From Bacillus sp. MM2020_4 (lineage in GTDB: Bacteria; Bacillota; Bacilli; Bacillales; Cytobacillaceae), in NCBI RefSeq assembly GCF_011250555.1, contig NZ_JAANMZ010000020.1, positions 1 to 64,000 of the forward strand: DNA of 64,000 nt, read 5' to 3'. This document shows, piece by piece, positions 1-64,000 of the stretch. Position 1 is the first letter of the stretch. Each line of letters opens with the position of its first letter. The translations under genes and the position numbers were made by a program. Under the pieces are notes generated by a model that worked only from the letters and a program-made list of their open reading frames with translations, searched no databases and was not told the origin of the DNA.

Positions 1-49
1 TTTGTATCATAATACCCACCCGTTAAAATTGATACTATAATTATACAGC

Positions 50-98
50 AAAAAAGGTATAATTCCCTCAATGAATGAGGTATTATACCCTTTTTACA
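50..98 (-). terminator. Terminator of the cold-shock gene
   Basis: On the minus strand a long stem (GGTATAAT/ATTATACC core, with an inner CCTCA/TGAGG pairing) is followed by six Ts. It lies about 60 bases past the csp stop. The A-rich other flank may make it bidirectional. Confidence 0.8.
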
Positions 99-156
99 TT
101 TTTTAGGTGGACTTTTTCAGTGCCCTCCATTACAGGGTCTGTTTTCTTGGCAGGTC

Positions 157-357
157 TTATGCTTTCCGAACGTTAACCGCTTGCGGTCCACGTTGTCCAT
201 TTTCAATATCAAATGTGACCTCTTGACCTTCATCTAAGGTTTTATATCCTTCGCCTTGAATCGCTGAGAAATGAACGAATACGTCATCTCCACCTTCACG
301 CTCAATGAATCCAAACCCTTTTTCACCGTTAAACCATTTTACCTTACCATGTTCCAT
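157..357 (-). CDS. Cold-shock protein, CspB/CspD family (66 aa)
   Basis: Single OB-fold, single-stranded nucleic acid-binding protein that acts as an RNA chaperone in the cytoplasm. The RNP1-like motif KGFGFIE (residues 13-19) and RNP2-like motif DVFVHF (about 25-30) are intact, and 66 aa is the normal family length. The frame stays open 31 codons further upstream, but the ATG at 357 has a clear AGGAGG site (367-373) and begins with the family's usual GKVKWFN stretch, so the longer form was rejected. It is a single gene with its own terminator. A perfect hairpin sits just upstream of the ribosome site. Identity as CspB versus CspD is not settled. Confidence 0.95.
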
Positions 358-375
358 TTCTTTGTAGCCTCCTAG

Positions 376-392
376 CATGTAACAATTACATG
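376..392 (-). promoter_or_regulatory. Hairpin in the csp leader next to the ribosome site
   Basis: CATGTAA and TTACATG form perfect 7-bp arms around a 3-base loop, ending three bases before the AGGAGG of csp. Cold-shock mRNAs often have structured leaders that tune translation with temperature; that this hairpin does so is inference. Confidence 0.35.
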
Positions 393-473
393 ATTTTGCA
401 AAATATACTTGCCCAATTATTTTTACCCATAAATTATCGTCATATACCAAAAAAAAGCTAAAAAGTAATTTTT

Positions 474-1229
474 TTATCTATGAAGAACCCATTTATGAAT
501 TGCTTGGGCCACGCCATCCTCTTCATTTGTTCCAGTAACCCAGTCTGCTGCCTCTTTTACTACATCCTGTGCATTCCCCATGGCTACACCAAGACCTGCT
601 TCTTTAATCATCATTAAGTCATTGCGGCTGTCGCCACAAGCCATGACATGTCTCATTTCAATTCCGAGACGGCCGCAGACAATACCCAGGCCTTTCGCTT
701 TATTAATTCCAAACGGATTGACCTCAATATTCTTTAAGGTGGAATTACTTATCTCGAATTCGCCCTTTGCCTCCAATTCCTTTAGAATAAGCTCCCTTGT
801 AGCATCATCATCAATATTGAAGCCAAATTTTAACCATTCCATTGTATGTACGTCCTCAGGCATTTCATCGTGCCAATTCCGTTCCGTGCTGATCGCCCAA
901 AACTTTGTTTTATGCTGTTTTGTTAGTTCCCACATCCATGCAATTGATTCTGCTTTCACTAAATTCCTTTCGACCAGCTCCCGTTTTTCATCCCAGATTT
1001 CACTGCCATTAACGGTCACCAAATACGATGTCAGTTCCAGCGCATCTGCATGTTCTCGACTTGTTTTTAATGACCGACCTGTACTTAGAACCACATAGAT
1101 TCCCTTCTCCTGAGCCGCTTTAATTGCCTGCCGATTCGCTTCTGATATCTCACCCTTGTTGTTTAAAAGAGTACCATCCATATCAAGTGCAACTAATTTA
1201 ATGTCACTATCGTTTTTAAAATTCTCCAT
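474..1229 (-). CDS. Cof-type HAD-IIB hydrolase (251 aa)
   Basis: Predicted phosphatase of the haloacid dehalogenase superfamily, Cof/IIB branch, acting on small phosphorylated metabolites such as sugar phosphates or flavin precursors; the substrate cannot be read from sequence. Motif I DMDGT is at residues 16-20 (nucleophile D16, acid D18), a Lys-containing INKAKGL segment follows the cap, and motif [11 protein letters not shown] lies near residue 200. The protein is slightly shorter than the usual 260-290 aa. The ATG at 1229 has only a distant GAGGAAGG, so the start is less certain than the frame. It lies upstream of csp on the same strand, 116 bases away. Confidence 0.88.
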
Positions 1230-1342
1230 ATGTTGTAAATAACACCTTCCTCTTGTTTACTTCCTTTAGCGTACACTTTTGTTTTCTATTTTTCAAAGAT
1301 TCACCCCTTAATGATTTACATAATATTTTTATGTTTAACAAC

Positions 1343-1378
1343 AAAAAAAAAGAATCCTGCATCATTTTAACAGGATCC
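1343..1378 (-). terminator. Terminator of the ABC exporter gene
   Basis: On the minus strand GGATCCTG...CAGGATTC forms a stem followed by nine Ts. It lies beyond repeat copy A, so that repeat is part of the exporter transcript's 3' UTR. Confidence 0.8.
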
Positions 1379-1400
1379 AGCTGTATGAGATACGATAGTA

Positions 1401-1452
1401 AAAATTTCGACTTTGAGAATGGCCAGGTTCAGGCGCCTTGCGCTTTTCTTAG
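1401..1452. repeat. Dispersed intergenic repeat, copy A (internally deleted)
   Basis: Shares TTTCGACTTTGAGAAT at its left end and CTTGCGCTTTTCTTA at its right end with the copies at 33520-33690 and 56507-56570, but the middle is missing. The right end lies two bases beyond the stop codon of the ABC exporter gene. Confidence 0.65.
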
Positions 1453-1453
1453 G

Positions 1454-3172
1454 TTATTGCCGTTGAAATTGAGCTCGGTGAAGATTAGCAAAAATACCGT
1501 CCTGTTCAATTAATTCATCATGACGGCCTTCTTCGGCAATTCCCTCTTCTGTTACAACCACAATCCGGTCTGCATTACGAATGGTTGCGAGCCTGTGGGC
1601 AATAATGAGGGTGGTTCTATTTTGCGCAAGCTCTGTCAAGGCCTCTTGGATCACCATTTCTGTTTCTGTATCAAGTGCTGAAGTGGCTTCGTCCAGAATC
1701 AAGATAGGCGGATTTTTTAAAAACATACGGGCAATCGCAATACGTTGTTTTTGACCACCGGAAAGCTTTAACCCTCGTTCGCCAATCTGTGTCTCGTAAC
1801 CATCCGGCAATGACGCAATAAACTTTTCTAGGTGTGCACGGCGTGCCGCCTCAGTAATTTCCGCATCGGTTGCATGCTGTTTCCCGTAAGCAATATTTTC
1901 ACGGAGTGTCCCGGTAAACAGAAATACATCCTGTTGTACAATCCCAATTTGAGAACGCAATGATTTTTTTGTCATGTTGCGGATATCTAGACCATCAATG
2001 TAAATGCCACCTTCATTGACATCATAAAATCGCGGAATCAAGGAGCAAATCGTTGTTTTACCCGCTCCTGACGGCCCAACAAAGGCTACAGTCTCACCAG
2101 AACGAATGGTTAAATTAATATTTTCTAGGACTGATTTGTGTCGATCGTAACGGAAGGAAACCTCTTTAAACAGGATATTGCCTTTAAGTGTTTCCACCTC
2201 AACCGCATCCTCTGTATCCTTTACTTCCGGTTCCGAATCAATCAATTCAATAAAACGTTTAAAACCCGCCATTCCTTTCGGATACAACTCCATTATGGCA
2301 CTGATTTTATCAATTGGTTTAAAGAGGACATTAACATAGAGGATAAAGCCTACTAATTCCCCATATGTAAGCTGTCCCGAAAAGCTTAACCAGGCACCAT
2401 AGACAAGAACGATAATCGTAATGAGCCTTGTCATCATATAAATCCCTGAAAGGCTGTAAGACATGACACGATAGCCGCCTAACTTAGCCCCGCGATAGCG
2501 TTGATTATTCTGTTTAAACCTACTAATCTCAAACTCTTCATTCGTAAATGATTGCACAACACGGCTACCGGAAACACTATCCTCAACGCGTGCGTTGACG
2601 TCCGCAATGCTTGAATACATTTGACTCCATGCCTTGTTCATTTTTAAATTACAAACCACAACCAAGATCATCAAAAAGGGCAGAATGATCACGGCTACCA
2701 GTGACAATTTCACATTAATCGTCATCATGATCCAGAATGCGCCAATAAACGTCATCAACGCTATAAAGACATCCTCCGGTCCATGGTGGGCAAGTTCCCC
2801 TAAGTCGAACAAATCATTGGTAATTCTACTCATGATATGACCTGTTTTCGTATTGTCGAAAAAACGAAATGATTGTTTCTGAACATGCTCAAACAATTCT
2901 TGCCGCATATCGGTTTCAATATTAATTCCGAGCTTATGCCCCCAATAATTCACAATATATTGCAGGAATGTACTTATTAAATAAACGAGGAAAAGGCCAA
3001 TACTCACGGTAACGATCGTTTTCCAATCACCCCCGGGGAGCAAATCATCAATAAACCATCCAACCGCAAGCGGGAAGGCTAATTCAAGGATAGCAACAAC
3101 CACAGCACTGCTGAAATCCAATAGGAACAGCCGTTTATGCGGCCGATAATATGAAAAAAAACGTTGAATCAT
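1454..3172 (-). CDS. ABC exporter, fused membrane and ATPase domains (572 aa)
   Basis: Half-size ABC exporter expected to homodimerise in the membrane and use ATP to extrude a lipid, drug or peptide. Residues 1-300 hold about six transmembrane segments. The ATPase domain has Walker A GPSGAGKTT (366-374), Q-loop around Q414, signature LSGGQ (470-474), Walker B LILDEA (491-496) and H-loop H526, so it should be catalytically active. The ATG has an AAGGAGA site nine bases upstream. It is monocistronic, with a repeat element and terminator directly after the stop. It resembles the MsbA/BmrA/YfiB group; the substrate is unknown. Confidence 0.93.
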   Translation of the reverse strand: MIQRFFSYYRPHKRLFLLDFSSAVVVAILELAFPLAVGWFIDDLLPGGDWKTIVTVSIGLFLVYLISTFLQYIVNYWGHKLGINIETDMRQELFEHVQKQSFRFFDNTKTGHIMSRITNDLFDLGELAHHGPEDVFIALMTFIGAFWIMMTINVKLSLVAVIILPFLMILVVVCNLKMNKAWSQMYSSIADVNARVEDSVSGSRVVQSFTNEEFEISRFKQNNQRYRGAKLGGYRVMSYSLSGIYMMTRLITIIVLVYGAWLSFSGQLTYGELVGFILYVNVLFKPIDKISAIMELYPKGMAGFKRFIELIDSEPEVKDTEDAVEVETLKGNILFKEVSFRYDRHKSVLENINLTIRSGETVAFVGPSGAGKTTICSLIPRFYDVNEGGIYIDGLDIRNMTKKSLRSQIGIVQQDVFLFTGTLRENIAYGKQHATDAEITEAARRAHLEKFIASLPDGYETQIGERGLKLSGGQKQRIAIARMFLKNPPILILDEATSALDTETEMVIQEALTELAQNRTTLIIAHRLATIRNADRIVVVTEEGIAEEGRHDELIEQDGIFANLHRAQFQRQ

Positions 3173-3258
3173 AGATAATCTCCTTTTTTCTTAAATAGCA
3201 ATACTAGGATTATATGAGAAAAATATGTACAATTTCAAGTATTATGAAAGTTCGGCGC

Positions 3259-3290
3259 AAAAAAACACTTGGCAGCATATGCCCCAAGTG
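3259..3290 (-). terminator. Terminator of the HesB-like gene
   Basis: CACTTGG/CCAAGTG stem followed on the minus strand by seven Ts, ten bases after the stop codon. Confidence 0.85.
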
Positions 3291-3300
3291 CTCCTTTATC

Positions 3301-3606
3301 TTAATGGTGATGATGGTGTGCGCCTTTTGCAGGATTGGTAATCAACCATTCTTCCTTTGGTACATGGAAAAATTGAATCCAGATATCCTCTAGGTATTCA
3401 TTATTTTTCTCAAGAATAAAGTCAAGTTCCTTATCCGTATGAACCACGTCATCATTTTCTGTTGGCGTATCAAGCATCAAATCATAGTGTGCATGATCCC
3501 CGTGAACGCTGGTGACGTAAACTCGGAACAGTTTATCCTGTGCCTCTTCTTGTTCTAACATTTTTTTCAATGCTTTTGCAGCATTGCGATTAATTTTCAC
3601 CTTCAT
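3301..3606 (-). CDS. HesB/IscA-family-like protein without cysteines (101 aa)
   Basis: Small cytoplasmic protein whose length and N-terminal pattern (short strand, then a helix like that of YneR/YqkB relatives) suggest the HesB/IscA fold. A-type Fe-S carriers hold their cluster with three Cys residues; this protein has no Cys at all, so classical cluster transfer is not expected. It ends in a natural run of five His (residues 97-101), preceded by a small Gly/Ala hinge, which could bind Ni, Zn or Fe. The ATG has an AGGAGAT site. Stand-alone transcript with its own terminator. Family assignment is tentative. Confidence 0.6.
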   Translation of the reverse strand: MKVKINRNAAKALKKMLEQEEAQDKLFRVYVTSVHGDHAHYDLMLDTPTENDDVVHTDKELDFILEKNNEYLEDIWIQFFHVPKEEWLITNPAKGAHHHHH

Positions 3607-3711
3607 TTTAAGATCTCCTCTATTATGTATTCCTTAAATATTATCCCACTATTATCTTAAAATAGACAGTTTCTAGCTTTAATACCGGCAATACCTTGAA
3701 TATTCTTATTT

Positions 3712-4425
3712 TTATTTTGGATTATTTCTCCTTTTTGTCTTGACCAATTGATAACCGATAAAGGCGACATATAGGGGTATAGCCACATAAATAAAATAGG
3801 GGAATCGGTGTTGCTCTTTTTTGAAAACAATGTATATGGCATATCCTAAAAACAGGGTAATGATTATTCCGTATTTCGGCAACGGAATATCCTTTAAACT
3901 AGGGATTTTTATCGTACTTACCATCAAATAGCAAAGCAAAAAGAAGGCAATAACAAAAATAAAGCCAGCCATTTTGCCATGGAACAGTGTTAACAGGGTT
4001 AACACTCCGCCCGCAGCCGTAATCGGTACACCTGTAAAATACTTTAATGAAGATTTCACCGCATTGATGTTGAATCTGGCCAAGCGGTATGCCCCGAATA
4101 AAGGAAATAGACCTGCCACCGCCATCCCCAACACGCCAAAGGAAGAAAAGTAGGAATAATAGGCCATCATCGCCGGTGCAACACCGAATGTAACAATGTC
4201 TGCTAAGGAGTCAAGTTCCTTCCCTAAATCACTTTCCACTCGGAGCATTCTGGCAATTCGGCCATCCATACTATCAAGCATCATCCCAATTAAAATCAAG
4301 ATTGCTGCATTCTTGTAATCCCCTTGTGCCGAATACATAACCGATAAAAATCCAAAAAAAAGATTAGCTAAAGTAAATAAATTTGGAATACTGTTTCTAA
4401 TAATAAAGACCACTCCACTTTTCAA
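3712..4425 (-). CDS. pssA: CDP-diacylglycerol-serine O-phosphatidyltransferase (237 aa)
   Basis: Integral membrane enzyme making phosphatidylserine from CDP-diacylglycerol and serine, the precursor of phosphatidylethanolamine. The complete CDP-alcohol phosphotransferase signature DG-x2-AR-x8-G-x3-D-x3-D spans residues 54-76, with all metal-binding Asp present. Six to eight hydrophobic segments follow. At 237 aa it is longer than B. subtilis PssA (177 aa), the extra length being at both ends. The start is TTG at 4425 with no clear ribosome site; a GTG four codons in is an alternative. It is last in an apparent gtrA-pap2-pssA operon (gaps of 10 and 26 bases). The family motif is shared with other CDP-alcohol transferases, so serine specificity is inference. 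Confidence 0.82.
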   Translation of the reverse strand: MKSGVVFIIRNSIPNLFTLANLFFGFLSVMYSAQGDYKNAAILILIGMMLDSMDGRIARMLRVESDLGKELDSLADIVTFGVAPAMMAYYSYFSSFGVLGMAVAGLFPLFGAYRLARFNINAVKSSLKYFTGVPITAAGGVLTLLTLFHGKMAGFIFVIAFFLLCYLMVSTIKIPSLKDIPLPKYGIIITLFLGYAIYIVFKKEQHRFPYFIYVAIPLYVAFIGYQLVKTKRRNNPK

Positions 4426-4451
4426 TTACCGGGCGTTACTAATCGAACTAA

Positions 4452-5117
4452 TTATATGCCCGCTCTTTTATATTTCTGTTGATACCGCTTTTCTTGGTAA
4501 TATTGAAAAAACCATATCGCCGTTGTTAACCAAAACCCGCTTGCAAGATATCCCCCCATTATATCACTCGGAAAATGGACACCAAGGTAAATCCGACTAA
4601 TCCCAATAGCGAGAATCATAAAACTGCTGCAAACGATAAGGACACTTCGCCCCCATTTACTCGGAATATGACGCCATAGTAAAAATGTGAGAATTACATA
4701 TACCGTGAAGGCATTCATGGCATGTCCACTTGGATAGCTGTATCCTGAAATATCAATCAAACGATGAAAATCAGGGCGTACCCGTTTAAAAATATGCTTT
4801 AAAATACCGTTTAAGACAGCTGAACCAATAATTACAGACATAAATAGAATAAGTTCCGAACGGTGATGTAATACTTTATATAGAAAAAATACAAATAAGA
4901 TAATCAGGACTGTCACAAATGGCGCCGATCCAATGAAGGTAAAAAACTCCATAACCTTTGTTAAAACAGGTGTCTCCTGTCCTTGAATAAAGGCAATCAC
5001 ACGATTATCAAAATGGATAATTTTTTTGTCGCTAATCAATAAGGATACTAGACTAAAACCAATAACACAAATTGTACTGATGAAGAAAGCAATGATAAGA
5101 TTCGATTTTAAATTCAT
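4452..5117 (-). CDS. PAP2-family membrane phosphatase (221 aa)
   Basis: Membrane phosphatase of the type-2 phosphatidic acid phosphatase superfamily; likely substrates are phosphatidate, phosphatidylglycerophosphate or undecaprenyl diphosphate. The three catalytic motifs are complete: K107-x6-R114-P115, PSGH at 129-132 and S174-R-x3-G-x-H181-x3-D185. About six transmembrane helices place the active site on the outer face of the membrane. It sits between a GtrA-like flippase gene and pssA, which fits a role in lipid or lipid-linked sugar carrier recycling. Which lipid it acts on cannot be told. Confidence 0.9.
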   Translation of the reverse strand: MNLKSNLIIAFFISTICVIGFSLVSLLISDKKIIHFDNRVIAFIQGQETPVLTKVMEFFTFIGSAPFVTVLIILFVFFLYKVLHHRSELILFMSVIIGSAVLNGILKHIFKRVRPDFHRLIDISGYSYPSGHAMNAFTVYVILTFLLWRHIPSKWGRSVLIVCSSFMILAIGISRIYLGVHFPSDIMGGYLASGFWLTTAIWFFQYYQEKRYQQKYKRAGI

Positions 5118-5127
5118 ACTACGTCCT

Positions 5128-5559
5128 CTATATTTTATTCTTCATGCACACTTTAGAACTATTTTTGGGAAATACAAACACCCTTTGACCAAAATAATTT
5201 AAAAAAGTGTACATTCCCGTTCCGACCAAAACAGCAAAATCTATTATGACCTTGTCATTAAACAGCTCATTCGCATGAAACAGCCATACCACAAGTCGTT
5301 CACCTACTTGATAGGAAATAAAATAACAGCACAAAATGACAATTACAAAACGAACGGCACTCGTTGACACAGAATTTTGGCTCTGAAAGGTAAATTTCCG
5401 ATTCAAGAAATAACTTACAATGGCTCCGACTGAATTCCCAAGAAAAGTGGACATCCAATACGTGAGGCCTAATGCATGTAAAAATAAATACATAAAAGAT
5501 AAGCCTACTATCGTATTTACGATCCCTACTATAATAAAACGAACAAATGAATACCTCAT
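5128..5559 (-). CDS. GtrA-family membrane protein (143 aa)
   Basis: Four-helix membrane protein of the GtrA family, members of which help move polyprenyl-linked sugars across the membrane for cell-surface glycosylation. Seen here: N-terminal RFIIVGIVNT, the SFLNRKFTF-like turn (YFLNRKFTF) after helix 2, and two further hydrophobic helices. The start ATG at 5559 has an AGGTGATGAA site. First gene of an apparent operon with pap2 and pssA. Confidence 0.88.
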   Translation of the reverse strand: MRYSFVRFIIVGIVNTIVGLSFMYLFLHALGLTYWMSTFLGNSVGAIVSYFLNRKFTFQSQNSVSTSAVRFVIVILCCYFISYQVGERLVVWLFHANELFNDKVIIDFAVLVGTGMYTFLNYFGQRVFVFPKNSSKVCMKNKI

Positions 5560-5644
5560 TTCATCACCTATAAACCGTAAGAGCGGTCAATGATTTCAAC
5601 TTTCATTATTGTACCCTAAAAGTTAACAAATAGAAATGGTTTTA

Positions 5645-5675
5645 AGCGGGCCAAAGCAAGTAGCTTTGCCCGTTA
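5645..5675 (-). terminator. Possible terminator after the TerC gene
   Basis: CGGGCAAAGC/GCTTTGGCCCG stem with a 5-base loop, 20 bases past the TerC stop. The following minus-strand bases (CTTAAAACC) are only weakly T-rich. Confidence 0.4.
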
Positions 5676-5696
5676 ATCCCAACGTCCTTTTCCTTT

Positions 5697-6473
5697 TCAC
5701 AAGACTTTTTCGGTCTTTCTTTGTGGATGATCCTTTGAAAAAAACCACCCTGCAGCTGCAATCCCCACTAAAACTAGATAAAAACTTACCTTCCATTCTG
5801 TTGAATGGGCAAAATCTTCACTAAGAATCGCTAATGACGGATGTGAAAGGGTATAAACAGCAAGTTTAACACCGACCCAACCGACAATTGTAAAGGCCGC
5901 GATTTCAAGACCAGGCCTTTTCTCTAGCAGCTTCACAAACTGGTTGGCAGCAAAACGCATGATGATCAATCCGATAATACCTCCGGCAAAGATCACTAAG
6001 AACTTACCACCGTCAAGCCCCCCAATATTGGGAAGTTTTGTGTCTGGAAGAACCACTGCCATCGCAACCGCTGCAAGAATAGAATCAACGGCGAAAGCAA
6101 TATCCGCTATTTCTACCTTGAATACAGTCGTCCAAAATCCTCCAGCCTTCCGTAATACCTTCTCCTCTTTTTTGCCTGTTTTCCCTCTCATGACTTTCCG
6201 GAAAATATGATTACTTGCCATGAATAATAAATATAATGCCCCAATTGCTTGAACCTGCCAGACATCAACAAGAAATGAAATCACAAATAATGACGCAAAG
6301 CGGAAGACAAATGCCCCAGCAAGACCATAGAACAATGCTTTTTTCCGCTCTTCCTCAGGTAAATGTTTCACCATAATGGCGAGAACCAAGGCATTATCCG
6401 CTGCCAACAAACCCTCCAAAGCCACCAAAATCAATAATACCCATCCATATTCCAGTAAAAGAGTCAAATCCAT
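5697..6473 (-). CDS. TerC-family membrane protein, probable Mn2+ exporter (258 aa)
   Basis: TerC/YceF/YkoY family protein with seven to nine hydrophobic segments. The family hallmarks are acidic clusters inside helices: EGLLAADNALV in helix 1 (residues 20-30) and EIADIAFAVDS around residue 120. Members in Bacillus export manganese, partly to metallate secreted proteins. The strongest support here is context: a yybP-ykoY Mn2+ riboswitch and terminator lie in its leader, so high Mn2+ should turn it on. The ATG at 6473 follows GGGGGA by about nine bases. Monocistronic. Confidence 0.9.
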   Translation of the reverse strand: MDLTLLLEYGWVLLILVALEGLLAADNALVLAIMVKHLPEEERKKALFYGLAGAFVFRFASLFVISFLVDVWQVQAIGALYLLFMASNHIFRKVMRGKTGKKEEKVLRKAGGFWTTVFKVEIADIAFAVDSILAAVAMAVVLPDTKLPNIGGLDGGKFLVIFAGGIIGLIIMRFAANQFVKLLEKRPGLEIAAFTIVGWVGVKLAVYTLSHPSLAILSEDFAHSTEWKVSFYLVLVGIAAAGWFFSKDHPQRKTEKVL

Positions 6474-6525
6474 CTTTCATTCCCCCAATATGATCTTCAT
6501 TTTCAACAAATACTCCCTCATGCCA

Positions 6526-6561
6526 TAAAAATAGGCCTTTACTTAGATACAGTAAAGGCCT
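6526..6561 (-). terminator. Riboswitch-controlled terminator before terC
   Basis: AGGCCTTTACT/AGTAAAGGCCT forms a perfect 11-bp stem followed on the minus strand by TATTTTT. It lies between the Mn2+ aptamer and the TerC start. The CCTTTACT of its 5' arm is repeated in the 3' strand of the aptamer's P1 helix, giving a simple basis for mutually exclusive folding. Confidence 0.85.
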
Positions 6562-6590
6562 AAAAAAACACAAAAAGACCATTACAGTAA

Positions 6591-6686
6591 AGTAAAGGTC
6601 TTGCTAACAACGTCCATGTTGCCAATAAAGCCGGAGAAATGAATCCTCGAAATGACGACTTTATTGTAGCAGCTACTCCCCTTTAA
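6591..6686 (-). ncRNA. yybP-ykoY manganese riboswitch aptamer
   Basis: On the minus strand the motif order fits the yybP-ykoY class: AAAGGGGAGTAGCTGC, then GTCGTCA, a variable hairpin (GAGGATTCATTTCTCC), CGGCTTTATTGGCAACAT, and the closing TTGTTAGCAAGACCTTT. P1 is AAAGG (6680-6684) with CCTTT (6594-6598). The aptamer senses Mn2+ in known members and switches its downstream gene on. A second small hairpin AGACC...GGTCT (6576-6601) competes with P1. Confidence 0.93.
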
Positions 6687-6821
6687 AAAGGAAATATTTA
6701 ATTACTAATATTATATGATACTTTTAATCATGTGTCAATCTGTATAAATTTTACAACTAAAGAGAAAATAACGTGGAGAACCCTGATACACATATTTTAT
6801 TTACCAGGAGGACTTCGCCTT

Positions 6822-9176
6822 ATGCAAGAAAAACCATGGAAATCGGTTGGAACGTCCGAACAGAGAATTGATGCGGTCGAAAAAGCAGCAGGAACGGTGA
6901 GATACCTGGGGGATTTCTCAACCCCGGGCTTAGCCCATGCGAAATTAGTAACCAGCACACATGCCCATGCAAAAATTAACCACATCGATCTTACTGAAGC
7001 ATGGAAAGTACCGGGAGTCCGTGCCATCGTGACCGGCAACATGTTCCCTTATCATATCGGACCAATTCTTGCAGATCGGCCCCCGTTAGCTTTCGAAAAA
7101 GTACGGTATTATGGGGAACCAGTAGCCATTGTTGTGGCGGACCATGAATACCAGGCTAAAAAAGCTTCTCAGCAGGTAAAAGTTGACTATACCCCATTAC
7201 CGGTGGTGAATTCTGCTCAAGAGGCTTTCAAAAACGATGCACCGTTAATTCATGAAAATTCCGGTCAATATATAAAGATTATTAGCAATGTCTACCCTGT
7301 TCAAGGGACGAATATTGGCAGTCATATCAAAATTCGCAAGGGAGATTTTATTAAGACCTGGGAAAAATGCGACTCCAAAATAAGCGCAAGCTATTCCTTT
7401 AATTTATCTGACCATGCAGCATTAGAAACCCGTGGTACAAGAGTAGAAATAAATCCGGCCGGTAAGGTCGTGGTTCACTCAACAACCCAGTCCCCATTCA
7501 CGATTAAAAAGGTGTTAAATCAATTTTTTAATATCGATGTAGGAAATATCATCGTCCATACACCTTTGATTGGCGGTGCATTTGGCGGAAAAGGCACTGT
7601 TCAGCTAGAACCGCTTGCGTACTTAGCATCAAAGGCGATTGGCGGGAAAATGGTGAAATTGGAATATGAACGTGAGGAAGATTTAATCACGGCGCCATGT
7701 CACATCGGGCTTGAGGCTTCTATTTCTCTTGGTACGAATAGAGAAGGAAAAATAATGGCGGGTCAATATACCTTCTTGATTGACTCCGGTGCATATACAG
7801 ATCAAGCTGCCGGGATTACCCGTGCAATGGCACTCGATTGTACAGGCCCTTATGATGTACCGAACGTTTGGTGCGATTCTTATTGTATGTATACGAACCA
7901 TCCTTTTGCCACGTCATTCCGGGGATACGCCCACCCGGAACTCACCTTTGCAGTTGAGCGGACGATGGATCAGCTGGCGCAACAATTAAACATGGACCCG
8001 ACGGAGCTACGAAAAATAAATGCAATTAAACCCGGTAACACCTCTCCTACCCAGACTGTTCTTAACGCTAATAATATTGGTGATGTCGATAAATGCATAG
8101 AACGAGCTAAAGAGCTGATTAAATGGGATGAAGGACAACGGATTGAAATCTCCAAAAATAAAATAAAGGCTAAAGGAATTAGTACCTTTTGGAAGACATC
8201 GACAACATCGACAAACGCACAATCAGGAGCTGTTATTAAGTTTGAGGCAGATGGCAGCGTGAATTTGAATTGTGCTGCCATTGAATTAGGCCAAGGAACC
8301 AAAACCGTTTTAGCCCAATTAGTTGCGGAACGATTAAAAATGGATATTAAAAAAGTCCATGTCACAATGGAAGTAAATTCACAGTATGACCCCCATCAAT
8401 GGCGGACTGTTGCCAGCAGTACAACATTTCTAGCTGGAAGAGCCGTCATGGCTGCGGCAGATGATGCTATCTCTCAATTAAAACGAACTGCCTCCATCGC
8501 TATGCAATGTTCAATGGAAGATTTGGAGGTTGGCGGTGGCCGGGTATACCTTAAACCAAGCCCTGAATACGGAATGAACATTGAAGATTTAGCTTTGGGA
8601 TATAAGTATCCAAATGGCCATGCAGTGGAGGGACAGGTTGTCGGCCATGGAAAATATATTCAGCGGCATTTAACCCCGATGGATAAAGAAACAGGATTTG
8701 GAAAACCTGGGCCATGGTGGTCCGTTGGAACCCAAGCGGTAGAAATCGAATATGACACAAACGATTGTACCTATAAACTATTGAAAGCGGTAACCGTTCT
8801 AGATGGCGGAACGATCATTAACCCGGCGATGGCCACCCAGCAAATGCGTGGCGGCATGTATTTAGGACTTAGCTTTGCCAGTAGAGAAGCTTTTATTTTT
8901 GATGAAACCGGAAAAGTTCTAAATCCACAACTAAGAACCTATCAAATGATACGGTTTGGAGAACAACCGGTAGAGTATTTAGTAGATTTTATTGAATCCC
9001 CTTCCGCTGATGGACCATACGGGGCACGAGGCATTGGTGAATACGGTGTCATTGGAATGGCGGGTGCCCTGGCAAATAGCCTTTCCACAGCGGCACAGGT
9101 AGAGTTAAATCATTTACCACTTATCCCGGAATTAATCTGGAAGACACGGAAGGAGACCCAAAATGATTCCGTTTGA
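6822..9176 (+). CDS. Molybdenum hydroxylase large subunit, locus 1 (784 aa)
   Basis: Molybdopterin-binding catalytic subunit of a xanthine dehydrogenase/aldehyde oxidase family enzyme, which hydroxylates a carbon with water and passes electrons to the Fe-S and FAD subunits. Seen: hammerhead domain (1-130), molybdenum-pterin motif GGAFGGK (251-257), ELGQGTKT near residue 500 and catalytic Glu740 in GARGIGE. The frame is open 30 codons further up, but ATG at 6822 has AGGAGG (6806-6811). It overlaps the FAD gene by 14 bases. The protein is clearly paralogous to the large subunit at 14437-16755. Substrate unknown: purine, N-heterocycle or aldehyde are all possible. Confidence 0.9.
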   Translation: MQEKPWKSVGTSEQRIDAVEKAAGTVRYLGDFSTPGLAHAKLVTSTHAHAKINHIDLTEAWKVPGVRAIVTGNMFPYHIGPILADRPPLAFEKVRYYGEPVAIVVADHEYQAKKASQQVKVDYTPLPVVNSAQEAFKNDAPLIHENSGQYIKIISNVYPVQGTNIGSHIKIRKGDFIKTWEKCDSKISASYSFNLSDHAALETRGTRVEINPAGKVVVHSTTQSPFTIKKVLNQFFNIDVGNIIVHTPLIGGAFGGKGTVQLEPLAYLASKAIGGKMVKLEYEREEDLITAPCHIGLEASISLGTNREGKIMAGQYTFLIDSGAYTDQAAGITRAMALDCTGPYDVPNVWCDSYCMYTNHPFATSFRGYAHPELTFAVERTMDQLAQQLNMDPTELRKINAIKPGNTSPTQTVLNANNIGDVDKCIERAKELIKWDEGQRIEISKNKIKAKGISTFWKTSTTSTNAQSGAVIKFEADGSVNLNCAAIELGQGTKTVLAQLVAERLKMDIKKVHVTMEVNSQYDPHQWRTVASSTTFLAGRAVMAAADDAISQLKRTASIAMQCSMEDLEVGGGRVYLKPSPEYGMNIEDLALGYKYPNGHAVEGQVVGHGKYIQRHLTPMDKETGFGKPGPWWSVGTQAVEIEYDTNDCTYKLLKAVTVLDGGTIINPAMATQQMRGGMYLGLSFASREAFIFDETGKVLNPQLRTYQMIRFGEQPVEYLVDFIESPSADGPYGARGIGEYGVIGMAGALANSLSTAAQVELNHLPLIPELIWKTRKETQNDSV

Positions 9177-10002
9177 CTTTGAATACTATAAGCCAGAGAC
9201 CATAGCCGAAGCGATTCAAACGTATCAAGACCTTCGCAATCAAGGAAAAAAGGTGATCTACTATAGCGGTGGGACCGAATTTATTACTTTTTCCCGCATC
9301 AATCAAATGGCAGCAGATGCCATTATCGATATTAAGGGGATCCCTGAGTGTCATGTACTGGAACAGCAGGGTGATCAATTCGTCATCGGTTCTGCTGTTT
9401 CTTTGAATAAGATTACAGAATCCTCAATATTCCCGTTACTGGGACAAACGGTTAAACAGATCGCAGATCATACTTCAAGGAATAAGATTACCATTGGGGG
9501 AAATATTAACAGCCGATTAATTTATCGGGAAGGCATTTTACCGCTTCTTTTATCGGATGCAAAAGTAAAACTGGCAAGGAGTGAGGGTGAGCTGGTTCTC
9601 CCATTAACAAATATTCTTGATAAGGAGCTAAAGATCGGTAGCGGGGAATTCCTTGTGCAAATTTTGGTGAAAAAAGGTTATGGGACTCTCCCCTTTGCCA
9701 GCTTAAAAAAAACCAAAATCACGAAGGTTAGTTATCCAGTCGTTTCGATTGCAGCGCTCGTAAAAGATCAGAGAATCCGTACCGCCTTTAGCGGTGTATG
9801 TGAATATCCATTCAGATCCGACCAAGTAGAAGCAGCATTAAATGAAACATCCCTCTCCATGGCAGAAAAGATTAATAAGGCAGTTAGTTTACTGCCAGCG
9901 CAGATTATTGATGACATACAGGCATCCCGCGAATACCGTACATTTGTTTTAAAAAATGCTTTACATGAAATAATGGATTCTTTGGAGGTGGCACCGGCAT
10001 GA
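9163..10002 (+). CDS. Molybdenum hydroxylase FAD subunit, locus 1 (279 aa)
   Basis: FAD-binding medium subunit that takes electrons from the 2Fe-2S subunit and gives them to an acceptor such as NAD+. FAD motifs YYSGGTEF (residues 33-40) and ITIGGNI (about 109-115) match the AGGT and TIGGN loops of CoxM/XdhB proteins; the C-terminal CO-dehydrogenase flavoprotein domain is present. The start overlaps the large-subunit end by 14 bases and has AAGGAG nine bases upstream. The last four bases (ATGA) overlap the next gene, indicating translational coupling. Confidence 0.9.
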   Translation: MIPFDFEYYKPETIAEAIQTYQDLRNQGKKVIYYSGGTEFITFSRINQMAADAIIDIKGIPECHVLEQQGDQFVIGSAVSLNKITESSIFPLLGQTVKQIADHTSRNKITIGGNINSRLIYREGILPLLLSDAKVKLARSEGELVLPLTNILDKELKIGSGEFLVQILVKKGYGTLPFASLKKTKITKVSYPVVSIAALVKDQRIRTAFSGVCEYPFRSDQVEAALNETSLSMAEKINKAVSLLPAQIIDDIQASREYRTFVLKNALHEIMDSLEVAPA

Positions 10003-10478
10003 TCCAAAAAAGTTTAGCCAAAACTGTTGTCAACCTGCATGTAAACGGGGAAACACATGAGGTAATGGTTCGATCGGCTGATACCCTTTTACATACGTTG
10101 CGTGAGCAACTGGGGTTAACTGGGGCAAAGCGAGCCTGTGAAAATGGGGATTGTGGGGCTTGTACCGTATTAATCAATGGGGAGCCCATACATTCCTGCC
10201 TATCCCTTGCCATCGAAACCATTAACCAGCCCATTACCACCATTGAAAGTCTTATGGATTCACCAATTCAAAGGATATTTGTCGAAAAATGGGCTATTCA
10301 ATGTGGTTTTTGTACCCCTGGTTTTATCTTAAATTGCCATGCCCTGGCAAAGAAGCATCCCAATGCGGATGAAGAGGTCATAGAGGAATGGATGCAATCC
10401 AATCTCTGCCGCTGTACGGGTTATCAAGAAATAAAAGAAGCCGTAAAAGCGGCTGTTCAAGCAGAGAAACAAGCATAA
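9999..10478 (+). CDS. Molybdenum hydroxylase 2Fe-2S subunit, locus 1 (159 aa)
   Basis: Small subunit carrying two 2Fe-2S clusters. The plant-type ferredoxin cluster motif C-x4-C-x2-C appears as CENGDCGAC, with a further Cys at IHSC; the second, family-specific cluster is CGFC plus CRC in NLCRCTGY. All eight Cys are present. Start ATG overlaps the FAD gene stop as ATGA, and GGAGGTGG lies upstream. It closes locus 1, which lacks its own MobA-like and XdhC genes; those in locus 2 may serve both. Confidence 0.93.
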   Translation: MIQKSLAKTVVNLHVNGETHEVMVRSADTLLHTLREQLGLTGAKRACENGDCGACTVLINGEPIHSCLSLAIETINQPITTIESLMDSPIQRIFVEKWAIQCGFCTPGFILNCHALAKKHPNADEEVIEEWMQSNLCRCTGYQEIKEAVKAAVQAEKQA

Positions 10479-10509
10479 AAAATACCCAGCTTTCATTTGA
10501 AAGCTGGGT
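10478..10509 (-). terminator. Terminator of the Gln-rich gene
   Basis: ACCCAGCTTTC/GAAAGCTGGGT perfect 11-bp stem with a 4-base loop; on the minus strand it is followed by ATTTTTTATG. The plus side is not T-rich, so it mainly serves the gene ending at 10521. Confidence 0.8.
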
Positions 10510-10520
10510 TCGTCAAGGAT

Positions 10521-10913
10521 TTACCCTTTTTTAAAGCTATAATTTCCTTCATTAAGTGACTCAATCAAACTAAGTGTCTGAGCTGCTTGCTCAATTTGCT
10601 GCTGGACTTGTTCTAATTGCTGCTGCTGAGCAGTGGTTGCCTGGGTCACCGCCATTCCTTGCAATTGGTTTAGCTGTTGAACAGCCTGTTGCAGCTGTTG
10701 CCCCGCCTGCTGCATTGCCTGCGGATTGGACATCGAAGCATTCTGCTGGATCATTTGCTCAGCCTGCTGCATGGTCTGTAGTGCTTGCTGTTTTTGAGTT
10801 TGAAATTGCTGCTCCATCATTGCCTGATTTTGATTCAGCTGCTGCTGTTGTTGCTGTATTTGTTGTTGTTGAAAGCTTTGTGACTGATTTTGCTGCTTAT
10901 TTTGTTTTTTCAT
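10521..10913 (-). CDS. Gln-rich coiled-coil protein, function unknown (130 aa)
   Basis: I do not recognise the family. More than a third of residues are Gln, with Met, Ala, Leu and Asn making up most of the rest, and almost no aromatic residues. Runs of Gln are followed by heptad-like Q/L/M spacing across residues 25-115, which suggests extended coiled coils. There is no signal peptide or membrane segment. The ATG at 10913 has GGAGGG seven bases upstream; a TTG two codons earlier was rejected because it overlaps that site. Its composition recalls low-complexity spore or coat proteins, but nothing shows this directly. It is divergent from the PBP gene and convergent with Mo-hydroxylase locus 1. 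Confidence 0.75.
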   Translation of the reverse strand: MKKQNKQQNQSQSFQQQQIQQQQQQLNQNQAMMEQQFQTQKQQALQTMQQAEQMIQQNASMSNPQAMQQAGQQLQQAVQQLNQLQGMAVTQATTAQQQQLEQVQQQIEQAAQTLSLIESLNEGNYSFKKG

Positions 10914-11001
10914 GAACAACCCTCCATTTATATACCGTTTCCTTTAGTTTCTATTGATTCCATCTTTTTATCCAAATAAAACGCAAAGGATGTGCAACCA
11001 T

Positions 11002-13071
11002 TTGGAGAAACAGAAAAAGAAAAAGTCTCATTTTCCTTTTCGTCTAAATGTACTTTTCTTTAGTGTATTTCTATTATTTTCGATATTAATTCTTCGACTG
11101 GGCTTCGTCCAAATTGTTTATGGAGAAAATTTCAAGCGGGATTTGGAGAGAAAAGAAGATTTTACCGTTAGCCACCCTGTCCCTCGCGGAAAACTATTCG
11201 ACCGTGATTTTCGTGTCATTGTCGATAACGCTCCAAAAAGTGCCATTACTTTTACAAATGAAGGTTTTAGTCAACAAGAAATGCTTGAAACTGCAAAGAA
11301 ATTAGCTCAGTTGATAGAAAAGAAAACCGATAAGGTCACAGATAGAGACAAGCGGGATTTTTGGATATTAAAGAATCAGGTACGTGCTGATAGCAAAATC
11401 ACTAAAATGGAAAGGGGCTTATATGAGGCCAAAAAAATAACCGATAAAGAAATCTATCAATTAAAATTAGGCCGCATCACGGAGGAAGATTTGAAAGAAT
11501 TAACGGATGAAGACCTTGAAGTACTAGCGATTTTTCGTGAATTTACCAGCGGGTATAAATTCACCTCGCAAATGGTAAAAAACGAAGCGGTTACCGAAAA
11601 GGAATTTGCAGTGGTTAGCGAAAATCTTCATTCTCTTCCAGGGATCGAAACAACCACGGATTGGGATCGTACCTATGCCTTTAACCATACACTGAGATCT
11701 GTTTTGGGAAAAGTGACCAACTCCGGTGATGGTCTGCCTGCAGATCAATTAGATTATTTTTTGGCAAGGGGCTATAGCCACAATGACCGAATAGGGAAAA
11801 GTCAGTTAGAAATGCAGTATGAGGATGTCCTTCATGGCTATAAATCCAAGGTGAAAAATATTACCGATAAAACAGGCAGTGTCATTGACACCCAATCTGT
11901 TTTAACAGGGAAGAAGGGGAAAGATCTTGTTTTAACAATTGATATGGACTTACAAATGGCCATCGATAAGGTGGTTGAAGAGGAACTTTGGGCGGCTAAG
12001 AAAGCACCCGGTACCTATTTATCCGACCGGGCCTATGTCGTTTTAATGGATCCTTGGACTGGGGAAGTCTTAACAATGTCCGGTAAAAAAATGGTTAAAA
12101 ATCAAGAAACCAGTAAAGTAGAAATGGTTGATGATGCCCTAGGTACTTTTACCACTACCTATAGTGTTGGCTCAACGGTAAAAGGAGCGACGATTTTAAC
12201 CGGCTATAAAACAGGGGCCATTTCACCCGGGACCGCTTTTGATGATTCCGGTATCAAGATTAAAGATACGCCCATCAAAAAATCCTATGCCTATTTAGGT
12301 AGATTAAATGAAATTGAAGCCTTAAAAAAATCTTCAAATGTCTATATGTTCCATACTGCAATTCATATTGGTAAAGGACATTATGAATACGATAAACCCT
12401 TAAATTTCACGAACAGAATGGCGTTCGAAACCATTAGAAACTCCTTCGCCTCGTTTGGGTTGGGAACTCGAACCGGCATTGATTTGCCAAATGAACAAAC
12501 GGGATTTAAAGGGCAAAGCAGGCTGCCTGGGTATTTACTTGACCTAGTGATTGGCCAATATGATACATATTCCGCCATGCAGTTGGCACAATACATTTCC
12601 ACTATTGCCAATGGTGGCTACCGTATGCAGGCCCATGTGGTGAAACAAATTCGGGAACCCGCGAATGAAAAGGATGAGCTCGGACCCATTCTTCAAGAAG
12701 TCAATCCAACCGTCCTAAATACGATTGATGTAAAAAGGGAATGGATGAATCGTGTCAAATTAGGTTTCAAAAAGGTGATGCAGTCCCCAGGAGGCACAGC
12801 CTATAAATTTTTCGCAGATGCCCTGTATTCACCTGCCGGAAAAACCGGAACTGCCGAAGCCTTTTATGACGGACCTTTAAGAGGGAATTACGGGAAAGTG
12901 CCGCCGCCCGTTATGAACCTTAGCCTAGTTAGCTACGCCCCTAGCACACATCCGGAAATAGCCATGGCTGTATTAGTGCCATGGGCCTACGAAGGAAAGG
13001 AAGACAATCGTGTTAGCCTAAAAATCGGACGAAGAGTTTTAGACACATACTTCCAAATGAAGAGAAAATGA
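11002..13071 (+). CDS. Class B penicillin-binding protein, PbpA/PbpH type (about 689 aa)
   Basis: Membrane-anchored transpeptidase that cross-links peptidoglycan, most like the rod-shape PBP2A/PbpH proteins of Bacillus. A Lys-rich cytoplasmic tail and one transmembrane helix precede the PBP dimerisation domain; the transpeptidase domain has SxxK as STVK, SxN as SSN and KTGT in GKTGTAEAF. No active-site residue is missing. The start is uncertain: TTG at 11002 has AAAGGATG at good spacing, TTG at 10954 gives 16 more residues, and ATG at 10990 has no proper spacing. It separates the two Mo-hydroxylase loci, with no evident functional tie to them. Confidence 0.9.
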   Translation: MEKQKKKKSHFPFRLNVLFFSVFLLFSILILRLGFVQIVYGENFKRDLERKEDFTVSHPVPRGKLFDRDFRVIVDNAPKSAITFTNEGFSQQEMLETAKKLAQLIEKKTDKVTDRDKRDFWILKNQVRADSKITKMERGLYEAKKITDKEIYQLKLGRITEEDLKELTDEDLEVLAIFREFTSGYKFTSQMVKNEAVTEKEFAVVSENLHSLPGIETTTDWDRTYAFNHTLRSVLGKVTNSGDGLPADQLDYFLARGYSHNDRIGKSQLEMQYEDVLHGYKSKVKNITDKTGSVIDTQSVLTGKKGKDLVLTIDMDLQMAIDKVVEEELWAAKKAPGTYLSDRAYVVLMDPWTGEVLTMSGKKMVKNQETSKVEMVDDALGTFTTTYSVGSTVKGATILTGYKTGAISPGTAFDDSGIKIKDTPIKKSYAYLGRLNEIEALKKSSNVYMFHTAIHIGKGHYEYDKPLNFTNRMAFETIRNSFASFGLGTRTGIDLPNEQTGFKGQSRLPGYLLDLVIGQYDTYSAMQLAQYISTIANGGYRMQAHVVKQIREPANEKDELGPILQEVNPTVLNTIDVKREWMNRVKLGFKKVMQSPGGTAYKFFADALYSPAGKTGTAEAFYDGPLRGNYGKVPPPVMNLSLVSYAPSTHPEIAMAVLVPWAYEGKEDNRVSLKIGRRVLDTYFQMKRK

Positions 13072-13080
13072 GGGACAGAG

Positions 13081-13115
13081 AAAAACGCCAATGGACTCAT
13101 CCTGGCGTTTTTCCT
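13081..13115. terminator. Bidirectional terminator between PBP and the 2Fe-2S gene
   Basis: AAAAACGCCA/TGGCGTTTTT perfect stem with T-runs on both sides. It overlaps the last codons of the minus-strand gene, whose TGA lies in the loop, so two convergent genes share one terminator. Confidence 0.88.
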
Positions 13116-13567
13116 TTCTCCTTTAGCACCGATTTCACTGCCTTCTCAATTTCGATATAGCTTGTGCAGCGACAAATATTTGATTCAAGCCATTCTTTAA
13201 TGGTTTCATTATCGGCGTCCGGATGCTGCTCAATTAACGAGTGGCAATTCATAATGAAGCCTGGTGTACAATAGCCACATTGAAAGGCGAAGTTCTCTAT
13301 AAATGCTCGTTGGATAGGAGTATCGACCAGTCCCTCTATTGTTGTCACGTTTTTCCCAACCGCTTCCACCGCTAGCATCAAACAGGATTTCATCGGCCAG
13401 CCATCGACATTCACTGTGCATGCACCGCAGTCACCATTTAAACACCCTGGCTTCGCCCCAGTTAGACCAAGCTTCCCTCTTAGCGCATATAAAAGAGTGT
13501 CCGCGGATCTGACGGTAACTATCCGACTTTCTTCATTTATCTTTAACGTAATCGTGGAGGATTTCAA
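13097..13567 (-). CDS. Molybdenum hydroxylase 2Fe-2S subunit, locus 2 (PucE-like, 156 aa)
   Basis: Counterpart of the locus 1 small subunit. Cys motifs CLNGDCGAC, the following Cys in MKSC, CGYC and NICRC provide all ligands for two 2Fe-2S clusters. The start is TTG at 13567 with AAAGGAG eight bases upstream. It is last in a five-gene operon with the order XdhC-like, MobA-like, large, FAD, 2Fe-2S, the same set as B. subtilis pucABDCE. The stop codon lies inside the terminator hairpin. Confidence 0.92.
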   Translation of the reverse strand: MKSSTITLKINEESRIVTVRSADTLLYALRGKLGLTGAKPGCLNGDCGACTVNVDGWPMKSCLMLAVEAVGKNVTTIEGLVDTPIQRAFIENFAFQCGYCTPGFIMNCHSLIEQHPDADNETIKEWLESNICRCTSYIEIEKAVKSVLKEKGKTPG

Positions 13568-13603
13568 ATTCTCAGCTCCTTTCCCCTTACTAAATTTGAA
13601 ATC

Positions 13604-14437
13604 TTACCCTCTATCAAGAGCTGCCAGCATATCAAAAAGCAAATTCCGTAATACAAATAGACGATATTCACTAGACCCCTCAACATCATCTAAAATCGGC
13701 TGCGGTAATACGGCCAATGCCCCCTCCACCCTCACTTCTTTCGATTGCCCTTGATTATTTAATGCCGATTCAACCTCTCTTGAGCGAAACGGAAATGGGC
13801 ACAGCCCGCTTATACCCACACGAATCTGTTGATCCATTTTTAAAGCAGCAATGGTAATCAAGGGATAGCCAGTATCCCACTGCTGGCGTCGTTTGATACT
13901 AAAAAACGGGGCTCTGATAAACCGATTTTCGGTTGCAATTTGAATCAGAAATTCGCCTGGTTCCAATACTAACTCTTCATTAAATATTTCATTAATCAGA
14001 ACAATCTTCTTCCCATTTGGTCCAATCAATAATACTTGGCTGTCTGCAAGTAGAAAGGGCAGAACCGTTTCCCGGTAAAAAATTCGTGCACAAATATTCC
14101 CGCCCAAGGTAATTTTTCTGCGCGCCGTATGATCGGCAACTCCGCTGGCAATTCTTGTTAATAACGGGAATAGATTTGCTTCCTCAATGGTTGTAAGGGA
14201 AAGCGTACTGCCAAGAAACAGGTGATCCCCACTTCCCTGCATAACACCGCAATCAGCAATATTTTTAATATCAATCACAGCTTCAGTAGTAGCTAAATCA
14301 ATTCTTCCAAGTGTGATTAATTCTGTTCCACCCGAAAAAATAAACGGCTGTTTGCCCTCTTGCTCTAAATATTGTAATAATCCAACGGCCTCTTGCAATG
14401 TATCCGGCCGATAATAATCAAAATCGAATGACAGCAT
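13604..14437 (-). CDS. Molybdenum hydroxylase FAD subunit, locus 2 (PucC-like, 277 aa)
   Basis: FAD-binding electron-transfer subunit; motifs IFSGGTEL and ITLGGNI mark the two FAD loops. I chose ATG at 14437, which shares one base with the large-subunit stop (TAATG) and has AAAGGAGG upstream; a start nine codons earlier would sit over that ribosome site. The protein aligns by eye end to end with the locus 1 FAD subunit (for example the FDxxYYxPxT start and PFRSxxVE near the C terminus). Confidence 0.9.
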   Translation of the reverse strand: MLSFDFDYYRPDTLQEAVGLLQYLEQEGKQPFIFSGGTELITLGRIDLATTEAVIDIKNIADCGVMQGSGDHLFLGSTLSLTTIEEANLFPLLTRIASGVADHTARRKITLGGNICARIFYRETVLPFLLADSQVLLIGPNGKKIVLINEIFNEELVLEPGEFLIQIATENRFIRAPFFSIKRRQQWDTGYPLITIAALKMDQQIRVGISGLCPFPFRSREVESALNNQGQSKEVRVEGALAVLPQPILDDVEGSSEYRLFVLRNLLFDMLAALDRG

Positions 14438-16755
14438 TACCGTGCCGCCTCCTTTGCCTTCCAAATTAACTCTGGAATTAATGGCAAATGGTGGAGCGAA
14501 ACACCCGCTGCGGTCGACAAGGCATTTCCAAGTGCTCCGGGCATCCCCATCAATCCATGTTCCCCAACACCACGGGCTCCATAAGGACCATCAATCTGCG
14601 GGGTTTCTACAAATCCCACCACGTATTCAGGATTCTCTCCATACCTCAGCGGCCTGTAAGTACGGAGCTGTGGATTCATAACCCGGCCAAGCTCATCAAA
14701 ATAAAACGTTTCCCTGCCTGCGAATGCGAGGCCCATGCTCATTGCGCCCATAACCTGACCAAGAGCTGCTTTTTCGTTCATCACTTTGCCAATATCAACG
14801 ACCGTACAGGCTTTAACTAGCCGGTACGTGCAATCCCGCCGATCAAATTCGACCTCAACCCCGTAGGCCGCAACCGTCCATTCCGGACCAGGCTTCCCTG
14901 CACCTGTTTCAGGATCCAAATGGGTAAGATGACGCAAAATATAACTTCCGCTTCCGATAATTTGCCCGCCAATCGTTTGCCCATTTGGATACTTATAGCC
15001 ACTGGCAAGTTCTTTAAAATCAAGGCCGATGGATGGATCATCCCGTAAAAAAACACGGCTGTTCGCTATTTCCAGATCCTCCTTAGGTGCTCTTAAAACA
15101 CAGGCGGCAATTTCCTTTAACTGATGAATCACGTCCTCTGCCGCCCGTAACACAGCCCTTCCCCCCATGAAGGTACCTCTGCTTGCCACCGTCTTCCAAT
15201 GCTCTGGTGTTGTTTGGGTATCCACTTCCATCCTTACATGTATATGATCTACATCCATTTTCAAGCGTTCGGCTAGAATCTGTGCAAGGACCGTTTTGGT
15301 TCCGGTACCAATTTCAATGACTCCGGACATGAGGTTAATCGTTCCATCCCGATTAAAGGTCAAAATGACGCCAGATGGGGCATCCGTGTCAATCGTCGAC
15401 GTTTTCCAGCTGCAGCTGACCCCTTTTACCCGAATATATCGATTATTTAACTCCTTTACAGCCCCCTCATCCCAATGGATTAGGTCTCGAACCTTTTCAA
15501 TACATTTCCTCAGATTACCGACATTACTATTATTTAACAAAACCCTTGTCGGTGTGGTATTGCCCGGCATAATCGCATTCATATACCTAAGCTCAAGCGG
15601 ATCAATCGTTAATTTTTGCGCTAATACATCCATTGTCCGTTCAATCGCAAATGAAAGTTCTGAATGACTAAAGCCCCTGAATGGGGATGCATACGGATGA
15701 TTCGTGTACATACAGTACGAATCACACCAAACATTTTCTATATTGTATGGCCCTGTACAATCAACGGCACCTGACCTTGTGACATCAATCGCTTTATCGG
15801 AATAAGCTCCGCCATCCCACAAATAGCGGATTTCTGCCACCTGAATTTTTCCATTTCTCAAAGCCCCTAACTTAACAACTGCATCTAAACCAATATGACA
15901 CGGCGAGGTAATAATATCTTCTTCTCTAGTATTCAAAATTTTCACAGGTTTTCCACCGACCGCTTTGGATGCCAAAAAGGCAAGTACCTCCAGCTGGATC
16001 GCGGCCTTACCGCCGTATGCTCCGCCAACAAGCGGAGTTGTAACGGTAATTTTCCCCAGATCCTCCCCGAAATAATCAGCGATCAGCCTTTTAACCATAA
16101 AGGGCGCCTGCGAAGACGTCATAATCATGATCTTTCCATCCGGCATAATCTCCGCTGTCGCACAACGGGTTTCCATTGCCGCATGATCTGAAGGGGCAAA
16201 AGAGAAACTGGCTTCCACAACTGTTTCACTAGCCGCCCATCCCTTTTCCGTATCACCCTTACGAATTTTAATATGTGTGGCGATATTGGTGCCAGGCACC
16301 GGTTGTGAATCGTCTTCCTTTTTATATTCACCCAAGTGCTCGTGCACTAAGGGTGCGTCACTTTGGAACGCCTGGGTTGGTGAGTTGACAACCGGCAGCA
16401 ATTCATATTGAACCTTAATAAGGTCAGCGGCCTTCTTTGCTTGCACTGGCGTATCCGCTACAACAAGGGCAACAGGTTCACCATGGTAGCGAACCTTATC
16501 AATAGCAAGCGGCGGACGGTCCCGTATTGCCTCACCCGTAAGTGGAAAACGTTCCCCGGCAAGGATTGCCCTTACACCAGGAACCTGCCAAGCTTCTGAC
16601 AGATTAATGCTGATAATTTTCGCATGTCCATAGGGGCTGATGACCATTTTTCCTGACAGCATCGGAACCGTATGGTAGTCATGGGTATACTTGGCGCGTC
16701 CCGTCACCTTATCTAATGCATCTTTGCGGATGACACTTTTCCCGATAACCTCCAC
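14437..16755 (-). CDS. Molybdenum hydroxylase large subunit, locus 2 (PucD-like, 772 aa)
   Basis: Catalytic molybdopterin subunit of a second xanthine dehydrogenase-family enzyme. Seen: GGAYGGK (about 244-250), EIGTGTKTVLAQ near residue 490 and catalytic Glu732 in GARGVGE. Paralogue of the locus 1 protein, with shared blocks such as HIKIRKGD and SDHAA-ETR. Start: an in-frame ATG at 16761 lies only one base after AAGGAGG, so the GTG at 16755, spaced seven bases, is more likely. The accessory genes just upstream make this the complete locus. By gene order it resembles the Puc xanthine dehydrogenase, but substrate specificity is inferred only. Confidence 0.9.
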   Translation of the reverse strand: MEVIGKSVIRKDALDKVTGRAKYTHDYHTVPMLSGKMVISPYGHAKIISINLSEAWQVPGVRAILAGERFPLTGEAIRDRPPLAIDKVRYHGEPVALVVADTPVQAKKAADLIKVQYELLPVVNSPTQAFQSDAPLVHEHLGEYKKEDDSQPVPGTNIATHIKIRKGDTEKGWAASETVVEASFSFAPSDHAAMETRCATAEIMPDGKIMIMTSSQAPFMVKRLIADYFGEDLGKITVTTPLVGGAYGGKAAIQLEVLAFLASKAVGGKPVKILNTREEDIITSPCHIGLDAVVKLGALRNGKIQVAEIRYLWDGGAYSDKAIDVTRSGAVDCTGPYNIENVWCDSYCMYTNHPYASPFRGFSHSELSFAIERTMDVLAQKLTIDPLELRYMNAIMPGNTTPTRVLLNNSNVGNLRKCIEKVRDLIHWDEGAVKELNNRYIRVKGVSCSWKTSTIDTDAPSGVILTFNRDGTINLMSGVIEIGTGTKTVLAQILAERLKMDVDHIHVRMEVDTQTTPEHWKTVASRGTFMGGRAVLRAAEDVIHQLKEIAACVLRAPKEDLEIANSRVFLRDDPSIGLDFKELASGYKYPNGQTIGGQIIGSGSYILRHLTHLDPETGAGKPGPEWTVAAYGVEVEFDRRDCTYRLVKACTVVDIGKVMNEKAALGQVMGAMSMGLAFAGRETFYFDELGRVMNPQLRTYRPLRYGENPEYVVGFVETPQIDGPYGARGVGEHGLMGMPGALGNALSTAAGVSLHHLPLIPELIWKAKEAAR

Positions 16756-16771
16756 CTTCATCCCTCCTTAT

Positions 16772-17380
16772 CTATAGGAATGGCCGATTTTTCAATAAAA
16801 ACTGGTAATCCTCTTCCGTATCCACATCAAAAAAATAAACATCCGTATTCAATTTTATTTGCTTTCCCAAACAGCCACTGCGAAGCAAACTTCTAGCCCC
16901 CTGATCCCCTTCTAATTCCTTTATTCTCGGAAAAAGACTATTCGCTAATAGAACGGGTGGTTTCATCACGCCATGATGCGAAAAGGCAACAAACTGCTCA
17001 GATTCATGGTATTCATCTATTAATTGATTAATCATTTTCGTTGTCACAAACGGCTGGTCAGCTAGCAAAACGACAATACCAGCTGCCCCCGTTTCCGCAG
17101 CTGCCATCACCCCCACTCTCAGCGAGGCGCTCTGACCCTTATCCGCTTCCTTACATTCTACAATTCTCAAACCTTCACTATTTGAAAAAGGGACTAACCA
17201 TTCTAGCGGATCTCCCTGCCGTGTAATAACAAATGTAACATCTAACTTGGATTCCAGTGCCTCCCTTAAGGCGATGCCCCCCAACAGCCGATTCCCTAAC
17301 CGCAAGTTTACCTTTGGACGACCCATTCTGCTGCTCCTCCCTGCAGCGAGATAAATACCGACTAATCCGGAATGGTCCAT
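16772..17380 (-). CDS. MobA-like nucleotidyltransferase (PucB/MocA type, 202 aa)
   Basis: NTP transferase likely to add CMP (or GMP) to molybdopterin for the neighbouring hydroxylases. N-terminal nucleotide loop LAAGRSSRMGRPK (residues 11-23) and the LLADQPFVT motif typical of MocA/PucB are present. It begins inside the end of the XdhC-like gene (19-base overlap) with GGTGGAG upstream, and lies 16 bases before the large-subunit start. Hydroxylases of this family usually carry the cytosine dinucleotide cofactor, so a MocA role is the better guess. Confidence 0.85.
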   Translation of the reverse strand: MDHSGLVGIYLAAGRSSRMGRPKVNLRLGNRLLGGIALREALESKLDVTFVITRQGDPLEWLVPFSNSEGLRIVECKEADKGQSASLRVGVMAAAETGAAGIVVLLADQPFVTTKMINQLIDEYHESEQFVAFSHHGVMKPPVLLANSLFPRIKELEGDQGARSLLRSGCLGKQIKLNTDVYFFDVDTEEDYQFLLKNRPFL

Positions 17381-18399
17381 AACAGCTCCACCCGTTCATG
17401 CACAGGTCTTCTCCACACTTCTACCATTTCCGCGACCACACTGACAGCAATTTCAGCTGGCCCTTTAGCTCCAATCGCTGCACCCATTGGCGAGTGAATC
17501 CATTTTGGAACAATTTCACCTTTTAATAGTCTTTTTGTCCGTTCCTTTGGCCCCAACACTCCTAGGTATCGAATATTCTTATTTCGCACCTTCATTAAAA
17601 TTTCTTGATCCCGCTGAAAATGATGTGTCATCACCACAACAAAATCATAGGGTGAAAAAGAGATTCGTCTACAAAGATTTGCGGGGAATCCCAAAAACAG
17701 CTGCTCAGCCGCTGGAAAGTTTTTTTTCTGACAAAATGATTCCCGCCAATCACAGACCAATACGGTAAAACCTGTACCCGCTGCTAATGACACAAGTGGG
17801 ATTGCATCCGGACCTGCTCCGAAAACAATCAGTCTTGGCTTTGGGTGGTACGTATGCTGAAATACAGTGGGGGCACCAGACATGACACCACTTTTCGTGG
17901 TAAACTCAATGACCGGGACCGGGCCAGACCAGTTTCCAAACGGTTCGCCCTCCTCCTCAATAAATACATATTCCCCCAATTCATTTAGCTTTTTTAACCC
18001 TATAATAGGTTTATGCCGACTAAGAAGCGTTTTTACTAAGCGAAAATCCTCTTTTACTTTATCCGTGATGGGCTCGATTAAAATATCGATCGTTCCATTA
18101 CAGCCGGCACCTTGGCCCCAGCTTAAATCGTCCTCATCAAATAAGTCGTATTGAACCATCATCGCCTCCTGTTTTTCGAAAACTTCCTTCACCTTTAATG
18201 CCAAGTCTGTTTCCAAGCATCCCGCCGTTAGCATGCCGATTTGCGTGCCATCTGCATAAAAAACCATCATTGCGCCTTCTTTTTTATAAGACGACCCCTT
18301 TACACAAACGATTGTTGCTAAAACGCTCGGCTCTGGATAATCAAGTCCGTCTAAAATTTGATGAAAATCCTCCACGCTTCTCCCCCACTTCAAACACAT
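17362..18399 (-). CDS. XdhC/CoxI-family maturation factor (PucA-like, 345 aa)
   Basis: Chaperone-like protein that binds the molybdenum cofactor and helps insert it, with its terminal sulfur, into xanthine dehydrogenase-type enzymes. N-terminal CoxI domain with KGSSYKKEGAMM and TAGCLETDL; C-terminal Rossmann domain with VFGAGPDAIPL and LGVLGPKERTK. The first gene of the locus 2 operon. ATG at 18399 has a weak AGGA; a GTG eight codons later (18375) has the stronger GGGGGAG and could be the true start. Confidence 0.88.
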   Translation of the reverse strand: MCLKWGRSVEDFHQILDGLDYPEPSVLATIVCVKGSSYKKEGAMMVFYADGTQIGMLTAGCLETDLALKVKEVFEKQEAMMVQYDLFDEDDLSWGQGAGCNGTIDILIEPITDKVKEDFRLVKTLLSRHKPIIGLKKLNELGEYVFIEEEGEPFGNWSGPVPVIEFTTKSGVMSGAPTVFQHTYHPKPRLIVFGAGPDAIPLVSLAAGTGFTVLVCDWRESFCQKKNFPAAEQLFLGFPANLCRRISFSPYDFVVVMTHHFQRDQEILMKVRNKNIRYLGVLGPKERTKRLLKGEIVPKWIHSPMGAAIGAKGPAEIAVSVVAEMVEVWRRPVHERVELLWTIPD

Positions 18400-18508
18400 G
18401 AATTCCTATCTTATTTATATTAGGACGTAAGCTATTCCTAGAATGATTAATTTTTCAATTGCTGCTTTCATACATATTTAGTAAAAATGTCTTAAAGGGG
18501 CGTTCATC

Positions 18509-20053
18509 ATGAAATTGGTAAAATTTAAAGATCCACTACCTATTCCTCCTGTTTTAAAACCAAAGTGGAAATCGGGAGACTATACGTATTATGAAGTAAT
18601 CATGAAGGAAACGAAGCAATCAATCCATAGTGATTTACCGAATACCACCATCTGGGGATATGACGGAATCTATCCGGGACCGACAATAGAAGTAGAGTCA
18701 GGAGAAAGAGTATTTGTTCAATGGAAAAACGAGCTGCCAGACAAACATTTATTCCCGATTGATCATACAGTCCATGGCGCTGAAAAGGAAAAACCGGATG
18801 TTCGGACGGTTGTCCATCTCCATGGGGGCAGAACAGAGCCAGCGAGCGATGGTTATCCTGATGCATGGTTCACGCACGGTTTTGCTGAAAAAGGCCCTTT
18901 CTTCGAAAAAGAAATTTATGAATATGGTAATCAACAAAATGCACGCACACTTTGGTATCATGATCATGCGATTGGGTTGACACGATTAAATATATATGCC
19001 GGACTTGCCGGGTTTTATTTGATTAGGGACCGCCACGAACGTTCATTAAATCTTCCTAGCGGTCCTTTTGATGTCCCATTATTACTGCAAGATCGAACAT
19101 TACACGATAATGGCTCATTGTCGTATCCAAATCAGCCGGAAAACAATTCCTCCGGTATCATCCCATCCATCATTACCTCATTTTTTGGTGACATGATTGT
19201 TGTTAATGGAAAGGTATGGCCATTTTTTGAGGTGGAACCGAGGAAATATCGCTTTCGCCTATTAAATGGTGCAAATGCCCGCTTTTTTCGACTAACACTA
19301 GATTCCGGGCAATTATTTTTTCAAATTGGCACGGATAGCGGATTTCTGGAACGACCGATTGGTATTTCATCGTTATTACTCGCACCCGCAGAACGTCTGG
19401 ACCTTATCATTGATTTTTCAAATATGGACGGGAAATCAGTTATTTTAAAAAATGATGCTCGGACGCACTTTCCAATTGGTGATCCTGCTAATCCTGAAAC
19501 AACCGGGGTCGTCATGGAATTTCGGGTAACGAAGCCGCTATCAAGCATCGATACGAGCATGATCCCCGCCTATTTGCGCCAGATTAACTGGCTGCGGGCT
19601 AATTCCGTCCAAAAGCAAAGATACCTGGAATTAAGCGAGGAAAAGGATCAATTCGGTAGATCCCTATTTCTACTTGATAAAAAAATGTGGGATGACCCCA
19701 TTACGGAGAATCCGCGTCACAGCACAATAGAAAGATGGAATTTTGTTAACACGAATGGCGACGATCACCCCATTCACATCCATCTCGTTCAATTTCAAAT
19801 TTTAGAAAGACGCCCCTTCGATGTGGATTATTATAAAAAAACGAAGCAGTTGAGGTACACGGGGCCTGGGATCCATTCTGAGATAAGTGAGCGCGGTTGG
19901 AAGGATACAGTCAGATGCCCACCAGGTCATGTTACCAGTATTATCATCCCGTTTTTCCCCTTTACTGGTCAATATGTTTGGCATTGCCACATGTTAGAAC
20001 ACGAGGATTATGAAATGATGCGGCCATATCAAGTCCTTCCGCCAAACGAATGA
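18509..20053 (+). CDS. cotA: Spore coat multicopper oxidase (laccase), CotA family (514 aa)
   Basis: Copper enzyme oxidising phenolics or bilirubin with reduction of O2 to water; in Bacillus it sits in the outer spore coat and forms brown pigment. All four copper motifs are seen: HLHG (103-106), WYHDH (149-153), HPIHIH (near 419-424) and HCHMLEHEDYEMM near the C terminus, where the final Met is the T1 axial ligand. Length matches B. subtilis CotA (513 aa), and it lacks a signal peptide, as CotA does. AAAGGGG precedes the ATG. Divergent from the XdhC-like gene. Confidence 0.95.
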   Translation: MKLVKFKDPLPIPPVLKPKWKSGDYTYYEVIMKETKQSIHSDLPNTTIWGYDGIYPGPTIEVESGERVFVQWKNELPDKHLFPIDHTVHGAEKEKPDVRTVVHLHGGRTEPASDGYPDAWFTHGFAEKGPFFEKEIYEYGNQQNARTLWYHDHAIGLTRLNIYAGLAGFYLIRDRHERSLNLPSGPFDVPLLLQDRTLHDNGSLSYPNQPENNSSGIIPSIITSFFGDMIVVNGKVWPFFEVEPRKYRFRLLNGANARFFRLTLDSGQLFFQIGTDSGFLERPIGISSLLLAPAERLDLIIDFSNMDGKSVILKNDARTHFPIGDPANPETTGVVMEFRVTKPLSSIDTSMIPAYLRQINWLRANSVQKQRYLELSEEKDQFGRSLFLLDKKMWDDPITENPRHSTIERWNFVNTNGDDHPIHIHLVQFQILERRPFDVDYYKKTKQLRYTGPGIHSEISERGWKDTVRCPPGHVTSIIIPFFPFTGQYVWHCHMLEHEDYEMMRPYQVLPPNE

Positions 20054-20106
20054 TTGTTAAACTTTCACAAGGTTGGGAATGATAAATCTACCACGATAGG
20101 ATTAGG

Positions 20107-20607
20107 ATGGAGATTATGGGACTTGTTATTTTTTTGGTCATTGCCTGGTTGGTTTTATCCGTTTTCTTTTCACTAAACAATAAGCTGCCTGCGAGAGTTA
20201 ATATCATTCTTTTTCTCATTATCCAGATTGTCCATATTAATTTTTATACTATTTTCTCATTTACCTTAGAATGGTTTACAGCGAGTAGAAGCCCTGTCGG
20301 ATTTATTACAGATATTGTTTTTCGAGATAGTATCCTTCCCGGTTTGCTGCTGCTATTTATTAATTTATTTTATTCAACAAAACGAGCAGGTAATAGAATC
20401 GTTATCGCTTTAGTCATATGGCTTCTTTTAGTGGTAATGGGCCATTCATTGTTTGATTTTGGTTTTGAACATAAAAATCACTGGTCCATCTTCTATTTGG
20501 GTCTATTTTGTTTAGGGATGATGGCCTTTTCGATTCTTATCAAAGTTTTGTTAATGAAAATCTACTTGAAGGAGAAAAATAGGTATGATGACCCATCACC
20601 ATTATGA
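20107..20607 (+). CDS. Small membrane protein, function unknown (166 aa)
   Basis: I do not recognise the family. It has five predicted transmembrane helices with short charged loops and a polar C-terminal tail. ATG at 20107 or 20116 is possible; both have purine-rich sequence upstream. Its last 23 bases overlap the next gene, which is also a small membrane protein, so the two are translationally linked and may form a complex. They follow cotA by 50 bases, so a sporulation role is conceivable but unproven. Confidence 0.65.
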   Translation: MEIMGLVIFLVIAWLVLSVFFSLNNKLPARVNIILFLIIQIVHINFYTIFSFTLEWFTASRSPVGFITDIVFRDSILPGLLLLFINLFYSTKRAGNRIVIALVIWLLLVVMGHSLFDFGFEHKNHWSIFYLGLFCLGMMAFSILIKVLLMKIYLKEKNRYDDPSPL

Positions 20608-21094
20608 TCATCATTTTAATGGAAATGAATGGTTTGTTATTGGTATGATTATTGGTGGATTGGGTCTTATTTATTTTCTACCAAAGATGTACCCGCTTCT
20701 AACCACGTTATTCTTTCTGCTCATGGGGCCCTATTTAGGTTTGGTTTTTGACCATACCCTGGCTGTCCCGCCCCTTGACCTCTACGATGTTGGTGATTCC
20801 CCTGGCTACTCGTTGTTCGATTTATTATCGTATACTATGTATGCACCCTTTGGATATATTTTCATTTATTTTTATGAAAAGCTTTATATAAAAGGGCAGG
20901 CCACAGTGATCTATATTATCATTTGGTCTCTAATGGCCATTCTTCTAGAATGGATGTGTGTTAAGGTAGGTATCTTTCAGTACAAAAATGGCTATAAACT
21001 CTTCTACTCTATACCGGTCTACTTTTTCGTAGAAAGTCTTCTACTTTTGTTATATCTGAAATTCTTCAAAATCAAACCAAGGAACCATAATTAA
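20585..21094 (+). CDS. Small membrane protein with His-rich N terminus (169 aa)
   Basis: Family not recognised. The N terminus carries a cluster of five His in the first ten residues (THHHYDHH), which could bind a metal, followed by five transmembrane helices. The start ATG at 20585 has AAGGAG at acceptable spacing and lies inside the preceding gene. Both overlap and similar design point to joint action with that gene. Confidence 0.65.
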   Translation: MMTHHHYDHHFNGNEWFVIGMIIGGLGLIYFLPKMYPLLTTLFFLLMGPYLGLVFDHTLAVPPLDLYDVGDSPGYSLFDLLSYTMYAPFGYIFIYFYEKLYIKGQATVIYIIIWSLMAILLEWMCVKVGIFQYKNGYKLFYSIPVYFFVESLLLLLYLKFFKIKPRNHN

Positions 21095-21149
21095 AGTGTG
21101 TTTTGGGGACACTTACCTGTATCTGATATTTCCAAAGGAATGTTAATTT

Positions 21150-22520
21150 ATGAAGAAAAATCGATCTCTATTTTTAACGGCAGTAGCTTCCGGAACGATG
21201 TTAAATCCGCTTAACTCTTCGATGATCGCCCTTGCACTACATAGTATTCAAAAGGATTTCGGGCTTTCCTTTACAACTGTATCCTGGTTGATTTCCAGCT
21301 TTTATTTAGCTAGTGCAGTGGCACAGCCAGTTACAGGGAAAATTGGTGATATTTTCGGGCGAAAAAAGACCTTTTTATCAGGGCTTGTGCTGGTCGCAAT
21401 TTCTGCCTTTGGTGCACCACTATCGACTTCCTTTTTAATGTTACTTGTGATGAGAATGATTCAATCCATTGGCAGTAGCGCCATTTATCCATCGGGGATG
21501 GCGTTAATACGGGACAATATAAAAGACAGGCAGGCTTCTGCGTTAGCTGTCCTTTCGATTTTTGCCTCGGCGATGGTGGCACTTGGTCCGACAATTGGCG
21601 GGTTTTCCATTGTTTGGGGAGGCTGGCCAGCTATTTTTTTGGTGAATTTCCCGTTTATTATCATTAGTTTTCTATTAGGTTGGATTATGTTTCCGAAGGA
21701 CGTTAAGCAAGATAAAGCACACATGAAAGCACTTTTTTTCAATCTTGATTTTCTCGGGATTTTATTTTTCGCTGCGGGAATGGTCTTCTTTCTATGGTTT
21801 CTATTATCGTTTGAAACGAACATTCATGTTCTTTCCGGCATTATAGGTATTCTATTTTTTGTTTTGTTTGCCTGGCGGGAGTTGAGAGTAACTGAACCGT
21901 TTATCGATATTCGGATCTTCAAATCACATCCAAGACTATCGATGGTATATATCCAGTTTATCTTTTTAAACATTTTTTTCTATTGTTTATTCTTCGGGCT
22001 TCCCAGCTATTTTCAAGAGGTGTTGGGGTTAAGTGTAGAGCATAGTGGACTATTAATGTTATTTATGTCTGGTGTTAGTATCCTTATTTCAACTGTTTCG
22101 GGAAAATGGATAGATCGTGCGGGAGTAAACCGACCGATTATGATTGGCTCGTTTATTTCGATTATTGGAGCACTGATTTTTACACTTTTTTTCGTCAATG
22201 CCTCTTATCTAATCATTGGGGTCAGCTTATCCATACTGGGTTTAAGCTATGGAATCGGAAATGTAGTCCTTCAAGTTGCAATGTTGAAAGAGAGTCCTAA
22301 AGAGATAATTGGAACAACTTCAGGTCTGTTTCAAACATGCAGATATTTAGGCTCTATTTTATCCTCGATCATATTGGGGTTAGTCTTTGGGGCGGGGGTT
22401 TCTGCCGATCACATGAAAGTCATCGGCGGAGTATTAATCGTAACAGGAATTATCAGTTTTTTAATGAGCCTCTGGTTTTCTCGGGAAGAGATGAAATTCG
22501 GGAAGTTATTTTATCGGTAG
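21150..22520 (+). CDS. MFS transporter, drug:H+ antiporter type (456 aa)
   Basis: Major facilitator superfamily transporter with 12-14 helices. The loop 2-3 motif appears as GKIGDIFGRKKTF (near residues 64-76), and the GPTIGG-type antiporter motif C sits in helix 5 (LGPTIGGF), which fits proton-driven export of drugs or metabolites. Start ATG at 21150 follows AAAGGAATG. The end overlaps the convergent HlyIII gene by 15 bases with no terminator visible between them. Substrate unknown. Confidence 0.88.
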   Translation: MKKNRSLFLTAVASGTMLNPLNSSMIALALHSIQKDFGLSFTTVSWLISSFYLASAVAQPVTGKIGDIFGRKKTFLSGLVLVAISAFGAPLSTSFLMLLVMRMIQSIGSSAIYPSGMALIRDNIKDRQASALAVLSIFASAMVALGPTIGGFSIVWGGWPAIFLVNFPFIIISFLLGWIMFPKDVKQDKAHMKALFFNLDFLGILFFAAGMVFFLWFLLSFETNIHVLSGIIGILFFVLFAWRELRVTEPFIDIRIFKSHPRLSMVYIQFIFLNIFFYCLFFGLPSYFQEVLGLSVEHSGLLMLFMSGVSILISTVSGKWIDRAGVNRPIMIGSFISIIGALIFTLFFVNASYLIIGVSLSILGLSYGIGNVVLQVAMLKESPKEIIGTTSGLFQTCRYLGSILSSIILGLVFGAGVSADHMKVIGGVLIVTGIISFLMSLWFSREEMKFGKLFYR

Positions 22521-23153
22521 TACATAAAATAACACACAAAAGAAGTGTACTGCACTGCCGGCCATCACGAAAAGATGCCAGACGGCGTGATGATATCTAA
22601 AACCGCGCCAAACGTAAAAAATAGCTCCAAGTGTATATAGCGCACCACCAATAAATAGGTAAATCATTCCTTCAGGGGAGAGATTGTGTACTAACGGTTT
22701 CCAAGCAAGGACAATTAGCCAGCCCATAACAACATAGAGAACTGTTGAAGTGAAAAGATATTTTTTTACAAAAAAACATTTAAAAACGGTGCCAGCCATC
22801 GCGAGACCCCAAACGATCCCAAACAGTGACCAGCCCATTGATCCTTTAATGACGATTACTAAAAACGGGGTGTATGTTCCGGCAATAAAAAAATAAATGG
22901 ACGAATGATCAAATATTTCAAAAATATCCTTCGCCTTACCCTTAGGTAAACTGTGAAGCATAGTGGACGACATATAGAGAATAAACATCGTTACGCCAAA
23001 GATCGTAAAACTCACAACATGCCAAGTGGTGCCGTATAACGAAGAAAAAACGATTAAAATAACTAAAGCAGATATGCTAAGTACTGCGCCAATTCCATGT
23101 GTAATCGAATTAGCCACTTCCTCTTGCTTTGAAAATATATGTGTTGCTGCCAT
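22506..23153 (-). CDS. Hemolysin III family (PAQR-type) membrane protein (215 aa)
   Basis: Seven-helix protein of the HlyIII/YplQ group, related to progestin/adiponectin receptors. Conserved residues of the putative metal-dependent hydrolase site are seen: N15-x3-HG in the N-terminal segment, S-x3-HS (TMLHS) in helix 2, D-HSSIYFFIAGTYTP in helix 3 and the H-x3-WHLFV-x-H pattern near the C terminus. The name reflects old hemolysis assays; the natural substrate is unknown. Its 3' end overlaps the MFS gene end. Confidence 0.9.
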   Translation of the reverse strand: MAATHIFSKQEEVANSITHGIGAVLSISALVILIVFSSLYGTTWHVVSFTIFGVTMFILYMSSTMLHSLPKGKAKDIFEIFDHSSIYFFIAGTYTPFLVIVIKGSMGWSLFGIVWGLAMAGTVFKCFFVKKYLFTSTVLYVVMGWLIVLAWKPLVHNLSPEGMIYLFIGGALYTLGAIFYVWRGFRYHHAVWHLFVMAGSAVHFFCVLFYVLPIK

Positions 23154-23343
23154 ACTATACTACCCCTTTCACTATCTGACGGACGTATTCATGTAATAGA
23201 ATTCCTATTTAATATGAACGATATTCATTAAGGTACCATGATTATAGAGCGGGAACAATGGACATTTATCATGTAAAACCCAAAAGACCAATCCCCCTCT
23301 GAATTAGCCATCTTTCTCAAACTATTAACCTTTCCTTCATAGT

Positions 23344-23372
23344 TTGTTCATATTTTTCCATTATTATATAAA
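23344..23372 (+). promoter_or_regulatory. Candidate sigma-A promoter of a small RNA
   Basis: TTGTTC (23344-23349), a 17-base spacer and TATAAA (23367-23372). The -10 matches 5 of 6; the -35 matches only 3 of 6. Predicted start is near 23379. Confidence 0.4.
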
Positions 23373-23378
23373 TAGGTT

Positions 23379-23458
23379 CACGAAGAACCTGAACCTCCGC
23401 CCCCTTTTAATATAGAATTGGAAAATGCCCGGCTAATTAGTCCGGGCACTTTTTTTGC
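23379..23458 (+). ncRNA. Candidate small regulatory RNA (about 80 nt)
   Basis: This 386-base gap holds no convincing reading frame, yet has a strong plus-strand terminator (TGCCCGG/CCGGGCA then CTTTTTTT, 23426-23458) that no plus-strand gene needs: the nearest one ends 900 bases upstream. A promoter-like pair lies 80 bases before it. The predicted RNA has a small 5' hairpin (AGGTTC/GAACCT) and a single-stranded, C-rich CCTCCGCCCCC, complementary to ribosome-binding sites as in many Gram-positive trans-acting sRNAs. Existence and targets are inference. Confidence 0.5.
23426..23458 (+). terminator. Orphan plus-strand terminator
   Basis: Seven-base-pair GC-rich stem TGCCCGG/CCGGGCA with a 9-base loop followed by seven Ts. 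No annotated gene lies upstream on this strand within 900 bases. Confidence 0.8.
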
Positions 23459-23503
23459 TGCCAATTCCTCCTATCAAGTATACATATCCTTAACTCTGTC
23501 AAT

Positions 23504-23522
23504 AACAATAGCAATTATTGTT
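23504..23522. promoter_or_regulatory. Operator-like palindrome before the 23540 gene
   Basis: AACAATA and TATTGTT form perfect 7-base arms around GCAAT, ending 17 bases before the start codon and immediately before its ribosome site. It is well placed for a repressor. The cognate regulator is unknown. Confidence 0.4.
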
Positions 23523-23539
23523 TTGAGAGGGTGGATGAA

Positions 23540-23890
23540 ATGAAGGGAATTTATTTTATTAATGATCGCATCGGTATAAATGGACTCACTAGGGAAGAAA
23601 GTATTTCACTCCAGGAACAGTCAATAAAAAACTATCTATCCAGCCAAAATATTCAAATTGTAAAACTCAACCCCTACCAGTTAAATGAATATTACACAAT
23701 TCCTCACGCACTTTTATACGATTTAAAAAAAGAAAAAAGCGGGTTTGATTGTTTTATTTATTACTCGCTTCAAACATTGGAGGATTTTATTTACACCTAT
23801 CCCGCCAAATGGCTCATCTTAAAAAGCTATTTCAAGGAAATCATCATGGTGGAAAAACAGAACGATTTGAATGTCCAAAAGGTTATTTAA
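23540..23890 (+). CDS. Resolvase-fold-like small protein, function unknown (116 aa)
   Basis: No family recognised with confidence. The pattern recalls the N-terminal catalytic domain of serine recombinases: a first strand (KGIYFIND), SISLQEQSIKNYLSSQNIQI resembling the SLxxQxxxIxxYxxxxGxxI helix-strand unit, a middle helix (LLYDLKKEKS) and DCFIYYSLQTLEDF where resolvases have DxVVVxxLDRLxR. The catalytic Ser and Arg positions are not kept and no DNA-binding domain follows, so it would be inactive as a recombinase. ATG at 23540 has GAGGGTGG upstream. It overlaps the convergent TVP38 gene by 8 bases. Confidence 0.6.
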   Translation: MKGIYFINDRIGINGLTREESISLQEQSIKNYLSSQNIQIVKLNPYQLNEYYTIPHALLYDLKKEKSGFDCFIYYSLQTLEDFIYTYPAKWLILKSYFKEIIMVEKQNDLNVQKVI

Positions 23891-24512
23891 CAGAATTTTG
23901 AGCAGATTTTCGATAGATCATCACAAAATTAATCAAGAAAATGAGTAATAGGTAGCAGCCATAGATCCCAAATGTATAAAGTTTATTTGTACTAAACATT
24001 GAACCTGCGTAGGATAAAATCAAGATATTAGGGATTTTCCCTAGTGTTGATGCAATGAAAAAAGTCAGCCATTTGACGCGGCTTAACCCACAAATAATAT
24101 TAACAACGGGTGCCGGAATGATCGGGATTAATCGACAACCAAGAATCGCAATAAAAGAGTTTCGATGTAGAAATTCCTCATATTCTTGAACTTTTGGGTA
24201 TTTAATTAGTTTCTCCTCTGCCAAATCGCGGAAACCATATCTACTTAAAAGGAAGAATCCCATTGTTCCAATCATGGCACCTGCTAAAGAAATACATACT
24301 CCCTTTGTTGCACCAAATACCGCCCCAATAATCCCCGCTAATATGGGAAAGGGGAGGATTGGAAAAAACACACAAATGGCAACTAGCATCATGCTAATGA
24401 AGGCGGATAAGGTTCCACCCTGCTTGACCAGGTAAAGCAACTCATCCTTTTGAAAAAGGCCAACGGCAATAATGATTAATAAGATACCTAAACTACTAAT
24501 TCTCTTAAACAT
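23883..24512 (-). CDS. TVP38/TMEM64 family membrane protein (209 aa)
   Basis: DedA-superfamily (SNARE-associated/VTT domain) membrane protein. Characteristic re-entrant regions are FFPILPFPILAGIIGAVFG and the later CRLIPIIPAPVVNIICG. Relatives act in lipid movement across the membrane or envelope homeostasis. About five to six hydrophobic segments fill residues 5-200. The start ATG at 24512 is preceded by GGGAGCAG. Upstream neighbour on the same strand is a histidine kinase gene 54 bases away; I see no functional tie. Confidence 0.88.
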   Translation of the reverse strand: MFKRISSLGILLIIIAVGLFQKDELLYLVKQGGTLSAFISMMLVAICVFFPILPFPILAGIIGAVFGATKGVCISLAGAMIGTMGFFLLSRYGFRDLAEEKLIKYPKVQEYEEFLHRNSFIAILGCRLIPIIPAPVVNIICGLSRVKWLTFFIASTLGKIPNILILSYAGSMFSTNKLYTFGIYGCYLLLIFLINFVMIYRKSAQNSVK

Positions 24513-24566
24513 CTGCTGCTCCCTTCACGAATATGGTTAGTCAATCGTGATCCTAACGGTATTCCG

Positions 24567-25634
24567 TTATTCAGACAAATCATAAGGCAGCCAAATAGTC
24601 ACAGTGGTTCCTTCCCCTTGTACACTTTCAATATTGATTTTTCCATTATGGCTTTCAACGATGCGAAAGCATGTCATTAAACCAAGACCTGTCCCCTTTT
24701 CCTTTGTGGAATAAAAAGGTTCTCCGAGCTTCGACAGCCTTTCTTTTGGAATGCCACATCCATTATCAGAAAACTGGACATTTACTCCGATATCATCTGA
24801 AAAGATCCGTACATGAATTCGTCCATTGATGGATATCGCCTCAAGGGCATTTTGAATCACATTCATAAACACCTGTTTTAATGAATTCGGATCCCCGATA
24901 ATTTCTTGAATGGGTTGCTCGCTTTCGATATGTAATTTTTTGTTCTTCATTCGTGCTTCAGACTGGAACCGTTGTATGACTTGTTTTACTAAACCTTCAA
25001 CATGGACAATCATGGTTTTTTCTGCATGTGGCTTTGCCATCGATAAAAATTCAGAGATAATGGTATCTACTCGTAGCAATTCATCTAACACAATCCTTAA
25101 GTAGACGGGATTTAGCTCTTTTTCTGCGTGTAAGAGCTGCATGAATCCTTTTATTGGTGTTAAGGGATTACGAATTTCGTGGGCAACTGCTGCCGCCATT
25201 TGCCCAACAACTGCAAGTTTTTCGGACCTTTGTAATTGTTTCTCGCGCTGTTTTAGCGCTTCCTCCATATGTTTTTTCTCAGTAATATCAAGGACTTGTC
25301 CAAGTAAAAATTCCTCACCAGTCGATTTTTCCCTTATTCTTGATACAGTTAGGATACCTGTTTTAATCTCGCCTAACTTATGAATATACCTTTTTTCAAG
25401 CTGGTATTCGTCCCTTGTTCCGTCTAGTATTTCTCCAAAAAGTCGTGCATCCATTAGCATGTCTTCAGGATGTGACACCGCTTCCAAAGGCAGCGATGAT
25501 ATTTCTTCGAATGAATAACCAAGAAACTCACAAAAAGCAGGATTATATTGTATAGTGGAAAAATCAGTAGTACCAATCAGTTGTGGAATTCTGGATTGAA
25601 TGAAAATCTCTTTATATAGGGTAAAATTAAACAT
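24567..25634 (-). CDS. Soluble PAS-domain sensor histidine kinase (355 aa)
   Basis: Cytoplasmic sensor kinase with no membrane segment. An N-terminal PAS domain (about 10-120) is followed by the phosphoacceptor helix with H152 in AAVAHEIRNPLTPIKGF, N-box NVIQNALEA (about 258-266), G1 box DNGCGIP (290-296) and G2 box GTGLGL (314-319). The ATG at 25634 follows GGAGG by five bases; nine upstream codons were discarded. No response regulator is adjacent, as in orphan sporulation kinases of the KinA-KinE type, and the HEIRNPLT-x-IKGF block is typical of those. The signal is unknown. Confidence 0.9.
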   Translation of the reverse strand: MFNFTLYKEIFIQSRIPQLIGTTDFSTIQYNPAFCEFLGYSFEEISSLPLEAVSHPEDMLMDARLFGEILDGTRDEYQLEKRYIHKLGEIKTGILTVSRIREKSTGEEFLLGQVLDITEKKHMEEALKQREKQLQRSEKLAVVGQMAAAVAHEIRNPLTPIKGFMQLLHAEKELNPVYLRIVLDELLRVDTIISEFLSMAKPHAEKTMIVHVEGLVKQVIQRFQSEARMKNKKLHIESEQPIQEIIGDPNSLKQVFMNVIQNALEAISINGRIHVRIFSDDIGVNVQFSDNGCGIPKERLSKLGEPFYSTKEKGTGLGLMTCFRIVESHNGKINIESVQGEGTTVTIWLPYDLSE

Positions 25635-25812
25635 TTGAACCTCCAAAAAAGTTACAGGCATTTAGCAAATTATGAGGATTTTTGTGCAGGTGTAAGACAT
25701 TGCCTTATTAAGTATAATGCTTAAAGCTCATTTCTTAAAGTATTAATTTTCTGATTTTTCTATAGACAGAAAAGTCTTCTATCTTTCGATAAAAGACTTA
25801 TCTATTATCCTA

Positions 25813-26586
25813 TTAAAATGCGGTTCTAGCACCTAAATATCTCGGCTTCCAATAAGAATTGGTCATATCAGCAATCGACACACCCGATGACCCGGCCTGA
25901 ATAAATTTATTGTTACCTAAGTAAATCCCCACGTGGGACGGTCCTAAAGCATAAGTGGTGAAGAAAACAAGATCTCCTGGATTTGGGGTTGAGATTCCTT
26001 TAAGTCCTGACCACTGAGTTGCAGCTGTTCGTGGAAGGGCTATTCCAATTTTATTATATACAAAGCTAGTAAATCCGCTGCAATCAAAGCCAGACGGTGT
26101 ATTTCCGCCCCATAAATAAGGGGTTCCGATATACTTTTTTGCTTCATCCATGACCAATTGAGCCTTCGATACCGCAGTATTAGCACTTGTTCCTTTTACT
26201 ACCAGCTTCTGACCCACATAAATCATATCAGAGGTTAACCCATTTAGCCCCTTCAATTCATTTACAGTTATCCCATTTGATCTTGCAAGACCATATAAGG
26301 TATCACCAGCCTTAACAGTATATGTACTTGTGACAGTTTGTGGAGGTGTTTGTTCATGGCTATGGGGAGCTAGTAATGATAGGTTCTGATTCACATAGAT
26401 GGTATCACCTGACAGGTGATTCCAATTTTTCAAATCCGCAATTGATATGTTGTTTGTTTGCGAGATTTTCCAAAGAGTATCCCCCGACTGTACTTTATAA
26501 TTCAATTCATGTGCACTTGCCGACCCGCTAAACGAGGTAAACAGGATACCGGCTGTTGCCGCGACTGTGAGTAGATGTTTTTTCAT
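25813..26586 (-). CDS. LysM-NlpC/P60 peptidoglycan endopeptidase (257 aa)
   Basis: Secreted cell-wall hydrolase of the LytE/LytF/CwlS type, cutting between D-Glu and diaminopimelate in the stem peptide. Signal peptide at residues 1-25 ending ASA, two LysM domains (YKVQSGDTLWKIS and YTVKAGDTLYGLA starts) that hold peptidoglycan, then an NlpC/P60 domain with catalytic Cys169 in FDCSGF and His218 in SHVGIY. Two LysM repeats is fewer than LytE (three). ATG at 26586 has AAGGAG 11 bases upstream. A WalR-type box lies 210 bases upstream. Confidence 0.93.
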   Translation of the reverse strand: MKKHLLTVAATAGILFTSFSGSASAHELNYKVQSGDTLWKISQTNNISIADLKNWNHLSGDTIYVNQNLSLLAPHSHEQTPPQTVTSTYTVKAGDTLYGLARSNGITVNELKGLNGLTSDMIYVGQKLVVKGTSANTAVSKAQLVMDEAKKYIGTPYLWGGNTPSGFDCSGFTSFVYNKIGIALPRTAATQWSGLKGISTPNPGDLVFFTTYALGPSHVGIYLGNNKFIQAGSSGVSIADMTNSYWKPRYLGARTAF

Positions 26587-26797
26587 AGATGAATACACTC
26601 CTTATTTTCTTTGTCTTTCTATCATAAAGGAGAGCACCAGTTGGATAAAGTACCAAAGATATGGTTTACATGGTAATAATTTCAACCTTTTAGAATAATA
26701 GACTCCATTGTAACAAGAGAAAAGGTAACCCAAACTTAGTCTTATCACGATTTTGACACGGATTCCTCCACATTCTAGTAATATTATTTCATCATGT

Positions 26798-26814
26798 TGT
26801 AACAAAATTGTAAT
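26798..26814 (+). promoter_or_regulatory. Candidate WalR (YycF) box
   Basis: TGTAAC-AAAAT-TGTAAT fits the TGTWAH-N5-TGTWAH consensus exactly. WalR controls LytE-type wall hydrolases in Bacillus, and such a gene starts at 26586. However the box reads in the plus direction, towards the radical SAM gene, so its target is unclear. The remaining gap 26587-26930 has two further single TGTAAC half-sites and no gene. Confidence 0.4.
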
Positions 26815-26930
26815 AGTTAAGGGGATGTAGAAATATTGTAACAAAACATCCATCCATACCATCCTCATAAAATTATAATGAACCTAAAGCAACAATTTTT
26901 ATATGGTAAAAATAATAAGGAATTTTGGTG

Positions 26931-28118
26931 ATGAAGATGGAAGGAATAAGTAAGGGACATCCCCATGCAACGGGGCATCCACATGGTGTGGGTACAGGAA
27001 TTGATTATGACGTGAATCCATTCATCGTAATTTGGGAGGTGACAAGAGCATGCCAATTAAAATGTGTTCATTGCCGGGCAGATGCCCAGCTGGCACCAGA
27101 TCCTCGTGAGCTTTCACATCAAGAGGGGATCAATTTAATTGATCAAATCTATGAAATGGATAATCCGATGCTTGTCTTTACTGGCGGGGACTGCATGATG
27201 AGAGAGGATCTTTTCGAGCTTGCTGATTATGCCATCAAAAAGGGCATGCGTGTGTCGATGACACCTAGCGCCACTCCTAATGTAACGATCGAGAAGATGC
27301 AACGCGCCAAAGATGTCGGTCTTTCACGCTGGGGCTTTAGCCTTGATGGGCCAACACCGGAAATACACGACCATTTCCGCGGAACTCCTGGATCATTCCA
27401 TTTAACACTTGAAAAAATTAAATACTTAAACGAACTGGAAATGCCGCTGCAAATCAACACGGTGATTTCGCGTTACAATTATGATTCGTTGGAGGAAATG
27501 TCCAAGCTTGTTGCGGAGCTTGGAGCAGTTATGTGGTACATATTTTTACTGGTGCCAACAGGCCGCGGCCAATTAGATGCCTGCATTACACCCGCTGAAC
27601 ATGAGAAAGTGTTCCGCTGGTTGTATGAGCTAAGCAAAACGGCGCCATATGACATCAAAACAACCGCTGCACAGCATTATCGCCGAGTGGTACTGCAGCA
27701 AAAACAACGGGACCATTTAATTGAAAAAGGCGAAATTCATTATGAGGATACCATTACAACCGACTTTGCTTCCATGCACGATGGCTTAAAGCGGGCACCA
27801 AAAGGGGTAAACGACGGGAACGGTTTTGCATTCATATCACATGTTGGCGATGTAATGCCAAGCGGGTTACTGCCCATTGTTGGCGGAAACATCCGGGATA
27901 CCCCGCTTGCAGAAATTTACCGTGAAGCGAAAGTTTTTAAAGAACTGCGTCAGCCTGATCACTATAAAGGAAAGTGCGGTGTCTGCGAATATAATAAAAT
28001 TTGTGGTGGGTCCCGCTCGAGAACCTATGCCGTAACCGGCGACTATTTGGAAAGCGAACCATTCTGCGTTTATATTCCGCAGTCAATGCGCAAGAAAGAA
28101 TCCAACACAATAATATAA
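26931..28118 (+). CDS. Radical SAM/SPASM protein, TIGR04053 (BA_1875) type (395 aa)
   Basis: Radical S-adenosylmethionine enzyme. The 4Fe-4S motif C-x3-C-x2-C is at C41, C45 and C48 (CQLKCVHC), and the C-terminal SPASM region CGVCEYNKICGG...FC can bind a second cluster. The overall design (EVTRACQLKCVHCRADAQ, TGGDCMMR, FSLDGPTPEIHDHFRG) is that of the group related to haem d1/AhbD-type enzymes. The N terminus has a metal-binding-like GHPHATGHPHG (9-19). ATG at 26931 follows AAGGA by nine bases. No precursor peptide or partner gene is adjacent, so the substrate is unknown. Confidence 0.87.
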   Translation: MKMEGISKGHPHATGHPHGVGTGIDYDVNPFIVIWEVTRACQLKCVHCRADAQLAPDPRELSHQEGINLIDQIYEMDNPMLVFTGGDCMMREDLFELADYAIKKGMRVSMTPSATPNVTIEKMQRAKDVGLSRWGFSLDGPTPEIHDHFRGTPGSFHLTLEKIKYLNELEMPLQINTVISRYNYDSLEEMSKLVAELGAVMWYIFLLVPTGRGQLDACITPAEHEKVFRWLYELSKTAPYDIKTTAAQHYRRVVLQQKQRDHLIEKGEIHYEDTITTDFASMHDGLKRAPKGVNDGNGFAFISHVGDVMPSGLLPIVGGNIRDTPLAEIYREAKVFKELRQPDHYKGKCGVCEYNKICGGSRSRTYAVTGDYLESEPFCVYIPQSMRKKESNTII

Positions 28119-28129
28119 AATCAGTTAAG

Positions 28130-28160
28130 AAAGGCATTCCACATTTATGGAATGCCTTTT
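28130..28160. terminator. Bidirectional terminator
   Basis: AAGGCATTCCA/TGGAATGCCTT perfect 11-bp stem with a 6-base loop, T-rich downstream on the plus strand (TTTTC) and placed between convergent radical SAM and DUF421 genes. Confidence 0.82.
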
Positions 28161-28161
28161 C

Positions 28162-28857
28162 TTACTGTAGGAAATGATCTGTGCGGTTATCAATATACAA
28201 GGATCCATCCTCTTGTAGTTCTGCATAAAACACTTCTGAAAGCGTTGTGCCTGACACCATTAGCTGCTCCTCGATCCAACTGCGATTTACGTTTATTTGC
28301 TTTAGGTTCTCATCGATTATTTTTCCGTCAGCAATGAGCTGGATTGGAATCGCTGTTTGTTTTTGCATCTTAGAAAATGGTATCCTACCTTGTTTCATCG
28401 GTTGTTTTTCTTCTTTTAACAGCACAGAAAATTCGCCATTTGTTTCTAAAATGGCATAATGAACATCAGCAATCGAAAAGACATTCTTGCTGCGAAGGAG
28501 CTGTTGCAATTCATCCATATCTAACCGCTGTTTTTGTAATTGCTGCTCTAATACTTTTCCTTGTTTTATCAAAATCACGGGTTCGCCTTCAATTAACTTT
28601 CGTGCCTTTCGTGATTTTAAATCTATATATGCAACTAGCAAGGTTAAACCCGACCATGTCACAAGACTGACAAACCCTACAGACACTTTCAAACTAGGAT
28701 CGACTGTTAAGGCACCAGCAATCGTTCCAATCGAAATACCTGTAACATAATTAAAAAAAGTCATTTGCGAAATCTGTTTTCTCCCCATAATCCTTGTTAG
28801 GAGAAAGAGAACGACAAAGGCACCGACAGCTCTGCTAAAGACTTCAATCAAATTCAT
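28162..28857 (-). CDS. DUF421 membrane protein, fourth gene of ger operon (231 aa)
   Basis: YetF/YrbG-type DUF421 protein. Three N-terminal transmembrane helices (1-85) with the family block RIMGRKQISQMTFFNYVTGI, followed by two cytoplasmic DUF421 alpha/beta repeats containing GEPVILIKQG and the DVHYAILETNGEFSVL stretch. It starts 17 bases after gerC, so it is probably co-transcribed. Proteins of this family occur with SpoVA and germinant-receptor genes in spore formers and have been found to affect spore germination and resistance; a role as accessory receptor subunit here is inference. Confidence 0.85.
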   Translation of the reverse strand: MNLIEVFSRAVGAFVVLFLLTRIMGRKQISQMTFFNYVTGISIGTIAGALTVDPSLKVSVGFVSLVTWSGLTLLVAYIDLKSRKARKLIEGEPVILIKQGKVLEQQLQKQRLDMDELQQLLRSKNVFSIADVHYAILETNGEFSVLLKEEKQPMKQGRIPFSKMQKQTAIPIQLIADGKIIDENLKQINVNRSWIEEQLMVSGTTLSEVFYAELQEDGSLYIDNRTDHFLQ

Positions 28858-28874
28858 TCAAACGACTCCAATCC

Positions 28875-29975
28875 CTATTCAATTAAACCAGTATCTTCTA
28901 TTTGCACTTTCGTTTGGACCTTAAATTTAATTTGAGGGTATATCCGTTGCCACTGCTCCCAATCATCCTTATTAAAATGGCGGGAACGGTAACGAAGGCC
29001 AAATCCAATCGGGTCCAAGTTGGCTTTTTGAATTTTTACTAATAAAACCTTAATTTCCTTGTTTAACGATTTTTCAGCCGCTTTTTCAAAGACCGACAAT
29101 TTTGCATTGGGCACACGCCTGGTTGTTTCCTCCAAAGTACCTTCCATCGAAACCTTTACCTTAATATAGGGAGTACTTCCCTTAGGAGTAATGATTTTAT
29201 ACTTCGTTTTCACTTTGTGCGTGTCAATAACAACTGTTGTCCCACCTTTGGTCAGTTTATTCGCACTCTTTTCCTCGCGTTTTCTTAAAAAATTAAGGAT
29301 TTTAGTCTCTTCCGGGCTAAGCGTCATCTTCATCTGACTTTTATTAAAAAGGCCGATTGTATTAATTTCCAGTAATTCCTCTTTCGCTTCAACGATTGGC
29401 AGCATCGGATCTTTTCCTCGTTCAATTAAGCGATACTTATGATCAAATAGAAACTCCGAAATTACATACGGGGTCTCTGATCCTTCCCTTCCCAATGCTA
29501 AGAACAAAGCATTTGATGGAATGCGCTCGGATTTTAGCTTTACTTTTAATACATCCAATGCACTGGGTTTTCCAATGGCCACCCACGCAATTTCTTGAAT
29601 ATCTCTTCTTCGTGTCAACCAATAAATAATTCCGGCATTTCCTTTTTGCATCACAATCTCTTTCCCAAACATAATGGCTTTAGCATGACTGAAATCAATT
29701 TCCTTATCCACTTTGGTTTTTATTATTCTTACAGCTTCAGACATGGAATCAGCCTTTTCCGAAACAATAATAGATTCTGTACTAGTACCCTTTGATTCAC
29801 TTGGTATGGCAAATTTAAGGCTGATGAGATATTTTTTAGGACTGTTTTTAGCAACGTCCACTCCGATACCGACAACAAAAAGGCGCTTATCAATGTCTTT
29901 AAAGCCACAGCCGTTTAATAATAATACGGATAAAAGAACGATGACGAGGGATTTCCATTTGCTTAAGGATTTCAT
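28875..29975 (-). CDS. gerC: Germinant receptor lipoprotein subunit, Ger(x)C (366 aa)
   Basis: C subunit of a GerA-type nutrient receptor in the spore inner membrane. A lipoprotein signal peptide ends in the lipobox LLNGC, with Cys23 as the diacylglycerol attachment site. The family block DKRLFVVGIGVD follows, and the C-terminal domain keeps GFGLRYRSRHFNKDDW. ATGA overlap with gerB shows translational coupling. Length is usual for the family. The symbol describes subunit type only; which receptor (GerA, GerB, GerK) it matches cannot be told. Confidence 0.92.
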   Translation of the reverse strand: MKSLSKWKSLVIVLLSVLLLNGCGFKDIDKRLFVVGIGVDVAKNSPKKYLISLKFAIPSESKGTSTESIIVSEKADSMSEAVRIIKTKVDKEIDFSHAKAIMFGKEIVMQKGNAGIIYWLTRRRDIQEIAWVAIGKPSALDVLKVKLKSERIPSNALFLALGREGSETPYVISEFLFDHKYRLIERGKDPMLPIVEAKEELLEINTIGLFNKSQMKMTLSPEETKILNFLRKREEKSANKLTKGGTTVVIDTHKVKTKYKIITPKGSTPYIKVKVSMEGTLEETTRRVPNAKLSVFEKAAEKSLNKEIKVLLVKIQKANLDPIGFGLRYRSRHFNKDDWEQWQRIYPQIKFKVQTKVQIEDTGLIE

Positions 29976-31045
29976 GCTGTCCGCCTCCTAGCCCAAATGA
30001 AAAAAATCGCCACAACAACTATTTCAATACCTAGACGAAAAATCATCCAATAAACAGTTATTTTGGTTAATAGGACTGTATTGAAATAAATGACTGCGAC
30101 AATCGAACAACAAGTGATGGTGGAAAGAATCATCCAATTTTTCTTTTTAGTTATTTTTCCTTTAAAGGTCCCCTTAATTAATTCATAGGCAACATGCCAA
30201 TGGACGGCTATGCTCATTAGTGAAATACTCATATAAAACATGAGAAATAGAAATATCACCCGTTCAATCGGACTATACACCAGCCGAAGTGAATCCGCGG
30301 TTGAAATCCACGGATAAAGAAATTCTTGGGCGCCATCTGAGCCGTGAAACCCAATTGGAATGAAGAAGGTGGTAAATAAATTAAATATCCCCAATATAAA
30401 AATGGCAATAAAGTTCCATATTTTTAACTTCCCCTTGATCACTCGATTAAAAATAATGAGGTTGGCATAACCGGCAAAACAATAGGTAGCAGCGGCGATA
30501 GATTTTAAACTAGGTTTTACGAAAATATATGTACCAACCTCTAATATCGAATCCCAGATAAGGTATTCATTTGTAAACGCCTTAAAAATAATAAACCCAA
30601 TTAATGGCGTATTTAGAAATAAAACAATTTCCAAGAAATACATGACTCTTTCGGTAGGCAGCTGGATGATTAGAAAAAGCGCTGCCAAATAAATAACAAG
30701 TAACCCCAACTTGGGCATTTCCGGATTAACAAACCTTGCTAAAATATCAATAAAGCCAACAAGTGTGATCAGTCCTGCCGAAAACCATACTAATTGGATA
30801 CTGCCAAAATGAAGTATTTTAAACCATCTGTGTTTTGAGTGTGCTAAAATTTCGGGAAGGCCTTGTTCCGGGAACTTATTTATCGCTTTACTATAAAAAT
30901 AATTTAAAGCGACACCAATTGGAATGGCGATGAGTACACCCATTACCGCACCTTCGTAGCGATATTCAATGAGGATTTTGGGAACAAAGATAATCACGTT
31001 GATTAGCATGTTCAATAACACTAAATAGATATAATAGCGGTTCAA
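29972..31045 (-). CDS. gerB: Germinant receptor permease-like subunit, GerAB type (357 aa)
   Basis: B subunit of the receptor, related to amino acid/polyamine permeases, with ten transmembrane helices and the likely germinant pocket. The start is TTG at 31045, preceded by GGAGGGGAGG. Four-base overlap with gerC and 24-base gap to gerA. It ends with an Arg-rich tail (WARRRTA). The germinant is unknown. Confidence 0.9.
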   Translation of the reverse strand: MNRYYIYLVLLNMLINVIIFVPKILIEYRYEGAVMGVLIAIPIGVALNYFYSKAINKFPEQGLPEILAHSKHRWFKILHFGSIQLVWFSAGLITLVGFIDILARFVNPEMPKLGLLVIYLAALFLIIQLPTERVMYFLEIVLFLNTPLIGFIIFKAFTNEYLIWDSILEVGTYIFVKPSLKSIAAATYCFAGYANLIIFNRVIKGKLKIWNFIAIFILGIFNLFTTFFIPIGFHGSDGAQEFLYPWISTADSLRLVYSPIERVIFLFLMFYMSISLMSIAVHWHVAYELIKGTFKGKITKKKNWMILSTITCCSIVAVIYFNTVLLTKITVYWMIFRLGIEIVVVAIFFIWARRRTA

Positions 31046-31069
31046 CTGCCTCCCCTCCTTTACTCATTT

Positions 31070-32404
31070 CTATTCTTGACGAGGTTTGCTTTGGATTAGG
31101 GTTAGATAGGGTTCACCAAAACTATCTAATTTCACCATATAGGCAACCAGGATGAAGAATCCGAGCACCACTCCTACTAAACCGAAAAACGTACTCATCG
31201 CTAAAACAAAATATTTCATGATTCTGAGCGTAAAGCTGAAGGCATTAATCGGTACCACAAAATTTGAAATAGCTACGGAAGAAACGATGATAATCATAAT
31301 ATTGCTGACAAGGCCCGCTTCCGTCGCAGCCTGTCCCAATATTAGACCGCCTACCGTTGTAGCAGTCGGCCCAATCGCTTTTGGCAGGCGGATACTTGCT
31401 TCAGTCAGCAACTCCATCATAAACAACATCAGCAACACTTCAATGAATGAAGGGTATGGTACACTCTGACGGCTGCCAGCAATACTTAATGCTAATTGAA
31501 CCCTAAATAACTCAGGATTATAGCTTGTTACCGCAACATAAAGACCAGGTAGAACTAGACTTGTAAGAAAACCAATATATCTCAGTAATTGCAGGAATCT
31601 GCCCACCCAATAGGCTTGATAAATATCTGCCATCGATGACATGAAATCCTTCATGACGGTTGGCAAAATAACGGCAAAAGGGGATCCACTTACAAGTAAA
31701 ATAATTTTCCCGGAAGCTAAATTCACAGCTATCCTGTCCGGCCTCTCAGTCACAAGCATAAGGGGAACAAGGGCCCTGTTGCTTTTTTTAATGATATCTA
31801 AGAGCTGCTCGCCCGATTGAAACATTTGAACATCGATGGAGGCTAAAAATTGTTTAATACTTTCTAACGTTTTCGGGTCGGCAAACCTTGTATCATGAAG
31901 AATCATCATTTTGGTTTTTGAAATAACCCCAACAGTTGTCGACTCCACACGTAAGGAAGTTGCCGGGTACCGCTGTCGTATCAGTCCAAGATTGGTCGGT
32001 AAACTTTCACTTAGACCTGATTGCGGCCCTTGAATCGTGGTTTCGACTGTCGTATCTAACACAGAATTGTTCCGATCTACCATACTATCTAGCAAGAAAA
32101 TGTTATCCTGATAATAAAGAATAGCCACTCCTCGGATCAAATCATCAAGTGCTTTTTGCTCATTTTCAAATGGTTTTATCGCCGGAATGGATTGGAGATA
32201 GGCTAAAAACTGGTCAGGGCTTGCTATTTCAAAAAATGGAATGATCATATTATCGCGGATAATCGTTTCATCACTAATTGTCTTAATATAGAAAGCTTCT
32301 ATATATTTTTCTTTTGTATGAAGTTCTTTAAAAACAACATCCTCTGATGGCTGTATTTTATTCCTTAGACTCTCTTTGATGGCTTCAACACTGTTAGATG
32401 GCAT
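31070..32404 (-). CDS. gerA: Germinant receptor subunit A, GerAA type (444 aa)
   Basis: First gene of the receptor operon. A soluble N-terminal domain (about 1-230) is followed by the four-to-six-helix membrane domain with the family signatures LVSGSPFAVILPT, PGLYVAVTSYNPE, RLPKAIGPTATTVGGLI and LGQAATEAGLVS. GerA proteins form pentameric channels that release ions on nutrient sensing. ATG at 32404 has AGAGGTAGG immediately upstream; upstream in-frame ATG/TTG codons (32419, 32422) are less well placed. Expression in the forespore is expected from family knowledge. Confidence 0.92.
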   Translation of the reverse strand: MPSNSVEAIKESLRNKIQPSEDVVFKELHTKEKYIEAFYIKTISDETIIRDNMIIPFFEIASPDQFLAYLQSIPAIKPFENEQKALDDLIRGVAILYYQDNIFLLDSMVDRNNSVLDTTVETTIQGPQSGLSESLPTNLGLIRQRYPATSLRVESTTVGVISKTKMMILHDTRFADPKTLESIKQFLASIDVQMFQSGEQLLDIIKKSNRALVPLMLVTERPDRIAVNLASGKIILLVSGSPFAVILPTVMKDFMSSMADIYQAYWVGRFLQLLRYIGFLTSLVLPGLYVAVTSYNPELFRVQLALSIAGSRQSVPYPSFIEVLLMLFMMELLTEASIRLPKAIGPTATTVGGLILGQAATEAGLVSNIMIIIVSSVAISNFVVPINAFSFTLRIMKYFVLAMSTFFGLVGVVLGFFILVAYMVKLDSFGEPYLTLIQSKPRQE

Positions 32405-32553
32405 TTTCCTACCTCTCATCAAACGTCTTTCCCATTAGTTTCCTCGATGATTGGTATTTTATTCTAATCCTTTCTATCATTTGCGATAACAGGCTGATTT
32501 TTTTCATTTAATCCTTTATAGTGTGAGTAGGAAAAACTGTTTAAGGAGACTAT

Positions 32554-33504
32554 ATGATTAGAACTATCGCAGTTAATAAGAATCTTGAATTAGTCAAAGA
32601 CCTAGAGATTTCAACACTTGTCAAGGGAGATTACCAGTGGTACTGGATTGATTTTCAAGAGCCCAGTAAGGAGGAAATGGAATTTCTCAGGAATCCTCTT
32701 TCCTTCCATCCATTAGCAATTGAAGACTGCATTCATCATCTACAACGACCAAAACTAGATTATTATGAGGACTATGCTTTTTTTGTGATTCAGGCATTGG
32801 ACCGGCAAACCATTGCAAGAGAGGAGGTTGATTTCTTTCTTAGTAAGAACTATGTTGTTACTTTTCATCATAAACTATCTCCAGAAATTAATGAGGTTTG
32901 GAATCGATTCAGTCAATCATCGAATACAGATCAATGGGATCCCTCCCATGTTTTTTATCATGTTCTCGATAGTCTGGTCGATAATTATTTTCCTTTAGTG
33001 AATCAAATTGATGATACCTTAAATGAAATTGATGAGAATTCCAAGGGGAGATCAACAGAGGCGTTACTGAAGGATTTATTTGATGCACGACATGACTTGC
33101 TATCATTAAGGCACACGGTTACACCCATGAGGGATTTATTGTACAGAATTCTCAATTCCAAGCGATTAACGAGTATTGAAGGGAAAATCGCCTATTTTTC
33201 TGATATTTACGATCATTTGCTTAAATTATCTGAGATGATTGAAGCAAGTCGCGAGCTTACTACCGATATTCGTGATAGCTATATTTCCATCAATGCCAAT
33301 GAAACCAACCATGTAATGAAGGTCTTAACGGTGATTACTACCATTTTTATGCCGCTAACCTTCATCGTCGGTATATATGGGATGAATTTTCACTATATGC
33401 CGGAACTGACTTGGAAATATGGATATTTTGGTTCACTAATCCTCATGTTCATAATCGCAGTTGGGATGACATTATGGTTTACCAAAAAGGGATGGTTTAA
33501 ATAA
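32554..33504 (+). CDS. corA: CorA-family Mg2+ transporter, YfjQ-like (316 aa)
   Basis: Pentameric divalent-cation channel for Mg2+ (some relatives Co2+ or Zn2+). Large cytoplasmic alpha/beta and long helix region (1-255), then two C-terminal transmembrane helices with the pore motif GMN in IYGMNFHYMPEL. Length agrees with B. subtilis YfjQ. ATG at 32554 has AAGGAG eight bases upstream. Transcribed alone, divergent from the ger operon. Confidence 0.92.
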   Translation: MIRTIAVNKNLELVKDLEISTLVKGDYQWYWIDFQEPSKEEMEFLRNPLSFHPLAIEDCIHHLQRPKLDYYEDYAFFVIQALDRQTIAREEVDFFLSKNYVVTFHHKLSPEINEVWNRFSQSSNTDQWDPSHVFYHVLDSLVDNYFPLVNQIDDTLNEIDENSKGRSTEALLKDLFDARHDLLSLRHTVTPMRDLLYRILNSKRLTSIEGKIAYFSDIYDHLLKLSEMIEASRELTTDIRDSYISINANETNHVMKVLTVITTIFMPLTFIVGIYGMNFHYMPELTWKYGYFGSLILMFIIAVGMTLWFTKKGWFK

Positions 33505-33519
33505 CAAAAGACTATTATA

Positions 33520-33690
33520 AATCTCGACTTTGGGAATTGTCCTGCTCCAGTGCCCTAGCGGCTAGTGTCTTTCGCTCTCCGCCCTACGATAAGTCAACAT
33601 CGATTCGCCTCCGGTTCATCGTGTTTCCTTTATCTCCGTTGTGGCGCTCCAAGCCATACGCCGCTGACCAGGGCACTTGCGCTTTTCCTA
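33520..33690. repeat. Dispersed intergenic repeat, copy B (full, about 170 bp)
   Basis: Longest of three related copies. It begins TCGACTTTGGGAATTGTCC and ends CTTGCGCTTTTCCTA. Near the ends AGTGCCCT and AGGGCACT form terminal inverted repeats, so the element can fold on itself. Its last bases supply the TAG stop of the minus-strand gene ending at 33688. It has no reading frame of note. Confidence 0.7.
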
Positions 33691-34002
33691 TTCCCAATTT
33701 TCATAAGCAACGGTTCCCCCTGTTAAATCAATCGTGTTGCGCTCCCCTTTATAATAGGTCTTTCCATCTTTTTCAATAATTAAATTGTCATAGGTCAAAA
33801 CCTTTTGTCCATTGGGAAGATGGATCACAACCTTCTGTCCCAAATCCTCACTCGGCGCTTCAATTTTTATTGTACTTTGATAGTAATAGCGAAAAATAAA
33901 GAAACCGGCGGTTAAGATGCTGCAGGTGATGATGAAAAAAACTAGACCCCTCCAAGAAGACTGCTTCGGCTTATGATTATATAATTCTGCTCTGGTCAAC
34001 AT
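33688..34002 (-). CDS. Single-pass membrane protein, function unknown (104 aa)
   Basis: I do not recognise the family. Basic N-terminal tail, one transmembrane helix (about 20-40), then a small extracytoplasmic beta-rich domain with KVVIHLPNGQKVLTYDNLII and ending NWE. A good AGGAGG precedes the ATG at 34002. The stop codon TAG is part of repeat copy B, so the repeat may have inserted at, or replaced, the original gene end. Confidence 0.68.
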   Translation of the reverse strand: MLTRAELYNHKPKQSSWRGLVFFIITCSILTAGFFIFRYYYQSTIKIEAPSEDLGQKVVIHLPNGQKVLTYDNLIIEKDGKTYYKGERNTIDLTGGTVAYENWE

Positions 34003-34204
34003 TTTTTGTCCTCCTATTTATTTTAATAGTATGAATACTCCCATTTATGTCCAATTTTCCCCTGTTTATCCTTCAGAAAAATAATTAACACAGTTAACCT
34101 ATGCAAACATTCATAAAAAGTTGACCAAAATTCGATATTTTACATGTCATTTTCAATTTTTAGTATAATAGTAAGGAATGAAAAGTCAGAGAGGGGTAGT
34201 TGCA

Positions 34205-35257
34205 GTGGGTAATCATACATATTCAGCAGAAACAATGAAATTAATAAGAGATTTGGTCTCAATTCCTAGCCCGTCTGGTAATACAAATGAAGTCATTACC
34301 TTTGTCGAAAATTTCCTATCCGAATTACAAATCCAAACCTATCGGAACCGTAAAGGCGGCTTAATTGCGACAATTGAAGGAAAAGATTCAAGTAAACACC
34401 GGATGCTTACAGCGCATGTCGATACGCTAGGCGCAATGGTAAAGGAAATAAAGGCAAATGGACGATTAAAGATTGACCTAATTGGCGGTTTTAAATTCAA
34501 CTCCATCGAGGGGGAATACTGCCAAATTGAAACAAGCAGTGGCAAGAAATACACTGGTACCATTCTTATGCATCAGACGTCCGTCCATGTTTATAAGGAT
34601 GCCGGCAAAGCCGAGCGAAATCAGGAAAATATCGAGGTGCGGATTGATGAAAAAGTAGATAATGCGGACGAAGTGAGGGCGCTGGGTATCGAAGTCGGTG
34701 ATTTTGTTTCATTCGACCCACGAGTGGAAATAACTCCAAGCGGATATATTAAATCGCGGCATTTGGATGATAAAGCGTCAGTTGCCATTCTTCTGCAATT
34801 AATTAGGCAAGTGAAAACAGAGAACCTTACATTGCCTCATACGACACACTTTCTCATTTCGAATAATGAAGAAATTGGCTATGGCGGTAACTCAAATATT
34901 ACCCCAGAAACGGTTGAATACTTAGCGGTCGATATGGGGGCAATGGGTGACGGTCAATCTACCGATGAATATACAGTTTCCATCTGTGTGAAGGATGCGA
35001 GCGGCCCGTATCATTATGGTTTACGAAAAAAATTAGTACGCCTTGCAGAGGAAAATAACATTGATTATAAATTAGACATTTATCCCTTTTATGGTTCTGA
35101 TGCGTCAGCAGCCATTCGTTCAGGACATGATATTGTTCATGGACTAATCGGACCGGGGATCGATTCATCACATGCATTTGAACGTACACACCAATCGTCA
35201 ATCGAAAATACCGCAAAACTATTGTACTATTACCTTCAGACAGACCTTATTTTATAA
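34205..35257 (+). CDS. M42-family metallopeptidase (350 aa)
   Basis: Cytoplasmic co-catalytic dizinc aminopeptidase of the glutamyl/deblocking aminopeptidase group, forming large tetrahedral complexes in relatives. Metal ligands and active site are seen: His in TAHVDTLG, Asp in HLDDKAS, catalytic Glu pair in NNEEIG, Asp in VDMG and His in SSHAFERTH. GTG at 34205 has GAGAGGGG eight bases upstream; an in-frame ATG at 34178 has no such site. Some family members were once named endoglucanase; peptidase activity is the better supported role. Confidence 0.9.
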   Translation: MGNHTYSAETMKLIRDLVSIPSPSGNTNEVITFVENFLSELQIQTYRNRKGGLIATIEGKDSSKHRMLTAHVDTLGAMVKEIKANGRLKIDLIGGFKFNSIEGEYCQIETSSGKKYTGTILMHQTSVHVYKDAGKAERNQENIEVRIDEKVDNADEVRALGIEVGDFVSFDPRVEITPSGYIKSRHLDDKASVAILLQLIRQVKTENLTLPHTTHFLISNNEEIGYGGNSNITPETVEYLAVDMGAMGDGQSTDEYTVSICVKDASGPYHYGLRKKLVRLAEENNIDYKLDIYPFYGSDASAAIRSGHDIVHGLIGPGIDSSHAFERTHQSSIENTAKLLYYYLQTDLIL

Positions 35258-35344
35258 AAAGGACATTTTGCCCATCACACTAGAACATTTCAAGCTAAAC
35301 GGTTATAATAAACTTGAAATCGAATGAGCTGGGAGATGTAACAT

Positions 35345-35554
35345 ATGTTTTCTAATATTGGTGTTCCGGGATTAATTTTAATTCTGACTGTTGCCTTGGT
35401 TATTTTTGGGCCGAATAAGCTCCCTGAAATTGGGCGTGCTTTTGGAAAATCAATTCGTGAATTTAAAAAAGCAACTGAGGGAATAGCTGACGATATCAAA
35501 GCTGAAATAACAGAAGATATCAAAGAGGTTAAAAAAGTTGACTTAAAAAAATAA
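35345..35554 (+). CDS. tatA: Twin-arginine translocase subunit TatA (69 aa)
   Basis: Pore-forming subunit of the Tat system exporting folded proteins. One N-terminal transmembrane helix (6-22), the [20 protein letters not shown] hinge and amphipathic helix, then a charged tail. No tatC gene is adjacent, so it works with a TatC encoded elsewhere. GGGAGATG precedes the ATG, and a strong terminator follows. Confidence 0.95.
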
Positions 35555-35567
35555 GTTCAGATAAAAC

Positions 35568-35601
35568 ATCCCCTATATAGGTTCAGGGGATGCTTTTTTT
35601 T
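35568..35601 (+). terminator. tatA terminator
   Basis: CATCCCC/GGGGATG stem followed by eight Ts on the plus strand. Confidence 0.88.
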
Positions 35602-35603
35602 GC

Positions 35604-35729
35604 TTACCTTTTAGATTTTCCCGCCATTGCATTAAATTGATTCATTAATTTCTTTCGTGACTTTCCATTTCTTAGTAAATAGGCCGCTCCGATTCCAATT
35701 GTGGTCATCATTAATTTCTTTTTGTCCAA
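35604..35729 (-). CDS. Small basic protein, DUF3918-like (41 aa)
   Basis: Short gene starting at TTG 35729 with a textbook AGGAGG eight bases upstream and ending TAA at 35604. The product begins MDKKKLMMTTIGIGAAYLL and ends in a Lys/Arg-rich tail; residues 7-20 form one short hydrophobic helix. Size and design resemble the DUF3918/YrzQ-type small proteins of Bacilli. Function unknown. It lies convergent to tatA, whose terminator may serve both. Confidence 0.65.
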   Translation of the reverse strand: MDKKKLMMTTIGIGAAYLLRNGKSRKKLMNQFNAMAGKSKR

Positions 35730-35813
35730 TATAATCGCCTCCTAAAACTATCCTACCTCTTTAAATATTCCCTCAGCAAACGCATTTTAGCACCCGAAAA
35801 TATTTCCTCTTTA

Positions 35814-35849
35814 CAAAAAAAGTTAATCCCCACATGGGATTAACTTTTT
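35814..35849 (-). terminator. Terminator of the 35860 gene
   Basis: AAAAAGTTAATCCC/GGGATTAACTTTTT perfect stem with a 5-base loop and T-runs on both strands; 10 bases past the stop at 35860. Confidence 0.88.
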
Positions 35850-35859
35850 CCTCCACTTT

Positions 35860-36417
35860 TTACTTTTTTAACATTTCTTTCATCATTTGGTTATGCTCTT
35901 TCATTTGTACCAAGAGTTGATTGAGGAGCACTGCTGCCTGCTTATCATCCTTCTTATCAACAGCTAGTCGTAAATCATGGAATATCTTCCAATGTCCCAT
36001 CTTTTTACCATGGTGCGCCTTATTCATAAATTCTTCCTTCGTGATCTTTCCTTCATCTAACTGTTTCTTAAGCTCTTCCATTTTCGTCATTTTCTCTTTT
36101 TTCCATTGCTCCCTTTTAGCAGCATTTTCCGGGCTCATCCACTGATTACGGAGCGTTTTCTTTTCCTCAAGAACTTTTGTCCATTCTCCCTTTTTATCCG
36201 GTGTATATTGGTCCACCCATGAAAGCAGCTTCTGCTCCCTCTCCTTCATCATTGCCTGCCAGTCTTTGTGCATCAAATGGCGGTGTTTATCCTCCTTGCA
36301 ATTGCAAGGTTTTTCATCGTGATCTACTGGGGTAGATTCATGTTCATGTGCCGCAGCAAAATTTGGCATGGAGAATACCAATGCAATGGATAAAAGTAAC
36401 ATTTTTAGCTTCATCAT
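35860..36417 (-). CDS. Secreted His- and Lys-rich helical protein (185 aa)
   Basis: Family not recognised. A signal peptide (residues 1-24, AAA-H cut region) leads into an N-terminal His/Cys cluster (HEHESTPVDHDEKPCNCKED), plausible as a metal-binding site, and then long charged helices rich in Lys, Glu, Met and Trp. The middle KKQLDEGKITKEEFMNKAH resembles the short SHOCT-type segment seen in oligomerising proteins. ATGATG start with GGAAGGCGAT upstream. Own terminator; divergent from the NDH-2 gene. A role in envelope metal binding is a guess. Confidence 0.65.
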   Translation of the reverse strand: MMKLKMLLLSIALVFSMPNFAAAHEHESTPVDHDEKPCNCKEDKHRHLMHKDWQAMMKEREQKLLSWVDQYTPDKKGEWTKVLEEKKTLRNQWMSPENAAKREQWKKEKMTKMEELKKQLDEGKITKEEFMNKAHHGKKMGHWKIFHDLRLAVDKKDDKQAAVLLNQLLVQMKEHNQMMKEMLKK

Positions 36418-36562
36418 TATCGCCTTCCATTCTTCATTGAAATTAAATCACTAAATTATCATTCCCGTTTTTTCTAAAAAAATTTACCAATTCGACAAAA
36501 ATTTAGTTAAAAGGTACTTGAGAAATAAACGATTTTATCGTATTCTAAAAGCATAGAGAGAA

Positions 36563-36578
36563 TGTGAATTTTTTCACA
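36563..36578. promoter_or_regulatory. FNR/CRP-type site 1 upstream of ndh
   Basis: TGTGA-ATTTTT-TCACA, a perfect TGTGA-N6-TCACA palindrome as bound by Bacillus Fnr. A weak -10 (TTTAAT, 36598-36603) would place it near -40. Confidence 0.65.
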
Positions 36579-36618
36579 TAATAGGATGGAGCAGTAGTTT
36601 AATTTTTTTACCTATATT

Positions 36619-36634
36619 TGTGAAATACATCACA
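36619..36634. promoter_or_regulatory. FNR/CRP-type site 2 upstream of ndh
   Basis: TGTGA-AATACA-TCACA, a second perfect palindrome, centred 56 bases from site 1. If the TATAAA at 36643-36648 is the -10, the site covers the core promoter, a repressing position. Confidence 0.65.
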
Positions 36635-36669
36635 ATGAACAGTATAAAAATGTATTAGGAGTGGGGAAA

Positions 36670-37893
36670 ATGACAAAGCCAAAAATCGTTATCTTAGGTG
36701 CAGGCTATGGAGGAATTATTACAAGTAAAAGTCTAGAAAAATTACTAAAAACCGGTGAAGCAGATGTTACACTCATAAATAAACACGACTATCATTACCT
36801 TACAACACAACTTCATAAGACAGGAGTAGGAACGGCAGCAGATCGGCAAATTGCCATGTCTATACCAGAACTAATTAATCCGGCAAAGACACGGTTTCTT
36901 AAGGCTGCAGTAGCCTCAATTGATATCAATTCCCAAGAAGTGCATCTAGAGGGCGGAGACACCGTTCCATATGATTATTTATTAATTGCCCTCGGATTTG
37001 AAGTAGAGACTTATGGCATTCCAGGTGTAAAAGAAAATGCCTTTGAAATTCGCAGCTTTAGAAGTACAAAAATTATTTACCATCAAATCATGAAACAATT
37101 TAACCTTTATAAACAGGATTATGACCCTTCCCGGTTAACTTTTGTTGTTGCTGGTGGAGGATTTACCGGAATCGAGATGCTCGGCGAATTAGCCGATGGA
37201 CTGCCTAAACTTTGTAAGGAACATGATATACCATTTGAAAAAATTAGAATTGTCGGCATTGAGGCTGCACCATCTGTCATTCCATTTTTCCCGAAGCAAT
37301 CCATCGAATACACACAAAGGGTTTTAGAAAAACGGAATATTGAAGTCATCACCGCAACCAAAATACTGGAATGTACCCCTGAAAAGGTTGTGCTAGAAAA
37401 TAACCTCGAAATTCCAACAAGAACATTAATCTGGTCTTGTGGAGTAAAAGGAAACACAATTGTTCACAAATGGGGTCTGCCGATTGAGAAAGGCAAGATT
37501 CCAGTTGATTCCTATCTTCGCGTAAAAAATATTAACAATACTTTTAGTATCGGAGACTGTTCATTATTCATGAAGGATGAAAAGAACGCATTGCCTCCGA
37601 CTGCACAAGTGGCGCTGCAGCAAGCACCTGTTTGTGCGAAAAACATTGTTTCATCCATAAGAGGTGAATCTTTAAAAGCGTTTGAATATCATCATAAAGG
37701 ATCTGTAGCATCCATTGGTCTCATGGCTGCTGTTGGTAAAGTTGGTAATTTCCGCTTATCCGGCCTTTTTGGAGCCTTTATGAAGCAAGTTATTGAGGCC
37801 CGTTATTTATTTAATCTTGGTGGACCATCACTAATTATTAAGCAGCATTTTGGTGTGAGCCGTGAGCAGGTAAAGGAAACGGTGAAACAGTAA
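36670..37893 (+). CDS. ndh: Type II NADH dehydrogenase (407 aa)
   Basis: Membrane-associated flavoprotein that passes electrons from NADH to menaquinone without pumping protons. FAD motif VILGAGYGG (near residues 6-14), NAD motif VVAGGGFTGIE (about 160-170), and the second FAD block FSIGDCSLF are all seen; PPTAQVALQQ matches the quinone-site region. ATG at 36670 lies after AGGAGTGG; a GTG three codons earlier overlaps that site. Two FNR-type palindromes precede it, so oxygen-dependent control is likely. It resembles YjlD/YumB of B. subtilis. Confidence 0.9.
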   Translation: MTKPKIVILGAGYGGIITSKSLEKLLKTGEADVTLINKHDYHYLTTQLHKTGVGTAADRQIAMSIPELINPAKTRFLKAAVASIDINSQEVHLEGGDTVPYDYLLIALGFEVETYGIPGVKENAFEIRSFRSTKIIYHQIMKQFNLYKQDYDPSRLTFVVAGGGFTGIEMLGELADGLPKLCKEHDIPFEKIRIVGIEAAPSVIPFFPKQSIEYTQRVLEKRNIEVITATKILECTPEKVVLENNLEIPTRTLIWSCGVKGNTIVHKWGLPIEKGKIPVDSYLRVKNINNTFSIGDCSLFMKDEKNALPPTAQVALQQAPVCAKNIVSSIRGESLKAFEYHHKGSVASIGLMAAVGKVGNFRLSGLFGAFMKQVIEARYLFNLGGPSLIIKQHFGVSREQVKETVKQ

Positions 37894-38008
37894 CCATCAC
37901 TTAAACAATATTACCTTCCAGGCTGTAGGGGTGTCCCTCCCCTTGTAGCTAATTGTTTAGAATAATCCCGCATACACCATGCCTTAAATCCCCAATTTAA
38001 GGTAATCG

Positions 38009-38045
38009 GCCCCATCCCAATTATTTGGAATGGGGCAAATTTTCT
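38009..38045. terminator. Terminator between ndh and VOC genes
   Basis: GCCCCAT-CCCAA / GGAATGGGGC stem followed by AAATTTTCT on the plus strand. It sits between convergent genes; the minus side is not T-rich. A weaker CCTTAAAT/ATTTAAGG hairpin precedes it. Confidence 0.6.
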
Positions 38046-38051
38046 ATTCGG

Positions 38052-38420
38052 TTAAATCCATTCTAAAAATTCGAGACGATTGCCAAACGGATCATGGACA
38101 TGAATTCTACTTGCACCTGGGAGATTATTGTCAGTGGTATAGGCAATATTCTTTTTCCTAAGAGCCGTTATTAATTCTTCAATATTCTCTACAACGAAGC
38201 CTGGATGTGCTTTTTTTGCGGGTGAAAATGGTTCCTCCACGCCAATATGAAGTTGAAACGTTCCAAACTTAAACCAAACTCCGCCTCGTTTTTTTAATTC
38301 TTCTGGCTTTTCCACTTCTGTTAAGCCGAGGACTCCGGCAAAAAATTCCCTTGCTGTTTCTTCACAGCCTTTTGGTGCTGCAAGCTGAACATGATCAATC
38401 TTTTTTATTACAAACGGCAT
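38052..38420 (-). CDS. VOC (glyoxalase/dioxygenase fold) protein (122 aa)
   Basis: Single-unit vicinal oxygen chelate protein. It has the paired beta-alpha-beta3 modules: IDHVQLAAP at the first strand, FQLHIGVEEPF mid-chain and DPFGNRLEFLEW at the end, with candidate metal ligands in DHVQ, LHIG and LEFLE. Likely a dimer acting on a small metabolite; reaction unknown. ATG at 38420 has GGGGGAG five bases upstream, so the long upstream open frame (58 codons) was rejected. Confidence 0.85.
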   Translation of the reverse strand: MPFVIKKIDHVQLAAPKGCEETAREFFAGVLGLTEVEKPEELKKRGGVWFKFGTFQLHIGVEEPFSPAKKAHPGFVVENIEELITALRKKNIAYTTDNNLPGASRIHVHDPFGNRLEFLEWI

Positions 38421-38493
38421 ACAGACTCCCCCATTTTCCGTATTTTTCAACCCTAATTTTATTAAATTTTTAGGTCTCCGGCAATTTTTGGGC

Positions 38494-38528
38494 AAAAAAA
38501 AGTAATCCCCGCCGTAACCGGGATCACT
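38494..38528 (-). terminator. Terminator of the ABC permease operon
   Basis: AGTGATCCC/GGGGATTACT imperfect stem followed on the minus strand by eight Ts. Confidence 0.7.
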
Positions 38529-38533
38529 TATTA

Positions 38534-39514
38534 TTAATAAACATCCTTTTTTGTAAAGACCATAAATGAAACGAATAAAGCACCAGCCCACCACACGAGC
38601 AGAACCAACATCGAGAAGGTAAGATTCATCCCCTCAATCGGCGGTGCTGTTCCTTTCATATAGTCCGTTAACCGTAAATTCACCATAAAAAAGTATTTAG
38701 CCGTTTCCCAAGAGGACACCATATTATTTAAGATTGCTCCTGAAATTAAGGCGGCGAGCATGACCCCCATTCCCGCTGCCGTGCTCCGGATTAAAACAGA
38801 CAGCATGAACGTTAAGGTTCCGACAACGATCGCTACAAACCACACTAATCCAAAATCCATCAACAAAAACTTCCATAAACTTAGAAGTTTGACCTCTGAA
38901 GTGTTTAGCCCAGTATCCGTAACATTAAAACCGGTTAAAATGGGTGCCCCCCAGCCCTTATAACCGAAGACTATTCCTGAAATGAGGTAGGAAAGGATGC
39001 CTGTAATGGCAATAATTAATGATATCGCCAAACAAAGGGTCAAATATTTACTTACTAGCACCCTCCACCTCTTCACAGGTCTTGTTAATAATAGCTTGAT
39101 CGAACCCAAACTATGTTCAGAGGACACTAGATCACTGGCGATAACCATCACCATTAATGGGATAAAAAGATCGATTGAGTTTTCCAAAAAGATTCTCATA
39201 AACGTTGGTGCGCCTGGCTCTGCTGGATTAATATCATGATCCAAATAATATTGTTCCTGCTGCAAGGTGATTTGCAATTGTTTTTTCCACTCGTCAGACA
39301 TCCTGCTGCTGCTTAAACGGTTTGTCGTGTCCACAATCTGCTGCTGTAAGATCGTGCGCCAATCACTCGTCCCAATTTTTTCCCGCTGGGTTTGGACTTG
39401 CTTATATTGTGCATATGTAAATAACATCACAAGAACTCCAATAATGAGTGAGATGACAATCAGACGCTTCTTAGCAATCAGCTTCATCATTTCATTTTGA
39501 ATCAGTTTATTCAA
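38534..39514 (-). CDS. ABC-2 type transporter permease (about 326 aa)
   Basis: Membrane component of an ABC exporter with the ATPase encoded just upstream. N-terminal helix, a long extracytoplasmic segment (40-115, Gln-rich, helical), then five helices; SIKLLLTRPVKRWRVLVSKY is the typical ABC-2 coupling segment. A GTG at 39523 overlaps the ATPase gene's end and sits in the ribosome site, so TTG at 39514 (LNKLIQNEM) is more likely. Substrate unknown. Confidence 0.85.
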   Translation of the reverse strand: MNKLIQNEMMKLIAKKRLIVISLIIGVLVMLFTYAQYKQVQTQREKIGTSDWRTILQQQIVDTTNRLSSSRMSDEWKKQLQITLQQEQYYLDHDINPAEPGAPTFMRIFLENSIDLFIPLMVMVIASDLVSSEHSLGSIKLLLTRPVKRWRVLVSKYLTLCLAISLIIAITGILSYLISGIVFGYKGWGAPILTGFNVTDTGLNTSEVKLLSLWKFLLMDFGLVWFVAIVVGTLTFMLSVLIRSTAAGMGVMLAALISGAILNNMVSSWETAKYFFMVNLRLTDYMKGTAPPIEGMNLTFSMLVLLVWWAGALFVSFMVFTKKDVY

Positions 39515-40421
39515 TACTGTCACCCCCCGTAAGTTCGAGGAATAAATCTTCTAGCACTGGCATTTTTCGATTCATTTCAGTTACCGCTATACCCGCTTCA
39601 ACAAGCTGTTTATTCCAGTCTGGTATCTTCGTGACATCATATTCTGTGAGAATCGTACCGTCTTCTTTTGCCTCAATGGTGGTTAAGCTTTCCAAAACTT
39701 GTTTTCCCTTGGCAAACGGAGTAACATGCCAAACGACCCGCTCGCGATTTGCAAGCAAATGCTGCACGGTATCAACTCGAATGATTGACCCTTTTGAAAT
39801 GATGGCTACTCGGTCACAAAGTAATTGAATTTCGCTCAATAAATGGCTGGAGACAAGGACGCTTAACCCTTCCTGTTCCGCTAAAAACCGAATAAATTGC
39901 CGCATTTCACGTATCCCTGCCGGATCCAATCCATTTGTCGGTTCATCAAGAATCAAAACTTTTGGTTCCCCCAAAAGAGCCTGGGCAATTCCGAGGCGCT
40001 GCCGCATTCCGAGAGAATAGGTTTTTACTTTATCATGAATTCTTTCCGTTAACCCAACAAGCTCTACGACTTCCTGAATCCGATTATCTCCGATATGATC
40101 AAGCATCCGGGCAAAATGAAGCAAATTATTATAACCAGATAAATAGGGATATAGTTCTGGATTTTCAACTATACAACCAAGATTACTAACTGCCGCCTGA
40201 AATTGGTCTTCAATATTGTAACCACAAATGTGAACACTTCCTGATGTCGGTTTAATCAACCCAACTAGCATACGGATGGTGGTGGTTTTCCCGGCACCAT
40301 TCGGTCCCAAGAAACCAAACACTTCCCCTTCACGTAAATCGAAGGTTAACCCTTTGATAATTTCTCTTTTCCCAATCACTTTTTTTAGATTCTTAACCGA
40401 TAATGTAACGTTTTTCTCCAT
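39507..40421 (-). CDS. ABC transporter ATP-binding protein (304 aa)
   Basis: ATPase of the BcrA/NatA-like group. Walker A GPNGAGKTTT, signature SLGMRQRLG, Walker B VLILDEPTNGLD and switch His in SSHLLSE are intact. The C-terminal 80 residues form the extra domain common to drug/bacteriocin-resistance ATPases. ATG at 40421 has GGGAGTG upstream; a GTG three codons earlier was rejected. Part of an SGNH hydrolase-ATPase-permease operon (12-base gap upstream, overlap downstream). Confidence 0.9.
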   Translation of the reverse strand: MEKNVTLSVKNLKKVIGKREIIKGLTFDLREGEVFGFLGPNGAGKTTTIRMLVGLIKPTSGSVHICGYNIEDQFQAAVSNLGCIVENPELYPYLSGYNNLLHFARMLDHIGDNRIQEVVELVGLTERIHDKVKTYSLGMRQRLGIAQALLGEPKVLILDEPTNGLDPAGIREMRQFIRFLAEQEGLSVLVSSHLLSEIQLLCDRVAIISKGSIIRVDTVQHLLANRERVVWHVTPFAKGKQVLESLTTIEAKEDGTILTEYDVTKIPDWNKQLVEAGIAVTEMNRKMPVLEDLFLELTGGDSIE

Positions 40422-40433
40422 CGATAACACTCC

Positions 40434-41210
40434 CTACCAGGTGAGCAATGAGGCTACTCGTTCAGCAATTAAACGGTATCCTTTTGAATTTGGATGAAAC
40501 TTGTCCGAATACAGATAGTCGTTTACCTTTAGCTCAAACAAGTCGAATGTTGGTACAAACACGATTTTAGGATAAGCAGCGCTAACTTCTGCACTGTCAT
40601 AATTCCAATGACGAATGACTTTGGACATCTCTTTCCCTTGATCTAATTCAATAAAGGGATTATACAAGCCAATGAAAAACACATTCGCATTCGGATTATT
40701 TTTGCGGATTTGTTCAAAAATAAATTTTAGGTTATCAAGGTATTTCTTTTCAATCGTTGTTATATCTTCAGTTTCAAAATCGGCTAATCCTTGACCCCCG
40801 CGAAACAAATCATTCCCGCCAATCGTCACCAATACCATATCCGCCTTTTTGATTTGCCTTCCTACTTCGGTTTCCTGAACCTGCTTCCGGAGTTGATTAG
40901 ATCTTTGACCATTAATACCCAAGTTTGTAAGCTGAACGGGTCGCTTTGACTTTTCTTTTATTTCATCCATCAAGACTCCCACATAGCCTTTTCCCGTTTC
41001 ATCACCAGTACCCCGTGTAAGGGAATCACCTAATGCTACAATGGTTAAAGCCTTTTTGGTTTCCACTTTTTTGTTTCCGGTGGTGGCCACGGGAGTCTTC
41101 TCCGGTTTACCTGCATAATATTCACCAACTGCAAAGCCAAGCCCGATCAGCCAGAGAAGGCAAAATAATACCGCTATGGCAGTAATCGAACGTATGACAT
41201 TCTTATTCAT
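40434..41210 (-). CDS. SGNH/GDSL hydrolase, membrane anchored (258 aa)
   Basis: Esterase or lipase of the SGNH fold, similar to B. subtilis YpmR. One N-terminal membrane anchor (7-29) puts the catalytic domain outside. Block I GDSLTRGTGDE carries nucleophilic Ser, block II NLGINGQRS the Gly, block III TIGGND the Asn, and block V SDKFHPNSKG the Asp/His pair, so it should be active on lipids or acylated wall polymers. AAAGGATG precedes the ATG at 41210. Likely co-transcribed with the ABC genes. Confidence 0.9.
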   Translation of the reverse strand: MNKNVIRSITAIAVLFCLLWLIGLGFAVGEYYAGKPEKTPVATTGNKKVETKKALTIVALGDSLTRGTGDETGKGYVGVLMDEIKEKSKRPVQLTNLGINGQRSNQLRKQVQETEVGRQIKKADMVLVTIGGNDLFRGGQGLADFETEDITTIEKKYLDNLKFIFEQIRKNNPNANVFFIGLYNPFIELDQGKEMSKVIRHWNYDSAEVSAAYPKIVFVPTFDLFELKVNDYLYSDKFHPNSKGYRLIAERVASLLTW

Positions 41211-41295
41211 AAAAACATCCTTTCTGGCCTTTTCTATTATTTAATCATAGTTGGGAGTTGAATCAAACTTTCAACCACGGGTTTTTGTTTTTTTT

Positions 41296-41334
41296 CAAAA
41301 AAATAGTCGGTATCCAAATGGATTGGATACCGAC
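41296..41334 (-). terminator. hmp terminator
   Basis: GTCGGTATCCAA/TTGGATACCGAC perfect 12-bp stem followed by TATTTTTTT on the minus strand. Confidence 0.9.
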
Positions 41335-41345
41335 TTTCCTATCTA

Positions 41346-42560
41346 CTATTCTTCTAAATCACCTTTTGGACCAAAGAATTCGAAGTGAATTCTATCTTCA
41401 TTCACTCCTAATTCTTTTAGTGAACGGTTTATTGCCTTCATAAATGGAACCGGTCCGCAAAAATAAAAGTCTGCAGCCTCAATAGAAATAGTAGTTTTTA
41501 ACCAATCACGAGTGATATAGCCCTCCACATCAAAGCGATTATTCACACGATCTTCTTCAGTTGGTGCATCATAAAAAATAAATGAATTTACGTGGTCAAG
41601 CGCTGCTAACTCTTCCACCTCATCTCTTAAGGCATGAACATTACTGTTAGCTGCAGCATGAACAAACGTTACCTTACGCCCGGGCTGCATTTCAACAACT
41701 GTTTTTAACATACTCATCATTGGCGTTAAACCAACTCCTCCACTTAGCAGCACAACAGGCGTTGTGCTTTCGGTATCAAGGACAAAATCACCCGCAGGGG
41801 CACTAATTTTTAGAATGTCCCCTTCATTTACACCATTATGCAGATAATTGGACGCCATTCCATCTGGGTTTGGGGTTCCAGCCTCACGCTTTACACTAAT
41901 ACGATAATAGTCCTTTCCAGGAGCATCAGAAAGACTGTATTGACGAATGTGAGTGAACTTCTCACCCTCTATTTCTAGTTTTATACTAATATACTGACCA
42001 GGAATAAAGTTTGCAATTCCTTTTTTATCTTCTGGTTTTAAATAAAAAGAGGTTATGACATCACTTTCGACTACTTTTCGATCAACAATAAAGCTGCGGA
42101 AGCCGTCCCAACCGCCTATTTGGTTTTCTGCTTCCTCATACATTTCTGCTTCAACACTGATGAAGGCATCGGCAATAACGTTATAAGCCACTGCCCAAGC
42201 ATTGATAATTTCGTCCGTTCCGGCATCCCCTAATACATCCTTAATCGCTAACAAAAGATGTTTTCCTACAATCGGATAATGCTCCGGCTTTATGCCAAGG
42301 CTTCTATGTTTATGGGCAATTTGTTTCACGACAGGAAGGATGGCTTCAAGATTGTCTATGTACATTGCTGCAGCATAAACCGTCCCTGCAAGTGCTTTTT
42401 GCTGTCTCCCTTGTTTTTGATTAGCATGATTAAAGATATTTAATAATTCCGGATGATTTCCGAACATCAATTGATAAAAGCGGGTTGTAATGGTTTCTCC
42501 GTGTTTTTCTAATACCGGTACTGTTGATTTAATGATCTCTATAGTTCTCTGATCTAGCAT
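41346..42560 (-). CDS. hmp: Flavohaemoglobin, nitric oxide dioxygenase (404 aa)
   Basis: Cytoplasmic enzyme turning NO and O2 to nitrate with NAD(P)H. Globin domain (1-140) with proximal His85 and distal Tyr29; FAD domain with RQYSLSDAP; NAD domain with LSGGVGLTPMMSM and FCGPVPFM. ATG at 42560 has AAGGAGTG upstream; the GTG three codons earlier is within that site. The promoter has an FNR-type site at -41.5 and a palindrome at the start point, so it should respond to oxygen/NO. Monocistronic. Confidence 0.97.
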   Translation of the reverse strand: MLDQRTIEIIKSTVPVLEKHGETITTRFYQLMFGNHPELLNIFNHANQKQGRQQKALAGTVYAAAMYIDNLEAILPVVKQIAHKHRSLGIKPEHYPIVGKHLLLAIKDVLGDAGTDEIINAWAVAYNVIADAFISVEAEMYEEAENQIGGWDGFRSFIVDRKVVESDVITSFYLKPEDKKGIANFIPGQYISIKLEIEGEKFTHIRQYSLSDAPGKDYYRISVKREAGTPNPDGMASNYLHNGVNEGDILKISAPAGDFVLDTESTTPVVLLSGGVGLTPMMSMLKTVVEMQPGRKVTFVHAAANSNVHALRDEVEELAALDHVNSFIFYDAPTEEDRVNNRFDVEGYITRDWLKTTISIEAADFYFCGPVPFMKAINRSLKELGVNEDRIHFEFFGPKGDLEE

Positions 42561-42585
42561 TATGAACACTCCTTATATGTATTTT

Positions 42586-42601
42586 CACTATGAACATAGT
42601 G
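42586..42601. promoter_or_regulatory. Operator-like palindrome at the hmp start point
   Basis: CACTATG-AA-CATAGTG is a perfect inverted repeat covering the predicted transcription start (about 42598). A repressor here would block initiation. It does not match the NsrR sites I know; regulator unknown. Confidence 0.5.
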
Positions 42602-42604
42602 TTA

Positions 42605-42647
42605 AGTATATGAAATGACGCACACGAATCTAGTGATATAAATCACA
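42605..42647 (-). promoter_or_regulatory. hmp promoter with FNR-type site at -41.5
   Basis: Minus-strand TATACT (42605-42610) is a good -10 with no proper -35. TGTGA-TTTATA-TCACT (42632-42647) is centred 41.5 bases upstream of the predicted start, exactly the spacing used by FNR/CRP class II activators. Confidence 0.6.
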
Positions 42648-42712
42648 CTTAACAATATTCATATAATGAATTGATGACATTTTCACAAATTGTTCACTTT
42701 TGAATATGACAA

Positions 42713-42732
42713 ATGTAACTAGTCAGTTACAT
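42713..42732. promoter_or_regulatory. 20-bp operator-like palindrome before degV
   Basis: ATGTAACT-AGTC-AGTTACAT has perfect 8-base arms. It lies 66 bases before the DegV start. Shape is like operators of TetR-type repressors; identity unknown. Confidence 0.45.
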
Positions 42733-42797
42733 TCCATTTTTATATGGTTGTCCTAGGCAGAAATTATGTGAGATAACCACTGGAGGAAGAGGATTAG

Positions 42798-43646
42798 ATG
42801 AAAAAATCAAAGATTGCGTGGATTACTGACACGACCGCTTCTCTTAGCAAAGAGTTTATTGAACAACATCATATTCATGTTATTCCGCTGCACGTTGTTA
42901 TAAATGATGAATTTTATAAAGAGACTATTGATATTACCGAGAAAGAATTTTATGAACGAATGAAGAATGAAGAAGGTAAATTTCAAACTTCTCAGCCATC
43001 TATTAATGATTTTGTTGAACTATATCATAAATTAAAGGAAGATTACGACTGCGGGATCGCGATCCATGCCTCAAGTTTATTGACCGGTACGTTTCAATCA
43101 TCGGTTATGGCGGCAGACATGGAAGAGTTTAAACTGTTTGCGATTGATTCACAGACAGGTTCCTACCCTCTTTCCCATTTGATAAAAAAAGGGGTTGAAT
43201 TAGAGAATGAAGGGCTTGATGCCGATGAAGTGGTGGCACAATTAAATGCTTTCCGTGACCAAACTCGGCTTTATTTGGTCCCTTCAAACCTGGATCAACT
43301 TCATAAAAGCGGCCGGGTTTCCGGGGGTCAAAAAATATTAGCGTCTCTCTTTAATATCAAACCTATTTTATCGATTGAAGAAGGGGCAGCTAGAATAAAG
43401 GACAAAGTCCGCACCGAAAAAAAGGCTTTTGCTTGGCTAGTGAATAAATTAACTGAAGACCTTGAAACCAAGTCAGTCCAGAAAGTAGCCATCGTTCATG
43501 CAAATGATTTAGAAAAGGCTGAACTGTTTGAAAAACTGGTTAACGATTCATTTCCTACTATTGAAACCGAAAAATTAATGCTCATAACGGTCGCAGGCGT
43601 ACATACTGGGGTAGGAACGCTTGGACTTTCATGGGTATGTGAATAA
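42798..43646 (+). CDS. DegV-family fatty acid-binding protein (282 aa)
   Basis: FakB-like protein that binds a fatty acid and presents it to a kinase for phospholipid synthesis. Typical blocks: WITDTTASL at the N terminus (TDS/T motif), QTSQPS with the Ser that meets the carboxylate, SQTGSYPLSHLI in the middle and GVHTGVGTLGLSW at the end. Length equals B. subtilis DegV/YitS. GGAGGAAGAGG precedes the ATG. Transcribed alone. Confidence 0.93.
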   Translation: MKKSKIAWITDTTASLSKEFIEQHHIHVIPLHVVINDEFYKETIDITEKEFYERMKNEEGKFQTSQPSINDFVELYHKLKEDYDCGIAIHASSLLTGTFQSSVMAADMEEFKLFAIDSQTGSYPLSHLIKKGVELENEGLDADEVVAQLNAFRDQTRLYLVPSNLDQLHKSGRVSGGQKILASLFNIKPILSIEEGAARIKDKVRTEKKAFAWLVNKLTEDLETKSVQKVAIVHANDLEKAELFEKLVNDSFPTIETEKLMLITVAGVHTGVGTLGLSWVCE

Positions 43647-43654
43647 CAGGGAAA

Positions 43655-43685
43655 AGGTGCATGGAGTTTCATGCACCTATTTTTT
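43655..43685 (+). terminator. degV terminator
   Basis: AGGTGCAT/ATGCACCT stem followed by ATTTTTTG. Confidence 0.85.
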
Positions 43686-43705
43686 GAAAAATATATCTAG
43701 TAGAA

Positions 43706-43738
43706 TTAAAAACTCGACTTTTAGTGGTCGAGTTTTTC
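43706..43738 (-). terminator. Terminator of the RimJ/RimL-like gene
   Basis: AAAAACTCGAC/GTCGAGTTTTT stem, T-rich on both strands, six bases past the stop at 43745. Confidence 0.85.
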
Positions 43739-43744
43739 ATTTGA

Positions 43745-44308
43745 TTATGGCTTTATTTTTGCGAAAATACAGGTATCCCGAAGCTCTCTTGTATCAGCCG
43801 AAATTCCATCATTTTTTAAGATACCTTCTAGTGTAAAGCCTAATTTTTCAGGTATTGCTCTACTTCTTATATTCTTAGAGTCACAACGAATTTCAACTCG
43901 TTTCGCCATCAATGCGGAAAAAGCAAACTCAGTTATTGCCTTGGTAGCTTCAGTCACGTATCCTTGGCTGCTAAACCTCGAATCAATCCAATACCCGATT
44001 TCAAATTTAGGAATCTCCCAGTTAATTCTATGTAAGCCTGAAGATGCGATGAATTCACCTGTTTCTTTAAGAAAAATATGGAAACGTAAGTCCTCGCGCG
44101 TTAAAAATTTTGCATGGGCCTCCCTCATGTTCGCCTCTACGTCCTCCACTGTTTGCTCCCGATGTGCCCACGGCATCCAAGGCTTCAGTTCATTTAATGA
44201 GGCTTGCATGGCTTGGTATACAGCTTTTCCATCGCCAGGCATTGGCTTTCGGATCAATAATCTTTCCGTGTAAAATTCTTCTGGAAAATCAATAAGGATT
44301 GGTTTCAT
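43745..44308 (-). CDS. GNAT acetyltransferase, RimJ/RimL type (187 aa)
   Basis: Acetyl-CoA-dependent N-acetyltransferase similar to ribosomal-protein Ser acetyltransferases such as YdaF/RimL. Starts with YTERLLIRKPMPGD and has the acetyl-CoA region FEIGYWIDSRFSSQGYVTEA, then VEIRCDSKNIRSRAIPEKLGF. ATG at 44308 has GGAGGG upstream. Substrate not known; could equally be an aminoglycoside-like or metabolite acetylase. Confidence 0.9.
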   Translation of the reverse strand: MKPILIDFPEEFYTERLLIRKPMPGDGKAVYQAMQASLNELKPWMPWAHREQTVEDVEANMREAHAKFLTREDLRFHIFLKETGEFIASSGLHRINWEIPKFEIGYWIDSRFSSQGYVTEATKAITEFAFSALMAKRVEIRCDSKNIRSRAIPEKLGFTLEGILKNDGISADTRELRDTCIFAKIKP

Positions 44309-44390
44309 TTTTTGTTCCCTCCATTTGAGATTTACTATTCGTTAGAATTTTGGGAAATCCTTTTTTCAAAAGAAAATATTTAGGAAAATG

Positions 44391-44495
44391 AAATTCGCTC
44401 ATTGCGTGGTAAAATTCGCTCATAGAATGTCCAAATTCGCTCATTGAACCGCAGAATCCGCTCATTAAACACCAAAATTAGCTCATGGGAAATAT
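44391..44495. repeat. Tandem repeat, five units of exactly 21 bp
   Basis: The 12-mer AAATTCGCTCAT starts at 44391, 44412 and 44433 (identical), and in altered form at 44454 and 44475. The spacing is exactly 21 bases each time while the other nine bases vary. The rest of the 44309-44581 gap holds only the proS terminator. Confidence 0.85.
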
Positions 44496-44532
44496 TTTTC
44501 TCCAAAATGATCTATTCAAGATACTTATTTTT

Positions 44533-44568
44533 CAAAAAAGAGACCCTCCCATAATGGAAGAGTCTCTC
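44533..44568 (-). terminator. proS terminator
   Basis: AGAGACTCTTCCA/GGGAGGGTCTCT stem followed by TTTTTTG on the minus strand. Confidence 0.88.
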
Positions 44569-44581
44569 TAAGAATCAACTT

Positions 44582-46012
44582 TTAATACGCTTTTGCCCAA
44601 TAAACCATCTGTTTGGCTTCTTTTCCGCAACAAACACAGTTTTCAGCTAGATTTTCTTGTTCGAATGGGATACAACGCGATGTTGCCCCAGCATCCTCTT
44701 TTATTTTTTCCTCACATGCTAAATCACCGCACCACATTGCCTTAATGAATCCTGGTTTTGCTTCCAGCGATACCTTTAATTCAGGAAGGGTTAACGCAAC
44801 CGATGTTCTTTCTTCGCGATGCTTTAGTGCCTTGTTATATAAATTGGATTGAATGTCATCGAGTAATGCAACGAGCTTGGTTTCTAATTCATCCAAAGGA
44901 ACTATGACCTTTTCCAGGGTATCTCGTCTTACTAAAACCACTTGCTTATTCTCAATATCTTTTGGTCCAACTTCAAGACGAACTGGGATCCCCTTCATTT
45001 CATACTCATTGAATTTCCAGCCTGGCTTTTTATCGCTGGCATCGATATCAACTCGTGCCACCGAACCAAGTGACTTTTTCAACTCATAAGCAAAATCAAG
45101 AACGCCCTCTTTATGCTGCGCAATCGGTACAATCATAACCTGTTTTGGCGCTGCTTTTGGCGGAATCACAAGTCCGCGGTCATCGCCGTGAACCATGATT
45201 AATGCACCGATAATCCTTGTCGTGAAGCCCCATGAGGTTTGATGCACGTATTGAAGTTTTCCTTCTTTGTCGGTGTATTGAATACCAAATGCTTCCGCAA
45301 AACCTGTGCCAAAATGGTGAGAAGTTCCAGATTGCAACGCTTTTCCATCATGCATCAAGCTTTCAATGGTAAAAGTAGCCTTTGCACCAGCGAATTTTTC
45401 CTTTTCCGTCTTCTGCCCTTTTACCACTGGAATCGCAAGAACTGTTTCACAAAGTTCCGCATAAACATTCAGCATTTTGATTGTTTCTTCCATAGCGTCT
45501 TCATCGGTCGCATGGGCTGTGTGCCCTTCCTGCCATAAAAACTCTAATGTGCGCAAAAATGGACGGGTTGTTTTTTCCCAGCGGACTACGTTTGCCCATT
45601 GATTATATAATTTTGGTAAGTCTCTATGTGAATGAATGATTTTACTGTAATGCTCACAAAATAGCACTTCTGATGTTGGACGGACGACCAATCGCTCTGC
45701 TAATGGTTCCGAGCCGCCATGGGTAACCCAAGCCACTTCAGGCGCAAACCCTTCGACATGATCCTTCTCTTTTTGCAACAGACTTTCAGGAATAAACAAC
45801 GGCATATAAACATTTTCATGACCTGTTTCTTTAATACGATTGTCTAATTCATTTTTAATGTTATCCCAAAGCGCATAGCCATATGGTCGAATAATCATCG
45901 AACCGCGCACGCTTGAATAGTCAATTAAATCTGCTTTCGTTACAACATCTGTATACCACTGGGCGAAATCCTCGTCCATTCCGGTAACATCTTTTACAAA
46001 TTCCTTTGCCAT
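44582..46012 (-). CDS. proS: Prolyl-tRNA synthetase, archaeal/eukaryotic-like type (476 aa)
   Basis: Charges tRNA-Pro. Class II catalytic motifs are seen: motif 2 region in [22 protein letters not shown] (split [10 protein letters not shown] and WQEGHTAH) and motif 3 [10 protein letters not shown]; the anticodon-binding domain follows, and a C-terminal zinc-like region has CGDLACEE and CVCCG. No editing insert is present, which marks the shorter ProS type found in some Bacilli beside or instead of the bacterial type. ATG at 46012 has GGGGTG upstream; a GTG three codons earlier was rejected. Controlled by a T-box. Confidence 0.95.
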
Positions 46013-46041
46013 TTTTGACACCCCATTAATATTTTTAAATA

Positions 46042-46285
46042 CAAAAAGACCCTAATCCTCAAAAGGGACCAAGGCCTGGCGGTACCACCCTAAATTCATA
46101 AAGCTACTGCTTTATACTCTTTCCATGGTAACGGAATTTATCCGCATGTATCTTCAAGTTACATCCGATACAGAACTCAGAGGCAGGTTCAAGTGACTGT
46201 CCTAAGAAACCTCGCACCAGTGGTTTCCTCTCTTGGTAAGACCATTTCACTCTACTAATCCCCATCATTGTTTCAATAGTATTTT
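46042..46285 (-). ncRNA. T-box riboswitch of proS
   Basis: Minus-strand leader with all T-box landmarks: Stem I with AGAGAGGAAACCACTGGTGC, a specifier region with CCT (Pro codon) in TTGAACCTGCC, the T-box core TTTAGGGTGGTACCGCC pairing with the tRNA acceptor end, and a terminator (GGTCCCT...AGGGTCTTTTT). Uncharged tRNA-Pro should favour the antiterminator and switch proS on. Confidence 0.93.
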
Positions 46286-46291
46286 TTGAAA

Positions 46292-46320
46292 ATTATATCC
46301 GTACTGCTCGTAAATGTCAA
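46292..46320 (-). promoter_or_regulatory. Consensus sigma-A promoter of proS
   Basis: Minus-strand TTGACA (46315-46320), 17-base spacer, TATAAT (46292-46297): both hexamers match consensus fully. The start should fall near 46285, at the 5' end of the T-box. Confidence 0.85.
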
Positions 46321-46412
46321 TTCCTATAGTGGAATATTTTTCTTACGAGCTACTTTAAACAACAATATAAATGGGTTAAAATGCATGTATTAGAAAAATG
46401 GAGGTGGTTTAG

Positions 46413-46544
46413 ATGAAAAAAGATGATAAAGATGATCTTGACCATGAGGAGGAAGAAAAGGAATTATTACTTGAATACATTCGGATGCAAAATGAAGCCC
46501 TTAAACGTATTTTCAAAAATACACTTGATAAAGAAAAGGAATAA
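46413..46544 (+). CDS. Small acidic protein, function unknown (43 aa)
   Basis: Short gene with a strong GGAGGTGG five bases before ATG 46413, ending in two stop codons. The product begins MKKDDKDDLDHEEEEKELLL; about 60% of residues are charged, with a likely single helix over residues 12-40. No signal or membrane segment. It lies upstream of the cupredoxin gene but 138 bases apart, so co-transcription is unsure. Confidence 0.65.
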   Translation: MKKDDKDDLDHEEEEKELLLEYIRMQNEALKRIFKNTLDKEKE

Positions 46545-46682
46545 TAACCTCACCATCCACCTCCTTCATCTCCAATATTCATAAAACGTTCATATCCCCA
46601 ATACCTTCATAGCATTAATTAGCATTTATAATACTCTTATGTTGGTTATTTCTAGAGGTCAACACAAAAGAGGAGACGAAAC

Positions 46683-47576
46683 ATGAGTATTTTTTCAATT
46701 ATTTCAGCTGTTTTTGTTACCATCGGCACCGGTTATTCAATTTATCTTGTTTACCGTCATAAAAACCAATTAGCCAACATACCAGGAATAATGATTAGTA
46801 TGGTTATTGCCGTCATAACGGGCTTAATTTCCGGTAGTATTATCGGAATTACCTCTGGTGAGACATTTCTTGTCGTTGGTGTCAGTATGATTATTGGTTT
46901 CGTCATTGGTTTCTTGGCTGGGCACCCTATCGGTTTATTAGCCATCCTCATGGGCGCCATTTCCGGTTTAATGGGAGGCATAAACGGTGCTATTTTAGGC
47001 GTTTTTCTTCAATTTATTAACCCGACAATTTTACTGGGTATCTTATTAGGCTTTTATATTGTCATTATCGGGTTCGTCCTTGTGTATATTCACGTTGCCA
47101 CGAATAGTAAGTTTTCAATCAATACGGAGGAGCTTTCCCCTTTTGCGATTATCGCGGGTGGAGCGGTGCTCGTTTCATTGTTTTTATTTATGTATAGCAG
47201 CGATATGGTCGAAATTCCGGGGAAAAGTGAAACTCCGCAGGCACAAGCCTCACAAGAACCGACCAATCTGCAAGTGAAAAAAACAGAACTTGATGTCACT
47301 AATGAAAGTACACCCAAAGTGAAGATGCTCGTAACGGAAAAAGGTTACACACCAAATGTCATCCGGGTGAAAAAGGGAGTTCCAGTTGAACTGGAAATTG
47401 AAAATCCGCTTAAAAATAATAGCTGTTTATCCACCTTCATGATTCCTGATTTTAATGTAAATAACCTAAATTTAAAGACCGGAACAACAAACCTATCCTT
47501 CACACCTGACAAAACAGGCGAATACACGTTCAGTTGTGGAATGAAGATGTTTAAAGGTACGATCATTGTAGAATAA
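46683..47576 (+). CDS. Membrane protein with C-terminal cupredoxin domain (297 aa)
   Basis: Six predicted helices (1-175), rich in Gly and Ile, with repeated small-residue segments, carry an outside linker (175-210) and a plastocyanin-like domain (213-297) of the COG4633 kind. Copper-type residues are C248 in NNSCLSTF and C285, M287 and M289 in FSCGMKMFKG. The two His of type 1 blue copper sites are not seen, so Cu(I) binding through Cys/Met is more likely than electron transfer. Probably for copper handling at the membrane. GAGGAGAC precedes the ATG; strong terminator follows. Confidence 0.82.
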   Translation: MSIFSIISAVFVTIGTGYSIYLVYRHKNQLANIPGIMISMVIAVITGLISGSIIGITSGETFLVVGVSMIIGFVIGFLAGHPIGLLAILMGAISGLMGGINGAILGVFLQFINPTILLGILLGFYIVIIGFVLVYIHVATNSKFSINTEELSPFAIIAGGAVLVSLFLFMYSSDMVEIPGKSETPQAQASQEPTNLQVKKTELDVTNESTPKVKMLVTEKGYTPNVIRVKKGVPVELEIENPLKNNSCLSTFMIPDFNVNNLNLKTGTTNLSFTPDKTGEYTFSCGMKMFKGTIIVE

Positions 47577-47579
47577 ATG

Positions 47580-47613
47580 TGGCTGCCATGGGATTCCCTG
47601 GCAGCCATTTTTT
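47580..47613. terminator. Terminator of the cupredoxin gene
   Basis: TGGCTGCCA/TGGCAGCCA stem followed by seven Ts on the plus strand; the convergent PepSY-like gene ends within the T-run. Confidence 0.88.
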
Positions 47614-48155
47614 TAGTTTGCTATGCTATCTAAGCTATCATTTTGGCGTTTCTTTCGTTTACCTTCGGCACGGAGAACCTTACTAGATAGGTAGATTCCC
47701 GACCCAGTAAGAACTATCATCGCTAGTGCTGTTAGATCAATCAACCACTTAATGTTTGTGTTGCCAATTCTACCTTCGTGTAGACCTCTGATCGTGCTAA
47801 GGAAAGACCCTTGACCCATTCCTCCTCCGCGTATTCCACCAGCGATATTTCCATTCCCGTTAAATCCTGACGATCTTTGGAATGGGCCACTTTCAGTTGA
47901 ACCAATTTGCCCCTGTATCTGAGTATCTTGTCTTGAATTCTGGCTAGAATTAGAAGTGGTTCCTTGCTCAGCTTGTCCCTGATTAAAAGGCCCTCGATTA
48001 AATTGGCCCGGTTGGAAGTTTCCTCTCCTGCCTTCTACCTGTGATTGCCCGATTAACCATGGCTCATTCATCACCAATCCCGTAATTGACTCCATCAAGA
48101 TAAGAATTGAAGCAATTAAGCCAATCCATAAATGCGCTCTTCTCATTTTCTTCAT
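47613..48155 (-). CDS. PepSY-associated membrane protein with Gly/Gln/Asn-rich loop (180 aa)
   Basis: Two-helix protein of the PepSY-TM-like kind: N-terminal RRAHLWIGLIASILILMESITG, an outside loop of about 90 residues rich in Gly, Gln, Asn and Ser, then GLHEGRIG and a second helix ending GSGIYLS. HLW and LHEGR blocks are typical of short PepSY-TM proteins. Relatives lie beside iron/haem or copper reductase-like and two-component systems. It has its own promoter with a direct-repeat box matching that of the adaptor operon at 53109. Ends in a basic tail. Function unknown. Confidence 0.75.
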   Translation of the reverse strand: MKKMRRAHLWIGLIASILILMESITGLVMNEPWLIGQSQVEGRRGNFQPGQFNRGPFNQGQAEQGTTSNSSQNSRQDTQIQGQIGSTESGPFQRSSGFNGNGNIAGGIRGGGMGQGSFLSTIRGLHEGRIGNTNIKWLIDLTALAMIVLTGSGIYLSSKVLRAEGKRKKRQNDSLDSIAN

Positions 48156-48197
48156 ACTTATTGTACTCCCTTCGAATTTACCTCATGCTTATATCAA

Positions 48198-48240
48198 TTG
48201 ATAAACTTATTATGAAGGGAATTCCTTAAGATAATCTTAA
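48198..48240 (-). promoter_or_regulatory. PepSY-gene promoter with response-regulator box
   Basis: Minus strand: TTAAGA-N5-TTAAGGAA (48222-48240), 18 bases, then TATCAA (48198-48203) as -10. The same layout occurs at 53159-53201. The box overlaps a perfect 15-bp palindrome TTAAGAT-T-ATCTTAA. Confidence 0.6.
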
Positions 48241-48241
48241 A

Positions 48242-48274
48242 AAAAAGCCCAATTACTATCTTTTTTGGGCTTTT
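48242..48274 (-). terminator. Terminator overlapping the histidine kinase gene end
   Basis: AAGCCCAA/TTGGGCTT stem followed by TTTTTT on the minus strand; the 5' arm is in the last codons of the kinase gene. It separates the kinase from the PepSY-like gene. Confidence 0.78.
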
Positions 48275-49512
48275 GGAAACGTGATTTCAATTGTTGTTCC
48301 GAGACCAACCGTGCTCTGCACTTTTGTTTTTCCGTGATGCTTCTCGATGATCCATTTGGCAATCGATAGTCCAAGCCCTGTTCCTTCAGCCGCTGTCCGC
48401 GTCTTATCACTTTGATAGAAACGGTCAAAGATTTTTGGGATATCTTTTTCAGGTATACCCATCCCGTTATCCTTTACCTGAAAGAAAATCGAAGAATGAC
48501 TTTGCTTGCACGTTAGCACGATTTCGCCGCCCTCTTTTGTATACTTTAGAGCGTTATCTACTAGAATAACAATCAATTGATGAATTCTTTCTTTATCTGC
48601 AAAAATTGTAACAGGCTCAAGCGCCTCTATCCGAAGTGACTTTTCTTGATACATCGCTATTTCTTCGTAGTGATGCATGATTTCCGTTAAAAGACTATCC
48701 AGTTGGAAGAGCGACTTTTTCATTTCAATTTGATCAGAATCAGATCTGGCTAGGGTTAATAAATTGGTTACTAGTTTCGAAAGTCTTCTTGATTCATTTG
48801 AAATCGTCGAAACATCAAGAATTTTTTCCTGTACAGTGGCAAATGGCGCCCTTAATAGCAAATCAGTTTTAGCCTGAATAACCGCTAGAGGCGTCCGTAG
48901 CTCGTGCGAGGCATCCGATACAAACTCCTGCTGCTTTTGCCAGGCATTTTTAATCGGAACCAATGCCCTTCCGGCTAAGAAATAACCCGAGGCAACAGCA
49001 CAAATGATTCCCACACCACAACCAATCAGCATAATCAACAACAGTCTGTCCAATAATTCTTTTTCCGAATTTACATTGCGAATAAATTGAACAGTCACGT
49101 TTCCAAGTTCAGGACTTACTACCTCGATGGCAACATATCGAAACGAAAAGTGTTCAACCTCTATATCCTGCAAGCTGTTTAATTTTTTTGGATGGACGAG
49201 TTCCTCATTATCTTGAAAAAGTTGAGAATCCCTTGTTTCTCCCGCTAAAAGCCGATTATTATCATCCCATATTAAAGTAATAATTCTTGGGTCTCTTCTA
49301 ACAAATCGAGGATCCCCATCGCCACCGCGAATATCTCCCGGACCTTTTGACAATTGTTGAAAATGATTAACAGATTCAAGTAAGGAATGATTTACATCCT
49401 TATACAGTTTATTATCGGTATAAAAATAAATAATGCATCCTAGGATACTAATTACAACTATAAAGACCAATGAATTTAACCATGTAAGCCTGATATGTGT
49501 TTGACGAAACAT
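48256..49512 (-). CDS. Membrane sensor histidine kinase (418 aa)
   Basis: Sensor partner of the response regulator encoded nine bases upstream. Two transmembrane helices (12-31 and about 157-181) frame an extracytoplasmic sensor of about 125 residues. Phosphoacceptor His203 in SDASHELRTPLAVIQ, N-box VILVDNALKYT, G1 DNGMGIP and G2 GTGLGLSIAKW are intact. Genes for an adaptor/ABC efflux system lie just upstream, so it probably senses the substrate of that pump or envelope stress. Confidence 0.92.
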   Translation of the reverse strand: MFRQTHIRLTWLNSLVFIVVISILGCIIYFYTDNKLYKDVNHSLLESVNHFQQLSKGPGDIRGGDGDPRFVRRDPRIITLIWDDNNRLLAGETRDSQLFQDNEELVHPKKLNSLQDIEVEHFSFRYVAIEVVSPELGNVTVQFIRNVNSEKELLDRLLLIMLIGCGVGIICAVASGYFLAGRALVPIKNAWQKQQEFVSDASHELRTPLAVIQAKTDLLLRAPFATVQEKILDVSTISNESRRLSKLVTNLLTLARSDSDQIEMKKSLFQLDSLLTEIMHHYEEIAMYQEKSLRIEALEPVTIFADKERIHQLIVILVDNALKYTKEGGEIVLTCKQSHSSIFFQVKDNGMGIPEKDIPKIFDRFYQSDKTRTAAEGTGLGLSIAKWIIEKHHGKTKVQSTVGLGTTIEITFPKAQKR

Positions 49513-49521
49513 TTGCTGCTC

Positions 49522-50193
49522 CTATTCTACATTCAACATATAGCCGACGCCGCGGACCGTTTTTATATCGGTATGATACCCAAAGGGTTCTAATTTTTTC
49601 CGAAGATGATGCACAAACACTTCTACAATCGCAACGGTGGTATCAGAGTCAAACCCCCATACACGATCATAAATTTGCTCTTTCGTTAAAATAGCTCCTT
49701 TATTTTGGATCAAATATTCCAGGAGCACATATTGCTTGGCAGTCAGTTTTATCGACTCGCCATCAACTAAAATATCTCGTTCCTTACCCATTAGCTCAAT
49801 TCCCCGATATTGAATCGTTTGATTTGTGGTTAAACTGCCACTTCTTCTTAACAATGCCCGAATTCTTGCCTTTAACTCTGCTGCCTGAAACGGCTTAACT
49901 AAGTAATCATCGCCCCCACTGTCTAACCCCTTCACGCGATCCTCTAAAGAATCTCTAGCGGTAAGGAATAAAACAGGTATCTTTAATCCTTCTTTTCGGA
50001 TCGTTTGCAAGACCTCAAAGCCATCAATTTCCGGAATCATCACATCCAAAAGAATGGCATCATGAATATTTTGCATCGCTAGAAATAATGCATCTTCCCC
50101 GTTTGAGGCTTGATCGACCTCAAATTCATCTGATAAAAGCTGGACAATGGACTCAAGTAAGGGAAGATTGTCTTCAACTACTAATAAACGCAT
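49522..50193 (-). CDS. OmpR-family response regulator (223 aa)
   Basis: Receiver domain with acidic pocket E7-D8, phosphoacceptor Asp50 in LLDVMIPE, T78 in LTARD and Lys in LVKPF; C-terminal winged helix with VEVFVHHLRKKL and RGVGYML. Paired with the kinase that follows. OmpR-type regulators bind direct repeats one helical turn apart; two such boxes (48222-48240 and 53183-53201) flank the cluster. AAAGGAGAGG precedes the ATG. Confidence 0.94.
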   Translation of the reverse strand: MRLLVVEDNLPLLESIVQLLSDEFEVDQASNGEDALFLAMQNIHDAILLDVMIPEIDGFEVLQTIRKEGLKIPVLFLTARDSLEDRVKGLDSGGDDYLVKPFQAAELKARIRALLRRSGSLTTNQTIQYRGIELMGKERDILVDGESIKLTAKQYVLLEYLIQNKGAILTKEQIYDRVWGFDSDTTVAIVEVFVHHLRKKLEPFGYHTDIKTVRGVGYMLNVE

Positions 50194-50235
50194 TTCTACC
50201 TCTCCTTTATAAAAGGGAATTCACATCATTATATC

Positions 50236-50268
50236 GGAAATAAAGCGGACGCAATAGTAGCGATCCGC
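50236..50268 (-). terminator. Terminator of the adaptor-ABC operon
   Basis: GCGGATCGC/GCGTCCGC imperfect stem followed by TTTATTT on the minus strand, 12 bases after the permease stop. It may be leaky, letting transcription reach the two-component genes. Confidence 0.55.
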
Positions 50269-50280
50269 CTTATACCTGCT

Positions 50281-51447
50281 CTATTCATATCTTAGAGCTT
50301 GAATTGGATTTAGTTTTGAAGCTTTATTTGCAGGAAATACCCCAAATACAACTCCGACAACTAGCGAGAATAAAAAGGACAATAAAAGGACGGAAGAAGA
50401 AAATGAAACGCTCAACCTTAATAGTGTTGATAATATTTTCCCTAAGCCAACCCCCGCTATTATGCCAATGATTCCTCCGACACCACTTAACACAACCGCT
50501 TCAATCAAAAATTGAAGAAGGACATCCCGTCTTTTCGCGCCAATTGCTTTTCTAATTCCAATTTCCTTTGTCCGTTCCGAAACAGAAACGAGCATGATAT
50601 TCATGATGCCGATCCCGCCAACAAGCAAGGAAATGCTGGCAATACCTCCCAACATCATCGTCATGGTATCCGAAACAGAACTCATCGTGTCCATGATATC
50701 TTGCTGGTTTGTCACACTATAGGAATCACTCTTATTTGGATAAAGTGAAGCCATTGTCATTTTAATCTCATTCATCACAAAATCCATTTGATCCTCGCTT
50801 TTCCCCTGTAAATAGACCTGATTGATTGTCGAACTTTTTACTAAGCGCTGACCTGAGCTAAGTGGTACAATGACAACATTGTCCCCGCTCTGTCCCATTG
50901 AACTACCTTTAGAAACCAGCACCCCTACAACCTTAAACGATGTTCCTTCTATTTGGAGATATTGCCCCACGGGGTTTTCAGTTCCAAAAAATGTAGAAGC
51001 AGTATCCGCACCAAGAACGACAATCTTTTGCCGGTACTCCATATCAAGATCGGTAATAAAACGGCCCGCACTTACCGATGTATCTCGAACAGTCGAGTAG
51101 TCAGCATTCGTCCCAGTCAAGGTAACTTGTGAGGTTGTCCGATCTTTTTTCACATTCACACGTCCTGAGACGACCGGTGACACCGCTTTGACGCCGTCTA
51201 ATTTACTCAACGCACTAATTTTATCCTCTGTTAGGGCTACATCCGTTCCAAACGTATTGATTGTTAGTAGATTCGTTCCTAGCTGATTGATTTGACTAGT
51301 TACATTTCGTGCCGATCCCTGGGCTATCGAAACGAGAATGATAACCGAAGAAACCCCGATAATCATCCCGAGCATTGTTAGAGCAGATCTGAGTTTGTTC
51401 CCCTTTATACTACGCAGAGCCATTTTAATAGATTGCACGACTCCCAA
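50281..51447 (-). CDS. MacB/YknZ-type ABC permease (about 388 aa)
   Basis: FtsX-like permease of a tripartite-style exporter. N-terminal helix in [19 protein letters not shown], an outside MacB-type domain (about 60-265) and three C-terminal helices with [28 protein letters not shown], a strongly conserved family block. TTG at 51447 has GGAGGTGA five bases upstream and overlaps the ATPase gene by 23 bases; an ATG at 51480 lacks a site. Similar to B. subtilis YknZ, which helps resist the SdpC toxin; substrate here unknown. Confidence 0.9.
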
Positions 51448-52135
51448 TGTGTTCACCTCCACTCTCCTGCAATTGCCCATCTTGAATGCTTACCATTCGA
51501 TTCGCTTGTTTGGCAATTGCTAAATCATGAGTAATTAAAATAATCGTATGGCCCAATTCATTCAATTCTTTCATGACTTTTAAAATTTCCTTACTTGTTT
51601 TGCTATCGAGTGCACCGGTGGGTTCATCTGCAAGGAGAATAGCCGGATTGCTAACAAGGGCCCTTGCTATGGCTACCCTTTGTTGCTGACCGCCTGAAAG
51701 CTGGGTTGGTAAATGACCCGCCCGCTCTTGCAACCCAACTTTGGTTAAGCCGCCCAAGGCCCGTTCGCGTCGTTCCTTTGCTGGTACACCGGAGTACAGC
51801 AACGGTAATTCCACATTTTCAAGCGCAGTTAATTTCGTTAACAGATTAAAGTTTTGAAAAACAAAGCCGATTTTCTGATTACGAATAATGGCTAATTGGT
51901 TATCATTCATTTTCCCAATATCCTTACCATCGAGGAGATATTTACCTGATTGTGGCCTATCAAGGCAGCCAATCATATTCATGAGCGTCGATTTTCCCGA
52001 TCCAGATGGGCCAATAATGGCTAAAAACTCACCTTTTTCTATCTCAATTGATACATCATGTAAGGCATGTACCGTTTCACCACCAGGCATATAGGTTTTC
52101 ATGAGATTACTTATTTGAATGATTGGTCTACCCAT
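51425..52135 (-). CDS. MacB/LolD-type ABC ATPase, YknY-like (236 aa)
   Basis: ATPase of the exporter. Walker [12 protein letters not shown]-loop FVFQNFNLL, signature [15 protein letters not shown], Walker [13 protein letters not shown] and H-loop ITHD are intact. The start shares one base with the adaptor stop (TAATG), typical of tight coupling. [11 protein letters not shown] marks the mechanotransmission-type family that works with FtsX-like permeases. Confidence 0.94.
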
Positions 52136-53109
52136 TAGTTTCCACTCCTTCCACTCACTTGTCCGGGTCCACCTCCATTACGGTTCATTCCGCCCATGTT
52201 TCCCATACCTCCCATACCGCCGCCAAAACCGCCTTGCATCATTCTGCGGGAATTATTGGTGGAGTTCCCTGAAGCCAATTGAGGTAATTGAATCGTATCT
52301 CCTGCTGAAATACCTTCAGTAATTTCAACGTAATCTTCATTTGCTAGGCCTGTCTTCACAACTTTTTGCTCACTTCCAATGGTCTGGTTATCAGATCCGG
52401 ATGAAACTGCAAGAACATATTTTTCACCATTGGCAGTGTGAATTGCATCTAGAGGAACATAAAGAGCATCCTCTTTACTTGCTGTTAGAATACTTGCTTC
52501 GACACTCATTCCGACTTTGAGGCTTTCAGCGTTATCAATATGAATGGTGACATCAAATGTCGATACCCCATTAGTGGATATACCTTCATCAGCAACCGCC
52601 GATACTTTTCCCGTATATGTGTGATCCGGAGAAGCATTTACCTTTACATTAACAACTTGACCTTCTTTAATTTTACTAATATCAAGCTCATCAATTTGAA
52701 CCAATGTTTGTAAGTCTTGATAGTTTGTCACATGCGCAACAACTTGTCCGGAAGTAACACGCTCGCCAGCAGCTACGGAAATAGTAGTAATTCTCCCGGT
52801 AGCAGGTGCTGTAATTGGATCACTGCCATCTGTAAAGGTAATCAGTTCGTCCCCTTCCTTTACTTCCTCGCCCGTTGCCACTAACACTTCATCAATTTCC
52901 TCATTATTGCTAATTGATTTAATATCTGCACTTATGACCGGTTGAACTGTTCCTGATCCGCTAATATTAACTTCCAACTTCCCTTTTTGAACAACTGCCG
53001 TTCTCCCTTGAGACGTAGTGGTTTGGGCATTTGTTTTTGAGGAATACCATTGATAGCCGACAAAACCAACTACCAGAACCCCTACTCCTATTAAAATCCA
53101 TTTTTTCAT
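52135..53109 (-). CDS. Membrane-fusion adaptor protein, MacA/YknX type (324 aa)
   Basis: First gene of the efflux operon. One N-terminal membrane anchor (4-21), then the barrel-sandwich (lipoyl-like) halves [12 protein letters not shown] and [20 protein letters not shown], and the beta-barrel domain. The helical hairpin is very short or missing, as expected for a Gram-positive adaptor that needs no outer-membrane partner. The last 35 residues are a Gly/Met/Asn-rich tail ([16 protein letters not shown]), which may bind a metal such as copper. Promoter carries the direct-repeat box. ATG at 53109. Confidence 0.88.
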
Positions 53110-53158
53110 CTATGCTTACTCCTTTTCTAATCCTGGTCATCATGCCAGAATGTGTTTT

Positions 53159-53201
53159 AGAATAAGCCCATTATTCAGTTTGTTCCTTAACTTTTCCTTA
53201 A
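53159..53201 (-). promoter_or_regulatory. Adaptor-operon promoter with response-regulator box
   Basis: Minus strand: TTAAGG-N5-TTAAGGAA (53183-53201), 18 bases, then TATTCT (53159-53164) as -10. The left part lies in a 23-bp perfect palindrome AACTTTTCCTT-A-AAGGAAAAGTT (53189-53211). Confidence 0.6.
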
Positions 53202-53331
53202 AGGAAAAGTTGGGATGTTATAGTAGTCTAACGCTTTAGTATGGTGAAATAATTAATAATTGAAAAAATTCTTTCTTTTGTATAATATTCTGTTATATAA
53301 TAAGAAACATAAAGAATAAAGGGGGAAATTT

Positions 53332-54795
53332 ATGGAAAATTTTGTTAATTGGTTAAGTGGGGTTATTTGGAGTCCAGCGCTTATTTATTTATGCTTAGGA
53401 GTAGGATTATTTTATTCACTTGCAACCAGATTTCTTCAAGTTAGGCACATGAAAGACATTATTCCTTTAATGTTTAAAGGTGGGAAGTCAGAGGCTGGTA
53501 TTTCATCATTTCAAGCATTAACCCTTGCATTATCGGGACGAGTTGGAACTGGTAATATCGCCGGTGTTGCAACAGCTATTGCTTTCGGAGGACCGGGTGC
53601 CGTTTTCTGGATGTGGGCAATTGCCTTTCTAGGTGCGGGATCAGCATTCGTTGAGGCAGCTTTAGGACAAGTGTACAAAGTAAAACAAGATGGCCAATTT
53701 CGAGGGGGCCCTGCCTATTACATAGAAAAAGGCTTGAAAATGAAATGGTACGCGGTTTTATTCGCGATTGTTACTGTTATTGCAACAGGTGTTCTACTAC
53801 CTGGTGTACAAGCAAATAGTATTGCATTAAGTGTTGAAAACGCTTTCGGTATTACACCAGTAATCACTGGAGGAGTTTTGGTTATCGCCCTGGCGATTAT
53901 CATCTTCGGTGGAGTTAAACGGATTGCTCGCGTGGCTGAATTTGTCGTTCCATTCATGGCACTAGGCTATATCATTGTCGCACTTCTTATTACAATCTTA
54001 AACATTTCTGAACTTCCAGGCGTATTAAAACTAATTTTCTCAAGTGCATTTGGCGCGGACGCTGCTTTTGGCGGTATCCTAGGTGCAGCTATTTCTTGGG
54101 GCGTTAAGCGTGGAATTTATTCTAACGAAGCTGGACAAGGTACGGCTCCACATGCTGCAGCAGCGGCTGAGGTATCACACCCTGCTAAACAAGGGATCGT
54201 TCAGGCATTTTCAGTCTATATTGATACCTTATTCGTGTGTTCTGCTACAGCGTTTATGATTCTGATTACTGGCATGTACAATGTAGTTCCTGAAGGCGGA
54301 AAAGCAATTGTCACAAAACTTGCTGATGTGGAACCAGGTCCTGGCTATACACAGGCTGCGGTTGAATCTGTTCTTCCAGGTTTTGGTGCTCCATTTGTTG
54401 CAATTGCCCTATTATTCTTCGCTTTCACCACCATCATGGCTTATTACTATATGGCAGAAACAAACCTTGCCTATATTAATAAAAAAGTAAAACGTGTTTG
54501 GACAGAATATATTCTTAAGGTAGCAATCTTAGGAATGGTATTCTACGGCTGTGTGAAAACAGCAGGTCTCGCCTGGACGTTAGGTGACATTGGTGTCGGA
54601 AGTATGGCATGGTTAAATATTATCGCGATTCTTCTTTTGACCAAACCAGCGTTGAGGGTTCTTAAAGACTATGAAGCACAGCTTAAAGATGGAAAGGATC
54701 CTGTTTTTGATCCTGTAAAACTAGGGATTAAAGATGCAGACTTCTGGGAGCATGAATATGTGCCACCAGTTGAAAAAGAAGAAAAAACAGGCTGA
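53332..54795 (+). CDS. AGCS-family Na+:alanine/glycine symporter (487 aa)
   Basis: Sodium-coupled amino acid importer of the AlsT/DagA/GlnT type with about ten helices. Family blocks: SGRVGTGNIAGVATAI (near 68-83), FRGGPAYYIEKGL, and AISWGVKRGIYSNEAGQGTAPHAAAAA, which forms the substrate and sodium site. AAAGGGGGA precedes the ATG. Own terminator. Substrate could be alanine, glycine or glutamine. Confidence 0.94.
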   Translation: MENFVNWLSGVIWSPALIYLCLGVGLFYSLATRFLQVRHMKDIIPLMFKGGKSEAGISSFQALTLALSGRVGTGNIAGVATAIAFGGPGAVFWMWAIAFLGAGSAFVEAALGQVYKVKQDGQFRGGPAYYIEKGLKMKWYAVLFAIVTVIATGVLLPGVQANSIALSVENAFGITPVITGGVLVIALAIIIFGGVKRIARVAEFVVPFMALGYIIVALLITILNISELPGVLKLIFSSAFGADAAFGGILGAAISWGVKRGIYSNEAGQGTAPHAAAAAEVSHPAKQGIVQAFSVYIDTLFVCSATAFMILITGMYNVVPEGGKAIVTKLADVEPGPGYTQAAVESVLPGFGAPFVAIALLFFAFTTIMAYYYMAETNLAYINKKVKRVWTEYILKVAILGMVFYGCVKTAGLAWTLGDIGVGSMAWLNIIAILLLTKPALRVLKDYEAQLKDGKDPVFDPVKLGIKDADFWEHEYVPPVEKEEKTG

Positions 54796-54813
54796 TGCTT
54801 GTCCTACTTGTTT

Positions 54814-54846
54814 AAGGGACTAACGTTTTACGGTTAGTCCCTTATT
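54814..54846 (+). terminator. AGCS symporter terminator
   Basis: AAGGGACTAAC/GTTAGTCCCTT perfect 11-bp stem followed by ATTTCG, a short T-run. Confidence 0.75.
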
Positions 54847-54988
54847 TCGTTTCAAAAGTGAAACTTTTTGTCCCCTATCTCGTACAATTAAAGAGCAGTA
54901 AATTATTTTCTTAATCTTGAAGTTTTTCCCTTTTCAAAAATTGCATTATAATCTACATAAAAACAGATATGGATAAGGAGTGACAAGT

Positions 54989-56449
54989 GTGGGTGTTACA
55001 CTTAGTAAAGGACAAAAGGTTGACTTAACGAAATCACATCCCGGCTTGCAAAATGTTGTTGTCGGTTTGGGCTGGAATGGCAGCAATCTCAGTTCCAACT
55101 TTGATTTGGATGCCTCAGCATTTTTATTAGGCGAATCTGGAAAAGTAAACAGTGACCAGGACTTTGTTTTTTATAACAATCCTAACGGGGGAAATGGTTC
55201 AATCATTTATAGCGGTGACAGCAGAATTGGTTCGGGTGTCAATGATGATGAACAGATCAGAATTGATTTGAAGAAAGTACCCGCTCATATTCACCGAATT
55301 GCATTTACGATTACGATTCACGATGCACAGGTCAAACAGCAAAATTTCGGACAAATAACAGAATCTTATGTTCGTATTTTTAATGAGCTGACGAATGAAG
55401 AATTATTGCGGTTTAACTTAGGCAGGAACCTTACGGTGGAAACAGCAATTATTGCAGCTGAAGTATACCGTCATAATGGCGAATGGAAATTCAATGCAAT
55501 CGCAAGTGGTTTTCAAGGTGGATTAGCCGCCTTGTGCCGCAACTTTGGGATAACAGTGGATGATCCACCTGCAAATACATCAGCAGCAACTCAACAGCCA
55601 AATTATCAACAAAATCAAATTCCTACTAACTCTTTTCAACCAAATAATTCATTTCAGCAAAGTCATGTGAACCAATATGACCCTTATCAGCAAAACCAAA
55701 CTAGCTATCCATATCAACAGAACCAGCCAGGTAATAGCTCCCACCAGCAGCCGGCCTATGGGTATCCATCACAGACGGCATACCCATCGACTTCTAACTC
55801 CCGTCAAACTTATGGCGGTGACGATATAATGTGCCCGCGCTGCCATTCAACAAATGTTCGAACCGGGAAAAAGGGATTTGGTCTTGGTAAGGCAGCTATA
55901 GGCGGGTTAATCCTAGGACCGGTCGGTTTACTTGGGGGGTTTATTGGCCAGAATCAATTAAAGTTCAGCTGTAATAGCTGTGGTAATAATTGGTCTCCTT
56001 CGCAAACAGATTATGCCGAATGGGCAAACAATCAAAAGCGAAAAGCACAGGATGTATTCAATCGTTATAAAAGCCAGGACGTACTAGATGCCGTTGTTGC
56101 TGCCTGTGCTTTAGTCGCCATGGCCGACGGTTATCTAGACGCGGCAGAACGGCAGAAAATGCTCGAATTTGTTCATCAAAGTGAAGAATTACGCGTATTC
56201 GATACAAATAAGGTCATTCAGAAATTCAATTTATTCATTACAAAAATGGAAAATGACCGCATGTTGGGTCGCGCCGAAGCATTTCGTGCCCTTGGGAAGA
56301 TAAGAACTAAGCCCGAAATAGCGCGATTAGTTGCCCGCTATTGCATTGCAATTGGCTATGCAGATGGTAACTTCGACCCCAATGAACAACAGATGGTTGC
56401 AGATATCTGCAGGGAGCTTGGCCTAAACCCAGCTGAATTTCTTTCGTAA
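54989..56449 (+). CDS. TerD-zinc ribbon-TerB fusion protein (486 aa)
   Basis: Multi-domain stress protein. TerD domain (1-190) with Ca2+-binding pattern FDLDASAFLL and DDEQIRIDL; a Gln/Asn/Pro/Tyr-rich linker (195-275); a zinc ribbon with CPRC (282-285) and CNSC (328-331) whose knuckles are split by a Gly-rich hydrophobic hairpin; and a TerB domain (about 355-486) with two metal-type DGxxDxxE repeats (ADGYLDAAE, ADGNFDPNE). TerD/TerB proteins belong to the ter stress system for tellurite, phage and oxidative stress. GTG at 54989 follows AAGGAG by eight bases. No other ter gene is adjacent. Confidence 0.9.
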   Translation: MGVTLSKGQKVDLTKSHPGLQNVVVGLGWNGSNLSSNFDLDASAFLLGESGKVNSDQDFVFYNNPNGGNGSIIYSGDSRIGSGVNDDEQIRIDLKKVPAHIHRIAFTITIHDAQVKQQNFGQITESYVRIFNELTNEELLRFNLGRNLTVETAIIAAEVYRHNGEWKFNAIASGFQGGLAALCRNFGITVDDPPANTSAATQQPNYQQNQIPTNSFQPNNSFQQSHVNQYDPYQQNQTSYPYQQNQPGNSSHQQPAYGYPSQTAYPSTSNSRQTYGGDDIMCPRCHSTNVRTGKKGFGLGKAAIGGLILGPVGLLGGFIGQNQLKFSCNSCGNNWSPSQTDYAEWANNQKRKAQDVFNRYKSQDVLDAVVAACALVAMADGYLDAAERQKMLEFVHQSEELRVFDTNKVIQKFNLFITKMENDRMLGRAEAFRALGKIRTKPEIARLVARYCIAIGYADGNFDPNEQQMVADICRELGLNPAEFLS

Positions 56450-56455
56450 TGAAAT

Positions 56456-56489
56456 AAGCCCTATTTCCAGCTAGGAAATGGGGCTTTTA
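56456..56489 (+). terminator. Terminator of the TerD-TerB gene
   Basis: AAGCCCTATTTCC/GGAAATGGGGCTT stem with a 5-base loop followed by TTTTAC. Confidence 0.8.
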
Positions 56490-56506
56490 CTATTTTGGGA
56501 TAGGAT

Positions 56507-56570
56507 AGATTTCGACATTGAGAAACGTCCAGCTCCAGTCGCCATTAGCTAGTGTACTTCGCTCTTCTTA
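56507..56570. repeat. Dispersed intergenic repeat, copy C (left half)
   Basis: TTTCGACATTGAGAAACGTCC then AGCTCCAGT-GCC-TAG and GCTAGTGTACTTCGCTC match copy B; the right half is missing and the end is CTTCTTA. Its terminal TTA is the TAA stop of selB on the other strand. Confidence 0.68.
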
Positions 56571-58448
56571 TTGCCAAACACGTTTATTTTCTACCCTCTT
56601 TGTAAGACCCTGAGCATCTAATCTTTCTAAAAATGGAATCATGTATTTTCTTGAAAGGCCAAGAATTTCCTTTGCATCACCGACTTCAAATTCAGTACCT
56701 GTTCGACTCCGAAGTTTATCAACTGCTTCCCTGAAAACGTCCCCAAAATAGGCAAATTGCTCATCTAGCTGAACGATTAATGCCTGGTCTTCAAGGAATC
56801 TCTTTAAGTCAAACTCCAAGTTATTTGGAATCCCTGCAGAAGAAAAATAATCCTTAAGATACCGGACCATAAGCCCATCCTTTTTTAATTCCATTAGCAA
56901 GTTGTCGGTCCGCTTTTCCCAGCTTTTCGGGACATGGGGAACAAAGGATTTTAGGGATACGAATTGTTCTTTCCGCTTAAAAATTCGATTTATGATCCCG
57001 TTTTCTACGACAAAATCAAGCAAGGATTTAGGGAACTTTTTTTGTAAAATATGTAATAGCTCTGCCTTGTTTACTCCTGTTTTCATTGAATAAGCCAGAT
57101 GGAATTCCTGTAATCTATCAAATACATCTTCTTCGATGGAATTGATTATTGATTGAAGTGTATACTCTTTTCCATTAAATAAAACAAATTCGGCATCTGT
57201 CAATTGCTCCTTTAATACTTCCTCATCAAGTGCTGTCCGTTTGATTAACTCATGTATCGGGAGGCTTTTCCCTTCCACTAATGCTGCCGTTATTCGTTCC
57301 TTTGGTGTACCAACCTTTTTCTTCTCAAGCTCTTCAACAGTCTGATTTCCGAAGCGATACTTATTTCCACGTGGGTCAATAACCCAGCCGCCGCCAATTG
57401 TTTCTTGAGGGCTTGGTCTCCGTAAAATGAAGCGATCGCCGCGTTTCGTCAGTATTTCCTCCTCGAGTCGCAACTGACAAAGAATCTCGCCATTTTCTTC
57501 TTTAATTTCATTACGGTCAAAGAATACAATCCGTCCCATTACCTCCGCCGTGCCAATATGAAGCTTAATTGGCATCCGTTGCTTGACCAGATGTTCAAGA
57601 TCCTCAACTACCCGAATCGCCACATCTACTGTTTTCGTCACAATAAAATGTTCGGACGAAACAAGGACATCTCCCCGTTCTAAATCTTCCCTTGATACAT
57701 TTGAAAGATTAATTGCGGTCCTCTGTCCTGCAAACGCCTTTTGGGCTTGCTTATGGTGTACTTGTATCTGCCTGGCTCTTACCTCCAGCCCGGTCGGCAT
57801 TATTTTCAATGTTTGTCCTTCTTCAACGGTCCCTTCATAAACCGTTCCACGCACGACAGTGCCTTGACCTTTAACCGTGAACACTTGATCAATCGGCAGG
57901 CGGAAAGCCCCTTTTGCGTCACGCATTTCTTGTTCCATTAAGGATTTGATAATTAGGTCTTTTATCTCACTAATTCCTTTTTTTGATAGGCTGTCAACGA
58001 GCACAAATGGAGCGTCCTCAAAAACAGTAGCGGTTAGCTCTTCTAAAATATCATCCTTGACCAGTTCAATAAACTCTTCGTCTACTCTGTCAATTTTTGT
58101 GATTGCAATTACACCATTTTTTATCCCTAAAAATTTTAGAATTTCCAGATGTTCCCTTGTCTGTGGCATCACACCTTCATCTGCCGCAACGACCAGCACC
58201 ACCAAATCAATTCCGGCAACTCCGGCAATCATTTGCCTGATAAACCGTTCATGTCCAGGAACATCAATAACAGAAATTTGGATTTCATCGTCTTCATATA
58301 ATGGAGCAAATCCGAGTTCAATCGAAATTTGTCGCTCTTTCTCTTCTTTAAGTCGGTCCGTATCAACATTGGTTAACGCTTTTGTTAAAGACGTTTTTCC
58401 ATGGTCAATATGCCCCGCCATCCCAATGGTAAAATATCGTTTTTCCAA
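56568..58448 (-). CDS. selB: Selenocysteine-specific elongation factor SelB (626 aa)
   Basis: GTPase that delivers Sec-tRNA to UGA codons marked by a SECIS hairpin. G1 GHIDHGKTSL, G3 DVPGHE and G4 TKID are intact; the switch I stretch reads KERQISIELGFA where E. coli-type SelB has RGITIDLG. EF-Tu-like domains 2 and 3 follow, then about 270 residues of winged-helix repeats that bind SECIS RNA. TTG at 58448 has AAGGTGG upstream; GTG at 58457 overlaps that site. selA, selC and selD are not in this window. Stop codon provided by repeat copy C. Confidence 0.93.
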   Translation of the reverse strand: MEKRYFTIGMAGHIDHGKTSLTKALTNVDTDRLKEEKERQISIELGFAPLYEDDEIQISVIDVPGHERFIRQMIAGVAGIDLVVLVVAADEGVMPQTREHLEILKFLGIKNGVIAITKIDRVDEEFIELVKDDILEELTATVFEDAPFVLVDSLSKKGISEIKDLIIKSLMEQEMRDAKGAFRLPIDQVFTVKGQGTVVRGTVYEGTVEEGQTLKIMPTGLEVRARQIQVHHKQAQKAFAGQRTAINLSNVSREDLERGDVLVSSEHFIVTKTVDVAIRVVEDLEHLVKQRMPIKLHIGTAEVMGRIVFFDRNEIKEENGEILCQLRLEEEILTKRGDRFILRRPSPQETIGGGWVIDPRGNKYRFGNQTVEELEKKKVGTPKERITAALVEGKSLPIHELIKRTALDEEVLKEQLTDAEFVLFNGKEYTLQSIINSIEEDVFDRLQEFHLAYSMKTGVNKAELLHILQKKFPKSLLDFVVENGIINRIFKRKEQFVSLKSFVPHVPKSWEKRTDNLLMELKKDGLMVRYLKDYFSSAGIPNNLEFDLKRFLEDQALIVQLDEQFAYFGDVFREAVDKLRSRTGTEFEVGDAKEILGLSRKYMIPFLERLDAQGLTKRVENKRVWQ

Positions 58449-58568
58449 GCTTGCCACCTTCTTAATCGTTCTACCATTCTACTGTAGCCTTTAAAGCCAC
58501 TTTGTTCAAGTGAACATAGTTGAATTCATTTCTGACCACAAAAAATAATAATTTTTTAGGCAAAAACA

Positions 58569-58645
58569 TTCACAAATTTTTCAAAATTTTATATAATGGG
58601 TTTATAAATTTGCATCTACGCAACTTTTGTTCACTAGAGAACAAA
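58569..58645 (+). promoter_or_regulatory. mntH promoter with likely MntR operator
   Basis: TTCACA (58569-58574), 17 bases, TATAAT (58592-58597): strong sigma-A promoter starting near 58604. AATTTGCATCTACGCAACTT (58607-58626) at the start point resembles Bacillus MntR operators. A second palindrome TTTGTTC-N6-GAACAAA follows (58626-58645); a similar TTTGTTC-N4-GAACA is at 58501-58516, nearer selB. Confidence 0.6.
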
Positions 58646-58686
58646 CCTTGCGCCTACGAAAAACACAAAAGAAAGGTTGGTATCTG

Positions 58687-59991
58687 ATGAGCCAAACTAA
58701 TTCACTTGCAGTTGACAAGGCTCGGGCAACGGAAGATCGGACAGTATCCGCCGCAAGAGATGCCATAAATGGAAAAGTAAAAGGAATTCGTGCATTATTG
58801 CCGTTTCTTGGTCCTGCCTTCATCGCATCTATTGCATATGTTGATCCGGGAAATTTTGCTACTAACATTCAAAGCGGTGCCCGCTTTGGTTATAAAATGC
58901 TTTGGGTCATTGTGTTAGCTAACTTAATGGCGCTTCTTTTACAGAACATGTCTGCCAAACTAGGAATCGCCACAGGGAAAAGCCTGCCTGAAATTTGCCG
59001 GGATCATATGCCGAAATGGCTAACCATGATCATGTGGATTGTTTCAGAGTTAGCAGCGATGGCAACAGACCTTGCCGAATTTTTAGGGGCAACACTCGCA
59101 TTAAACTTACTTGCTGGCATTCCCATGTTGTTTGCTACCATTATTACGGGTGTCGTCACATATTTGATTTTGATGTTAGAAAAATTTGGCTTCCGGCCGT
59201 TAGAAAAATTCATCGCTGCCTTTGCGATGCTAATCGGCCTTTGTTACTTAGTGGAAACAATCCTTTCCAAGCCAGACTTCTCACAAATTGCCTACCATAG
59301 TGTTGTACCATGGCTTGGTAACAGTGAAAGCATAATGCTCGCTGTCGGAGTAATCGGCGCAACTGTTATGCCGCATGCGATTTATTTGCACTCGAGCTTA
59401 ACACAGAACCGGATTGTTCCTCGTAATGATATGGAAAAAATAAAAATTCAAAAGTTTAGTACAAAAGAAATCTTGATTGCGATGACACTTGCCGGCTTCG
59501 TCAATTTAGCGATGATGTATATGGCGGCATCAGTTTTCAATACATCCGGTCAAAGCCATATTGCCGACCTGACAACGGCGTACCATACCTTAACACCATT
59601 ACTTGGTTCAGCTGCAGCCAGTGTATTCTTAATTTCTTTACTTGCTTCGGGTGTTTCAAGTTCTGTTGTCGGTACTATGGCTGGGCAAGTCATCATGCAG
59701 GGGTTCGTGGGATTCACCATTCCATTATGGATCCGCCGCTTGGTCACCATGCTTCCAACCGTGATTATCGTTGCAATTGGTGTCGATCCAACTCAAACAT
59801 TAATTATTAGCCAAGTCGTGCTAAGTGCTGTATTACCATTTCCAATTATCGCCTTAATCTACTACACACAAAAGAAAGACCTCATGGGTGTGCTGACGAA
59901 TAAACGAATTACAACCGTTCTTTCATCGTTGTTTGCAGTAATTATTCTCGGATTAAATGTTTGGATGGTTATTCAGATGATTATGGGGTAA
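58687..59991 (+). CDS. mntH: NRAMP-family Mn2+ importer MntH (434 aa)
   Basis: Proton-coupled manganese uptake protein with 11 helices. Helix 1 metal-site DPGN in YVDPGNFATN (near 56-65) and helix 6 MPHAIYLHSSL with the A-x-M-type ligands are present (ATVMPH). ATG at 58687 has GAAAGGTTGG upstream; an upstream in-frame stretch (20 codons) lies in the operator region and was rejected. Its MntR-like operator suggests repression when Mn2+ is plentiful, mirror to the riboswitch-activated TerC exporter at 5697-6473. Confidence 0.93.
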   Translation: MSQTNSLAVDKARATEDRTVSAARDAINGKVKGIRALLPFLGPAFIASIAYVDPGNFATNIQSGARFGYKMLWVIVLANLMALLLQNMSAKLGIATGKSLPEICRDHMPKWLTMIMWIVSELAAMATDLAEFLGATLALNLLAGIPMLFATIITGVVTYLILMLEKFGFRPLEKFIAAFAMLIGLCYLVETILSKPDFSQIAYHSVVPWLGNSESIMLAVGVIGATVMPHAIYLHSSLTQNRIVPRNDMEKIKIQKFSTKEILIAMTLAGFVNLAMMYMAASVFNTSGQSHIADLTTAYHTLTPLLGSAAASVFLISLLASGVSSSVVGTMAGQVIMQGFVGFTIPLWIRRLVTMLPTVIIVAIGVDPTQTLIISQVVLSAVLPFPIIALIYYTQKKDLMGVLTNKRITTVLSSLFAVIILGLNVWMVIQMIMG

Positions 59992-60005
59992 TATTTACAA
60001 AAGGA

Positions 60006-60034
60006 AAAACACTATCATTTTTTTGATGGTGTTT
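60006..60034. terminator. Bidirectional terminator between mntH and GNAT gene
   Basis: AAACACTATCA/TGATGGTGTTT stem with T-runs on both sides; the GNAT gene's TGA stop is inside it. Confidence 0.8.
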
Positions 60035-60476
60035 TTTTGAAGTTACTTATAAACAACCCTGGAACTACTTCAATATCGCCAACCAACCTATAGCCATTTT
60101 TTAGGTACAGTTTTTTCGCTGGTGGATTGTCTTTACCTGTCGATACTTTAATAACGTTTAAATCTTTATTCTTTTTCTCTACTTCCTCCAACAACCTTTG
60201 TGCAATTCCTTTACGAAAATGGGTAGGATCGACGACCATTCGGCAAATCGTCAGTTCCTCTCCCTCAATCGTATAGGAAAGCGCACCAACGAGTTTTGTG
60301 TCCTCAAAATAGCCCAAAAATAATTCGCCACACCCTTTTAGTTCTTCCATTGTCTCTTTCAGTGGGGGAATATCGAAAAAGTTAATTAACTTTGCCTCTA
60401 CTAAATAAGAAGCTTTTTGCAGTTCAAACAATTCCTTGACAAGGTCGCACTTATGTAAATCAATCTCTTTAATCAT
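60015..60476 (-). CDS. GNAT-family N-acetyltransferase (153 aa)
   Basis: Acetyl-CoA-dependent transferase. Core GNAT region is seen: ICRMVVDPTHFRKGIAQRLLEEVE for the acetyl-CoA pyrophosphate loop and KLYLKNGYRLVGD at the end. AGAGGAG precedes the ATG at 60476. The substrate is not evident. Its last codons overlap a bidirectional terminator. Confidence 0.87.
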   Translation of the reverse strand: MIKEIDLHKCDLVKELFELQKASYLVEAKLINFFDIPPLKETMEELKGCGELFLGYFEDTKLVGALSYTIEGEELTICRMVVDPTHFRKGIAQRLLEEVEKKNKDLNVIKVSTGKDNPPAKKLYLKNGYRLVGDIEVVPGLFISNFKKTPSKK

Positions 60477-60592
60477 GCTTTAAAACTCCTCTTTTTATTT
60501 GACCCATTATTACTTTTCACCATCAATATCGTAATACCTCTTTTTACTAAACATAAATAACCCCCCACAAAAAGTGGGGGAAGGAAAAAATT

Positions 60593-61009
60593 TCAGGCAA
60601 CTTTAATAGCTTTTCCAAACGGTACTCTTGGCAAAATAGCTCCCGGAACAAGCCAAAATAATTCAAAATCCACCTTATCCATTTCTTCAGAAAAAAAGCC
60701 GGTGACATCTGTAATATAAAACAGGGTATCAATGTTTTCTTCTTTTGCCCACTCCAGCACTAATGTATAGGAAGATTTCCCATGCGTATAGTATTTAATC
60801 GTATCGCTTTTTACGGGGGAAATACTTCGAATTTTGAAATCTGCTTGAACCAATATCGTATCTGGTTTCAGTTGTTCAAACAGTTTCACTATGTTATTGA
60901 TCAAAAGGCTCGGTGCTTCATTCGTGGATGTATCAACAGCCAGCGCAACCTTTTTATCTTGCCGCTGTTGGATCATGGAAAGCATAGTTTTATGCCATTT
61001 CAATCCCAT
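60593..61009 (-). CDS. VWA-like domain fragment of a COG3864/DUF2201-type protein (138 aa)
   Basis: Resembles only the C-terminal VWA-like domain of putative metal-dependent peptidases (COG3864/DUF2201): VALAVDTS at the start, DTILVQADFKI in the middle, FYITDVTGFF, and the end block WLVPGA-VPFGKAIKV. In the full proteins a peptidase domain of about 250 residues precedes this; upstream here a stop lies ten codons before the ATG and no such domain exists. The MIDAS-like DxSxS is reduced to DTSTN. Ribosome site (AAAGGGG) is too close to the ATG, so start and function are doubtful. Either a stand-alone domain or a decayed remnant. Confidence 0.55.
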   Translation of the reverse strand: MGLKWHKTMLSMIQQRQDKKVALAVDTSTNEAPSLLINNIVKLFEQLKPDTILVQADFKIRSISPVKSDTIKYYTHGKSSYTLVLEWAKEENIDTLFYITDVTGFFSEEMDKVDFELFWLVPGAILPRVPFGKAIKVA

Positions 61010-61111
61010 CAACCCCTTTATTTGAATGAGTGAACCATCTTATTTTAGGTTATTAAGTATGGATTATAGCCGGATAATACTGGCAGAGAAAATCTAACTT
61101 TATGGGGGAAA

Positions 61112-61690
61112 CTAACAGTATTGCGAAAGGTGTGAAACCTGATTAAGTGTTTTGATTTTCCACCTGTTTTCATGGAAGTGAATATCATTGAAACACGCAT
61201 TTTCTATCTTAGTTTTCCGATAATCCAATTCACCGTTAGATATTTCAGCAAGAATCGAATTTATTACTGCCCCATGTATTACCAGCAACACCTTTTGATC
61301 CCGGTATTCTTGCTTTATTTTATCCAAACCTGCCATAACTCGTTTCGAAAGGGACAACTCATCTTCTTCATTAGGATACCGATGGTCTGGATATTTCGCC
61401 TTCCTTTCCTCAAAAGTCAATCCTTCCGCTTCCCCGAAAAATTTTTCCTTAAATTCCTCCATTACAACAAGAGGAATATTTATACTGCTATTAATGATTT
61501 CCGCTGTTACCTTCGCCCTTTTTAGAGGACTTGTTATGATGACATCCCACGAAGTTCGTTTTAGGAACACGCCACATTCCTCAGCTTGTTGAACGCCCTT
61601 TTCATTTAACGGAATATCCGTACTTCCTTGAATTCTGCCTATCGCATTCCAATCAGTTTCGCCATGACGAATTACGCAAATGGTTGTAAT
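61112..61690 (-). CDS. yhfR: Histidine phosphatase, YhfR/PhoE type, with apparent ATT start (192 aa)
   Basis: Broad-specificity phosphatase of the phosphoglycerate mutase-like superfamily. Catalytic RHGETDW (residues 8-14), SPLKRAK, acid E in EFKEKFFGEAEG and second His in VIHGAVI are all in one frame. From the first canonical start (GTG at 61570) the product would lack the RHG motif, yet the frame is open to 61690 with normal YhfR-like sequence and ends at ATT, eight bases after AAGGGG. No ATG, GTG or TTG exists between that point and the upstream stop. Total length 192 matches YhfR (about 193). So ATT is the likely start, or ATG was lost recently. Confidence 0.85.
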   Translation of the reverse strand: MTTICVIRHGETDWNAIGRIQGSTDIPLNEKGVQQAEECGVFLKRTSWDVIITSPLKRAKVTAEIINSSINIPLVVMEEFKEKFFGEAEGLTFEERKAKYPDHRYPNEEDELSLSKRVMAGLDKIKQEYRDQKVLLVIHGAVINSILAEISNGELDYRKTKIENACFNDIHFHENRWKIKTLNQVSHLSQYC

Positions 61691-61759
61691 TTTGAACTTC
61701 CCCTTTCAGAAATGAAACTTTCATTCTTCTAAAATTTTAATATACTTTTTATCCAACGG

Positions 61760-61796
61760 AAAATGCGACACTTATTCCATTTAAGTATCGCATTTG
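61760..61796 (-). terminator. Probable terminator after the UDG-family gene
   Basis: AAATGCGA-ACTTA / TAAGT-TCGCATTT stem of 13 pairs with one mismatch; the minus-strand run after it is short (CATTTTCC). Confidence 0.5.
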
Positions 61797-61808
61797 GTTA
61801 TATATTCT

Positions 61809-62387
61809 CTATGTTAATTTATTTTGATAATGTTCCGCAACTAATTTCCAATCCTCCACAAATGTTGACCAAAGATTAGGCCTGCGTCGAACTGCTAATG
61901 GGTGGTAGCCTACCGCAGTGGGGTAACCCTGGACTTGATGAATGGTGCCGCGAAGTTTCTTGACTTCCGCCTCAGGGTCTTGGAAAAACGACTGAACCGC
62001 AACATTCCCTAAACACAAAATGAGCTCTGGCTTTTTTGCCATAAGCTGTTGATCAAGATGCCACATACACGTCTGCCTTGTTTTTTCTTTTTCGTAGGCA
62101 CGAACAGGCCTTCTTTTTAAAATAAAGGTCACATATATATCTTCCATCGTTAAGCCAAATTCACTGGCTCCTTTTTGCAAAGTTTGCCTTGTCCCACATA
62201 CAATGGAGTTCCCTTCACGATCCTCCCGTGCGCCGGGATTATCCAAAATAATCATGATTGGTGCTTCCGGGTTTCCTTCACCCCAAATCATTCGGGAACC
62301 ATGCTTGTCTAGGCCGCATTTACAGCAATTGATTTGGTCTTCAGGTGTTGGTTCTTCCGGCCAAAGGGACGGACAAAATTCTGTCAT
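61809..62387 (-). CDS. Uracil-DNA glycosylase superfamily protein (192 aa)
   Basis: Family 4/5-like UDG, a DNA-repair enzyme removing uracil. Active-site loop ILDNPGAREDREG (GxxPGxxED pattern), a Cys pair in NCCKCGLDKH that may hold an Fe-S cluster with later Cys, and the closing YHPLAVRRRPNLW where HP(S)-type motif is replaced by HPLA. ATG at 62387 has GGAGGAAAG upstream; a start 30 codons earlier would overlap it. Which damaged base is removed is unknown. Confidence 0.82.
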   Translation of the reverse strand: MTEFCPSLWPEEPTPEDQINCCKCGLDKHGSRMIWGEGNPEAPIMIILDNPGAREDREGNSIVCGTRQTLQKGASEFGLTMEDIYVTFILKRRPVRAYEKEKTRQTCMWHLDQQLMAKKPELILCLGNVAVQSFFQDPEAEVKKLRGTIHQVQGYPTAVGYHPLAVRRRPNLWSTFVEDWKLVAEHYQNKLT

Positions 62388-62427
62388 GCAACTTTCCTCC
62401 AGACTGAGATGGCCTAAAAGGCAGTGA

Positions 62428-62946
62428 TTAGTCCTTGTTGTAGTATTCTCTTTTTTTCTTGAGATATTCTTTTTCACATTTCAACAGTTTATAGTTAATA
62501 GCGTTCCCCTTTGCCTTTTTCTTTTCCACGACTTCCCACTTAAAATTGGTAAGCTTTAGATGCACCGCAACATTGGTATTATCCGGCTGCTTATATAGCA
62601 AATAGGCTTCTAATGGCCTGACAAATAAACTCGGTTTACCACGGGAGGCTACTATGAATTGTTGATGTAGTGATTGATACACTTCATCAAGTTCTTTTCC
62701 ACCATAAATAAGGTGAGCAGCATCTAATCCCCTATCTGTTACCTCTGTATAACTTTGATCATCAATGTCCAATTCTAGCCCAGTAATAATATCTTTCATG
62801 ATCGCTTTATTAAATTCCACATCTCGTTTTCCCCTATTTTCAAGGCAATCAGCTGATAAGCTCGGTAGGTCTTCTGCCTGGAATTTCAAAGCAGGAAGGC
62901 AAAAAACCACAATTAGTCCCGCGATCATAATGGTTGAAATTTTCAT
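62428..62946 (-). CDS. Secreted protein of unknown function (172 aa)
   Basis: Family not recognised. Signal peptide at 1-23, then a domain of mixed helix and strand with SADCLENRGKRDVEF near the start and a Lys-rich tail (KCEKEYLKKKREYYNKD). Two Cys (one near each end of the mature chain) could form a disulfide. ATG at 62946 follows AGGGGTG; a GTG four codons upstream overlaps it. It precedes the UDG-family gene by 40 bases on the same strand and may be co-transcribed. Confidence 0.65.
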   Translation of the reverse strand: MKISTIMIAGLIVVFCLPALKFQAEDLPSLSADCLENRGKRDVEFNKAIMKDIITGLELDIDDQSYTEVTDRGLDAAHLIYGGKELDEVYQSLHQQFIVASRGKPSLFVRPLEAYLLYKQPDNTNVAVHLKLTNFKWEVVEKKKAKGNAINYKLLKCEKEYLKKKREYYNKD

Positions 62947-63097
62947 ATAAAAGAGCACCCCTAATAATTTATGAGCATATTATTCTGCATTATTAGGAAA
63001 TTCATACCAAACCAGATTTCAATATTTTTAATTATTCTCATTAATGCCTTCATAGCCATTTTTTCTGCCTTCGGTGATAAAAACGCTAAAACTCCAA

Positions 63098-63134
63098 AAG
63101 AAGCGGAATTCGTCTCGACGAAATCCGCTTCTTT
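63098..63134 (-). terminator. sbcC terminator
   Basis: AGAAGCGGA/TCCGCTTCT stem with inner TTCGTC/GACGAA pairing, followed by TTTTGG on the minus strand. Confidence 0.7.
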
Positions 63135-63142
63135 AATACCAT

Positions 63143-64000
63143 TTAATTCGTAAACATAAATTCCGTTCTGCTGCCTGTCTGACCTGCAATTACTTCAAGT
63201 CTGACATCAATTCTTTCCTTTAATTCCGGGACGTGTGAGATAATACCGACTAAACGACCGCTGCTCTGGATATCCATTAATGCTTCAATCGCTTGGTCTA
63301 GCGATTCAGGGTCAAGCGTGCCAAACCCTTCATCGATAAACATTGTTTCCAACGAGACACCGCCAGCATAGTTTTGCACCACATCTGCTAGACCTAATGC
63401 AAGTGAAAGGGATGCCTTAAAGCTTTCGCCGCCCGATAAGGTTCTCACATGGCGTTCCTGACCAGTATATTGGTCAAAGATAAGCAATTCCAAGCCGCTT
63501 TGGGCATTTCCTTTTGATCGGTCCGTTTTTCTTAACAATTGAAAACGTCCGGAAGTCATCTTTCGCAAGCGGACATTGGCTTCTCGCAATATATCATCTA
63601 AGAAAGCGGCAAGCACATACCGTTCAAACGTAACCCGGAAATTATTTTGTCCTTTGGTTATTTCATAGAGATGACCCATTAATTTATACCGTTCCTCTAA
63701 AAGCTTCATACGTTCATTCAATTGCTCAACTCGGTTATAAATTTCTTCATTATCACGCTTTTTAACAAAAAGATCATTCTTCTTTTGGTTTACTTCTTCG
63801 ATGGCTATTCCCAGTTTCGCAAGTTCAGTCTTTAATCCTTCAACATCCGGAGTTTTGACCTCCGCTAACAAATCCGTTAATTCCTTCAACCTATCCGAAA
63901 CCGAACGCAGCTCTTCACGATAACTGCGAATTTCAGCCTCAAGGCCACGTATCTCTTCTTCAGAACGCTTAGAAGCAGCATACATGCCATATTTTTCAAA
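63143..64000 (-). CDS. sbcC: Exonuclease SbcCD ATPase subunit SbcC, C-terminal part
   Basis: Incomplete: the frame runs past the window end at 64000. SMC-like ATPase that with nuclease SbcD cuts DNA hairpins and protein-blocked ends. Seen are the end of the coiled coil (about 100 residues), then the C-terminal ATPase lobe with signature LSGGESFKASLSLALGLAD and Walker B METMFIDEGFGTLDPES, and the D/H-loop region IISHVPELKERI. The internal ATG at 63985 is not the true start. Confidence 0.95.
   Translation of the reverse strand, partial: FEKYGMYAASKRSEEEIRGLEAEIRSYREELRSVSDRLKELTDLLAEVKTPDVEGLKTELAKLGIAIEEVNQKKNDLFVKKRDNEEIYNRVEQLNERMKLLEERYKLMGHLYEITKGQNNFRVTFERYVLAAFLDDILREANVRLRKMTSGRFQLLRKTDRSKGNAQSGLELLIFDQYTGQERHVRTLSGGESFKASLSLALGLADVVQNYAGGVSLETMFIDEGFGTLDPESLDQAIEALMDIQSSGRLVGIISHVPELKERIDVRLEVIAGQTGSRTEFMFTN

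Follow-up and report, generated by a model that had tools for sequence, protein, structure and literature searches.

What ties a putative exporter operon to the small membrane-protein gene that follows it under a promoter of its own? The question arises from a minus-strand module in the window (the whole stretch of DNA analyzed, 64,000 nucleotides), for which the original prediction had proposed that two promoters share a direct-repeat site of the kind bound by OmpR-family regulators. We find that an OmpR-type site is indeed common to both promoters of the module and that its likely regulator is encoded in the boxed operon itself, whereas the −10 elements assigned to the promoters, the comparison with WalR and PhoP, the copper link and, as a general rule, the self-contained nature of the unit proved wrong or unsupported. 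The sequence evidence below makes it very probable that the PepSY_TM gene and the exporter operon belong to a single regulon, governed by a protein related to the CiaR regulator of streptococci.

Gene Content of the Module

The module and its neighbor comprise the following features.

52135..53109, minus strand: RND_mfp/HlyD-type adaptor with a Gly/Met-rich C-terminal tail (TIGR01730)
51425..52135, minus strand: MacB-type ABC ATPase (best solved chain, 5xu1_A)
50281..51480, minus strand: permease, MacB_PCD and FtsX
49522..50193, minus strand: OmpR-family response regulator of the CiaR clade (RR1)
48256..49512, minus strand: sensor histidine kinase with HisKA and HATPase_c matches, the operon's last gene
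48243..48274, minus strand: probable intrinsic terminator hairpin (−11.5 kcal/mol, z −2.61)
47613..48155, minus strand: PepSY_TM-like protein, with a Gly/Gln/Asn-rich loop flanked by two membrane segments (judged by eye)
46683..47576, plus strand: membrane cupredoxin gene, a convergent and unboxed neighbor

The RND-type adaptor, MacB-type ATPase and MacB_PCD/FtsX permease lie in one putative operon with the composition of a MacAB-like pump, and the spacing of the three genes suggests that they are co-transcribed. The adaptor scores 116.1 bits against TIGR01730 (cut-off 94.9), the sole exception among the NCBIfam matches listed, in which all other names fall below their cut-offs. As in the MacAB-like pump of Streptococcus pneumoniae (PDB 5xu0 and 5xu1, which we take to be Spr0693-0695), adaptor, ATPase and permease are separate proteins. 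Among solved structures, the pneumococcal pump gives the top match for the ATPase and ranks fourth for the permease, but the window adaptor matches 5xu0 weakly (E 1e-6).

The terminator hairpin is built from the last codons of the kinase gene and the bases after its stop, and its T tract extends into the second of the two boxes described below; its loop of 12 exceeds the limit of 8 in the terminator scan, which therefore did not list it. Beyond it, the PepSY_TM protein belongs to the PF03929 family (47.9 bits; gathering cut-off 28.8). This match covers the membrane region only: none of the PepSY domain models reached E 0.001, and no related solved structure was found at E up to 1. The Gly/Gln/Asn-rich loop sets the window protein apart from the family, of which the membrane region alone is matched. 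The cupredoxin gene had been taken to hint at copper, but the box is present in 0 of 17 upstreams of cupredoxin genes, and we reject a copper regulon reached through this gene.

Two Direct-Repeat Boxes

The promoter elements are as follows.

53186..53202, minus strand: direct-repeat box TTTAAG-GAAAA-GTTAAG, predicted CiaR-type, upstream of the adaptor operon
53170..53175, minus strand: probable −10 AATAAT, 10 nt after the adaptor box (N10 conserved)
53159..53164, minus strand: TATTCT, the −10 originally assigned, lying where transcription probably starts; without conservation as a −10
48225..48241, minus strand: direct-repeat box TTTAAG-ATTAT-CTTAAG, predicted CiaR-type, upstream of the PepSY_TM gene
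48209..48214, minus strand: probable −10 CATAAT, 10 nt after the PepSY_TM box (N10 conserved)
48198..48203, minus strand: TATCAA, the −10 originally assigned; not conserved as a −10

The boxes were first described in a register in which 53183-53201(−) reads TTAAGGAAAAGTTAAGGAA, followed after 18 bases by TATTCT, and 48222-48240(−) reads TTAAGATTATCTTAAGGAA, followed after 18 bases by TATCAA; the letters, gaps and hexamers are all present as described. The natural register of both starts one base further upstream, giving TTTAAG-N5-GTTAAG and TTTAAG-N5-CTTAAG. Both promoters therefore carry the repeat core TTAAG twice, 11 bp apart (NTTAAG-N5-NTTAAG). The T that opens the second half-site in a perfect TTTAAG repeat is replaced by G in the adaptor box and by C in the PepSY_TM box.

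In Bacillus, the WalR box is TGTWAH-N5-TGTWAH and the PhoP box consists of TTAACA repeats, the two sites with which the boxes had been compared. The four half-sites instead read TTTAAG, GTTAAG, TTTAAG and CTTAAG, that is, NTTAAG as for CiaR, and we reject the WalR and PhoP models.

Could two such similar boxes have arisen by chance, given how AT-rich the upstream DNA is? Taken alone, the box is no commoner than its reversed control. In its first-described form it has exactly two matches in the 4,909,066-base genome, both at these promoters, and the control also has two; a looser form gives 6 genome-wide matches versus 18 for the control. Within the window, allowing up to two mismatches yields five matches versus a shuffle mean of 2.48, which is not significant. 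The box by itself is thus not rare, and it is the positions of the boxes that carry the weight. When the −10 is added (TTAAGN6TTAAGN11ATAAT), the genome of 4.9 Mb holds two exact matches, only at the two promoters, versus none for the control, and 60 genomes including this one hold 98 versus 2. Among the 98 are some sites belonging to another type of regulator and some that precede other genes, promoters like those of L053, L063 and L064 escape the exact ATAAT, and part of the loci from the remaining matches was fetched for inspection.

Conservation of the Box and Its −10 Element

Absence of the boxes from orthologous loci had been named as grounds for abandoning the proposal. They are present: 56 of 57 adaptor upstreams carry the box, compared with an expected mean of 0.1 and a maximum of 1 in 30 rounds of dinucleotide shuffling, as do 20 of 30 PepSY_TM upstreams (shuffled mean 0.03). 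Upstreams of the permease (0/49), ATPase (0/48) and kinase (0/60) genes lack it, and the regulator gene has it in 1 of 51. Together with the full-pattern counts, these figures lead us to reject chance as the explanation of the boxes, a reading to which we assign next to no probability.

The count takes one hit per gene and locus, with a start within the first 34 residues and at least 150 bases upstream. Among the loci fetched were all 38 adaptor matches from other genomes with E below 1e-50 and a single weaker match (G006, L071). The count leaves out L071, whose 14 kb contain no box at all, together with loci lacking an adaptor hit and three named-genome loci; L331 has no box in its stretch. 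The boxed arrangement also occurs in Bacillus norwichensis, Bacillus sp. BA3 and Sporolactobacillus shoreae, with weaker −10s in the latter two (GATACT and TACACT, respectively). A search of genome contigs gave three useful named loci among the 80 kept, the rest being remote regulators, and a plasmid search returned 10 records with regulators 41–48% identical.

The related loci also place the −10 element. A TATAAT-like hexamer stands 10 bases after the box in 43 of 57 adaptor upstreams when at least 5 of 6 positions must match and in 55 of 57 when at least 4 must, as opposed to 1 and 12 of 57 at the originally proposed offset of 21. For PepSY_TM, 20 of 30 upstreams (every boxed one) have a hexamer matching at 5 or more positions at N10, and 0 of 30 have one at N21. 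We therefore reject TATTCT and TATCAA as −10 elements and take AATAAT and CATAAT as the probable ones, each located 10 nt after the repeat, the CiaR spacing.

A Regulator Related to CiaR

In a tree of 106 proteins, the window regulator falls in a CiaR-containing clade of 68, grouping with five CiaR proteins and apart from the other OmpR regulators of the cell (local support 0.983). The five were recognized by the published helix VVEVYVSKIRKKL and come from genomes of 1.2–2.3 Mb. When 20 regulators of this genome (the first 20 of 47 matches to the window regulator) were set against CiaR, the window regulator came closest in its DNA-binding domain, with 41% identity, and the next reached 29%. 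RR2-type regulators join CiaR (0.998) before the window type does, so the window regulator is a relative of CiaR and not a strict orthologue. The recognition-helix score is weak on its own, since 8/13 is also reached, in other genomes and outside the clade sampled, by three regulators with VVDVYIRYVRKKI and one with HVEVQISFLRKKL.

Three peptides encoded by the published primers for BAS0540, a CiaR-like regulator of Bacillus anthracis, are found in the window regulator. One is the N-terminal MRLLVVE, whose absence from the 19 other regulators proves little, as these were searched as aligned segments, many without the first residue; the other two are internal. In gel shifts, BAS0540 is reported to bind upstream DNA containing TTTAAG-N5-TTTAAG both at its own gene and at one for an RND-family adaptor, and phosphorylation is said to strengthen the binding (PMC4938410). 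The BAS0540-BAS0541 system thus resembles the window in its box type at those two genes and in the three short peptides. It differs in that the locus tags of BAS0540 and the adaptor, BAS5106, lie far apart, while in the window regulator and adaptor share an operon. The word "PepSY" is absent from the main text of that paper (PMC4938410).

The streptococcal CiaRH regulon offers a second comparison. CiaR binding to the repeat has been reported (PMC8317062), and the pattern used to look for CiaR-activated csRNA genes was TTTAAG-N5-TTTAAG followed, ten bases later, by a −10 resembling TATAAT (PMC3091779). A csRNA-type promoter of Streptococcus agalactiae is described as dropping strongly after replacement of the second half-site (PMC9603419). 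The window shares with this regulon the NTTAAG-N5-NTTAAG repeat, the −10 at N10 and an OmpR-family regulator of the same clade; feedback on the regulator's own genes, reported for CiaRH (PMC3091779, PMC8317062), is predicted for the window. The second half-site, in contrast, opens with G or C in the window and nearly always with T in the csRNA promoter logo, that T being replaced only twice among the promoters of 24 verified csRNAs (PMC3091779). The CiaRH targets reported include csRNAs and htrA, whereas those of the window are, putatively, the exporter operon and the PepSY_TM gene. CiaH homologues are described only from streptococci in the csRNA study (PMC3091779).

Our literature searches found no paper joining CiaR, TTAAG and Bacillus, and nothing relevant on PepSY, MacB, two-component systems and Bacillus. 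By its title, an earlier study (de Been 2008) dealt with the binding motifs of response regulators in Bacillus cereus and its relatives, and it may already contain the Bacillales motif.

Does the neighboring regulator act on these boxes, or are they bound mainly by another OmpR-family regulator, with the regulator-kinase pair controlling something else? Four genomes (G005, G008, G016 and G017) keep a boxed adaptor although their best regulator match is just 39–41% identical; in them the box may serve a different regulator, or the original one may have disappeared. Paralogous cassettes (L050, L052, L054, L061 and L062) likewise have a different regulator, 35–38% identical, behind boxed genes. 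Against this, regulator relatives and full sites co-occur across 299 genomes of the order: 33 have both, 13 the regulator only, 12 the site only and 241 neither (31, 13, 12 and 241 without the window's genus), in counts that ignore ancestry. Eight of the 12 site-only genomes are one family with a palindromic variant. Moreover, in loci with the regulator and no adaptor (L345–L348, L350, L396 and L397), the box heads the regulator operon, and BAS0540, with its three shared peptides, is reported to bind such a box in vitro (PMC4938410). We consider control mainly by another regulator improbable and favor the CiaR relative encoded in the operon. Self-containment fails as a general rule, given the four genomes without a clear regulator orthologue and the further boxed genes, besides adaptor and PepSY_TM, in related genomes.

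A Model for the Proposed Regulon

The same box, at the same distance to the start signal, recurs before pump and small membrane-protein genes in many related bacteria and argues for one regulon. We think it likely that the phosphorylated CiaR-type regulator activates both the adaptor-ABC-regulator-kinase operon in which it is encoded and the PepSY_TM gene. The kinase (48256-49512) would sense an envelope cue and phosphorylate the regulator (49522-50193), which would then bind NTTAAG-N5-NTTAAG, the repeat ending 10 bases before the −10 and replacing a −35. Bound regulator would turn on the adaptor-ATPase-permease-regulator-kinase transcript, a positive autoregulation, and also the separately terminated PepSY_TM transcript. 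The boxes, their N10 distance to a conserved −10, their recurrence before these two gene families and the position of the regulator in the CiaR clade are observed; we infer the binding, the activation and the sign of the autoregulation.

A box lying in the −35/spacer region could also let a bound protein block polymerase until a signal arrives, and manLMN is reported to be under negative CiaR control (PMC8317062). For the direct CiaR targets other than manLMN, activation is reported (PMC8317062), CiaR-activated csRNA promoters were located by means of this N10 geometry (PMC3091779), and the promoter scan listed no sigma-70-like −35/−10 pair at either promoter. Repression accordingly seems to us even less probable than control by another regulator, and activation remains our preferred reading.

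Exporter and PepSY_TM gene stay linked in one of two ways, through a second box or through a shared operon, and the small protein is therefore likely to act together with the pump or the kinase. More speculatively, much of the Bacillales might hold a compact CiaR-type core regulon with two units, one for an exporter and one for a Gly-rich small membrane protein, which a shared promoter grammar holds together though the genes move, with the small protein as a third signaling component (a feedback or sensing partner of kinase or pump) and not a passenger; we regard this as possible but doubtful. The model would extend the well-studied promoter grammar of streptococci, N10 spacing included, to the Bacillales, where it would define a regulon that is widespread and can be tested, and would tie a MacAB-like exporter and a PepSY_TM protein to one regulator. 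By analogy with CiaRH, membrane-active compounds are our best guess for the inducer or exported substance, and both promoters could serve as reporters for finding the inducer.

Promoter architecture

The module is a series of minus-strand genes within 47613–53109, with a cupredoxin gene adjoining:

53186–53202, minus strand: adaptor box TTTAAG-GAAAA-GTTAAG, beginning 93 bases before the adaptor start codon
First gene, minus strand: adaptor, RND_mfp/HlyD type
Second gene, after the adaptor, minus strand: MacB-type ATPase
Third gene, after the ATPase, minus strand: MacB_PCD/FtsX permease
Fourth gene, after the permease, minus strand: OmpR-family response regulator
Fifth gene, after the regulator, minus strand: sensor kinase
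48225–48241, minus strand: PepSY_TM box TTTAAG-ATTAT-CTTAAG, beginning 86 bases before the start codon
Last of the series, after a 100-base gap behind the kinase, minus strand: PepSY_TM-like protein
46683–47576, opposite strand to the module: membrane cupredoxin gene

The two boxes exist as originally predicted, one ahead of the adaptor and the other ahead of the PepSY_TM gene; the register used here begins one base upstream of that first given. Ten bases past each box (N10) stands AATAAT at the adaptor promoter and CATAAT at the PepSY_TM promoter, whereas the -10 hexamers of the original prediction lie 21 bases past it (N21). That assignment fails: a hexamer with at least five of six matches occurs at N10 in 43 of 57 adaptor upstream regions and 20 of 30 PepSY_TM upstream regions, versus one and none, respectively, at N21. 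With the box as anchor of the alignment, conservation falls in the repeat, whose spacer is A-rich, and in the -10. A weaker conserved AGGCTTAT directly 3′ of the -10 in adaptor promoters accounts for the T-A-T hexamer first reported there. A hairpin closes the kinase gene, and its T tract extends into the PepSY_TM box, so the PepSY_TM gene is likely a transcript of its own, requiring its own promoter.

The box alone proves little, since its counts do not exceed those of reversed controls: the pattern first proposed has two exact matches genome-wide, as does its control, and the looser NTTAAG form has 6 versus 18. The full site, with its -10 at N10 (TTAAGN6TTAAGN11ATAAT), has two matches in this genome, both in the module, and none in the control. 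Across 60 genomes, this one included, it has 98 matches versus 2, the 98 taking in sites of a second regulator type (RR2, below) and sites before other genes. Boxes precede 56 of 57 adaptors and 20 of 30 PepSY_TM genes; after dinucleotide shuffling of these upstreams the means are 0.1 and 0.03. Control common to both promoters was rightly proposed. At the same loci, boxes lie upstream of 1/51 regulators, 0/49 permeases, 0/48 ATPases, 0/60 kinases, and 0/17 cupredoxin genes, leaving the suggested copper link through the cupredoxin gene unsupported.

Relationship to CiaR

The best explanation of the module is a CiaR-type regulon, of which Bacillus anthracis had already offered a glimpse. In a tree built from 106 regulators, the window protein belongs to a clade of 68 (local support 0.983) that also holds RR2, from Bacillales, and five CiaR proteins (from genomes of 1.2–2.3 Mb, recognized by the helix VVEVYVSKIRKKL given in PMC3091779). 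CiaR and RR2 join first (0.998), before the window type. When 20 regulators of this genome were compared with CiaR over the DNA-binding domain, the window protein came first (41% identity; next, 29%), and its recognition helix, IVEVFVHHLRKKL, shares the most residues with that of CiaR (8/13). In other genomes, 4 of the 12 regulators examined reach the same helix score, so helix likeness is a weak argument by itself.

In 299 genomes of the order, a regulator relative (RR2 included) and the exact full site occur together in 33, the regulator alone in 13, the site alone in 12, and neither in 241, counts uncorrected for ancestry. In the nearer 60 genomes, 25 carry a regulator at least 59% identical, and all of these except G049 have the exact full site (24/25).

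Streptococcal CiaR sites, as described in PMC3091779, are TTTAAG-N5-TTTAAG, refined to NTTAAG-N5-TTTAAG, and csRNA genes were sought there with a TATAAT-like -10 ten bases past the repeat, the spacing also seen at both window promoters. Some observations count against a CiaR-type reading. The first base of the second half-site is G (adaptor) or C (PepSY_TM) in the window, versus nearly always T in the streptococcal csRNA promoters, and four genomes (G005, described below, G008, G016, and G017) have a boxed adaptor yet no regulator match above 41% identity.

PMC4938410 describes BAS0540 as the closest CiaRH homolog in Bacillus anthracis. In gel shifts it bound upstream DNA from two genes, its own and one for an RND-family adaptor, both listed with TTTAAG-N5-TTTAAG, and bound better when phosphorylated. 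MRLLVVE, RVKGLD, and LRRSGSLT, encoded by the published BAS0540 primers, are all present in the window regulator and were found in neither the 19 other regulators of this genome nor the five CiaR proteins, the search for N-terminal MRLLVVE being weak because many segments miss the first residue. Of the 106 tree proteins, 21 contain MRLLVVE, 29 RVKGLD, and 28 LRRSGSLT. These three peptides are indirect evidence that the window regulator and BAS0540 are orthologous. To the Bacillus anthracis finding the present analysis adds the grammar of the promoters and how widely it occurs, the PepSY_TM branch, and the placement in the tree.

Distribution among relatives

The adaptor box is present at all 38 loci of adaptor matches with E below 1e-50 outside this genome; one weaker match also taken (L071) is without it. 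Outside the family, among stretches around related regulators in the order, 17 of 18 adaptor-bearing loci are boxed, the exception being L331. Loci of Bacillus norwichensis, Bacillus sp. BA3, and Sporolactobacillus shoreae are likewise boxed.

A second box lies near the kinase in several families (G046, G092, G093, G113, G174, and G312) and in Bacillus sp. BA3, ahead of a small protein that by eye has two membrane segments plus a loop rich in Gly, Asn, and Gln; in G174 it is on the opposite strand. In G057, G135, G215, G265, and G287, the box precedes a gene for a 90–93-residue protein, by eye with a single membrane segment and a tail rich in Gly, that comes first in the regulator operon. Nine of the ten PepSY_TM genes lacking their own box immediately follow, on the same strand, the adaptor or the permease (L033, L046, L049, L050, L051, L052, L054, L058, and L061) and so are probably served by the adaptor's box.

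In G005 (L033), the closest relative by adaptor, the adaptor box is intact, while regulator, kinase, and PepSY_TM box are absent and only a truncated permease is present, running into the PepSY_TM gene. Ten paralogous adaptor cassettes (L045, L046, L049, L050, L051, L052, L054, L058, L061, and L062) carry the same box with no close regulator copy alongside, most with a PepSY_TM gene directly behind.

Proposed mechanism

The repeat covers the stretch from 27 to 11 bases ahead of the -10. No sigma-70-like -35/-10 pair is listed at either promoter, a layout that would fit dependence on an activator. Positive autoregulation is probable, since the boxed operon includes both regulator and kinase. 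Among solved structures, the ATPase matches best chain A of 5xu1, the pneumococcal MacAB-like pump. Exposure of Streptococcus pneumoniae to LL-37, the defensin hBD3, or the detergent CTAB is reported to increase CiaR, CiaH, and their targets (PMC7694020). By analogy, membrane-active compounds would be a reasonable first guess at the cue, and no more.

Other boxed promoters

RR2 lies near divergent promoters in G027:C83 (L260), G032 (L271), G015 (L277), G003 (L272), G161 (L351), G272 (L352), and G088 (L357), with boxes mostly of the form TTTAAG-GTTNN-TTTAAG and the -10 at N10. Downstream genes, read in four of these loci (L260, L271, L272, and L277), presumably encode a CotH-like lipoprotein and a VTC-like polyphosphate polymerase. 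Eight genomes of one family (G045, G091, G127, G156, G183, G207, G258, and G324) carry a palindromic form of the box, TTAAG-AAATTC-TTAAG, followed by AATAAT at N10; in the two loci read (L283 and L362), it precedes another OmpR-family regulator, ∼34% identical to that of the window.

Another candidate regulon member, in G012 (L278) and G019 (L275), is a membrane protein rich in Gly, Met, and His whose gene follows a box with its -10 at N10. In G004 (L281), an MFS transporter gene begins 188 bases past a full site that shares an identical 32-base stretch with that genome's own adaptor site. Outside the order, L396 and L397 (G475 and G616) each hold a regulator-kinase pair flanked by boxes, one directly upstream and another past the kinase.
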